DNA of 37,699 nt from Rhodospirillaceae bacterium (GTDB lineage: Bacteria; Pseudomonadota; Alphaproteobacteria; Rhodospirillales; UBA2165), in NCBI GenBank assembly GCA_002687515.1, contig NZAK01000075.1, positions 1 through 37,699 on the forward strand, written 5' to 3'. Below the pieces are notes generated by a model. The model searched no databases. It was not told where the DNA came from and saw nothing but the letters and a program-made list of their open reading frames with translations. The translations under genes and the position numbers were made by a program. Below are positions 1-37,699 of this stretch, piece after piece. Every line of letters begins with the position of its first letter. Within the stretch, counting starts at the first letter, position 1.

Positions 1-377
1 GACGGTGGCACGGTGGTATGATTTCCGCGAACCAGGAGGCTATCTGGGGAATGTCGGTTTATATTTTTTGCATTTGCGGCTGCGGTGGGCTCCATATCGA
101 TCACCTACGCCAACCTCGTTCGACTAGCTGTGCAGACCGATATTACCTATCGTCCTCCCCCGCAACTTAATCAAAATTTTGCAGTATAATCTCTATACGG
201 AAATCCTAGGTATTCTGAATACTAGCAGGAAATGATTGCGAGCAGAGCGAGCGTCTCGCCCGGCCTGCGCAGCCGAAGCGGCAGCTTCGGCGGAGTATGC
301 AAGCACGAGAAAGATATTTTACCCTATCCAACGGCTTGGCTCTTATTTAGAATGATTATCAGCCGGAAAAACTGCCC
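1..377. other. 5' flank with no confident gene; hairpins and two weak small reading frames
   Basis: No convincing intact gene is visible here, and the stretch is more A+T-rich than what follows. Perfect-stem hairpins lie at 247-259 (5 bp, 3-nt loop) and 272-291 (8 bp, 4-nt loop), neither followed by a T-run, and an imperfect palindrome lies near 207-228. Two weak reading frames are listed separately: a possible frameshifted short membrane peptide (51-189) and a 49-codon frame (232-381) that overlaps the next gene's start. The window edge hides what lies upstream. Confidence 0.5.
51..189 (+). pseudogene. possible frameshifted small membrane peptide
   Basis: An ATG at 51 follows an AGGAGG-like sequence and opens a frame that reads MSVYI before a run of six T at 64-69. 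Read on without a shift, the peptide becomes Cys/Gly/His-rich and unlike a protein. Skipping one base in the T-run gives a hydrophobic stretch (FAFAAAVGSISITYANLV) and then a polar, proline-containing tail ending at TAA 187-189. That is what a short single-pass membrane protein with a one-base homopolymer insertion would look like. It could equally be chance. I recognise no family. Confidence 0.15.
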
Positions 378-381
378 ATGA
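232..381 (+). CDS. possible 49-aa upstream reading frame coupled to the next gene
   Basis: An ATG at 232 is preceded by AGCAGGAA, a plausible ribosome-binding site. The frame stays open for 49 codons and ends at TGA 379-381, giving an ATGA overlap with the start of the Memo/AMMECR1 gene. The peptide is Arg/Ser-rich and resembles no family I know. Part of it is encoded by the hairpins at 247-259 and 272-291, so it may not be a real protein. The support is the coupling geometry and the ribosome-binding site only. Confidence 0.15.
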   Translation: MIASRASVSPGLRSRSGSFGGVCKHEKDILPYPTAWLLFRMIISRKNCP

Positions 382-1880
382 GCCTGATCACCGCAAGAAC
401 CTTTTCCAAAATCCGCCCGCCGGCGGTGGCCGGCACCTTCTATCCCGGCGACGCGGCGGAGTTGGAAGCATCGGTGCGCCAGTATCTGGAGCGGGCGAAA
501 TCCGAGATCGGCGTCATCGACGGCCCCGCCCCGAAGGCGGTCATCGCGCCGCACGCCGGTTACGCCTATTCCGGCCTGACGGCGGCGGCGGCCTACAACG
601 CGCTGGCGCCGGCTAAGGACCGCATCCGCCGGGTGCTGCTGCTCGGCCCCTGCCACCGGGTCGCGGTGCGTGGCCTAGCGCTGTCCTCGGCGGAAGCCTT
701 CGCGACGCCGCTCGGCGATGTGGCCGTCGACAAGGAGGCGGCGAAGCTGATCGAAAAATTACCCCAGGTGAGCGTCTTCGACGATACCCATAAAGCCGAT
801 CACGCGCTGGAAGTGCATCTGCCGTTCCTGCAGGTCGTCCTCGAACAATTTTCCCTGGTGCCGCTGATCGTCGGCCAAGCCAGCACCGAAGAGGTTGCCG
901 AGGTTCTGGAGGCGCTTTGGGGCGGGGAGGAAACGCTGATCCTGATTTCGTCGGATTTGAGCCACTACCTTCCCTATAAAGACGCGCAGACCAGCGACGA
1001 CAATGCGCGCCAATGCATCGAACGGCTGGACGCGATGGCCCTCGGCGAAGAGCAGGCCTGCGGCCGCAATTCGATCCGCCCGCTCTTGAGCCTGGCGCGG
1101 CAGAAGGGGATGAAGGTTCTGACCGCCGATGTGCGCAATTCGGGCGATACCGCCGGCACCAAGAACCAGGTGGTCGGCTACGGCTCGTGGCTGTTCCTGG
1201 AGGATGAAAACACAGCCAATGAAAGCGCGGGCGGCAACGCCAAGGCCGAAGACAGTTTCGGCAATCAGACCCGGCAAATGCTTGATGCCCATGGCGGCCA
1301 TCTCTTGAAAATCGGCACGCGCACCATCCTTGGCCATCTCGGCGGCAAGCAATTGCGTATTGAATTGGACAAATTCCCCGAACCCTTGCGCGAAAACGGC
1401 GCCTGCTTCGTGACCTTGAATAAGGACGGCAAGCTACGCGGCTGCATCGGATCGATCCAGGCGCACCGCCCATTGTTGACCGATGCCGCCGAAAATGCCG
1501 GCCGCGCCGCGTTCCGCGACAATCGGTTCCAGCCGCTGACGAAGGAAGAGCTGCGCGAGAATCATATTTCCATGCATATATCGGTGTTGAGCCCGCAAGT
1601 GCCGATGACCTTCACCGACGAAGCCGATCTGGTATCGCAATTGCGGCCCCGGCTGGATGGCGTCGTCCTGCAAGATCAGGGCAAGCGCGGCGTCTTTTTA
1701 CCGACGGTCTGGGATCAGCTGCCCGAACCGGAAAAATTCTTCACCCATTTGAAGCGCAAGGCGGGCCTGCCCGATACCCACTGGTCAAAAACCGTGCAGG
1801 CCTGGCGCTACGTTACCGAAGGCGTTTCATCGGACGATCTTGCCGATAGCGATGCCTTTTGGGCAGAGGAACCGGCCTAA
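378..1880 (+). CDS. AmmeMemoRadiSam system protein B/A fusion (Memo domain + AMMECR1 domain)
   Basis: This 500-aa protein has two recognisable halves. Residues about 10-275 are a Memo-family domain (extradiol-dioxygenase-like fold), with APHAGY at 57-62, where His59 is a probable metal ligand, and an SDLSHY segment near 191. Residues about 290-495 are an AMMECR1 domain with its hallmark LRGCIGS near 353. Memo, AMMECR1 and a radical-SAM enzyme are known to co-occur as the AmmeMemoRadiSam system, whose biochemical role is not settled. Fusion of A and B fits that grouping, but no radical-SAM gene lies within this window. The start is the ATG at 378; no strong ribosome-binding site is seen. The next gene is 108 nt downstream. 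Function beyond the family name is unknown. Confidence 0.85.
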   Translation: MSLITARTFSKIRPPAVAGTFYPGDAAELEASVRQYLERAKSEIGVIDGPAPKAVIAPHAGYAYSGLTAAAAYNALAPAKDRIRRVLLLGPCHRVAVRGLALSSAEAFATPLGDVAVDKEAAKLIEKLPQVSVFDDTHKADHALEVHLPFLQVVLEQFSLVPLIVGQASTEEVAEVLEALWGGEETLILISSDLSHYLPYKDAQTSDDNARQCIERLDAMALGEEQACGRNSIRPLLSLARQKGMKVLTADVRNSGDTAGTKNQVVGYGSWLFLEDENTANESAGGNAKAEDSFGNQTRQMLDAHGGHLLKIGTRTILGHLGGKQLRIELDKFPEPLRENGACFVTLNKDGKLRGCIGSIQAHRPLLTDAAENAGRAAFRDNRFQPLTKEELRENHISMHISVLSPQVPMTFTDEADLVSQLRPRLDGVVLQDQGKRGVFLPTVWDQLPEPEKFFTHLKRKAGLPDTHWSKTVQAWRYVTEGVSSDDLADSDAFWAEEPA

Positions 1881-1988
1881 GACCCAGCCAGTTCCGATTG
1901 ATCTCCGTGCCGGTGGCCTGATCGAATGGCAATGGGGCCGATTATCTGATAACTCTCAGCCGCTAATTTTAATATCGGGAGGCCGCCA

Positions 1989-2462
1989 ATGGCGCTCAAC
2001 ATCCGCCGCGTCGTCACCGACCATGACCGGGACGGCAAAGCGGTCGTCAGCTTCGATTCGGTCATGGACAATGTGCACGCGTTGCGTTCGGGCAACCTCA
2101 ACAGCCTGTTGTGGAAAACCAATGATACGCCGGCCGAGATCGAGGGCGGCGATGATCCGGCCTTTGCGACGGTCGATATCGAACCGCCGCCCAGGGGCTC
2201 GATCTTTCGCGTGCTCGAATTGAAGCCCGGCAAGGATGCCTATATGCACCGCACCGACACCATCGATTACGCCATCGTCATGTCCGGGGAATGCGTCATG
2301 GCTCTGGACGACGAGGCGGAAGTAACCTTGCGCGCCGGCGACGTGTTGGTGCAGCGCGCAACCTGGCACGGCTGGGCCAATCGCTCGGGCGCCCCCTGCC
2401 AGATCGCCTTTATCCTGATCGGCGCCAATCGGCCCGGCAACGATATTCATTTGGAAAAGTAA
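1989..2462 (+). CDS. small cupin-domain protein
   Basis: This 157-aa protein has one cupin barrel in its second half. Residues 72-101 hold the first cupin-like motif, with His87 and Glu101 as candidate metal ligands and an acidic residue where the second His of the classical motif often stands. Residues 117-131 (AGDVLVQRATWHGWA) hold the second motif with His127. Small single-cupin proteins may be enzymes, isomerases or binding proteins, so the substrate cannot be told. A strong ribosome-binding site, GGGAGG at about 1978, lies 6 nt before the ATG. The cysQ-like gene begins immediately after the stop (TAA then GTG), which indicates one transcript and perhaps translational coupling. Confidence 0.7.
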   Translation: MALNIRRVVTDHDRDGKAVVSFDSVMDNVHALRSGNLNSLLWKTNDTPAEIEGGDDPAFATVDIEPPPRGSIFRVLELKPGKDAYMHRTDTIDYAIVMSGECVMALDDEAEVTLRAGDVLVQRATWHGWANRSGAPCQIAFILIGANRPGNDIHLEK

Positions 2463-3251
2463 GTGAACATAAATTATTCATTCGCAGTCACCCCCGACCT
2501 GGTCGAAAACGTCCGCGAAACCGCCCGCCAGGCCGGCGCCATCATCATGGACATCTACAATTCGGACTTCGCGGTCAAGTCCAAGGAGGACCGCACGCCG
2601 GTGACCGAGGCCGACGAAAAATCCGAAGACCATATCATGCGGGCGCTGGCGAGCCTGACCCCCGACATTCCGTTTATCGGCGAGGAAAGTTACGCCGCCG
2701 GCGCCCGCCCCGATATCTCGGGCGGCATCTTCTGGCTGGTCGATGCCCTCGACGGCACCAAGGAATTCGTGAGACGGCTGGATGAATTTACCGTCAACAT
2801 CGCCCTGGTCAAAAACGGCGAGCCCAAATTCGGCGTCGTCTACGCACCGGCCATCGACGCCATGTATTGGGGCGGCCCGATGGGCGCCTTCGCCGAAACC
2901 AAGAATGTGCCGGCCCACGCCATCGCCGCGCGGGTTCCCGAGAGCGGCGGCATGATCGCCGTGACCAGCCGCTCGCACCGGGGCGCCGAAGACGATTTCC
3001 TCAGCGCCTACAATATAAAGGACAAAATACAAAGCGGCAGCTCGCTCAAATTCTGCCTGATCGCGGCGGGCGAGGCGGATATCTATCCGCGCCTTGCCGG
3101 CACATCAGAATGGGACACCGCCGCCGGGCATGCCGTGCTGACCGCCGCCGGCGGCAGCGTCAAAAGCCTGGAAGGCGTCAATTTGGTCTACGGCAAGGAT
3201 GATATCCTGAATCCCCATTTCATCGCGCTCGGGCGCCCGGCGCCTAGGTGA
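2463..3251 (+). CDS. cysQ: 3'(2'),5'-bisphosphate nucleotidase CysQ (inositol monophosphatase superfamily)
   Basis: A 262-aa Mg2+-dependent, Li+-sensitive type phosphatase expected to hydrolyse 3'-phosphoadenosine 5'-phosphate to AMP, the by-product of sulfate activation and 4'-phosphopantetheine transfer. The metal-binding signatures are visible: FIGEES (71-76), WLVDALDGTKEF (91-102), in which Asp94, Asp97 and Thr99 fit the family motif, and SEWDTAAGHA near 215. Length matches CysQ. The start is a GTG directly abutting the upstream stop. The 3' end overlaps the next gene in a GTGATG junction. Related inositol monophosphatases share these motifs; the LDGTKEF form favours CysQ. Confidence 0.85.
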   Translation: MNINYSFAVTPDLVENVRETARQAGAIIMDIYNSDFAVKSKEDRTPVTEADEKSEDHIMRALASLTPDIPFIGEESYAAGARPDISGGIFWLVDALDGTKEFVRRLDEFTVNIALVKNGEPKFGVVYAPAIDAMYWGGPMGAFAETKNVPAHAIAARVPESGGMIAVTSRSHRGAEDDFLSAYNIKDKIQSGSSLKFCLIAAGEADIYPRLAGTSEWDTAAGHAVLTAAGGSVKSLEGVNLVYGKDDILNPHFIALGRPAPR

Positions 3252-4216
3252 TGCCGCCCCAAGAACCTGTTTTCGTGCAACCCGATGAGGCCGGGCTGGA
3301 ACAAGCCGCCGCGGCATTGCGCGCCGGCGGCCTTGTCGCCTTTCCCACCGAAACCGTTTATGGGCTGGGTGCCGACGCCGCCGACGACCACGCCGTCGCG
3401 CGTATATTCGAGGTCAAGGACCGGCCCGCCTTCAACCCCTTGATCGTGCATCTGCGGGACCAAGCTCACGCCCGCGAATTCTGCGTCTGGAACGATAGCG
3501 CCGAAACCTTGGCCCAACATCTTTGGCCCGGCGCCTTGACCATCGTCTTGCAGCGCAAGGCCGATGCGCGCCTTTCGGCGCTGGTCAGCGCCGGCTTGCA
3601 GACGGTCGCCGTGCGGGTGCCCGATCAGGACATCGCGCAGCAGCTGCTGCACCGGTCCGGGCTCGCCATTGCGGCGCCCAGCGCCAACCCGTCCGGCGCC
3701 GTCAGCCCGACCACGGCCGCCCATGTCGCGGCATCCTTCGCCGGCGGCAGCGCCAGGGGCATTGATTGCATTGTCGATGGCGGGCCGTGCCGTATCGGCC
3801 TCGAATCGACGGTGGTCGATGTGACCGGCGGCACGCCGGTGCTGTTGCGTCCGGGCGGCGTCACCACCGAAGCGATCAGGGATTTGATTGGCGCCCTCGA
3901 CGATGCGCCGCCGGCCGATGCAGTTAAATCGCCGGGCATGCTGAGCCGGCACTACGCCCCCGGCGCCCGTTTGCGCCTGAACGCGGAAATCGCCGAGGCG
4001 GATGAGGTTCTGCTGGGCTTCGGCCCCGGCGCCCCGGAGGATGCCTTGAACCTGAGCGAAACCGGCGACCTGACGCAAGCGGCGGCGCATCTGTTTGCCA
4101 TGCTGCGCCAGTTGGACCAGCCTGGAATTTCCGCCATTGCCGTCATGCCGATCCCCGAATCCGGTCTCGGGCGGGCGATCAACGACCGGCTCAGGCGCGG
4201 CGCAAATCGAGAATAG
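3251..4216 (+). CDS. L-threonylcarbamoyladenylate synthase, Sua5 long form
   Basis: This enzyme makes threonylcarbamoyl-AMP from threonine, bicarbonate and ATP, the first step of the t6A37 modification of ANN-decoding tRNAs. The YrdC domain covers residues about 12-205. It has FPTETVYGLG, the nucleotide/bicarbonate motif KDRPAFNPL near 56-64, and APSANPSG near 142. A linker with SPGMLSRHYAP leads to a C-terminal Sua5 domain of about 90 residues, which marks it as the long Sua5 type and not short TsaC. The ATG at 3251 shares one base with the cysQ stop; an in-frame GTG at 3248 is the alternative start and would add one residue. Cytosolic; cotranscribed with its neighbours. Confidence 0.9.
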   Translation: MPPQEPVFVQPDEAGLEQAAAALRAGGLVAFPTETVYGLGADAADDHAVARIFEVKDRPAFNPLIVHLRDQAHAREFCVWNDSAETLAQHLWPGALTIVLQRKADARLSALVSAGLQTVAVRVPDQDIAQQLLHRSGLAIAAPSANPSGAVSPTTAAHVAASFAGGSARGIDCIVDGGPCRIGLESTVVDVTGGTPVLLRPGGVTTEAIRDLIGALDDAPPADAVKSPGMLSRHYAPGARLRLNAEIAEADEVLLGFGPGAPEDALNLSETGDLTQAAAHLFAMLRQLDQPGISAIAVMPIPESGLGRAINDRLRRGANRE

Positions 4217-4248
4217 CCAACCGGCGGGCACTGAGGTATTAGACGCAT

Positions 4249-5661
4249 ATGCCATTACCCGACGGGACCATCGAGAAGCTGAAATCGATTGCCGGCGCGG
4301 GTGCGGTGCTGACCGAGGCGCCGGACCTGGCCCCCTATGTGCGCGAGGAACGCGGGCTGATGGAGAGCACCTGCGATGCCGTGGTGCGCCCGGGCAGCGC
4401 CGAGGCAACGGCCGAAGTGGTCAAGCTGTGCGCCGGCACAAAAGTGCCGATTGTCGCCATCGGCGGCAACACCGGCCTGGTCGGCGGCGGCGTCGCCGAG
4501 GGCGGCGTCATCATCTCGACCGAACGGCTGAACCGGATCATCGAGATCGACGCCCTCAATCACACGATGACCGTCGAAGCCGGCTGCATCCTGGCCGATA
4601 TCCAAGCGGCCGCCGAAAACGAAAACTGCCTGTTCCCGCTCAGCCTCGGCGCCGAGGGCAGCTGCCGCATCGGCGGTAACCTGGCGACCAATGCCGGCGG
4701 CGTCGGCGTACTCAGATACGGCAATACGCGCGATCTGGTCCTTGGGCTAGAGGTGGTGCTTGCCGACGGCCGCATCTGGAGCGGCATGAGCGCGCTGCGC
4801 AAGGACAATACCGGATACGATTTGAAGCATCTGTTCATCGGCGCCGAGGGGACCCTCGGCATCATCACCAAGGCGGTGCTGAAACTCTATCCCCTGCCCC
4901 GTTCCAAGGTGACGGTGATGGCGGCGCTCGATCAGCTGGACAACATATTGGCGCTGTTCGACCGGGTGCGCGCAATGTGTGGCGACCGGCTGACGGCGTT
5001 CGAAATGATCGCCGAGATCGGGTTGGAGCTGGTTGTCCGGCATATTCCGGAAAGCCGCGATCCGTTTGCCGGGCGCCATCCCTGGTACGTCCTCATGGAG
5101 CTTACCTCGCCGCGCGCCAGCGACGATCTGCGCACCGAAATCGAGGCGGCGCTTGGGGCCGCCTTCGAGGCCGGCGAAATATCCGACGCCGTCTTCGCCG
5201 AGAGCGAGGCGCAAGCATTGGAGCTATGGAAACTGCGGGAAGAAATTCCAGACGCCCAGACCCGCGAAGGCGGCAGCATCAAGCACGACATATCGGTGCC
5301 GGTATCGAAAACCTGTGAATTCATGCGCCGGGCCAGCGAACTGGTCGAAGCCGAAATGCCGGGCATCCGGGTCTGCGCCTTCGGCCATATGGGTGACGGC
5401 AATATCCACTTCAACCTGACCCAGCCCGTGAGCTACGATAAACAGGCCTTTATCGACCGCTGGGCAGACTTCAACCGGATCGTGCATGACCTGGTGGTTG
5501 CGATGAACGGCAGCATCAGCGCCGAACACGGTATCGGATTGGTCAAGCGCGGCGAATTGCAACACTACGCGCCGGCGATTGATTTGGAATTGATGCGTTC
5601 CATCAAACGCGCGCTTGATCCAGACAACATCATGAATCCGGGAAAGATCTTCGATCTTTAG
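4249..5661 (+). CDS. FAD-linked 2-hydroxyacid dehydrogenase (GlcD / D-2-hydroxyglutarate dehydrogenase-like)
   Basis: A 470-aa protein of the vanillyl-alcohol-oxidase (PCMH) flavoprotein superfamily. The N-terminal FAD-binding domain has GGNTGLVGGG at 72-81, GGNLATNAGG near 145-155 and FIGAEGTLGIIT near 200. The C-terminal FAD-oxidase domain has GHMGDGNIHFN near 380, a metal/substrate site in this family, and ISAEHGIG near 422. Expected to oxidise a D-2-hydroxyacid (2-hydroxyglutarate, lactate or glycolate) with electrons passed to a carrier. The sequence alone does not choose between substrates; no glcE/glcF subunits are nearby, which makes a stand-alone D-2-hydroxyglutarate or D-lactate dehydrogenase more likely than a glycolate oxidase. 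Last gene of the operon; a terminator hairpin follows by 24 nt. Confidence 0.85.
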   Translation: MPLPDGTIEKLKSIAGAGAVLTEAPDLAPYVREERGLMESTCDAVVRPGSAEATAEVVKLCAGTKVPIVAIGGNTGLVGGGVAEGGVIISTERLNRIIEIDALNHTMTVEAGCILADIQAAAENENCLFPLSLGAEGSCRIGGNLATNAGGVGVLRYGNTRDLVLGLEVVLADGRIWSGMSALRKDNTGYDLKHLFIGAEGTLGIITKAVLKLYPLPRSKVTVMAALDQLDNILALFDRVRAMCGDRLTAFEMIAEIGLELVVRHIPESRDPFAGRHPWYVLMELTSPRASDDLRTEIEAALGAAFEAGEISDAVFAESEAQALELWKLREEIPDAQTREGGSIKHDISVPVSKTCEFMRRASELVEAEMPGIRVCAFGHMGDGNIHFNLTQPVSYDKQAFIDRWADFNRIVHDLVVAMNGSISAEHGIGLVKRGELQHYAPAIDLELMRSIKRALDPDNIMNPGKIFDL

Positions 5662-5684
5662 CGCATTGTCCAATAAAAATGTTA

Positions 5685-5708
5685 GCCGGGCTCCTTTCGG
5701 AGCCCGGC
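5685..5708. terminator. 10-bp perfect hairpin terminator, possibly bidirectional
   Basis: Arms 5685-5694 and 5699-5708 are perfectly complementary over 10 bp with a 4-nt loop (TTTC on +, GAAA on -). On + the tail is AAGTTT, which would end the upstream operon 24 nt past its stop. On - the hairpin is followed by TAACA and then a five-T run (complement of 5674-5678), so it may equally end a minus-strand transcript coming from the hairpin cluster at 5742-5840. Neither T-tract is ideal. Confidence 0.7.
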
Positions 5709-5741
5709 AAGTTTAACAGGGAGGCTTCACGTCTAAGAATT

Positions 5742-5840
5742 GGTCCGTTGGGTGGTGTCGGGGGAAACGGACCGTCGGTCCTGGGGTGTCGCCGGACCGA
5801 ACCAATCACCGGGGGAGTGATTGCATTCCTATGTGGAATG
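5742..5840 (-). ncRNA. candidate small RNA: four tandem perfect-stem hairpins with C-rich loops (strand uncertain)
   Basis: Four hairpins follow one another with short spacers. Arms are 5742-5749/5766-5773 (8 bp), 5775-5781/5794-5800 (7 bp), 5804-5809/5817-5822 (6 bp) and 5824-5829/5835-5840 (6 bp), all exactly complementary. Three loops are G-rich on +, that is C-rich on -: the minus loops read TCCCCCGACACCACCC, GGCGACACCCCA and TCCCCCG. On the minus strand the cluster would run straight into the hairpin at 5685-5708. C-rich loops in serial hairpins recall known anti-Shine-Dalgarno-like small RNAs (for example the alphaproteobacterial 'cuckoo' type), but the exact CCUCCUCCC motif is absent. 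No clear promoter is seen on either strand. The structure is seen in the sequence; the RNA identity and strand are inferred. Confidence 0.4.
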
Positions 5841-5894
5841 GGAAACATCTTAAACACGCTGTGTTAACGGCGTATGTCGTTTGTTGAATAATTT

Positions 5895-5920
5895 GTAACA
5901 ATGGGTAACGAGCTGGTAAC
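5895..5920 (+). promoter_or_regulatory. three GTAAC direct repeats phased by one helical turn
   Basis: GTAAC occurs at 5895-5899, 5905-5909 and 5916-5920, so successive starts are 10 and 11 bp apart on the same strand, ending 88 nt before the acyl-CoA dehydrogenase ATG. Direct repeats with this phasing are typical of binding sites for OmpR/PhoB-family response regulators. I cannot assign a regulator and see no convincing -35/-10 pair to place a promoter. Confidence 0.3.
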
Positions 5921-6007
5921 TTGCCGAAAGGCTTAAATTTTGCTGTTTTTAGCCGAATTAGCATCAAGGAGCGTTTTGATCGCCCGCCGGCGATCCGAAA
6001 ATTAGTC

Positions 6008-7816
6008 ATGTCGGATTACTTACCACCGTTGAATGATATCCGCTTTGCCATGCGCGAGGTGGCGGAGTTGTGCCTTGGTGATGGTGGCTTGCCAGCACTG
6101 CCGGGATACGAGGAAGCGACCGATGATACCGTCTCGGCGGTTCTTGATGAAGCCGGCCGCTTCGCGGCGGAAATATTGGCGCCCTTGAACCGATCCGGCG
6201 ATATCGAAGGCTGCAGGCTGGAAAACGGCGTCGTCCGTACGCCGGATGGTTTTAAGGAAGCTTATCAACAAATGGCCGCGTCGGGATGGACCGGCATGTT
6301 GGCGATGCCCGAACATGGCGGCCAGGGATTGCCCAACCAAGTCGCCATTGCCGCCTTCGAAATGTGGTCGTCGGCTAACATGGCGTTCGGCCTGATACCG
6401 CTGATGGTATATTCCGCCATCGAACTTCTGCAACAACACGGAACCGCCGAGCAAAAAGAGGTGTATTTGAGCCGGCTCATCACCGGCGAATGGGTTTCGA
6501 CCATGAACCTGACCGAACCGCAGGCCGGTTCCGATCTTTCCCGGCTGACCACGCGCGCCGTCAAGAACGGGGATCACTACCGCCTCACCGGGCAGAAAAT
6601 ATTCATCACCGGCGGCGACCATGACTGGACCGGCAATATCGTTCACCTTGTGCTTGCCCGGCTTCCGGACGCGCCGCCCGGCACGCGCGGAATTTCGCTG
6701 TTTCTGGTGCCCAAATATCTGGTCAATGCGGACGGCGGCCTGGGCACCCGCAACGATGTCCGCTGCCTTTCGCTGGAGCACAAGCTGGGCATCAACGCCA
6801 GCCCGACTTGCGTCATGTCCTATGGCGAAGACGGTGGCGCCATCGGTTATCTGGTCGGCGAGGAGAACAAGGGGCTGGCGGCGATGTTCACGATGATGAA
6901 TATGTCGCGGCTGGCGGTTGGCGTGCAGGGCGTCGGCATCGGTGAGCGGGCTTATCAACAAGCCCTGGCTTATGCGCGCGAACGCATACAAGGTACGCGC
7001 AAAACCGAAGACGGCGCGGCCGCCGCCGCGATTATCGAGCATCCCGACGTCAAGCGCATGCTGCTTTCGATGAAATCGCTGTGCGAAGCGCACCGCGCCG
7101 TGGCGCTCTATACCGCGCTGTGCATCGATCTGGCAAAGCGCCATCCGGACGAAGCGGTCAGGACCAGATACGATGCCCATTTGGGCCTCCTGACCCCGGT
7201 GGTGAAGGCCTGGATCACGGACGGCGCCGTCGAGGTTGCCAGCATCGGTATCCAAGTGCATGGCGGTACCGGCTTTATCGAGGAAACCGGCGCTGCCCAG
7301 CATCTGCGCGATGCGCGAATTACCACCATCTATGAAGGCACCAACGGCATCCAGGCCGGCGATTTGGTCGGGCGCAAGATCCAGGGTGACGGGGGCCGGG
7401 CCATCAACGGCCTGATCGAAGATATGAAGGCCGCATTGGAATCTCTGGATGCAACCGGCGCGGCCGAACTTGTTGCGGTGAAAGCCGCCCAGGATAGCGC
7501 GTTCCGGGATTTGCAGGATGCGACCCGTTGCCTGTTGGATCGCGGCCCCAGCGACGAAACCGCCATTGTCGCCCACCCCTATTTAACGCTGCTCGGTAAT
7601 GTAATCGGCGGTTGGCTGCTGCTGCTCGCCGCCGTGCGCACGGCCTCGGACCTCAGCATGCCGGATGCCGACCGGACCTTCCTCGAGGGCAAGATCCTTT
7701 CGGCGCGGCATTTCGGGCAAGAGCGGCTGTCAATGTGCGCGGTCTTGGCGGAACGGATTAGAAGCGGCGGCGATGGCACCGCCGCAGCCGTGGCGGATCA
7801 TTTCTCCCGCGCGTGA
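6008..7816 (+). CDS. acyl-CoA dehydrogenase, long form (DmdC/FadE-like)
   Basis: About 602 aa, longer than the usual 380-aa acyl-CoA dehydrogenases because of N- and C-terminal extensions, as in the group containing 3-methylmercaptopropionyl-CoA dehydrogenase DmdC. FAD-dependent alpha,beta-dehydrogenation of an acyl-CoA is expected. Visible motifs are TEPQAGSDL near 169, QKIFITGGDHD near 196, and IYEGTNGIQAGDLVGRK near 441, whose Glu fits the catalytic base position. The C-terminal 130 residues are helical and match the extra domain of this group. The frame extends up to a TTG at 5921, but the ATG at 6008 gives the usual family N-terminus (MSDYLPPL), so I chose it. No strong ribosome-binding site is seen. 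The true acyl substrate cannot be read from sequence; DmdC itself is only one candidate. Confidence 0.85.
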   Translation: MSDYLPPLNDIRFAMREVAELCLGDGGLPALPGYEEATDDTVSAVLDEAGRFAAEILAPLNRSGDIEGCRLENGVVRTPDGFKEAYQQMAASGWTGMLAMPEHGGQGLPNQVAIAAFEMWSSANMAFGLIPLMVYSAIELLQQHGTAEQKEVYLSRLITGEWVSTMNLTEPQAGSDLSRLTTRAVKNGDHYRLTGQKIFITGGDHDWTGNIVHLVLARLPDAPPGTRGISLFLVPKYLVNADGGLGTRNDVRCLSLEHKLGINASPTCVMSYGEDGGAIGYLVGEENKGLAAMFTMMNMSRLAVGVQGVGIGERAYQQALAYARERIQGTRKTEDGAAAAAIIEHPDVKRMLLSMKSLCEAHRAVALYTALCIDLAKRHPDEAVRTRYDAHLGLLTPVVKAWITDGAVEVASIGIQVHGGTGFIEETGAAQHLRDARITTIYEGTNGIQAGDLVGRKIQGDGGRAINGLIEDMKAALESLDATGAAELVAVKAAQDSAFRDLQDATRCLLDRGPSDETAIVAHPYLTLLGNVIGGWLLLLAAVRTASDLSMPDADRTFLEGKILSARHFGQERLSMCAVLAERIRSGGDGTAAAVADHFSRA

Positions 7817-7908
7817 TTGGTCCGCCGGGTGGCGGAAAATTTGGCGAATTCGGTTCATAAAATATTGAGTCCAATGACTTTTTACCTATTCGCCGGCAAA
7901 TTGGTGAG

Positions 7909-7914
7909 TATAAT
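7909..7914 (+). promoter_or_regulatory. candidate -10 element (TATAAT) just before lptF
   Basis: A perfect TATAAT lies with its last base 9 nt before the lptF ATG at 7923. Transcription from it would begin at or within a base or two of the start codon, so the lptF message would be leaderless or nearly so. No Shine-Dalgarno sequence precedes the ATG, which fits. No good -35 hexamer is seen at 16-18 nt spacing, which weakens the call. Confidence 0.35.
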
Positions 7915-7922
7915 CGCCGACG

Positions 7923-9059
7923 ATGAATCAGATATCACGATACATAACCCGGCAACTCATCTGGTCGACGGCGATGATCACGCTGGTGATGACCGGCGTC
8001 ATCTGGCTGTTCGTGTCGGTTAGGGCGGTTGAATCGATCATCAATCGCGGCCTGTCGCTCAAATTGTTTCTTACCCTAACGGTATTACAGCTCCCGAACT
8101 TCCTGATCCAGATTATTCCCATCGCGTTGTTCATTGCCGTCTTGTTCGTCTATGGACGGCTGAATTCAGACCGCGAAATAGTGGTCCTGCGCGCCGCCGG
8201 AATGAGCCCGCTGGCGTTCGCCCGGCCGGTGCTGGCGCTTGGCTTGGTCTTCACACTTATCGGCTACGGTCTCACCCTTTGGGCGACCCCGAAATCGTAC
8301 CAGAAGTTCCGTGAACTCCAATGGGACATCCGTTACAGCTTTTCCCACGTGCTGCTAAGGGAAGGCGTATTCAACACAATCTCAGACCAGATTACCGTTT
8401 ATATCCGCGAACGGTCGGGCGAAACCGAATTGCGCGGCCTGTTGATACACGACAACAGAGACCCGGCAAAACCGGCGACGGTTATCGCCGAACGTGGCGC
8501 CATGGCGCAAACCCCATCCGGTGCCCGCGTATTAATGTTTACAGGCAACCGCCAGGAAATCGACCGCAAATCGGGCAAGCTTTCGATCTTGTATTTTGAC
8601 CACTACAGTTTCGATCTCGGCGGGGTCGTCAACAAGCCCGACGCCCGGTTTCGAGAAGCACGGGAACGGTCGGTGGATGAGTTGCTGCAGCTGAAAAAGA
8701 CCGATGTCGGCAATCCGAAGGATTACGGTAAATTTGTCGCCGAAGCCCACCAACGGTTGGCCCTGCCGATCAACGCCCTCGGCTTCGCCTTGATCGCTTT
8801 TTTGTCTGTCATGCTCGGCGGTTTCTCGCGCCGCGGACAGCTGACCAAGGTATTGGCCGCATCGGCTCTCTTTATAGGGTTGCAAATCCTCGATTTGGGC
8901 CTGATTAACTTAACGGCCAAAAACCTCGGCCTTATACCAGCCATCTACGCCGCCGGATTCGGTCCCGTACTACTCGCAATTATTTTGCTTTTAATTCATC
9001 CGACGCCTCGCTTGTTAATGCGTAGAGTTAAAAACGCCGAGCCGGTGGCCACCAACTAG
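7923..9059 (+). CDS. lptF: LPS export ABC transporter permease LptF
   Basis: A 378-aa inner-membrane permease of the LptB2FG complex, which extracts lipopolysaccharide from the inner membrane and passes it to the periplasmic bridge. It begins with the family-typical MNQISRYITRQLIWSTAMIT. It has three membrane segments in the first 115 residues, a periplasmic beta-jellyroll region (about 120-255, including VIAERGAMAQTPSG), and three more membrane segments from about 275 to 360. Length matches LptF. It is placed 11 nt before lptG and upstream of lptD, an order common in alphaproteobacteria. The start ATG has no Shine-Dalgarno sequence; see the TATAAT at 7909. lptA, lptB and lptC are not in the window. 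Confidence 0.92.
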   Translation: MNQISRYITRQLIWSTAMITLVMTGVIWLFVSVRAVESIINRGLSLKLFLTLTVLQLPNFLIQIIPIALFIAVLFVYGRLNSDREIVVLRAAGMSPLAFARPVLALGLVFTLIGYGLTLWATPKSYQKFRELQWDIRYSFSHVLLREGVFNTISDQITVYIRERSGETELRGLLIHDNRDPAKPATVIAERGAMAQTPSGARVLMFTGNRQEIDRKSGKLSILYFDHYSFDLGGVVNKPDARFREARERSVDELLQLKKTDVGNPKDYGKFVAEAHQRLALPINALGFALIAFLSVMLGGFSRRGQLTKVLAASALFIGLQILDLGLINLTAKNLGLIPAIYAAGFGPVLLAIILLLIHPTPRLLMRRVKNAEPVATN

Positions 9060-9070
9060 GATATCGAGAC

Positions 9071-10174
9071 TTGCACTTGTCCACGGTTCTCTCGACTTAT
9101 ATCGGCCGGCAGTTTTTTGTCAGCTTCGGGATCATCTTTTTCATTTTCCTCGGCCTGATTTTTCTGTTCGACACGGTTGAGCTGCTGCGCCGGGCAGCCA
9201 GTCATGAAAATGTCGGCTTGGCGCTGGTCCTGCAAATGAGCTTGATGAAATTGCCCTTTATGGGCCAGCAGGCATTTCCGTTCGCGGTATTATTCGGCGG
9301 CATGGCGACCTTTTGGCGTCTGACCCGTAACAGCGAGCTTGTCGTCGCGCGGGCGGCTGGCGTATCGGCATGGCAGTTCCTATTTCCGGTTTTAACGGCG
9401 GCATTCCTGCTCGGCGTCATCAAAATTACGGCGCTCAATCCGCTGGCATCGGCGCTGCTGGCTAAGTTCGACCGGTTGAACGCAACCTATCTGCAGGGGC
9501 AAAGTAATTTGCTTACTGTATCACCGACCGGCCTTTGGCTTAGACAGGCCAATGAAAAGAACCAATCGGTCATTCGCGCCGCATCAATCGACATTGATGG
9601 CGCCGATATCAACCTCAAGGATGTGACCATATTCGTTTATAAAGGGTCCGATCGTTTCAACCAACGCATCGATGCAGGAACCGCCGAACTGGAAGATAAA
9701 TTCTGGCACTTGAAAGATGCGGTCATTCACGACCGGGAGAACGAGCTGCCGCGCCGGGCCGCCGAACACTGGTTTGCGACCGATATCACGGTCGACAACA
9801 TAAACGACAGCTTCGCGCCGCCCGAAACCTTGTCTTTTTGGGATTTGCCCGGTTTTATTAGCAATCTGGACCGAGCCGGCTTCAGCGCCACCCGCCACCG
9901 GCTTTATTGGCACACCCTGCTTGCCGCACCCCTGCTCCTTTGCGCCATGGTATTGATTGCAGCCACATTCACGCTTCGCCATTCGAGAGTGGTCAACGTG
10001 ACCTATGTCGTTGTCGGCGGGATATTGACGGGTTTCGTACTTTTCTTTTTTTCGGATATCGTCTTCGCCCTTGGCATCCGTGAAAGCATACCGGTGGTCC
10101 TGGCGGCGTGGACCCCATCGGGAATATCGATGCTGCTGGGATTGGCCATGATGTTTCATCTGGAGGACGGATGA
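9071..10174 (+). CDS. lptG: LPS export ABC transporter permease LptG
   Basis: A 367-aa partner permease of LptF in LptB2FG. Same architecture: N-terminal membrane segments up to about residue 120 (STYIGRQFFVSFG at the start, RAAGVSAWQFLFP near 93), a periplasmic jellyroll at about 130-255, then C-terminal membrane helices from about 275. The most upstream start is the TTG at 9071, with TAGGA about 10 nt before it; a second in-frame TTG at 9077 is possible. The stop overlaps the lptD start (ATGA), showing tight coupling of inner-membrane and outer-membrane LPS transport genes. Confidence 0.92.
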   Translation: MHLSTVLSTYIGRQFFVSFGIIFFIFLGLIFLFDTVELLRRAASHENVGLALVLQMSLMKLPFMGQQAFPFAVLFGGMATFWRLTRNSELVVARAAGVSAWQFLFPVLTAAFLLGVIKITALNPLASALLAKFDRLNATYLQGQSNLLTVSPTGLWLRQANEKNQSVIRAASIDIDGADINLKDVTIFVYKGSDRFNQRIDAGTAELEDKFWHLKDAVIHDRENELPRRAAEHWFATDITVDNINDSFAPPETLSFWDLPGFISNLDRAGFSATRHRLYWHTLLAAPLLLCAMVLIAATFTLRHSRVVNVTYVVVGGILTGFVLFFFSDIVFALGIRESIPVVLAAWTPSGISMLLGLAMMFHLEDG

Positions 10175-12327
10175 AGCGCACCCTGAAATACCTGCTTGCT
10201 TGGGTCGCCTTGGTGATGGCGGTTGTGTCGAGCGGCGGTGCGAATGCCCAAAATTTGGACACCGCGCAGCCGCTGCTATTTACCGCGGACAAGCTTACCC
10301 ATGACCGCGAATTGGGCGTTGTCACGGCTTCGGGCAACGTCGAAATATCGCAAAAGGAAAGGATTCTTTTAGCCGACACGGTGTCCTACAGCGAACGCCA
10401 AAATATTGTGACCGCGTCGGGTAATGTTACGCTGTTGGAGCCGAGCGGCGACGTGCTGTTCGCCGAGCACATGGAACTGACGGGTGATTTCAAGGACGGC
10501 ACCATCCGCGGCCTGCGCATCCGGCTGTCCGATAACGCGCGTATCGCCGCTTCCGGTGCCCGCCGTTCGCGCGGCGTTAGAACAGAAATGCGCAATGCGG
10601 TTTATTCGCCATGCGACAAATGCGCCTCGGAAACCGGCGATCCACCGCTGTGGCAATTGAAAGCCGTCAAGGTTGTCCACGACCAGGAAAAGAAGGTCAT
10701 CGAGTACCGCGACGCCTGGATGGAATTCGCCGGCATTCCTGTCGCATATACGCCTTATTTTTCGCACCCCGACCCGACCGTGAAGCGCAAGACGGGCTTC
10801 CTGACCCCGCGCCTCGGCGGCTCGACAACGCTGGGAACGTCGATCACCACACCCTACTATATCGCCTTGGCGCCCAATCGGGACATCACCATCACACCCA
10901 CATTGACGACCAAGGAACGGTTGCTTCTGGAAGGTGAATACCGGGAATTGCAGCGCGACCAGCGGTTCGACGCGCGCGGCAGCGCGACTTACGATTCGGA
11001 TAACGAGTTTCGCGGCCATATCAATACGTCGATCCGGCATGACGTCAACGATAGCTGGCGCTGGGGCGCCGACATAAAACGGAGCACCGACGATACCTAT
11101 CTCCGGCGCTATCGATTAGGTTCCCAGAATTCCTTGAATACGAGATTATTTGCCGAAGCGTTTCGCGGCCGCGACTACGCATCTGCCGATTCCTACCTTT
11201 ACCAGGGCTTGCGCGTCTCCGACGATCCCGGAACAACGCCTATCGTGTTTCCGATGCTGGAACTCAATCATGTTGGCGAGCCGGGCAAATATGGTGTGAA
11301 CACTTCACTGGACGCCAGCCTATTGGCGCTTACCCGGACGCATGGAACCGATACCCGCCGCCTATCGATCAAGGGCGGCATCGGCATGCCCTATTTCGGT
11401 CCCCTGGGAGACGTGATCGAACTTTCCGCGACCTTGCGCGGTGATCTATATCACTATGCCAGCCATCCCATCGAGGGTGAAGCCGGCGGATATGACACCG
11501 GATTTGAAGGCCGCGTTTATCCCCTGTTGACGGCTGGCTGGCGCTTGCCGCTATCCCGCCGGCACGGGTCAAGTATTACCGAGATCATGGAACCCGCCGT
11601 GGCGGTATTCGTCAGCCCGAACATGGGTAATTCGTCGACCATTCCCAATGAAGACAGCATCGAACAGGAATTCGACGAAACCAACCTTTTTTCGCCAAAC
11701 AAGTTTACCGGTCTGGACCGGGTGGAGGGCGGCACGCGCATCAGCTACGGCCTTCGCTGGGGCGCGTATGGCGCCAAGGGTGGCAGCACCTCATTCTTTA
11801 TCGGTCAACGCTACAGATTTAGGAGGGATGATTCCTTTCCCGACGCATCCGGATTGGAAGATGATTTTTCCGATCTTGTTGCCCGGGTTCGAATTCGCCC
11901 CGATAAAAATCTCTCGCTGGCATATAAGACGCGCATCGACAAAAACGATCTGTCGCCGCGGCGAACGGAATTAAACCTGGCGGCCGGCCCACCGGCGCTA
12001 AATTTGAGAACGAACTATGTATTTTTCGATCGGCAGGAAGGTTCGGAATTCGGCGGGCGCGAGGAAATACAGGGCCAAATTTCGACCAAATTAAACCGGT
12101 TGTGGAGAGCCGGGTTTGCTTCGCGCTATAATCTTGAAGGCGAAGGGGAATTAAGGTCGCTTGGCCTCAACTTTACATACGAATGCGAATGTTTTGTATT
12201 TAACGTATCGCTGCGCCGCGAGTTTTACGAAGATCGTGATTTGAAACCCAATGATTCGATTTTATTTCGCCTGACCTTCAAGACATTGGGAGACATCCAG
12301 ACGGGCGTCAGCCGAAGCGGGAACTGA
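10171..12327 (+). CDS. lptD: LPS-assembly protein LptD
   Basis: A 718-aa outer-membrane protein that inserts LPS into the outer leaflet with LptE. A signal peptide is visible at 1-26 (basic start, hydrophobic core, ANA before Q27). An OstA/LptA-like jellyroll follows (about 35-150, with FTADKLTHDRELGVV and TASGNVEI), then a large beta-barrel domain. Cysteine pairs occur near residue 147 (SPCDKC) and near 670 (ECEC), matching the N-terminal and C-terminal Cys positions that form inter-domain disulfides in E. coli LptD. I chose ATG 10171, which has GGAGG at 10162-10166 and yields the signal peptide, over an open-frame start at 10108. It overlaps lptG by 4 nt and is followed by its chaperone gene surA. 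Confidence 0.93.
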   Translation: MKRTLKYLLAWVALVMAVVSSGGANAQNLDTAQPLLFTADKLTHDRELGVVTASGNVEISQKERILLADTVSYSERQNIVTASGNVTLLEPSGDVLFAEHMELTGDFKDGTIRGLRIRLSDNARIAASGARRSRGVRTEMRNAVYSPCDKCASETGDPPLWQLKAVKVVHDQEKKVIEYRDAWMEFAGIPVAYTPYFSHPDPTVKRKTGFLTPRLGGSTTLGTSITTPYYIALAPNRDITITPTLTTKERLLLEGEYRELQRDQRFDARGSATYDSDNEFRGHINTSIRHDVNDSWRWGADIKRSTDDTYLRRYRLGSQNSLNTRLFAEAFRGRDYASADSYLYQGLRVSDDPGTTPIVFPMLELNHVGEPGKYGVNTSLDASLLALTRTHGTDTRRLSIKGGIGMPYFGPLGDVIELSATLRGDLYHYASHPIEGEAGGYDTGFEGRVYPLLTAGWRLPLSRRHGSSITEIMEPAVAVFVSPNMGNSSTIPNEDSIEQEFDETNLFSPNKFTGLDRVEGGTRISYGLRWGAYGAKGGSTSFFIGQRYRFRRDDSFPDASGLEDDFSDLVARVRIRPDKNLSLAYKTRIDKNDLSPRRTELNLAAGPPALNLRTNYVFFDRQEGSEFGGREEIQGQISTKLNRLWRAGFASRYNLEGEGELRSLGLNFTYECECFVFNVSLRREFYEDRDLKPNDSILFRLTFKTLGDIQTGVSRSGN

Positions 12328-12348
12328 TACCAAGGTGCGGTGCAACCA

Positions 12349-13671
12349 ATGAAACGATCACCGAAACATAGAGCTTGGACGACTGCTCCAAGGCCGAAGA
12401 CAATTCTTCGCACGCTTGCGCTCGCCGCCGGGCTTATCATTTTCTACCCCCTATCGCCTGACCGTCAGGTCAGTGCTCAGAACTCGCAACGAATAGTCGC
12501 CATCGTCAACGACGAGATAATTTCGGGCTTCGATTTATCTTCGCGGCTAGATCTCGTAATTCTTTCATCGCAGTTGCCGAAGACACCGCAGGTCCGAAAA
12601 CGTATCTCTTCCCAGGTTCTGCGCAGGCTGATTGACGACAAACTCCGGCTGCAGGAAGCGCGCCGGCTCAAAATAACAGTAGGTGAAGCCGAATTCGACG
12701 CGGCGGTTCGATCCATCGAAAAAAATAACCGCATGAAATCGGGCGGAATGATTGAGCTCTTAAAGCGCAACAACATCGACCGCATTGCTTTCTCAACCCA
12801 GATCGAGGCGACCATTGCCTGGCAAAAAATTATCCGGCGGCAAGTTCGGGGGAGGGTCAATATCAGCGACGAAACTATCGATGACGCGATCAGCCGCATG
12901 AAAGACAACAAAGGCAAGCCTGAGTATTTGATTTCCGAAATATTCATTCCGTTTGAAACCGGCAAACCCGTGGATCAGACGAAAAAACTTGCCGAACGGC
13001 TCTATCAGCAGATTGCCGAAGGCGCCAACTTTGACGCGCTCGCCCGCACCTTCTCGCAAAGCGCAACCGCCGCGGCAGGGGGCAACCTCGGCTGGATTCG
13101 CAAAGATCAATTGGATCCGGAACTGTCCGAAGTTGTCGTCAAAATGAAGCGGGGATCTGTGTCAAAGCCGATCCATGGGCCAGACGGCTTCTACGTCCTG
13201 GTGTTGCGCAACCAGCGCATTTCAGAGGGCCTGCCCCAACCCAACATTATCGTGGATTTGCAGCAGGTTTTTCTGGCATTGCCGAAGGGGGCTCCGAAGG
13301 AAATAGCAGCTTCACAAATGGAATTGGCGCGGACGGTGGCGAATTCGGCGGAAAGTTGTCGGGATATGGAAAAACTGGGTAAGGAGCTTGGCGCCACACG
13401 GTCGGGCAAGCTAAATGGAATTAAGCTTTCTAACCTTCCTCCCAACATTCGAGCCACGGTTGCCGATTTGAAGGTCGGCGAATCCAGCGAACCCATCAAG
13501 ACCGGCGGCGGCATCGTCGTGTTGATGACTTGCGGCCGTAAAGGTGATCTGGCCGACGCACAGGTGCGTACACAAGTTGAATTCATGCTGCTGGAACAAC
13601 GGGCTAAACTGATTGCGCGGCGCCTTCTTCGCGATTTGAGGCGAGCCGCATTCGTGGATATTCGGCAATGA
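12349..13671 (+). CDS. surA: periplasmic peptidyl-prolyl isomerase / chaperone SurA
   Basis: A protein of about 440 aa. A basic N-terminus and a hydrophobic stretch (TLALAAGLIIFYPL) ending near VSAQ suggest export. A SurA N-terminal chaperone domain follows (RIVAIVNDEIISGFDL onward), then a parvulin PPIase domain around 195-295 (LISEIFIPFETG, ANFDALARTFSQS, GGNLGWI, PIHGPDGFYVLVL). A second, divergent or inactive parvulin-like part follows. SurA escorts beta-barrel proteins such as LptD to the Bam complex, so its place right after lptD makes functional sense. The start could be GTG 12340 or ATG 12349; AAGG at 12332 is better spaced for the ATG. The stop overlaps pdxA by 4 nt (ATGA). Confidence 0.88.
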   Translation: MKRSPKHRAWTTAPRPKTILRTLALAAGLIIFYPLSPDRQVSAQNSQRIVAIVNDEIISGFDLSSRLDLVILSSQLPKTPQVRKRISSQVLRRLIDDKLRLQEARRLKITVGEAEFDAAVRSIEKNNRMKSGGMIELLKRNNIDRIAFSTQIEATIAWQKIIRRQVRGRVNISDETIDDAISRMKDNKGKPEYLISEIFIPFETGKPVDQTKKLAERLYQQIAEGANFDALARTFSQSATAAAGGNLGWIRKDQLDPELSEVVVKMKRGSVSKPIHGPDGFYVLVLRNQRISEGLPQPNIIVDLQQVFLALPKGAPKEIAASQMELARTVANSAESCRDMEKLGKELGATRSGKLNGIKLSNLPPNIRATVADLKVGESSEPIKTGGGIVVLMTCGRKGDLADAQVRTQVEFMLLEQRAKLIARRLLRDLRRAAFVDIRQ

Positions 13672-14684
13672 CCGATCGGCAATTGCCGATCGCCCTCACC
13701 ATGGGAGAACCCGCCGGTATCGGTGGCGAGTTGAGCATCATGATCTGGCGGCGGCATCGCCGGGAGATTTCGCCTTTTTTTCTGATCGACGATGCGAGCC
13801 GCCTGCAAGGCCTCTCGGAAAGCATCGGTGAGCGCGTTGATGTCGGCGTCATTTCCGAACCCGAAGAGGCCCGGCACATGTTCCCGGACCGGCTTCCGGT
13901 GTTGGCGCTTCCGCTTGCCGCTCCGGTTGTTCCCGGCCAATTGAACGGTAAAAACAGCCCGGCGGTCATGGCGTCGATCGAAATGGCGGTTCAGCTTGTG
14001 CGCGCCGGCCGCGCCGGTGCCGTCGTCACCAATCCGATCCATAAGCAAGCGCTGTACAAAGCCGGCTTCGCCCATCCCGGCCACACCGAATTTCTGGCGG
14101 CACTGGCGGAGGTGAAGAGCGAGCCGATCATGATGCTGGCCAGCGATCGCTTGCGCGTGGTGACGGTGACCCGGCATCTGAGCCTTGCCGGCGCGCTCGA
14201 ACGGTTGTCGCAGGCGCTGATCGTCGAGACCGTCGAAACCGTGCATGTGGCGCTATGCCGGGATTTTGCGATCCCGGCGCCGCGCATCGCGGTTTCGGCG
14301 CTTAACCCGCATGGCGGCGAGGCTGGAACCATGGGCCAAGAGGAAATCGATTTGATCCAACCGGCCATCGAACGGCTGCGAAAAAACGGCGTCAAGGTTT
14401 CCGGTCCGCATCCGGCCGATACGCTGTTCCATCCGCGCGCGCGCGCCAGGTACGATGCCGCGGTTTGCATGTATCACGATCAGGCGCTGATTCCGATCAA
14501 GACCATCGATTTCGATGGCGCCGTCAATATAACGCTGGGTTTGCCATTTATCCGCACCTCGCCCGATCATGGCACTGCGCTCGATATAGCCGGCACCGGC
14601 ACCGCCAATGAGGGCAGCCTTCTCGCCGCCCTAACCGCGGCGTCGGTGATGTCGGCCAACCGGGCGCGCGGATTACCGGAATAG
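13668..14684 (+). CDS. pdxA: 4-hydroxythreonine-4-phosphate dehydrogenase PdxA
   Basis: A 338-aa NAD-dependent, divalent-metal enzyme of DXP-dependent vitamin B6 synthesis, oxidising 4-phosphohydroxy-L-threonine. Motifs in order: GEPAGIGGE near 14, TNPIHKQAL near 123, HPGHTEFLA near 138, NPHGGEAG near 212, MYHDQALIPIK near 268 and RTSPDHGTALD near 296. The three metal-binding histidines of the family are present (PGHTE, NPHGGE, YHDQ). Full length. The gene overlaps surA by 4 nt and is followed 5 nt later by rsmA, the classical surA-pdxA-ksgA order. Confidence 0.95.
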   Translation: MTDRQLPIALTMGEPAGIGGELSIMIWRRHRREISPFFLIDDASRLQGLSESIGERVDVGVISEPEEARHMFPDRLPVLALPLAAPVVPGQLNGKNSPAVMASIEMAVQLVRAGRAGAVVTNPIHKQALYKAGFAHPGHTEFLAALAEVKSEPIMMLASDRLRVVTVTRHLSLAGALERLSQALIVETVETVHVALCRDFAIPAPRIAVSALNPHGGEAGTMGQEEIDLIQPAIERLRKNGVKVSGPHPADTLFHPRARARYDAAVCMYHDQALIPIKTIDFDGAVNITLGLPFIRTSPDHGTALDIAGTGTANEGSLLAALTAASVMSANRARGLPE

Positions 14685-14689
14685 ACGCC

Positions 14690-15547
14690 ATGGCCCCGTC
14701 CGGGAAGCCGGGTCGCGAACCCGAATTGCCGCCGCTCCGCGAGATCATCAAGCGGTTTCAATTGACGGCGCAAAAATCCCTGGGCCAGCATTTCCTTTTG
14801 GATAGCAACCTGACCGGCCGCATCGCCCGCGTCGCGGGCGCCCTCGAGCCCAAGCACATAATCGAGGTGGGTCCCGGCCCGGGAAGCTTGACCCGGGCGC
14901 TGCTGGCCCAAGGCGCGGCAAGCGTGACGGCGATCGAAAAGGACCGGCGCTGCGTCGCCGCCCTCGAACATTTGCAGGAAGCTTATCCCGACAGGCTGCG
15001 TGTTTTGGAAGCCGATGCGCTTGATATCGATCCGGCCAGCGCGGCACCGGCACCGCGCATCATTGTTTCCAATCTGCCCTACAACATTTCGACGGTGCTT
15101 ATCGTCAAATGGCTCAGATCCGTCCGAGACATCGATTTGTTGGTGCTGATGCTGCAGAAAGAGGTCGCCGACAGGCTTGCCGCCATTCCCGGAAACAAAA
15201 TATACGGACGGCTATCGGTGATAACGCAATGGCTGTGCGAGGTTGAGATCGCGTTCAACGTCGACAAGCGGGCATTTACCCCGCCGCCCAAGGTCGCATC
15301 CAGCGTGGTGGTCTTGAAACCGCGCTCCGAACCCGCCGCGCCAGCCGAGTGGGACAGCCTCGAGGCGGTGACCGCGGCCGCCTTCAACCAGCGCCGCAAG
15401 ATGCTGCGCGCATCCTTGAAATCGATGAATTTCGATTTCGACGGCCTCGCCATCGAGCCGACGGCACGCGCCGAGGAACTGAGCGTCGAGGAATTTTGCC
15501 GCCTGGCAAGAGCGCACGCGGCGGCGAAAAACGCGGCTGGCGACTAA
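14690..15547 (+). CDS. rsmA: 16S rRNA dimethyladenosine transferase RsmA (KsgA)
   Basis: A 285-aa SAM-dependent methyltransferase that dimethylates A1518 and A1519 (E. coli numbering) at the 3' end of 16S rRNA during small-subunit assembly. Visible are LGQHFLLD near 27, the SAM-binding motif EVGPGPGSLT near 60, the acidic EKD at strand 2, the catalytic NLPYNIS near 127, and a C-terminal region with FTPPPKVASSVV. Normal length. Last gene of the lptF-rsmA run. It converges on gmk with the two stop codons overlapping by 3 nt within a 4-nt gene overlap, leaving no room for a separate terminator. Confidence 0.95.
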   Translation: MAPSGKPGREPELPPLREIIKRFQLTAQKSLGQHFLLDSNLTGRIARVAGALEPKHIIEVGPGPGSLTRALLAQGAASVTAIEKDRRCVAALEHLQEAYPDRLRVLEADALDIDPASAAPAPRIIVSNLPYNISTVLIVKWLRSVRDIDLLVLMLQKEVADRLAAIPGNKIYGRLSVITQWLCEVEIAFNVDKRAFTPPPKVASSVVVLKPRSEPAAPAEWDSLEAVTAAAFNQRRKMLRASLKSMNFDFDGLAIEPTARAEELSVEEFCRLARAHAAAKNAAGD

Positions 15548-16200
15548 TCGATACCCCGTAGATCTTGGACAAATTCATGCAGGCCTATCAGGCGGCTCCT
15601 GCGTGATCTTTCCGCTTCCAGGATTGCCTGCACCCGCCCGACGCTTTGTTCGACATCGTCGTTGACGATGACATATCCGTATTCGGGAAAATGGCTCATT
15701 TCATCGGAAGCCTTCTCCATGCGCTGGCGCACCACGTCATCGGGGTCCCGCGCCCGGCGATGCAGCCGGCTTTCCAGTTCCTCGGTGCTCGGCGGCAGGA
15801 TGAAGACGCTGACCAGATCGGCGCCCATGTTTTTATCGCTGGCGAGTTGCTGCGTGCCCTGCCAATCGATATCAAAGAGGACATCGGTACCCTCGGAAAG
15901 CGCCTTTTCGACGGGGCCGCGCGGGGTTCCGTAAAAATACTCGAAAACGTGGGCATGCTCCAAAAAGGCGCCATCCTTGGTCAGCCGGGTGAAGGTTTTT
16001 TCATCGACAAAATTATAATCGACGCCCTCGGTCTCGCCGGCCCGCTTCGGCCGGGTGGTCGTCGAAACCGACATGACAAGATTGTCGTCCAGCCGCAGCA
16101 GCTCCCTCGAGATGGTGGTCTTGCCGGCTCCCGAAGGAGAGGACAGGACGAAAATCAAGCCGCGGCGATCAAAATACGGCGAAGGTGTCTGCTCACTCAA
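15544..16200 (-). CDS. gmk: guanylate kinase Gmk
   Basis: A 218-aa enzyme that phosphorylates GMP/dGMP with ATP. Walker A is SSPSGAGKTT (20-29), followed by the GMP-binding segment STTTRPKRAGETEGVDY (about 46-62) and the VLFDIDWQGTQQL strand near 107. The start appears to be TTG at 16200, overlapping the yicC end by 8 nt, with AGGTG upstream; no in-frame ATG would keep the P-loop. The yicC-gmk pair is widespread. The gene ends head-on against rsmA. Confidence 0.93.
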   Translation of the reverse strand: MSEQTPSPYFDRRGLIFVLSSPSGAGKTTISRELLRLDDNLVMSVSTTTRPKRAGETEGVDYNFVDEKTFTRLTKDGAFLEHAHVFEYFYGTPRGPVEKALSEGTDVLFDIDWQGTQQLASDKNMGADLVSVFILPPSTEELESRLHRRARDPDDVVRQRMEKASDEMSHFPEYGYVIVNDDVEQSVGRVQAILEAERSRRSRLIGLHEFVQDLRGID

Positions 16201-17086
16201 TGTTCTGCACCTGCTCCCTGAACTGCTCGACCACCGACTTCAATTCGAGCCCGATCCGCGATAGTTCGAGGTCCGATGCCTTCGAGCAAATGGTATTGGC
16301 TTCGCGGGTGAATTCCTGGCAGAGAAAATCCAGCTTGCGCCCAACCGCGCCGCCGCCGTCCAAAAGCTCGCCGGCGGCTTGCAAATGAGCCCCGAGCCGG
16401 TCCAGTTCCTCGCGCACGTCCGAGCGGGTGATTAAAATGGCCACTTCCTGCGCCAGACGTTCCTCGGGCAACGCCGGTTCCGCCTGCAAAAGCTCGGTGA
16501 TCTGTTCGCGCAGTTTGCGCTCGATGCTTTCAGGCTGGGTTTCGGCGACTTCCGCGGCACCGCCGCAAAGCGCGCCGATATTGTCCAGATGCGCGGCCAG
16601 CACCGATTTCATGCGGGCGCCTTCGTCGGCGCGCATCTCGGACAAGCCGTCGATGGCGGCCGACAGACTATCGAGAATGCTTTTTTTAAGCGCCTTCATC
16701 TCGGCTTCGTCGGCAACTTCGTCGACAGCCTCGACGACCCCGCGGACGCCGAGCAGGCCATCAATGCGCGGCGGGTCAAACACGTTGTCGCCGGCTTCGA
16801 AGGTCTTCGCCGTATCGATCAAATGATCCAGCAAATCCTTGTTGATGCGATAACCAATGCCGCTTTCGTCCAACGCCAGCGACAGCGTCAGATTGATGTT
16901 TCCCCGCTTGAACCGTTTCGATACCGCCGCCCGCGCGGCGGCTTCCATTTCATCGAAACCGCTCGGCATGCGGCAGCGCACATCCAGGCCCTTGCCGTTG
17001 ACACTTTTCACTTCCCAGCTCCAGGTATGGGAACCCTCGGCGCCAGTGGCGCGCGCAAATCCGGTCATCGAGTTCAATTCAGACAT
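16193..17086 (-). CDS. YicC family endoribonuclease/stress-induced protein
   Basis: A 297-aa YicC protein. It opens with the family signature LNSMTGFARATG, followed by WEVKSVNGKGLDVRCRMP (about 24-41), an acidic middle region and the C-terminal DUF1732 domain (REQITELLQ; GRKLDFLCQEFTREANTICSK near 250). E. coli YicC has been described as an RNase acting on small RNAs; the role here is inferred from the family. Start ATG at 17086. Its promoter candidate lies in the 111-nt gap upstream, and gmk follows with an 8-nt overlap. Confidence 0.9.
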   Translation of the reverse strand: MSELNSMTGFARATGAEGSHTWSWEVKSVNGKGLDVRCRMPSGFDEMEAAARAAVSKRFKRGNINLTLSLALDESGIGYRINKDLLDHLIDTAKTFEAGDNVFDPPRIDGLLGVRGVVEAVDEVADEAEMKALKKSILDSLSAAIDGLSEMRADEGARMKSVLAAHLDNIGALCGGAAEVAETQPESIERKLREQITELLQAEPALPEERLAQEVAILITRSDVREELDRLGAHLQAAGELLDGGGAVGRKLDFLCQEFTREANTICSKASDLELSRIGLELKSVVEQFREQVQNIE

Positions 17087-17171
17087 ATCGGGTACAGGGC
17101 CTTGAGTGAAAGTCTATCCACGGATACCAACGGTGCCTCAGTTTATGGAAATCATATCGGTTGCGCCATGT

Positions 17172-17201
17172 AAACTAGGGATACACCGGAAAAAGTGTCA
17201 A
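17172..17201 (-). promoter_or_regulatory. sigma-70-type promoter candidate for yicC-gmk
   Basis: On the minus strand a perfect TTGACA (complement of 17196-17201) is followed after 18 nt by TAGTTT (complement of 17172-17177), about 85 nt before the yicC ATG. The -35 overlaps the stop codon of the upstream TPR glycosyltransferase gene, so yicC-gmk can be transcribed independently of it. Confidence 0.5.
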
Positions 17202-19102
17202 TCGGCCACCTTTGCACACCATGCGCGCCACATATCACGGTACGCCGCCTCTACATTCCTCGCATACCCTGCCCCGTTGCACAGGCGCGATGTCAATAAC
17301 TGGATTCCAAGCTGGCCCCGCATGGACACCAAGCGCGCATGGTCGTCGGCCAGGCGACGGGCGATATCCAGATAGGCGCGCTGGCTGCCGGCCGCCAATT
17401 CGCCCCTGCCGATATGGGTAAGCATCGATGCCGCCACCCGGTCGACAAATCCATCGCCCCAAAGGGCGATTACCGGCACCCCCATCAACAGCGCTTCGAA
17501 GGTGGTCGTGGCGCCGTTGAATGGGAACGGATCGAGGGCGATATCGACCTTGCCATAGGCCCGCAAATGGTCGTCCAAGGGGTCGTCGCCGCTGAGCAGT
17601 ATCAACCGCTCCTGGTCCAATCCCAGCCGCTCGAAATGATCGCGCCAAGTACCGGCAATGCCCGCATCGCCATAATAGTTGCGATATTTCAGAGCCAGGC
17701 GCGATGCCGGTGTGGCGCGCAATATCTCGCCCCACAAGGCGATCACCGTTGCGTTAATTTTTTCCGGCTTGTTGAAGCAACCGAAGGTGATGTAGCCATT
17801 TTCCGCGGATGGCGGCGGCGTCGCCGCGGGCACATCCGGCGGCGGCGTGAATTGATAGAATTCGGGCAGCCGGTAAAGCTGTTCGGTGAATTTTTCCTGT
17901 GTTTCGGCCGGGTGCAGCAACCCGTCCGAGAGCCAGTAATCCATTTCGTCAAGGCCGCTGGTTGCGCAATCGTGAAAGCTGACCTGCACCGGCGCCGCGC
18001 GGTGGGCCGCGATCAATGGGCGATTGAGGTTGAAGCGTCCGGCAAGGAAGACCAGCACATCGATGCGGTCCTGGCGCATGCGCGCGGCTAGCTGCGCATC
18101 ATTGATCCCGCGGGTAGAAATCCAATGGTCCGCCAAGGCGCGAAACTCGGCGCTCACTTGGTCGTCGAATTCCTCCTCGGCATAGAGAAAAATCTCAAAG
18201 GCGGCGCGATCGTGATTGCGGATAAGGGGCAGCAGATTGCGCGCCACCGGATGATCGCGAAAATCGGACGAGACATAACCGATCTTCAGCCGGCGCTTCG
18301 GCGCGCGGTTGCTATCGGCAAAGGATACGCGCCGCGCCGCCGGCTTTAAGTGTTTGGCCGCGTGGCGCCGGTGCAATTCGAACCGCTCGGCGGCCGTCAA
18401 ATCCGGCTGATTTAGCATGGCGATCAAAAGATTGCGTTCCGCCAGATGGCAATTGGGATCCATCGCCAGGGCCCGGCGGAACGAATCGATTGCGGCATCC
18501 ACATTCCCGGCGGTCTGTTGCGCCGCGCCCAGATTGGTAAGTGCCGCCGGCTTGTCGCGGGCTGGCCCCAGCGCCCGCGTCAAATTGTCGACGGCCTCGG
18601 TAAGCCGGCCCGCCTTTAAAAGGATTTGCCCGAGATTGCTTAGCGCTTCGGGATTGTCCGGAGCCAGCGCCAGGGCATCGATAGATGCGCGCTCGGCGCT
18701 TTCCAAATCGCCGCTGTGCAGCAGCGTATTGGCCAGATTGACATGGGCGGCAAGAAACGCCGGCGAAACTTCGATGGCCCGGCGGTAAAGATCGGCGGCG
18801 GAGCCGGGTTCGCCATCTGCAAATCGGGCGTTTCCCAAATGATATAGAATTTCGGCGTTCGATGGATCGATACCATGGACGCGCCGAAAAATCTTGATGG
18901 CGGCGGCGGCGTTTCCGGTTTGATAGGCGATCAAGCCCAAATATTTAAGCGCTTCGAGATTAACGGAATCCCGGTTCAGGATTTCGCGGCACAGGCTTTC
19001 GGCCGCATCCAGGCGGCCACCCTTAAGAAATTCGGCGGTGCGCGCCAATAACGAAGCTGTACTCGCGCCCGGCGGCGAATCAATGATATCGGTAACGCCC
19101 AT
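17198..19102 (-). CDS. TPR repeat protein with OGT/SPINDLY-type (GT41) glycosyltransferase domain
   Basis: A 634-aa protein. Residues about 15-235 are tandem TPR repeats (for example LGLIAYQTGNAAAAIKIFRR and NLGAAQQTAGNVDAAIDSF). Residues about 265-625 match the C-terminal domain of O-linked GlcNAc transferases: LKIGYVSSDFRDHPVARNL, VQVSFHDCATSGLDEMDYWL, YITFGCFNKPEKI, and the nucleotide-sugar segment ALDPFPFNGATTTFEALLMG. Expected to move a sugar from a UDP- or GDP-sugar to a protein acceptor bound by the TPR superhelix. No signal peptide, so cytosolic. In OGT the first motif usually reads HPxxH; here it is HPVAR. Acceptor and donor are unknown. It stands alone on its strand with a 137-nt gap to a divergent SDR gene, splitting the usual mltG-yicC adjacency. 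Confidence 0.8.
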   Translation of the reverse strand: MGVTDIIDSPPGASTASLLARTAEFLKGGRLDAAESLCREILNRDSVNLEALKYLGLIAYQTGNAAAAIKIFRRVHGIDPSNAEILYHLGNARFADGEPGSAADLYRRAIEVSPAFLAAHVNLANTLLHSGDLESAERASIDALALAPDNPEALSNLGQILLKAGRLTEAVDNLTRALGPARDKPAALTNLGAAQQTAGNVDAAIDSFRRALAMDPNCHLAERNLLIAMLNQPDLTAAERFELHRRHAAKHLKPAARRVSFADSNRAPKRRLKIGYVSSDFRDHPVARNLLPLIRNHDRAAFEIFLYAEEEFDDQVSAEFRALADHWISTRGINDAQLAARMRQDRIDVLVFLAGRFNLNRPLIAAHRAAPVQVSFHDCATSGLDEMDYWLSDGLLHPAETQEKFTEQLYRLPEFYQFTPPPDVPAATPPPSAENGYITFGCFNKPEKINATVIALWGEILRATPASRLALKYRNYYGDAGIAGTWRDHFERLGLDQERLILLSGDDPLDDHLRAYGKVDIALDPFPFNGATTTFEALLMGVPVIALWGDGFVDRVAASMLTHIGRGELAAGSQRAYLDIARRLADDHARLVSMRGQLGIQLLTSRLCNGAGYARNVEAAYRDMWRAWCAKVAD

Positions 19103-19199
19103 ATTCTATATTTCGGCCTCGGCTCGATGATGTCCGATTTGCCGGTCATCATGGACCAGCGCCGTTAAGGAGCGGTAAATTCGAGGACCAGGCCCGGCA

Positions 19200-19234
19200 G
19201 GCAACCCACCTGGCAACCCGCCTGCAACGGAGAG
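19200..19234 (+). promoter_or_regulatory. 12-nt tandem repeat and ribosome-binding site upstream of the SDR gene
   Basis: Two 12-nt units, GGCAACCCACCT (19200-19211) and GGCAACCCGCCT (19212-19223), differ at one position and are followed by a partial third unit. GGAGAG at 19229-19234 is a good ribosome-binding site 5 nt before the ATG at 19240. The repeat lies in the divergent intergenic region. Whether it is regulatory is unknown. Confidence 0.35.
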
Positions 19235-19239
19235 TACCG

Positions 19240-20013
19240 ATGCGCAGGAAAGAGTATTCATCGATACTGATCACCGGCGCTTCCAGCGGAATCGGACGCG
19301 CATTGGCGCTTATTTACGCCGCGCCGGGGGTGCGGCTGGCGCTGTCCGGCCGGGACCGGGCGCGCCTGGGCGCGGTTGCCCGGGAATGCCGGAACCTGGG
19401 CGCAGCCGTCGACGAAGCGGTTATCGATGTCCGCGGCGAAGCGGCGATGACCGCTTGGCTGAGCGAAATCGACGATGCGCGCGCCTTGGACTTGGTTATC
19501 GCCAATGCCGGCGTATCCTCTGACACCAGCGGCGGCGGCGATGCCGCGGAAACCAACCGGCTGATTTTCGAAATCAACATTAGAGGCGTCCAAAATACGA
19601 TTACGCCTCTTGTGCAGCGGTTTCTTGACAGGAAAAAGGGCCAATTCGCCATTATGAGTTCGATAGCGGCGTTCCACGGCATGCCGAGCGCACCAGCCTA
19701 TAGCGCCAGCAAGGCTTGGGGTAAATCCTACGGCGAGGCCATGCGCGGACGGCTCGGCCGTCATGGTATCGGCGTCAGCGTCATCTGCCCGGGGTTCGTG
19801 GCAAGCCGGATCACGGAAAACAACCGTTTTCCCATGCCAATGTTCATGCAGGCCGATAAGGCAGCGCGTATCATCGAGCGCGGCTTGGCCAGAAACAGGC
19901 CGCGCATTGCCTTCCCGCTACCCATCTACTTCATGGTTTGGCTGCTCGACGCGTTGCCGCCCGGATGGACCGACCGCCTGTTCAAGAAACTTCCCGATAA
20001 GGAATGGCTGTAA
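19240..20013 (+). CDS. short-chain dehydrogenase/reductase (SDR)
   Basis: A 257-aa classical SDR. The cofactor motif GASSGIG is at 13-19, IANAGVS (NAG motif) near 88, and the catalytic Ser140/141, Tyr154 and Lys158 (YSASK) are in place. PGFVASRI follows the active site, and a hydrophobic segment near the C-terminus (IYFMVWLLDALP) hints at membrane association. NAD(P)H-dependent oxidoreductase; substrate unknown. Related SDRs occur in capsule and lipid loci, which is only suggestive. It runs against both flanking operons and ends 4 nt before the convergent mltG stop. Confidence 0.8.
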   Translation: MRRKEYSSILITGASSGIGRALALIYAAPGVRLALSGRDRARLGAVARECRNLGAAVDEAVIDVRGEAAMTAWLSEIDDARALDLVIANAGVSSDTSGGGDAAETNRLIFEINIRGVQNTITPLVQRFLDRKKGQFAIMSSIAAFHGMPSAPAYSASKAWGKSYGEAMRGRLGRHGIGVSVICPGFVASRITENNRFPMPMFMQADKAARIIERGLARNRPRIAFPLPIYFMVWLLDALPPGWTDRLFKKLPDKEWL

Positions 20014-20017
20014 TTTT

Positions 20018-21010
20018 CTAGCGCCCTGTTTGCCTGTCTTTTTGCAGGCGCCGCCAGCGGCGGACGTTTCTGTTGTGCGCTTTAAGCGTACGGGCGAAGA
20101 TATGCCCGCCCTTGCCGTCGGCGACGAAATATAGATCGCCCGTCTCGGCCGGGTTGAGCGCGGCTTCGAGGGCGGCAAGCCCGGGATTGGCGATCGGGCC
20201 TGGCGGCAACCCTTTATGCATATAGGTGTTGTAGGGGTCCGGATGTTTGAGATCGGCATGGGTCAGACGGCGGCCCAATTCGCCGCGCCCGCCGGTCAAT
20301 GCATAAACCACGGTGGGATCGGATTGCAGGCGCATGCCGCGGCGCAAGCGATTGATGAATACGCCCGCCACCCGCGCCCGCTCCTCGGCAAGTCCGGTTT
20401 CCTTTTCGATAATCGAGGCAAGAACCACCGCTTCGGCGGGATTGTTCAGGGGAAGGTCCGGCGCCCGCCGGAGCCACAATTTTTCGATGGCCCGGGCCAT
20501 CGCCTCGCGCATGCGGCGGACGATCTCTTTGCGGCTATCACCGTATGAAAAATGATAGGTTTCGGGTAAAAATTCGCCTTCACCGAATTCCGCCGGCAAC
20601 GCTCCCCGCAATCCCTCGGTGGCGCTCAGACGCGCCCTGATCTCCTGGGTGGTGAGGCCCTCGGCGACCGTCAAGCGCCTAACGACCGTTTTTCCATGCC
20701 GCAAAATATCAAGAACCCGGCGTGCGCTGACGCCCTTGGGAAAGGTGAATTCGCCTGCCTTTAGCGGAGCCTCGGGCTCGTAGAGGCGCGCACCGATACG
20801 CAACAACACCGGATATTGGATAATTCCGTTGGAGCGCAGCAATTCAGCGATCGCGTCAACGCCGAGGCCGTTTGGAATGACCACGGCCCGGTTAGAAAGC
20901 GAAGGGCCGGGCTGACTGAATTTCGCATATCCGAAAAATCCGCTACCGGTAACCGCGATAACGGCCAGAACGGCCAGTATGGAGATCCAGCGGATGATAC
21001 CAAGTTGCAT
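20018..21010 (-). CDS. mltG: endolytic murein transglycosylase MltG (YceG family)
   Basis: A 330-aa inner-membrane lytic transglycosylase that cleaves nascent glycan strands and probably sets strand length. It has a short N-terminus, one membrane helix (about 8-28), then the YceG domain. The active-site region is complete: ASIIEKETGLAEERARV (199-214), with EKETG carrying the catalytic Glu, and VFINRLRRGMRLQSDPTVVY. The likely ATG at 21008-21010 and the next codons lie inside the left terminal repeat of the 273-bp inverted-repeat element, so that element now separates mltG from fabF. It appears to end the fab operon and converges with the SDR gene. Confidence 0.92.
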   Translation of the reverse strand: MQLGIIRWISILAVLAVIAVTGSGFFGYAKFSQPGPSLSNRAVVIPNGLGVDAIAELLRSNGIIQYPVLLRIGARLYEPEAPLKAGEFTFPKGVSARRVLDILRHGKTVVRRLTVAEGLTTQEIRARLSATEGLRGALPAEFGEGEFLPETYHFSYGDSRKEIVRRMREAMARAIEKLWLRRAPDLPLNNPAEAVVLASIIEKETGLAEERARVAGVFINRLRRGMRLQSDPTVVYALTGGRGELGRRLTHADLKHPDPYNTYMHKGLPPGPIANPGLAALEAALNPAETGDLYFVADGKGGHIFARTLKAHNRNVRRWRRLQKDRQTGR

Positions 21011-21270
21011 AAATAAACACCCATTGTGACGGCTTTGCGCGGTTTCCGGTTAGGAGCGTGCCGTGCCGTGATGCCTTTGCATCATAAGCGGTGCGCCCAC
21101 GGCTATTCAGGGCATCCGGAAGCCGCGCAAAGCCGCCCTTCGGGTCGCCTTTCCCGCCCCCTCGGGGTGTCGGGAAGGCTTGCCGATGGGACGCCATCGC
21201 CAGCGCCTCCCCTCCGACCGAGGGAGCGGGAAAGAAGATCACAATGGGTGTTTATTTGTGCAATTTGGTA
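20998..21270. mobile_element. 273-bp inverted-repeat (MITE-like) element between fabF and mltG
   Basis: Terminal inverted repeats lie at 20998-21029 and 21239-21270, 32 nt each and matching at 30 of 32 positions. Inside is a second inverted repeat, 21031-21049 with 21116-21134 (18 of 19). Further hairpins lie at 21070-21083 (5-bp stem), 21147-21179 (imperfect, about 9 bp) and 21207-21226. No transposase or credible gene is present. The outermost bases are TA at both ends, compatible with a TA target duplication as in IS630/mariner-type elements. These are the features of a non-autonomous miniature inverted-repeat element. No second copy lies in the window, so mobility is inferred. Confidence 0.6.
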
Positions 21271-21289
21271 TTAGCCGGCTCATTTTTGA

Positions 21290-22546
21290 TTAATCGATCC
21301 CCGCGATGATAAGCGAAGCGTTGGTGCCGCCGAAACCGAAGGAATTGGACAGCACCGCCCTGACTTTACGCTCCTGCGCCTGATGCGCGACCAGATTGAT
21401 GTCGCAGCCTTCCGATGGATTGTCGAGATTAAGGGTCGGCGGGACAACGCCGTGTTTGATGGCCAGGGTCGAAAATATGGCCTCGACCGCGCCGGCGGCG
21501 CCCAGCAGGTGCCCGATGGAAGATTTGGTTGACGACATGGCGATGCCGTTGACCGCGTCACCGAACAGCCGTTTCACCGCGCCCAGTTCGATCTCGTCGC
21601 CAAGCGGCGTCGAGGTTCCGTGCGCGTTGACATAATCGATATCCTCGGGGTTGAGCCCGGCGCGCTTCAGCGCAGCCCGCATCGACCGATAACCGCCGTT
21701 GCCGTCTTCGGCGGGCGCGGTGATGTGATGGGCATCGCCGGACATACCGTAGCCGACGACTTCGCCATAGATTTGCGCGCCGCGCGCACGCGCATGTTCA
21801 AGCTCTTCCAGGACAACGATGCCGGCACCTTCGCCGATGACGAAGCCATCGCGATCCCTGTCCCAGGGCCGCGAAGCCTTTTCCGGCGTATCGTTGAAGC
21901 CGGACGACAACGCCCGCGCCTGCGCAAACCCGGCAACGCCGGTCCTGCAGATGGCGGCTTCGGCGCCGCCGGCGATCATCACATCGGCATCTTCGAATAT
22001 GATCATGCGGGCGGCGTCGCCGATGGCATGGGCACCCGATGAGCATGCAGTGACCACCGCATGATTGGGCCCCTTGAAGCCATATCTGATGGCGACCTGG
22101 CCGGAAGCCAGATTGATCAGGCTGGCCGGAATGAAAAACGGGCTCAGGCGCCGGGCCTTGCCTTCATGAACCACGATGCTGCTTCGCTCAATCTCGGGAA
22201 GCCCGCCGATGCCGGCGCCGATCAAAACGCCGGTGCGCTCTAATTCCTCTTCGTCATCGGGCGTCCAGCCGGCGTCCTTGACCGCCATCTCCGCCGCCGC
22301 CAATCCGAATTGGATAAAGGTATCCATGCGCCGCTGTTCCTTGGGCGGCACCCAGTCGTCGGCCAGGAATGCGTGATCGCCGTCGAGCGGCACCCGCGCC
22401 GCAATCTTTGACGAAATATCGGAAACATCGAAATCGGTGATCGGCACGACGCCGGACCGGCTGTCGATCAATCGCTGCCAAGTCGCATCGGTCCCGCATG
22501 CCAGCGGCGTTACCAGACCGATACCGGTGATTACCACGCGCCTCAT
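21290..22546 (-). CDS. fabF: 3-oxoacyl-[acyl-carrier-protein] synthase II FabF
   Basis: A 418-aa condensing enzyme that extends acyl-ACP with malonyl-ACP in fatty-acid elongation. The thiolase-fold signatures and catalytic triad are present: Cys168 in TACSSG, His309 in NAHGTSTPLGD, His346 in SSIGHLLGAAG. The C-terminal NSFGFGGTNASL is intact. The start ATG gives the normal MRRVVITGIG. It lies 63 nt downstream of acpP in the same operon. The inverted-repeat element begins 19 nt past its stop. Confidence 0.96.
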   Translation of the reverse strand: MRRVVITGIGLVTPLACGTDATWQRLIDSRSGVVPITDFDVSDISSKIAARVPLDGDHAFLADDWVPPKEQRRMDTFIQFGLAAAEMAVKDAGWTPDDEEELERTGVLIGAGIGGLPEIERSSIVVHEGKARRLSPFFIPASLINLASGQVAIRYGFKGPNHAVVTACSSGAHAIGDAARMIIFEDADVMIAGGAEAAICRTGVAGFAQARALSSGFNDTPEKASRPWDRDRDGFVIGEGAGIVVLEELEHARARGAQIYGEVVGYGMSGDAHHITAPAEDGNGGYRSMRAALKRAGLNPEDIDYVNAHGTSTPLGDEIELGAVKRLFGDAVNGIAMSSTKSSIGHLLGAAGAVEAIFSTLAIKHGVVPPTLNLDNPSEGCDINLVAHQAQERKVRAVLSNSFGFGGTNASLIIAGID

Positions 22547-22612
22547 GGCTCACACGAATTTACAGTTAAAGTAATTCCAGATTATACCGCACGAGAGCGG
22601 CGCCCCGTATCG

Positions 22613-22849
22613 CTATTGCACCTGCGAGGACAAAAAATCCACCGCATCCTTGACGGTGAGGATTTTTTCGGCGGCATCATCGGGTATTTCGCAACCGAAC
22701 TCTTCCTCAAAGGCCATGACCAGTTCGACCGTATCCAAGCTGTCTGCGCCCAGATCATCGATGAAGCTCGCCGTATCGGTGACCTTTTCCTCGTCCACGC
22801 CTAAATGTTCGACGATAATCCCCCTTACGCGGTCAGCAATGTCGCTCAT
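22613..22849 (-). CDS. acpP: acyl carrier protein AcpP
   Basis: A 78-aa acidic four-helix carrier protein. The 4'-phosphopantetheine attachment site is Ser37 in [12 protein letters not shown]. Carries growing acyl chains for the Fab enzymes encoded on both sides and for lipid A and phospholipid synthesis. GAGGA precedes the ATG. The 172-nt gap to fabG contains a perfect 10-bp palindrome (22910-22919) and has room for an internal promoter, which would fit the high demand for ACP, but I cannot define one convincingly. Confidence 0.97.
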
Positions 22850-23021
22850 ACTTTCAGTCCTCGACTAAATATCCACAGAAACTCAAAATTACGTTTACGG
22901 CCCCTTGCCCAACCGGTTGTTCGGCCTTGAATTATCCGAGGCTCATTGCGGCGTTCGTAACACACTTTGAAATCCTTGACCAGCATTCCGAAACGCCAAA
23001 TTTACATCTCTCGATCATGGT
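22850..23021. other. fabG-acpP intergenic gap
   Basis: 172 nt without a reading frame of note. It holds the palindrome CAACCGGTTG at 22910-22919 and the acpP ribosome-binding site. I see neither a clear terminator for fabG nor a clear -35/-10 pair. Confidence 0.4.
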
Positions 23022-23759
23022 CTATATCATCGCCATTCCGCCGTTCACATGAAGTGTCTGACCGGTCACATAGGCAGCCTCGTCGCTCGCTAAGAAAACC
23101 ACCCCGGCGGCCACATCGTCAACTTCGCCCAGACGCCCGGCGGGAATCGCCTGCAACAGCGCGTCGCGCTGATCATCCTTCAAGGCGTCAGTCATGGCGG
23201 TGACTATGAATCCCGGCGCAATGCAATTGACCGTGATGCCGCGCGAGGCAACTTCGGCGGCTATGGATTTGCTCATGCCGATCAAGCCGGCCTTGGACGC
23301 CGCGTAATTAGCCTGTCCCGCATTTCCGGTGACGCCGACAATAGAGGTGATGGATATAATCCGTCCCCAGCGCTGTTTCATCATGCCCCTCAAGCAGGCG
23401 CGCGAAAGCCGGAATGCGGCGCCCAAATTGACATCGAGCACGCTTTGCCAATCTTCGTCCTTGATGCGCATGGCCAAGTTGTCGCGGGTCAGCCCGGCAT
23501 TGTTCACCAGGATGTCGAGCCCGCCCATTTCCGCCTCCGCCGTCGCGGCGAGCTTGCCGGCCTGATCGGGCTGCGAAAGGTCGGCTGCAACTACATGCGC
23601 GTTTTCGCCAAGTTCTTCGGCCAGGGCCTCGAGCGCTTCGGTGCGCGTGCCCGACAGGGCCACCGCCGCGCCCTCGGCGTGCAGATTTCTGGCAATGGCA
23701 CCACCGATGCCGCCGGAGGCGCCGGTCACCAGGGCGCGTTTTCCGGATAAATCGAACAT
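23022..23759 (-). CDS. fabG: 3-oxoacyl-[acyl-carrier-protein] reductase FabG
   Basis: A 245-aa NADPH-dependent SDR that reduces 3-oxoacyl-ACP in fatty-acid elongation. GASGGIG at 13-19 binds NADPH, NNAG is at 86-89, and the catalytic Ser139, Tyr152 and Lys156 match FabG numbering closely. The C-terminal YVTGQTLHVNGGMAMI is typical. The open frame runs far upstream through fabD in another frame; ATG 23759 with GGAGGG before it is the true start. It lies 50 nt after fabD and before acpP, which supports FabG over other SDRs. Confidence 0.96.
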   Translation of the reverse strand: MFDLSGKRALVTGASGGIGGAIARNLHAEGAAVALSGTRTEALEALAEELGENAHVVAADLSQPDQAGKLAATAEAEMGGLDILVNNAGLTRDNLAMRIKDEDWQSVLDVNLGAAFRLSRACLRGMMKQRWGRIISITSIVGVTGNAGQANYAASKAGLIGMSKSIAAEVASRGITVNCIAPGFIVTAMTDALKDDQRDALLQAIPAGRLGEVDDVAAGVVFLASDEAAYVTGQTLHVNGGMAMI

Positions 23760-23809
23760 GCCGTACCCTCCTTCAAAAGACTTCGTTTTTTTATCGTGCC
23801 GGTTACGAC

Positions 23810-24751
23810 TTACAGCGTGCCGGCGAATGCCTCTATATCGTCCGGTGTCTGCACGGAAATGCCGGTCAGATCGCGGTCGATCCGGCGGGTCAGGCCGGTC
23901 AGCACCTTGCCGGCGCCGATCTCGACCACCGTATCGATGCCGTTGTCTCGCATATAAAGCACGCTTTCGCGCCAACGCACGCGCGATGTGACCTGTTCGA
24001 CCAACAGGCGCCGAATTTCCTCGGGCGCGCTTTCGGCGGCGGCGGTGACGTTGGCGATAACCGGAAGGGCGGGCCGGTTGATTTGCATCGCCGCCAGCCT
24101 GTCGGCCATCACATCGGCGGCCGGCGCCATCAAGGCGCAATGAAACGGGGCGCTGACCTGAAGCATGATGCTGCGCTTGGCGCCGCCCGCGACGGCAATT
24201 TCCAAGGCCCGTTCCACCGCCGCCGCATCGCCCGAGATGACCACCTGGCCGGGAGCGTTATCGTTGGCGGCGGTGCAGACCCCGGCGCCGGCGCCTTCGG
24301 CGGCAAACGCCTCGGCTTGATCCAGTTCGACGCCGATCAACGCCGCCATCGCGCCTTCGCCGACCGCAACCGCTTCCTGCATGGCCAGGCCGCGCGCTTT
24401 GAGGATGCGGGCGGCGTCGGCGAGGGTGAAGGCTCGGGTAGCGGTCAGGGCGGTGTATTCGCCAAGCGAATGGCCGGCCACGAACTTGCCGGCGGCGGCC
24501 AGATCGAAGCCGCCTTCCGTGCGGAGAACGGCGATTATTGCCATGCTCACCGCCATCAGCGCCGGCTGGGCATTTTCGGTCAATGTCAGATCATCTTCCT
24601 CGCCTTGGAACATGAGCCGCGATAGATTCTGCTCCAGTGCATCGTCGACTTCCTGGAACAGATGGCGGGCGGCGGGAAACGCACCCGCCAGTTCCTTGCC
24701 CATGCCCACCGCCTGGGTCCCCTGGCCGGGAAATACAAATGAACGCGCCAT
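23810..24751 (-). CDS. fabD: malonyl-CoA:ACP transacylase FabD
   Basis: A 313-aa enzyme that loads malonyl groups from CoA onto ACP. FPGQGTQ at 7-13 forms the oxyanion region, the nucleophile is Ser95 in GHSLGEY, and the partner His204 is in SAPFHCALM. The C-terminal VEIGAGKVLTGL is typical. The open frame extends to 24862, but ATG 24751 gives the usual MARSFVFPGQG start. First gene of the fab operon, divergent from rpsF, with a promoter candidate 30-60 nt upstream. Confidence 0.96.
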   Translation of the reverse strand: MARSFVFPGQGTQAVGMGKELAGAFPAARHLFQEVDDALEQNLSRLMFQGEEDDLTLTENAQPALMAVSMAIIAVLRTEGGFDLAAAGKFVAGHSLGEYTALTATRAFTLADAARILKARGLAMQEAVAVGEGAMAALIGVELDQAEAFAAEGAGAGVCTAANDNAPGQVVISGDAAAVERALEIAVAGGAKRSIMLQVSAPFHCALMAPAADVMADRLAAMQINRPALPVIANVTAAAESAPEEIRRLLVEQVTSRVRWRESVLYMRDNGIDTVVEIGAGKVLTGLTRRIDRDLTGISVQTPDDIEAFAGTL

Positions 24752-24785
24752 GCCGACCGCCTCAATTAAATCAATTATCCTTTTG

Positions 24786-24813
24786 TTGATACAAGCTGAC
24801 AATTGCCTGTCAA
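24786..24813 (-). promoter_or_regulatory. promoter of the fab operon with overlapping dyad
   Basis: On the minus strand TTGACA (complement of 24808-24813) is followed after 16 nt by TATCAA (complement of 24786-24791), about 35 nt before the fabD ATG. A dyad TGACA-N6-TGTCA (24797-24812) overlaps the -35 and spacer and could bind a repressor. The regulator is not known. Confidence 0.55.
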
Positions 24814-24855
24814 GCTTGGCCAAATGCAACGTTGAAAACGGGTTCGGCGCCGTCC

Positions 24856-24883
24856 TTGCCACTGGGTTCTAATTGTGTATAGT
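24856..24883 (+). promoter_or_regulatory. promoter of the rpsF operon
   Basis: TTGCCA (24856-24861), a 16-nt spacer and TATAGT (24878-24883) form a good sigma-70-type promoter about 97 nt upstream of the rpsF ATG, leaving a structured leader of about 90 nt. Confidence 0.6.
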
Positions 24884-24902
24884 GCGCGCCCGAAAACTCC
24901 TT

Positions 24903-24955
24903 GCCAGATAAGTGTCTGGCTATGCCCGGCCAAGGCGGCTACCGCCGATGCGGGC
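24903..24955 (+). promoter_or_regulatory. structured rpsF leader, candidate S6:S18 autoregulatory site
   Basis: The leader folds into a 6-bp hairpin (24903-24908 with 24915-24920). Next comes a two-part stem: outer GCCCG/CGGGC (24924-24928 with 24951-24955) and inner GGCGG/CCGCC (24934-24938 with 24942-24946, loop CTA), with unpaired bases between the two. Many bacteria carry an S6:S18-binding RNA in the rpsF leader that mimics the 16S rRNA site. Position and an interrupted C/G-rich stem fit, but I did not match the consensus base by base. Confidence 0.4.
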
Positions 24956-24979
24956 TGAGACAAGCCGAAAGGGGAATAT

Positions 24980-25558
24980 ATGGCTTATTATGAAAGCGTA
25001 TTTATTGCGCGGCAGGAAATATCCGCGCAGCAAGCTGACGCACTTGCAGATTCATTTACCGGTGTCATCGAGGAAAACGGCGGCAAGGTCACCAAGCGGG
25101 AAAGCTGGGGCCTGAAATCGCTTGCCTATCGCATAAAAAAGAACCGCAAGGGCCATTATATGATGTTCAACATCGATGGTCCTTCTTCGGCGGTGCAGGA
25201 AATGGAACGTCAAATGCGCCTGAACGAAGACATCCTTCGCATCCTGACCGTCAAGGTTGACGAGCTTGAGGAAGGCCCATCGGCGCAGATGCAGGGCCGC
25301 TCCGGCCGCGATGGCCGTTACGACGACAATGGTGACCGTCCGCGCCGCGCCAGCCGCGACGACCGCGCCGAAAGCGCCGCTGGTACGGGAGCCGATGCCA
25401 AGCCCGAGGCCAAGGTTGAAGCCAAGCCCGAGGCCGAGGAAGTAAAGGCCGAGGACAAACCAGACGAAGATAGCCCAGACGAAGATAGCCCAGACAAAGA
25501 TAGCCCAGACAAAGATAGCAATTCCGATAGCGGAGAAACCGAAGGAGAGGATCAATGA
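24980..25558 (+). CDS. rpsF: 30S ribosomal protein bS6 with long acidic C-terminal tail
   Basis: 192 aa. Residues 1-95 are the bS6 fold ([51 protein letters not shown]), which binds bS18 and the central domain of 16S rRNA. The rest is low-complexity and charged: an Arg/Asp-rich linker, then Glu/Asp/Lys/Pro repeats including four PD(E/K)DS units from a 15-nt tandem repeat (25460-25519). The core family is about 95-135 aa, so the tail is unusually long. AGGGGA precedes the ATG, and a structured leader lies upstream. The stop overlaps rpsR by 4 nt. Confidence 0.95.
25460..25519 (+). repeat. four 15-nt tandem repeats in the rpsF tail
   Basis: Unit CCAGACGAAGATAGC, four copies; the last two carry A for G at one position (CCAGACAAAGATAGC). 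They encode [20 protein letters not shown]. The near identity at DNA level points to recent slippage-type expansion. Confidence 0.9.
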
Positions 25559-25851
25559 GCGACAGCCAGGCTAGATCTTCGTCGGACCGGGGCGGCCGGC
25601 CGCAGTCCGGAGGCGGCGGTGGCGGCGGGCGGCGGCCTTTTTTCCGGCGCCGTAAAAGTTGCCCGTTTTCAGGCAAGAATTCGCCGAAGATCGACTATAA
25701 GGACGTCAAGTTGCTGTCGCGCTTTGTTTCCGAGCGCGGCAAGATCGTCCCCAGCCGGATCACGGCGGTTTCAGCCAAAAAGCAGCGCCTGCTTGCCAAG
25801 GCCATCAAAAGGGCCAGGTATCTGGCGCTCCTGCCCTACGTTTCCAGCTAA
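25555..25851 (+). CDS. rpsR: 30S ribosomal protein bS18
   Basis: 98 aa. A Gly/Arg-rich N-terminal extension (about 1-30) precedes the conserved bS18 core ([55 protein letters not shown]). It forms the bS6-bS18 heterodimer on the platform of the 30S subunit, and the 4-nt overlap with rpsF would help keep synthesis equal. The stop shares one base with the next start (TAATG). Confidence 0.96.
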
Positions 25852-26858
25852 TGACCGGGGCCCGGGGCCCCGCGACTGACAGGCCAGGCAGAGGCAGGCC
25901 AAGCGGGGCGGATATGCATAGGCAATTGATCATAGCAATGGCGGGCGGCCTGGCCAGCGCCGCTTTGTCGCTCGGCGTCCTGACCGGCAGCGGCGCCGCC
26001 ATCCTGTTCGCCTATTTTTCGCCGCTGCCGCTTTTACTGGTCGGGCTATCCCTTGGCCTGACCAGCGTATCGGTGGGCATCGCCCTTGCGGCTATCCTGG
26101 TGGCCTGGGTGGCGGGCGCCACTCAGGCCGCAATATACGGAATTTCGCTGGCCTTGCCGGTCTGGCTTATTACCCGATACGCTATCGGCACGCGAAAGCT
26201 AGCCGGCGGCAGCGCGGCCAGCTATTCGGCCGGGGATATCCTGGCGCGCATGGCCGTGCTCGGCGGGCTGCTGCTTATCTTCACCGCGCTGATGACGGCA
26301 TCGAACGAGGGCGGTTTCGCCGGTGCGGTACGCAGCTTCGTCGATACCATACTGGGCGCCCGCCTGGCGGCGAGCGGCGCCATTGACCGTGAAATGCTGG
26401 TCGACCGATTGGTGCCGTTGTTCCCGGCGGCAACCGCGTTGTCCTGGCTGGTGATGTTCGTCATTAACGCCACCCTGGCGCAAAGTTTCATCCGCAAGGC
26501 CGGAAAAAACCTGCGCTCGCAGACCGGTTACGCGCAAATCACGGTGCCGGAATGGTTCTATTGGATTTTCGTCGCCGTTGCCGCCATCGCCCTTGTCGCA
26601 TCGGGACCGGTCGAATATCTGGCGCGCAATTTGGTGGTTGTCCTTAGCGCCCCGTTTTTGTTCGCCGGTCTTGGCGTCATTCATATACTGGTGCAGCGGG
26701 TTGCGCTGCCGGGAATGGCCTTGACCGCGTTTTATATATTTATAATTTTGTTTTCCTGGGCGGGATTTGTTGTTGCCTGGCTCGGGTTTCTGGAACCCTG
26801 GGTCAGGCTGCGTGAACGCTACCGGCAACCGCCCGGGACCGATACGGAGGACGAGTAA
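25851..26858 (+). CDS. DUF2232 (YybS-like) integral membrane protein
   Basis: A 335-aa polytopic membrane protein with about eight hydrophobic segments (for example [57 protein letters not shown]). It fits the DUF2232/YybS family, often found between rpsR and rplI in alphaproteobacteria; biochemical role unknown. The start used is the ATG in the TAATG junction with rpsR. The next Met (codon 22, 25914) would remove a Gly/Arg-rich cytosolic head. The stop shares one base with the rplI start. Confidence 0.75.
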
Positions 26859-27577
26859 TGGAAGTCATACTTCTGGAGCGGATAGAAAAACTTGGACAGA
26901 TGGGCGACGTGGTCAACGTGCGCTCCGGGTATGCCCGCAACTACCTTCTGCCGCAAAGAAAGGCGGTCACCGCGACCGGCGACAACAAGATATTCTTCGA
27001 AGGCCAGCGCGCGCAATTGGAAGCGCGTAATCTCGAGCTTAAATCGGAAGCCGAGAAACTGGGCAAAAAAATCGAGGGGCTGTTGGTGACCATGGTGCGC
27101 CAGGCAGGCGATGCCGGCCAGCTATACGGTTCGGTCAATGCCCGCGATATCGCCGGCGGCGTGACCGAGGCCGGCTTCAGTATCGAACGCCGGCAGGTGA
27201 CGCTCGAGCGGCCGATCAAAACGGTTGGTCTGCACTCCGTTGCCCTGAGCCTGCATCCGGAAGTCCAGGTCACGGTGACCGCCAACGTTGCCCGCTCCGC
27301 CGACGAGGCCGAGATTCAGGAACGCACCGGTGAAGCGGTGATCAGGACCGACGAGGATGAGACCGGCGAACAGGACCTGCTGGCCCAGGCCCTGGCCGAG
27401 GATAATGAGACCGAGGATGATCAGAAAACCGGTGCCGGGGATGAAGGCGAAGGCGAAGACCAAGGCGGGGAGCAATCAGATAGCGCCGCAGAGGCCGAAG
27501 CCGATGCGCAGGAAGAGGACCCCGCCGCCGGGCAGAGCCAAGAAAATGTAGACGCGGAGGGTGACAAGGAGTCATAA
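26858..27577 (+). CDS. rplI: 50S ribosomal protein bL9 with long acidic C-terminal tail
   Basis: 239 aa against about 150 for the typical family member. Residues 1-50 are the N-terminal rRNA-binding domain with the signature [18 protein letters not shown], followed by the connecting helix (about 45-75) and the C-terminal domain ending near 148 ([15 protein letters not shown]). Residues 150-239 are low-complexity and strongly acidic (Glu/Asp/Gln/Gly). The tail parallels that of bS6 in the same operon. Binds 23S rRNA and reaches toward the neighbouring ribosome. ACGGAGGACGAGTA precedes the ATG, giving a good ribosome-binding site. Confidence 0.95.
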
Positions 27578-27580
27578 TAG

Positions 27581-27611
27581 CCCGCAACTTAACGGGGTGC
27601 CACTTTGCGGG
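27581..27611 (+). promoter_or_regulatory. hairpin abutting the ribosome-binding site of the cyclopropane synthase gene
   Basis: CCCGCAA (27581-27587) pairs perfectly with TTGCGGG (27605-27611) across a 17-nt loop, in the 45-nt gap between rplI and the next ATG (27623). The 3' arm supplies the first G residues of GGGAGG, the ribosome-binding site, so pairing could reduce translation of that gene. There is no T-run, so termination is less likely. Confidence 0.35.
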
Positions 27612-27622
27612 AGGTGGGCCGG

Positions 27623-28864
27623 ATGTTTCTTGTCGGTTTGTTGTTACGCCAGATCATCCAAAAGGGAACGCTTGAAATTATTGATGCGGGTGGGCGTCTG
27701 CACCGTTTCGGCGACGGCACCGATCCCAAGGTCACGATCCGCGCCCATAAGCGCTTGTTTCCCTGGAGGCTGGCTTTTTCGCCGTCGATGACGCTCGGCG
27801 AAAGCTACATGGATGGCAGCCTGACGGTCGAAAACGGCGGCCATATATCCGATTTTTTGGCTCTGATTTCGGAAAATGTCGGGAACGCCGGCTATCCAAA
27901 ATTCAACAAATTCTTCATGGCCGTTGACACGCTGTTCCGGCGCATTCAGCAATTCAATCCGATCGCCCGGGCGCAGCGTAACGTCGCCCACCACTACGAT
28001 TTGTCGGGCGGGCTGTACGAACTGTTCCTGGACCCGGACAAGCAGTATTCCTGTGCCTATTTCGAAACACCCGACACCAGCCTCGCCACCGCGCAGGAAG
28101 ACAAGAAACATCACATTGCCGCCAAACTTCTGCTTGGCGAAGGCCAGCGCGTCCTCGATATCGGATCGGGATGGGGCGGTTTGGGCCTTTATCTCGCGCG
28201 CCGGTTCCAGGCGCGGGTGACGGGCATCACCCTATCGGAAGAACAGTACAAAATTTCGAACCAGCGCGCGGCTGAGGAAAACCTGTCGCGCAATGCCGAG
28301 TTCCAGCTTCGCGATTACCGGACGCTGGAAGGCGAATTTGACCGCATCGTTTCGGTCGGTATGTTCGAGCATGTGGGTGTCAATCACTACCGGGCCTTTT
28401 TCCAGAAATTGAAGGACTTACTGGCCGCCGATGGCGTCGCGCTTTTACATACCATCGGGCGCAAGGGCCGGCCGGTTTCTACCGATCGCTGGGTCCGCAA
28501 ATACTTATTTCCCGGCGGCTGCATTCCCGCTCTATCTGAAATCACGCCGGCAATCGAAAAAGCAGGGCTGCTGGTCACCGACGTCGAAGTTCTTGGGCCC
28601 CACTACGCCGAAACCTTGCGCGCCTGGCAAAAGAACTTCCAGGCTAACCGCAACCAGGCCCTGGAAATTTATGACGAACGCTTCTGCCGCATGTGGGAAT
28701 ATTACCTGGCCTCCAGCGAGATTGCCTTTCGCCATCTGGACATGACCGTCTTCCAAATCCAATTGGCGCTGCGGCAGGATGCGGTTCCGATGTCCCGCAA
28801 TTACATCGCGCTCACCGAATCGGCCTTAAAAAACCCGAAAGCGGACAGCAGCCGCGCCGCCTGA
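27623..28864 (+). CDS. cyclopropane-fatty-acyl-phospholipid synthase family methyltransferase
   Basis: 413 aa. An N-terminal lipid-binding-like region (about 1-110) precedes a class I SAM methyltransferase with VLDIGSGWGGLGLYLARRF near 178, GITLSEEQYKISNQR near 203, VSVGMFEHVGVNHYRAFF near 248 and RKYLFPGGCIP near 292. It would add a methylene (or methyl) group from SAM to the double bond of membrane phospholipid acyl chains. I chose ATG 27623, preceded by GGGAGG, over TTG 27605. A 133-nt gap with a hairpin follows. It cannot be told from sequence whether the product is a cyclopropane or another methylated fatty acid. Confidence 0.88.
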   Translation: MFLVGLLLRQIIQKGTLEIIDAGGRLHRFGDGTDPKVTIRAHKRLFPWRLAFSPSMTLGESYMDGSLTVENGGHISDFLALISENVGNAGYPKFNKFFMAVDTLFRRIQQFNPIARAQRNVAHHYDLSGGLYELFLDPDKQYSCAYFETPDTSLATAQEDKKHHIAAKLLLGEGQRVLDIGSGWGGLGLYLARRFQARVTGITLSEEQYKISNQRAAEENLSRNAEFQLRDYRTLEGEFDRIVSVGMFEHVGVNHYRAFFQKLKDLLAADGVALLHTIGRKGRPVSTDRWVRKYLFPGGCIPALSEITPAIEKAGLLVTDVEVLGPHYAETLRAWQKNFQANRNQALEIYDERFCRMWEYYLASSEIAFRHLDMTVFQIQLALRQDAVPMSRNYIALTESALKNPKADSSRAA

Positions 28865-28880
28865 ACGCGGCTCGCCGGTT

Positions 28881-28900
28881 TTCCCGCGTAGCCGCGGGAA
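28881..28900 (+). terminator. hairpin terminator candidate after the cyclopropane synthase gene
   Basis: TTCCCGCG (28881-28888) pairs perfectly with CGCGGGAA (28893-28900) over 8 bp with a TAGC loop, 16 nt past the stop. The downstream sequence CGGGTGATTTT has only a short, displaced T-run, so termination may be partial. Confidence 0.45.
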
Positions 28901-28997
28901 CGGGTGATTTTCAAGGGCTTTGGAAGTTATCCCCGATATCCTCAAGGCTGTTGATCGATTCCGCCTTCCCCCGCTTCCCGTCCGGCTGTAATTTGCG

Positions 28998-30524
28998 ATG
29001 ATGGCGACGGGCGCACAACAACCGGTTTCCTTATCTCCGGCCGAGGGCGAAGAACGGACACTTCCGTCCTTCCGCTCGCCGCCGCACAATTTCGAAGCGG
29101 AAAAGGCGCTTCTGGGCGCCTTGATGGCCAATAACAACGCCTACGACCGGGTTTCCGATTTTCTGCGCCCGGAACAATTCGCCGATCCGGTGCACGGCCG
29201 CATCTACGAAGCCATCGCCAAGCTTCTCGATGCCAACCAAATCGCCGATCCGGTCACCCTGATAAACTTTTTCGAACAGGACGACACGCTCGCCGATGTC
29301 GGCGGCTCCGACTATTTGGCCGAACTAGCGGCATCCATGGTAAGCATCATCAACGCCCGGGAATACGGCCAGATCATTTACGATCTGCATCTGAAGCGCC
29401 AGCTTATCGATTTCGGCGAACAGGTCGTCAACCGCGCCTTCAGCCCCGAGGTCGACGATCCCTCGATGATGCAGATCGGCGACGCCGAGCAGCAGCTTTA
29501 CGACCTGGCCATGACCGGCGAGTTGGAAGGCGGCTTCCAGGCATTCGACGTATCGATCAAGGAAGCCATCATGCGGGCCGAAATAGCCCACAAGCGGGAC
29601 GGGCGCCTGGCCGGCGTCGGCACCGGGCTGCGCGATATCGACGATCTCTTGGGCGGCTTTCATCCCTCGGATTTGATTATCCTGGCAGGGCGCCCATCGA
29701 TGGGAAAAACGGCACTGGCCACCAATATCGCCTTCAACGCCGCCTACGATTATGAAACCGAAACCGACGCCAACGGGAACACCCGGACCATAAACGGCGC
29801 CGTCGTCGGGTTTTTCTCCCTCGAAATGTCGTCGGAACAACTGGCGGCGCGCATCCTTTCGGAACAGACCGAAATCGCCTCCGATAAAATGCGCCGCGGC
29901 ACGCTGACCAACGAGGAATTCGACAAGCTGGTCGAGGCGGCGCGCATGCTGCACAACCTGCCTATCTTCATTGATGACACGCCGGCTCTGACCGTGAATA
30001 CGCTGCGCACGCGGGCGCGGCGGCTGAAAAGCCAGCACAATCTCGGCCTGGTCATCGTCGATTACCTGCAACTGATGCAGGGCAATCTCCGCACCGACAA
30101 CCGGGTTCTTGAAATCGGCGAGATCACGCGCGGGCTCAAGACCCTGGCGAAAGAATTGGAAGTCCCGGTTTTGGCCCTCTCGCAACTCAGCCGCGCCGTC
30201 GAACAGCGCGAGGACAAGCGCCCGCTATTGTCGGATCTGCGTGAATCGGGAACCATCGAACAGGATTCTGACGTGGTCAGCTTCATCTTCCGCGAAGCCT
30301 ATTATCTTGAACGCGGGGAACCGGTCCATCGCCAGGATGAATCGACCGAAAAATTCTCCGAGCGCCATGAACGCTGGCAAACCCGCAGCGATGAAATGAA
30401 ACACCGTTCGGAATTGATCATCGCCAAGCAGCGCCACGGCCCGACCGGCAACGTCTCGCTGTACTTCGACGGCACCTATACGCGCTTTGCCGACTTGGAC
30501 ACTCAGCATACCGATACTTATTAA
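28998..30524 (+). CDS. dnaB: replicative DNA helicase DnaB
   Basis: A 508-aa hexameric 5'-3' helicase. The N-terminal DnaB domain lies at about 30-135 (PHNFEAEKALLGALM) and the RecA-like C-terminal domain at about 190-490. Walker A is GRPSMGKTAL near 232, FFSLEMSSEQLAARI follows, Walker B is LVIVDYLQLMQG near 351, with ALSQLSRAVEQREDKRP and SDLRESGTIEQDSD after it. No intein is present. An insertion between Walker A and the FFSLEMS strand (DYETETDANGNTRT) is common in alphaproteobacterial DnaB. Starts with tandem ATGs (28998 and 29001); the first is used. Confidence 0.96.
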   Translation: MMATGAQQPVSLSPAEGEERTLPSFRSPPHNFEAEKALLGALMANNNAYDRVSDFLRPEQFADPVHGRIYEAIAKLLDANQIADPVTLINFFEQDDTLADVGGSDYLAELAASMVSIINAREYGQIIYDLHLKRQLIDFGEQVVNRAFSPEVDDPSMMQIGDAEQQLYDLAMTGELEGGFQAFDVSIKEAIMRAEIAHKRDGRLAGVGTGLRDIDDLLGGFHPSDLIILAGRPSMGKTALATNIAFNAAYDYETETDANGNTRTINGAVVGFFSLEMSSEQLAARILSEQTEIASDKMRRGTLTNEEFDKLVEAARMLHNLPIFIDDTPALTVNTLRTRARRLKSQHNLGLVIVDYLQLMQGNLRTDNRVLEIGEITRGLKTLAKELEVPVLALSQLSRAVEQREDKRPLLSDLRESGTIEQDSDVVSFIFREAYYLERGEPVHRQDESTEKFSERHERWQTRSDEMKHRSELIIAKQRHGPTGNVSLYFDGTYTRFADLDTQHTDTY

Positions 30525-30542
30525 GCCGTTCCGGGGGGTGCC

Positions 30543-31676
30543 ATGACCGAAACCTCGGACGCCGAATTGACCATCGACCTGGGCGCCGTTCAAGGCAACT
30601 ATCAAATTTTAAGCGGCTATCTGCCGGCCGCCGAATTGGCGGCGGTGGTCAAGGCCGACGCCTATGGGTTGGGCATGAGCCGCATCGCCCCGGCCCTTAG
30701 GCACGCCGGCTGCAAGACATTCTTTGTCGCCACCTGCGCCGAGGGCATCAAACTTCGCGCCATCCTAAACGATGCCGATATCCATGTCTTCAACGGCCCG
30801 TTGCCCGGTGAAGAACCCGATTTCACCGAGGCGCGGCTGGTGCCGGTCCTCAACAGCCTGGAGCAACTGGCGATCTGGTCCGCCCATTGCGCCGGCTCGG
30901 AGACAACTTGCGCGGCCGATATTCAAATCGATTCCGGTATGACACGGTTGGGCCTGGACATGAAGGACCTGGCGCGGCTCGAATCTGAGCCGGATTTATT
31001 GGCCCCGATCGAGGTCGATGTGGTGCTCAGCCACCTGGCTTGCGCCGACCAGCCGGAGCATCCGATGAACACCCAACAACTGGCGTCATTCGAAGCCGCG
31101 GGCGCCAATATCAAGGGCAAGCGCCTAAGCCTCGCATCGTCATCGGCGATATATCTCGGGCCCCAATATCACTTCGATTTGGCACGCGCCGGGGCCGCGC
31201 TCTACGGCGTGAACCCAACGCCGGCGAAACCCAACCCGATGCGGCAAGTCATTCGAATTCAAGGGAAAATTCTGCAAGTTCGCTCCGTTGACACCCCTCG
31301 GAGCGTTGGCTATGGTGCCACCCACCGGGCCACCCGGCCGTCGAAGATCGCGACCGTCGCCGTCGGCTATGCCGACGGTTATTTGCGTTCTCTCGGCAAT
31401 GCCGGGACAGCCTATATCGATAGCCATGAGGTAGCCGTGGTGGGGCGCGTGTCGATGGATCTGACGACTCTCGATGTCGCCGACGTGCCCGATGAACTTC
31501 TCGCCTTGGGCCGCCCGGTTGATCTCGTCGGCCCTTTCAATCCGGTCGATCGGCTGGCCCGCCAGGCGGGCACCATCGGTTATGAGATTTTGACCAATAT
31601 CGGTAGGCGCTATCGGCGCCGTTACGTGGGCTGGGAAGGAATGCCAGAAGGAACGCCAGAAGGAATGCCGGAATGA
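30543..31676 (+). CDS. alr: alanine racemase Alr
   Basis: A 377-aa PLP enzyme making D-alanine for peptidoglycan. The PLP lysine is Lys37 in VVKADAYGLG, and the second catalytic base Tyr lies in SVGYGATHRA near 257. VAVGYADGYLRSLGN and GRVSMDLTTLDV complete the C-terminal domain. The last residues repeat EG(M/T)PE, encoded by three 12-nt units and absent from the family fold. The stop overlaps the mlaE start (ATGA). It lies 18 nt after dnaB, a common alphaproteobacterial neighbour pair. Confidence 0.95.
   Translation: MTETSDAELTIDLGAVQGNYQILSGYLPAAELAAVVKADAYGLGMSRIAPALRHAGCKTFFVATCAEGIKLRAILNDADIHVFNGPLPGEEPDFTEARLVPVLNSLEQLAIWSAHCAGSETTCAADIQIDSGMTRLGLDMKDLARLESEPDLLAPIEVDVVLSHLACADQPEHPMNTQQLASFEAAGANIKGKRLSLASSSAIYLGPQYHFDLARAGAALYGVNPTPAKPNPMRQVIRIQGKILQVRSVDTPRSVGYGATHRATRPSKIATVAVGYADGYLRSLGNAGTAYIDSHEVAVVGRVSMDLTTLDVADVPDELLALGRPVDLVGPFNPVDRLARQAGTIGYEILTNIGRRYRRRYVGWEGMPEGTPEGMPE
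31635..31670 (+). repeat. three 12-nt tandem repeats at the 3' end of alr
   Basis: Units GAAGGAATGCCA, GAAGGAACGCCA and GAAGGAATGCCG are followed by GAATGA, which contains the mlaE ATG and the alr TGA. They encode the Glu-Gly-Met/Thr-Pro tail. Each unit contains GAAGGAA, which is ribosome-binding-site-like, so copy number could affect mlaE translation. Confidence 0.85.
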
Positions 31677-32452
31677 ATTTTCTGCAATCGGTCGGCCGCT
31701 TTACGCTCGCCTTCCTGGGAACCGCCGGCCGGCTCAGCGTCTTCACCGGCACCGCTCTGATGCACGCCGTGCGTCCGCCTTTTTATCCGCGCATTATCCT
31801 CAAGCAAATGATCGAGATCGGATATTTCTCGCTTCCCGTGGTCGGGCTGACCGCCGTGTTCGCGGGGATGGTGCTGGCGCTGCAAAGTTTCACCGGATTT
31901 TCGCGCTTTTCCGCCGAGGGCGCGGTCGCCAATGTGGTTGTCCTGTCGATCACGCGCGAGCTTGGCCCGGTGCTGGCCGGGCTGATGGTATCGGGGCGTA
32001 TCGGCGCTTCGATGGCCGCCGAGATCGGCACCATGCGGGTCACCGAACAGGTCGACGCGCTGTCGACGCTTGCGACCAACCCGTTTAAGTATCTGGTGGC
32101 GCCGCGCTTCATCGCCGGGCTGACGATGCTTCCGATTCTGGTGTTTATCGCCGATATTATCGGAATTCTGGGCGGTTATCTGGTCAGCGTCTACGCGCTT
32201 GGCTTCAATCCGTCCAACTACCTGCAGAACACCTGGGACTTCATGGAAGCGTTCGACGTCGTATCGGGCCTGGTAAAGGCCAGCGTGTTCGGTTTTATCA
32301 TCACCCTGATGGGCTGTTACCACGGTTATTATTCCAAGGGCGGCGCCCAAGGCGTCGGCCAGGCGACCACCAACGCCGTGGTCTCGGCATCGATCCTGAT
32401 CCTCTGTTTCGACTACATCCTCACCCAGATTTTCTTTATCACGGATGGCTGA
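31673..32452 (+). CDS. mlaE: MlaE-type lipid ABC transporter permease
   Basis: A 259-aa MlaE/YrbE-family membrane permease of the phospholipid-trafficking (Mla/MCE) systems. Family motifs are present: FPVVGLTAVFAGMVLALQ-like segment near 58-75 (SLPVVGLTAVFAGMVLALQS), ARELGPV-type ITRELGPVLAGLMVSGRIGA near 100, and EIGTMRVTEQVDAL near 119. Five or six hydrophobic segments. It pairs with the ATPase encoded 8 nt into its end. The substrate-binding MCE protein MlaD is not found downstream, where radA stands instead. Confidence 0.88.
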   Translation: MNFLQSVGRFTLAFLGTAGRLSVFTGTALMHAVRPPFYPRIILKQMIEIGYFSLPVVGLTAVFAGMVLALQSFTGFSRFSAEGAVANVVVLSITRELGPVLAGLMVSGRIGASMAAEIGTMRVTEQVDALSTLATNPFKYLVAPRFIAGLTMLPILVFIADIIGILGGYLVSVYALGFNPSNYLQNTWDFMEAFDVVSGLVKASVFGFIITLMGCYHGYYSKGGAQGVGQATTNAVVSASILILCFDYILTQIFFITDG

Positions 32453-33218
32453 AGCCCGAACAAAAATCCGCATGGCGGACGTCCACAAGGCTTTCGGGTC
32501 GAAGGTGGTCCTGGACGGCTTCGACCTCGACGTAAAAACCGGCGAATCGATGGTGGTGATCGGCGGTTCCGGGGTCGGCAAATCGGTTATGCTCAAATGC
32601 CTCTTGGGCATTCTGACGCCGGAAAGCGGCTCGATTACCATCGACGGCGATAATGTGGTCGGCATCGGCACGCGCCAGCGCGACCGCGTCAACGCCAAGC
32701 TCGGCATGCTGTTTCAGGGCGCGGCGCTGTTTGACAGCCAATCGGTGTGGGAAAACGTCGCCTTCGGCCTGATCGCGCGCAAGGTCGGCCGCGAAGAAGC
32801 GCGCGAGATCGCCATGCGGAAGATAGCCATGGTCGGCCTCAAGCCGGAAATTGCCGAAACGTTCCCGTCCGATCTATCGGGCGGCATGAAAAAGCGCGTC
32901 GGCCTCGCCCGCGCCATCGCCGCCGATCCTGAAATAATATTTTTCGATGAACCGACCACCGGGCTCGATCCGTTGATGGGCGATATCATCAACGATCTGA
33001 TCGTCCATTGCGTCGAGGAAACCGGCGCGACGACGCTGACCATCACCCACGACATGCTGAGCGCGCGCAAGATCGCCGATCGCATCGCGATGATTTATGA
33101 TGGCAGGATTATTTGGGCCGGCGCCACCGACGATATCGACCAATCGGGCAACGAATTTGTGGAACAGTTCATCAACGGAAGCACGGACGGACCGATCCAG
33201 ATGGCCGTCCGCGACTGA
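32445..33218 (+). CDS. mlaF: MlaF-type lipid ABC transporter ATPase
   Basis: 257 aa. Walker A is GGSGVGKSV (about 40-48), the Q-loop GMLFQGAALFD lies near 87, the signature LSGGMKKRVGLARA near 145, Walker B IIFFDEPTTGLDP near 164, and the H-loop THDMLS near 203. The C-terminal extension is typical of MlaF. It drives phospholipid transfer with MlaE. The start overlaps mlaE by 8 nt, so the two are translationally coupled. Confidence 0.9.
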   Translation: MAEARTKIRMADVHKAFGSKVVLDGFDLDVKTGESMVVIGGSGVGKSVMLKCLLGILTPESGSITIDGDNVVGIGTRQRDRVNAKLGMLFQGAALFDSQSVWENVAFGLIARKVGREEAREIAMRKIAMVGLKPEIAETFPSDLSGGMKKRVGLARAIAADPEIIFFDEPTTGLDPLMGDIINDLIVHCVEETGATTLTITHDMLSARKIADRIAMIYDGRIIWAGATDDIDQSGNEFVEQFINGSTDGPIQMAVRD

Positions 33219-33239
33219 AACTTAAGAGACCGAAGCCGA

Positions 33240-34670
33240 ATGGCCCGCGCCACCGCCACCTTCGCCTGCCAGGAATGCGGCGCCAGCCACGCCAAGTGGG
33301 GGGGCCGGTGCGATGCCTGCGGCGCCTGGAACACCATCGTCGAGGAAGCCCGGCGCGAGGCCGCACCCAAGGGCTTGAGCGCCGGACGCGGCCGCAAAAT
33401 CGATTTCGTCGGCCTCAGGGGGCAATCGGATGCGCCGCCGCGCAGCGCCTCGCGCATAGCCGAATTCGACCGCGTATGCGGCGGCGGCTTGGTCGCCGGC
33501 TCGGCCCTTCTGGTCGGCGGCGACCCGGGCATCGGCAAGTCGACGCTCTTGTTGCAGGTTTGCGCGGCCCTCGCCTCAAGACCAGGGGCGGCGGCGCCGG
33601 CGACGGGGCGCTGCATCTACATTTCCGGCGAGGAAGCCATCGATCAAGTGCGCCTCCGCGCCGAACGGCTGGGCCTTTTGGATGCGCCGGTGGAACTGGC
33701 CTCGGCGACCAACGTCCGCGATATCGTCACTTCGCTGGAAGGCGGCGCCGGTGTTCAGGTGGTAATCGCCGATTCGGTGCAGACCATGTTTGTCGACAGC
33801 CTCGATTCGGCGCCGGGAACGGTCGCCCAGGTGCGTGCCTCGGCCCAGGAACTGATCCGGCTTGCGAAACGTTCCGGCTTCGCACTGTTTCTGGTCGGTC
33901 ATGTCACCAAGGAAGGCATGATCGCCGGGCCCAAGGTTCTCGAACATATGGTCGATACGGTCCTTTATTTCGAGGGCGAGCGCGGCCATCAGTTCCGTAT
34001 CCTGCGCTCCGTAAAAAATCGATTCGGCCCCGCCGACGAGATCGGCGTCTTCGAGATGACCGACAAGGGGCTTGTCGAGGTGGCCAATCCATCCGCCCTG
34101 TTCCTGGCCGACCGCGATAGCGAGGTCAGCGGCGCCAGCGTTTTCGCCGGCATCGAGGGCACGCGGCCGATGCTGGTCGAGATTCAGGCATTGACCGCGC
34201 CGACCACCTTCGGCACGCCCCGGCGCGCCGTCGTCGGTTGGGATAGCGGCCGGCTGAACATGGTTCTGGCGGTTCTCGAAACACGCTGCGGGCTGAGCGC
34301 CGGGGTCAACGACGTATATCTGAACGTGGCCGGTGGCCTGCGTATTACCGAGCCGGCCGCCGATCTGGCCGTCGCCGCGGCCTTGGTTTCGTCGCTGTCG
34401 GGAACCATCGTGCCCGCCGACACGGTGGTCTTCGGCGAGATCGGATTGTCGGGAGAGGTGCGGCAGGTAGGCCAAACCGAGGCGCGATTGCGGGAAGCGA
34501 AAAAACTGGGTTTCGCCCGTGCCATCATCCCCAAATCCAAGGCCACCGGCAAAAATTCAAAACCCGGCGGCGGCGCCCTGCCGATTACCCAGATCGCGCA
34601 TTTGAACGAGTTGATGGACTTATTGCCGCCGCAAGGGCAGAATCCCACCGTCCGGTCGGCGAGTGGATGA
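33240..34670 (+). CDS. radA: DNA repair protein RadA
   Basis: A 476-aa RecA-like helicase helping recombination branch migration. A four-Cys zinc finger is at the N-terminus (Cys10, Cys13, Cys24, Cys27). Walker A is GGDPGIGKST near 94, the RadA-specific KNRFG motif lies near 259, and a Lon-protease-like C-terminal domain covers about 290-465, with GLSGEVRQVGQTEARLREA near 400. Full length. It follows mlaF by 21 nt and is followed by cvpA with the stop and ATG one base apart. Confidence 0.95.
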   Translation: MARATATFACQECGASHAKWGGRCDACGAWNTIVEEARREAAPKGLSAGRGRKIDFVGLRGQSDAPPRSASRIAEFDRVCGGGLVAGSALLVGGDPGIGKSTLLLQVCAALASRPGAAAPATGRCIYISGEEAIDQVRLRAERLGLLDAPVELASATNVRDIVTSLEGGAGVQVVIADSVQTMFVDSLDSAPGTVAQVRASAQELIRLAKRSGFALFLVGHVTKEGMIAGPKVLEHMVDTVLYFEGERGHQFRILRSVKNRFGPADEIGVFEMTDKGLVEVANPSALFLADRDSEVSGASVFAGIEGTRPMLVEIQALTAPTTFGTPRRAVVGWDSGRLNMVLAVLETRCGLSAGVNDVYLNVAGGLRITEPAADLAVAAALVSSLSGTIVPADTVVFGEIGLSGEVRQVGQTEARLREAKKLGFARAIIPKSKATGKNSKPGGGALPITQIAHLNELMDLLPPQGQNPTVRSASG

Positions 34671-34671
34671 A

Positions 34672-35331
34672 ATGGAAAACCTTCCCATCAACGGATTCGA
34701 TATCGGCATCATCGCCGTCCTGTTCGTCGGGGCCTTGATCGGCCTCGCCGTCGGCTTCGTGCGCGGCGGCCTGTTTGTCATGTCGTGGCTGGGCGCCGCC
34801 ATTGTCACTATCTTCGCCTTTCCGACCGTGCGCCCCTATGCCCGCCAATATATCGATAATGAATTGTTCGCCGATTTGGCCGGCGGCGCGGCCTTGTTTA
34901 TCGTCACCCTGGTTGTCCTGTTTCTGATCTCCTCGGTGCTCGGCGGCTGGGTCAGGAATAGCCGGCTGAATGCGCTCGACCGGTCGCTGGGAATGGTTTC
35001 CGGCCTGGCCACGATGGCGCTGATACTGGCCGTCGCCTATATCGCCATGGAACAGGTCTGGCCGCCGTCCAAGCAACCGGGCTGGGTCCGCGAGGCGCGT
35101 TCGATTCCGTTGATTAAATCGGCGGCGCAGTCGCTGAACAGTATCCTGCCCGATGAGTTCAAACTGATGGGAAAAAACGCCGCTAATGACGCTTCCGAAA
35201 AAGCCCGCGACTTGAAGCGTTTTCAGAACCTGGTGCGCCCGGCAAACGGCGCCGCCGCCGGACCTGAGCAGCCCGGTTACAACAAACGGGCGCGGCGCGA
35301 CCTCGACCGCATTATTCAAAACACGCAGTGA
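34672..35331 (+). CDS. cvpA: CvpA family membrane protein
   Basis: About 219 aa with four hydrophobic segments: FDIGIIAVLFVGALIGLAVG near the start, FVMSWLGAAIVTIFAFP, GAALFIVTLVVLFLISSVLG, and GMVSGLATMALILAVAYIAM. A polar C-terminal tail follows (about 150-219). CvpA proteins are inner-membrane proteins tied genetically to colicin V production and envelope stress; the mechanism is unclear. The cvpA-purF pair is ancient and typical. ATG 34672 is favoured; GTG 34663 would overlap radA by 8 nt. The stop overlaps the purF GTG (GTGA). Confidence 0.88.
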   Translation: MENLPINGFDIGIIAVLFVGALIGLAVGFVRGGLFVMSWLGAAIVTIFAFPTVRPYARQYIDNELFADLAGGAALFIVTLVVLFLISSVLGGWVRNSRLNALDRSLGMVSGLATMALILAVAYIAMEQVWPPSKQPGWVREARSIPLIKSAAQSLNSILPDEFKLMGKNAANDASEKARDLKRFQNLVRPANGAAAGPEQPGYNKRARRDLDRIIQNTQ

Positions 35332-36800
35332 GCATTCGTACCTCTATGATCAGCACAATCCCCTACCTCGACGACCATTTCCACGAAGAATGCGGTGTCT
35401 TCGGAGTCTTCGGCCATGAGGACGCGGCGGCGCACACCGCGCTTGGTCTGCATGCCCTGCAGCATCGCGGCCAGGAAGCCGCCGGCATCGTAAGTTTCGA
35501 CGGCCAGCATTTCCACAACCACCGCTCGCTCGGCCTGGTCGGCGACAACTTCTCATCCGAAGCGGTTATCACGCGGCTCAAAGGCACTAGCGCCGTCGGC
35601 CATAACCGCTATTCGACGGCCGGCGAAACCGTGTTGCGCAACGTCCAGCCGCTGTTCGCCGATTTCGAATTCGGCGGCCTGGCTATCGGCCATAACGGCA
35701 ACCTGACCAACGCCTATGCGCTGCGCAAGCAACTGGTCCAGCGCGGCTGCATCTTTCAATCGACGATGGATACGGAAATTATCGTCCATCTGATTGCGAT
35801 CTCCGAATTTTCCACCGTCGTCGACCGGATGATCGACGCGTTGCGCCAGGTCGAGGGCGCCTACTCGCTGGTGGCGCTGACCAACGAAGGGCTGATCGGG
35901 GTGCGCGATCCGATGGGCGTCCGGCCGCTGGTCCTCGGGCGCATCGATGGCGCCCATATCCTAAGTTCCGAAACCTGCGCGCTCGACATCATCGGCGCCG
36001 AGTTTGTGCGCAATGTCGATCCCGGCGAAATCATCGTCATCGACGGCGACGGCGTGCGCAGCATCAAACCCTTTACCAAGCGCGCGCAACGCTTCTGCAT
36101 ATTCGAATATATCTATTTCGCCCGGCCCGACAGCATGGTCGAGAACCGCAATGTCTATGACGTGCGCATCAAAATCGGCGCCGAATTGGCCCGCGAAAGC
36201 CATATCGATGCCGATGTCATCGTCCCGGTCCCCGATTCCGGCGTACCGGCGGCCATCGGATATGCCGGCGAAGCACGGGTACCGTTCGAATTGGGCATCA
36301 TCCGCAATCACTATGTCGGGCGCACCTTCATCGAACCTGCCGATCAAATCCGCCATCTCGGCGTCAAGCTCAAACACAATGCCAACCGCGGACGGCTGCA
36401 AGGCAAGAATGTGATCCTGGTCGACGATTCGATCGTGCGCGGAACGACGTCGGAAAAAATTGTGGAAATGGTGCGCGGCGCCGGCGCCGCCGAGGTGCAT
36501 ATGCGCATCTCCAGCCCGCCCACGGCCAACTCCTGCTATTACGGCATCGACACGCCGAAACAGGATGACCTGTTGGCCTCGAACATGGATGTGGAAGCAA
36601 TGGCCAGGCATATCGGGGTCGATTCGCTCGCCTTCATCAGCATGGATGGGCTTTACCGCGCGGTCGGTGAATCGGGGCGCAACGGCGATGAACGGCCCTA
36701 TTGCGATGCCTGTTTCTCGGGCGACTATCCGATTTATCTGACCGACCAGAACGGCGGCCCGATTCCGGCGCAACTTTCCCTCCTCACGGAACAGGATTAG
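35328..36800 (+). CDS. purF: amidophosphoribosyltransferase PurF, Fe-S type
   Basis: A 490-aa enzyme catalysing the first committed step of purine synthesis (PRPP + glutamine to phosphoribosylamine). The Ntn-hydrolase nucleophile is Cys22 in EECGVFGVFG after a short removable propeptide. HNRYSTAGE and GHNGNLTNA belong to the glutaminase domain. The PRPP motif VILVDDSIVRGTTS lies near 362. Cysteines in RFCIFEY (about 257), NSCYYG (about 403) and YCDACFS (about 459 and 462) fit the [4Fe-4S] ligands of the B. subtilis-type enzyme. The start is GTG 35328 overlapping cvpA by 4 nt; ATG 35346 is an alternative, also with Cys in a processable position. Confidence 0.95.
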   Translation: MSIRTSMISTIPYLDDHFHEECGVFGVFGHEDAAAHTALGLHALQHRGQEAAGIVSFDGQHFHNHRSLGLVGDNFSSEAVITRLKGTSAVGHNRYSTAGETVLRNVQPLFADFEFGGLAIGHNGNLTNAYALRKQLVQRGCIFQSTMDTEIIVHLIAISEFSTVVDRMIDALRQVEGAYSLVALTNEGLIGVRDPMGVRPLVLGRIDGAHILSSETCALDIIGAEFVRNVDPGEIIVIDGDGVRSIKPFTKRAQRFCIFEYIYFARPDSMVENRNVYDVRIKIGAELARESHIDADVIVPVPDSGVPAAIGYAGEARVPFELGIIRNHYVGRTFIEPADQIRHLGVKLKHNANRGRLQGKNVILVDDSIVRGTTSEKIVEMVRGAGAAEVHMRISSPPTANSCYYGIDTPKQDDLLASNMDVEAMARHIGVDSLAFISMDGLYRAVGESGRNGDERPYCDACFSGDYPIYLTDQNGGPIPAQLSLLTEQD

Positions 36801-36813
36801 GCCAGGAATAGCC

Positions 36814-37572
36814 ATGGCCGATCAGACCGAGACCGGGACCGGGGAGACTAAAAACGGCCTTTTATCGGGACGCATCGCGCTTGTTACCGGCGCATCCAGG
36901 GGTATCGGCGCGGCCATCGCCAAGCGCATCGCCGCCGAAGGGGCGCATGCGATCCTTATCGCCCGCACCCAGGGCGGCCTCGAAGAAGTGGACGACGAAA
37001 TCCGCGCCGCCGGCGGCACCGCCACCCTGACGCCGCTGGACCTTTCCGAGCTCGACAAGATCGATCAGTTGGGCGCCGCCCTCTTCGAGCGTTTCGGCAA
37101 GCTCGATATCGTCATCGGCGCCGCCGGGCTGCTCGGCACCATGGGTCCGATCACCCATCTCGAACCGAAAGTCTGGGACGATGTGATGACCGTGAACCTG
37201 ACCGCCAACTGGCGCATGATTCGCAGCTTCGATCCGCTGCTGCGGCAATCTGATGCCGGCCGCGCCCTATATTTTACATCGACCGCGGCGCGCGCGCCGC
37301 GCGCCTATTGGAGCGTCTATGCGGTCTCCAAGGCGGCCCTTGAAATGACCGTCGGCATCTATGCCAAGGAAACCCAAAAAACGGCAATCCGGGTCAACCT
37401 GTTTGACCCTGGCAGGACGCGCACCGTGATGCGCGCCGAAGCGGTTCCGGGCGAAGACCCGGACACACTCAAATCACCGGAATTCGTGGCCGAACAGGTC
37501 ATCGAACTGGTATCTCCGTCCTGTACCAAGCATGGGGAAATCATCAAGGCGCTGGAACCGGACGAAGCCTAA
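36814..37572 (+). CDS. short-chain dehydrogenase/reductase (SDR)
   Basis: A 252-aa SDR. GASRGIG at 26-32 binds NAD(P); catalytic Ser156, Tyr169 and Lys173 (YAVSK) are present. The usual NNAG motif is replaced by GAAG (102-105), which is uncommon. A family of E. coli YciK-like oxidoreductases has similar overall length, but substrate is unknown. It follows purF by 13 nt and is probably the last gene of this long operon; a palindrome lies 36 nt past its stop. Confidence 0.8.
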   Translation: MADQTETGTGETKNGLLSGRIALVTGASRGIGAAIAKRIAAEGAHAILIARTQGGLEEVDDEIRAAGGTATLTPLDLSELDKIDQLGAALFERFGKLDIVIGAAGLLGTMGPITHLEPKVWDDVMTVNLTANWRMIRSFDPLLRQSDAGRALYFTSTAARAPRAYWSVYAVSKAALEMTVGIYAKETQKTAIRVNLFDPGRTRTVMRAEAVPGEDPDTLKSPEFVAEQVIELVSPSCTKHGEIIKALEPDEA

Positions 37573-37607
37573 ACGGGGCTTGAACGCGTATCTGTTCCGG
37601 CATCATC

Positions 37608-37625
37608 CAGGCCACTAGTGGCCTG
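37608..37625. terminator. 18-bp perfect palindrome after the last SDR gene
   Basis: CAGGCCACTAGTGGCCTG is a perfect palindrome 36 nt downstream of the SDR stop. It could form a hairpin of 7-8 bp with a tight loop. The tail (TATCATCTAATTTG) has no compact T-run, so it may be a weak terminator or a protein-binding site. Confidence 0.35.
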
Positions 37626-37691
37626 TATCATCTAATTTGTACCCCTACGATCGCTTTTCCCGTTTCCCCGGTAGGAGGAAGGGCGCCGGCG

Positions 37692-37699
37692 ATGCCGGC
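37692..37699 (+). CDS. possible start of the next gene, cut by the window edge
   Basis: AGGAGG at 37673-37678 is followed by ATG at 37692 and CCG before the window ends. The 13-nt spacing is long, and only two codons are visible, so nothing can be said about the product. Confidence 0.2.

Follow-up and report, generated by a model that had tools for sequence, protein, structure and literature searches.

A predicted minus-strand small RNA with four hairpins and an anti-Shine-Dalgarno linker in an uncultured Rhodospirillales bacterium

What is encoded in the gap at positions 5662-6007 of a 37,699-nucleotide stretch of DNA (the window, meaning the whole stretch analysed) from an uncultured Rhodospirillales bacterium? 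The gap separates two plus-strand genes, encoding an FAD-oxidase and an acyl-CoA dehydrogenase. A first-pass annotation, made from the sequence alone, had placed a candidate minus-strand sRNA here, between two plus-strand units and with no credible protein frame. Both flanking genes do lie on the plus strand, no credible protein frame overlaps the element, and a 6-codon frame following hairpin H1 is, on reading the sequences, unconserved in relatives. An sRNA is predicted at 5674..5842 because of a fold z of -5.4, a conserved block of 89-91% identity and six syntenic orthologues, and the minus strand of the gap very probably encodes a regulatory RNA of about 166 nt. The features discussed below are as follows.

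4249-5661, plus strand: FAD-oxidase gene
from ATG 6008, plus strand: acyl-CoA dehydrogenase gene
5674..5842, minus strand: predicted sRNA of ~166 nt, starting near 5840 and ending within the T-run at 5679..5675
5824..5840, minus strand: hairpin H1, CATTCC-ACATA-GGAATG, 6 bp, loop ACAUA; compensatory change on both sides in 4 of 6 pairs
5803..5823, minus strand: hairpin H2, CAATCAC-TCCCCCG-GTGATTG, 7 bp, loop UCCCCCG; 5 of 7 pairs compensatory
5775..5800, minus strand: hairpin H3, TCGGTCC-GGCGACACCCCA-GGACCGA, 7 bp, GACACC in the loop; 6 of 6 common pairs compensatory
5742..5773, minus strand: hairpin H4, GGTCCGTT-TCCCCCGACACCACCC-AACGGACC, 8 bp, loop UCCCCCGACACCACCC; 7 of 7 common pairs compensatory
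5711..5734, minus strand: unpaired core linker GACGUGAAGCCUCCCUGUUAAACU
5715..5724, minus strand: anti-Shine-Dalgarno seed CCUCCCUGUU, within the linker, between H4 and the terminator
5675..5708, minus strand: intrinsic terminator with a 10-bp stem, GAAA loop and T-run
5847..5852, minus strand: likely -10 element TAAGAT; orthologues read TATGAT, TAGTAT and TATATT at the equivalent position
5895..5909, minus strand: direct repeat GTTACCCATTGTTAC with a 10-bp period, candidate OmpR-family response-regulator site

Four perfect hairpins within 99 nt had been described at the outset, together with a CGACACC common to two loops, here those of H3 and H4. The description stands except for the stem lengths, given as 8, 7, 6 and 6 bp, which are 8, 7, 7 and 6 bp; the H3 stem extends to 9 bp if a bulged A is allowed. 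Among 7520 stepped 100-nt windows, four non-overlapping perfect hairpins with stems of ≥6 bp were present in one only, that of the present element, and in none of 5000 dinucleotide shuffles. Over 172 nt, the folding z was -5.4 for the minus strand as compared with -2.4 for the plus strand.

The element occupies one gene junction in six genomes of one family, antisense between the FAD-oxidase and acyl-CoA dehydrogenase genes. A congeneric relative (G001; JABHAA010000129.1, Rhodospirillaceae bacterium SI036_bin45) has it at the same junction, a second genus (G010; JABMOP010000564.1) keeps it, and three further orthologues in genus g4 (G004, G020, G022) were found by reading the family's matching gene junction. 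Identity to G001 peaks precisely on the RNA: the hairpins, linker and terminator are 89-91% identical, the two flanking genes 72-73%, and the remainder of the gap, including the interval that separates the RNA from the start of the acyl-CoA dehydrogenase gene, 57-63%. The linker in genus g4 reads AACUCCCAGACGUAAA(G/A)CCUCCCUGUAAA, and a linker-variant pattern, itself narrow, retrieved only the G001 and G010 records across 84,980 species genomes.

A helix-by-helix comparison of the six orthologues showed compensatory changes on both sides in 22 of 26 common pairs, against 12.4 in shuffles, a count inflated by the fact that the hand-aligned arms were chosen as pairing ones. Pairing is retained in 156/156 cells, a result matched by 0/500 shuffles, and sliding the partner arm by 1-3 columns lowers pairing to 24-44%. 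Since hand-picked arms inflate the pair count, alignment-free folding serves as an independent and unbiased check, and four consecutive hairpins were recovered in 6/6 orthologues; a six-sequence MAFFT alignment, not being structure-aware, was left out of pair counting. Specifically, the H4 arm turns over from GGUCCGUU to AAAUUCAUCAU, and CAAUCAC of the H2 arm is replaced by UGAUCAC or CGUUACC, yet the H2 loop remains UCCCCCG in five of six orthologues (UCCCUC in G010) and a CYCCCGA-like core persists in the H4 loop. The H1 and H3 loops are unconserved, and the H3 CGACACC core is lost in genus g4. The first-pass annotation had proposed compensatory stem changes with conserved C-rich loops as a supporting test; the stem changes were observed, and conservation of C-rich loops was observed for H2 and H4 and not for H1 and H3. 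Together these sequence comparisons establish that the structure is under selection. In whole-RNA folds of the genus g4 orthologues, the H1 segment AUAGGGA is able to base-pair with UCCCUGU of the seed (L177:1330-1494, L178:1257-1424, L183:2279-2443), which could possibly represent a self-inhibited or switching form.

The strand is indicated by the terminator. The 10-bp GAAA-loop hairpin previously noted is present at 5708..5685 of the minus strand, followed by the five-T run, TTTTT at 5679..5675. Of 75 unique homologous copies, 67 have a T-run after the stem on the minus-equivalent strand and none has one on the opposite strand; given this polarity of 67 versus 0, the minus strand, initially an inference, is settled. 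The reading of the region as a minus-strand sRNA thus draws support both from the compensatory changes among orthologues and from the terminator polarity of homologues. The T-run of the window copy begins 5 nt past the stem and is weaker than those of canonical copies. Upstream, the repeat GTTAC-N5-GTTAC is retained in G001 and has degenerated in G010; it resembles OmpR-family sites in its period and is a candidate site for a regulator. CenR was considered in this role and rejected, as the CenR motif TGA-N8-TGA finds no match.

The most conserved complement to ribosome-binding sites, a feature absent from the first-pass annotation, is the single-stranded linker sequence CCUCCCUGUU, located outside the hairpin loops; CCUCCC of the linker is 0.8-0.96 unpaired. 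BLAST recovers linker GACGUGAAGCCUCCCUGUUAAACU and terminator from 126 of the order's 317 genomes, a count that pools full and near-identical cores. The seed end varies among window-type orthologues (UGUU, UGUA, UAUU), and therefore the full 10-bp seed pairing is not kept in all of them.

These data place the element in a multi-copy sibling family, that of GACGUGAAGCCUCCCUGUU, defined by a 24-nt core and then a GC-rich terminator and T-run. The window copy has an identical core at 5734..5711 and its terminator at 5708..5675, and scores 82.2 bits with covariance model R1, which was built from 42 copies, captured no base pairs beyond those of the terminator and served as a sequence profile. Of 385 genomes sampled across the class, 192 contain a match to R1, an upper estimate because R1 scores also reward the terminator; the class loci printed do show the core itself. 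Within its own genome, R1 ranks a canonical copy (C69, 119.9 bits) above the window copy (C72) and a third form (C46, 64.7 bits), with weaker copies on C15 and C63. Canonical copies consist of ACGUCUCCCAGACGUGAAGCCUCCCUGUUAAACU, terminator and T-run, and have an ACGUC-UCCCA-GACGU hairpin before the seed. This weak hairpin preceding the core has been lost in the window copy, which reads AAUUCUUAGACGU, and the genus g4 orthologues keep AACUCCCAGACGU.

Several observations concern the siblings themselves. The sibling sRNA genes of the genome, at G000:C69:15967-16087 (L002, L076), G000:C46:5193-5322 (L003) and G000:C15:60825-60879 (L131), have in common a CUCCCUGUU seed and terminator and differ in their 5' hairpins. 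In one genus, canonical copies form tandem pairs ~280-300 nt apart (L011, L045, L047, L049), like AbcR1/AbcR2. The hairpin preceding the core ranges from a short GGGUC-UUCG-GACCC to long C-rich loops (L034, L018, L019), and some canonical copies carry long hairpins with CCUCCCU-type loops upstream of the core (L017, L026); judging from these sequences, loop arrays may have had more than one origin. In plasmid records, the window form was not found and the only copy was a canonical-like one in Tistrella mobilis.

With respect to promoters, the sequence GCAT-N3-TG-N3-T corresponds to the VtlR/LsrB box published for abcR1 (PMC7486931, PMC8844928). This box occurs ≤230 nt upstream of 24 of 63 canonical copies; shuffled sequences yield 0.87 and the opposite strand yields 4. 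The 63 copies are related, however, and so do not represent independent samples. Its presence upstream of many canonical copies ties the family to the AbcR1 circuit; an LsrB box was looked for upstream of the window copy and is absent. LsrB/VtlR-type boxes lie 110-220 nt upstream of the core (L005, L008, L002, L045 and others), often within an ATGC...GCAT palindrome.

At the Rfam gathering cut-off, no match was obtained for the window, 14 loci of the order or 20 loci of the class, and it follows that annotation pipelines relying on Rfam would miss the family. The nearest models are SorX (RF02784; 17.9 bits against a cut-off of 46.6) and suhB (RF00519; 13.9 against 41), and RF00519 has no match in the own genome at E ≤ 0.001. 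The canonical sibling scores higher (30.9 for suhB, 28.5 for SorX), still below the cut-offs. The SorX match (E 0.019 in a 101-base search) aligns exactly over CCUCCCUGUU and the terminator: SorX/SorY of Rhodobacter (RF02784, RF02651) have the identical 10-nt seed CCUCCCUGUU and then a GCCGGGC terminator, whereas the SorX model is without a four-hairpin array. SorX is released from an mRNA 3' UTR by RNase E. In a literature search with sequence strings, the 20 matches listed out of 398 were all unrelated.

Comparison with characterized RNAs reveals both similarities and differences. Like the element, AbcR1/AbcR2 (alpha-r15) of the Rhizobiales have anti-Shine-Dalgarno seeds in unpaired regions and paralogous copies; their main targets are solute-binding-protein mRNAs, as are those predicted here, and their LsrB/VtlR promoter box is also found upstream of canonical siblings, unlike the window copy. 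AbcR seeds, however, read CUCCUCCC and UUCCCCUC (PMC8844928) where GCCUCCCUGUU is found here, neither motif being present in the seed or loops of the element, and the window copy has four extra hairpins. AbcR RNAs repress transporter mRNAs through seed pairing, a trait represented here by complementarity. The alpha-r8 RNAs (MmgR and Caulobacter SisA-D; RF00519 suhB) likewise have an unpaired CCUCCCU-type core before an intrinsic terminator and several siblings with unrelated promoters (for SisA-D, PMC12559287), but their core is UUUCCUCCCU as opposed to GCCUCCCUGUU, the element reading AAGCCUCCCUGUU. The alpha-r14/NfeR1 and cuckoo RNAs resemble the element in their serial hairpins, C-rich loops and hypervariable stems, the last evident here in the pairs changed on both sides; they differ in that one anti-Shine-Dalgarno motif occupies every loop (for alpha-r14, PMC7143759), while H1 and H3 here are not C-rich or are unconserved, the best-conserved seed is not part of any loop, and no Rfam match exists. 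As the element lacks a defining feature of each, it is a variant of the alphaproteobacterial anti-Shine-Dalgarno RNAs and not a member of the AbcR, SisA or NfeR1 family, and by analogy a candidate for working as they do.

Complementarity to start regions is apparent from the genomes themselves. The seed CCUCCCUGUU is exactly complementary to AACAGGGAGG, which occurs at 7 sites in the own genome (reversed control: 0), 3 of them the sRNA genes themselves; three of the four non-self sites lie 4-8 nt before an ATG, and the genes so led encode a short-chain dehydrogenase and two solute-binding proteins, one PhnD-like and one of the SBP_bac_5 type. In G001 and G010, 5 of 9 non-self sites are at a start codon, leading two SBP_bac_5 proteins, two luciferase-like monooxygenases and one sulfotransferase. 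Pooled over the three genomes, 8 of 13 non-self sites are at start codons and 4 of the 8 genes encode solute-binding proteins, compared with 0 of 17 led by a generic AAAGGAGA site, these being small gene sets in which the SBP_bac_5 genes may share ancestry. A relaxed set, CAGGGAGG-N2-9-ATG, adds one ABC permease and several enzymes. ViennaRNA duplexes of the linker reach -20 to -29 kcal/mol with predicted targets versus -8 to -15 for generic sites; these values refer to the linker only, full-RNA duplexes having been discarded since they ignore the RNA's own structure.

A mechanism may be proposed from these findings. Several sibling RNAs in this genome have one 3' module in common, an unpaired CCUCCCUGUU seed leading directly into the terminator hairpin. 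Pairing of the seed with AGGGAGG-type Shine-Dalgarno sequences would most likely block ribosome binding, as in the precedents of AbcR1/2 and NfeR1 (PMC8844928, PMC10746234) and SisA-D (PMC12559287), and repression probably involves Hfq, the gene for which is present. Its predicted targets are transcripts encoding ABC-transporter solute-binding proteins, together with those of some metabolic enzymes. The GACGUG part could add pairs toward the start-codon side, while the four 5' hairpins may shield the 5' end and display their C-rich loops (UCCCCCG, CYCCCGA) as additional contacts to G-rich sites.

An alternative, which we regard as unlikely yet the most serious of those considered, is that the loops and not the linker are the main seeds, as in a cuckoo/alpha-r14-like RNA whose repeated C-rich loops redundantly capture ribosome-binding sites. 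The stems are indeed hypervariable around a near-invariant H2 loop and a retained H4 core, much as alpha-r14 RNAs combine hypervariable stems with a motif in all loops (PMC7143759); set against this are the unconserved H1 and H3 loops, weak loop-target pairing (-6 to -15, versus -20 or stronger for the linker) and the far wider conservation of the linker. Loop sequence kept amid stem turnover is also the signature of a protein-binding array, and the C-rich loops might titrate an RNA-binding protein, but with no known candidate protein here and an adjacent anti-Shine-Dalgarno linker already offering a simpler function, a decoy is improbable.

Two further readings deny a minus-strand RNA altogether, and both were rejected. 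That the structure is a terminator or leader of the flanking plus-strand genes gains something from the plus strand also folding (z -2.4) and from a 10-bp hairpin that may stop FAD-oxidase read-through; it appears very improbable given that the minus strand folds better in 6/6 orthologues (z -3.3 to -8.6 versus -1.8 to -4.5), that homologues at unrelated loci have a T-run on the minus-equivalent strand only, and that identity falls to 57-63% before the acyl-CoA dehydrogenase start. Least probable of all, to the point of being negligible, is a mobile DNA repeat or a set of chance inverted repeats: the terminator hairpin motif does recur in many genomes, but the complete array of four hairpins is single-copy in the own genome, each relative has it at a single syntenic site, no shuffle reached four hairpins, and compensatory stem changes contradict both.

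Taken together, the best explanation for the entire element, and one we hold with considerable confidence, is a trans-acting minus-strand sRNA gene, read from its own promoter and ending at an intrinsic terminator, that would repress through its seed. More tentatively, and with doubt prevailing, the element may belong to a class-wide, uncatalogued family whose ultraconserved core GACGUGAAGCCUCCCUGUU complements the Shine-Dalgarno sequence and the start-codon side, the window paralogue, controlled by a response regulator, having freed GACGUG via the loss of one hairpin arm and gained a conserved C-rich loop array that evolves separately as a second set of contacts. To judge from complementarity, this large group of alphaproteobacterial RNAs likely silences genes for nutrient uptake, among others, by masking the ribosome-binding sites. 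Full rebuilding of stems while loop motifs stay constitutes a natural experiment on which parts of an RNA face selection. The anti-Shine-Dalgarno RNAs of the α-proteobacteria studied so far (AbcR, NfeR1, MmgR/SisA, SorX) come from Rhizobiales, Caulobacter and Rhodobacter, and the element points to an apparent shared family in Rhodospirillales and other orders, its 24-nt core kept nearly letter for letter.
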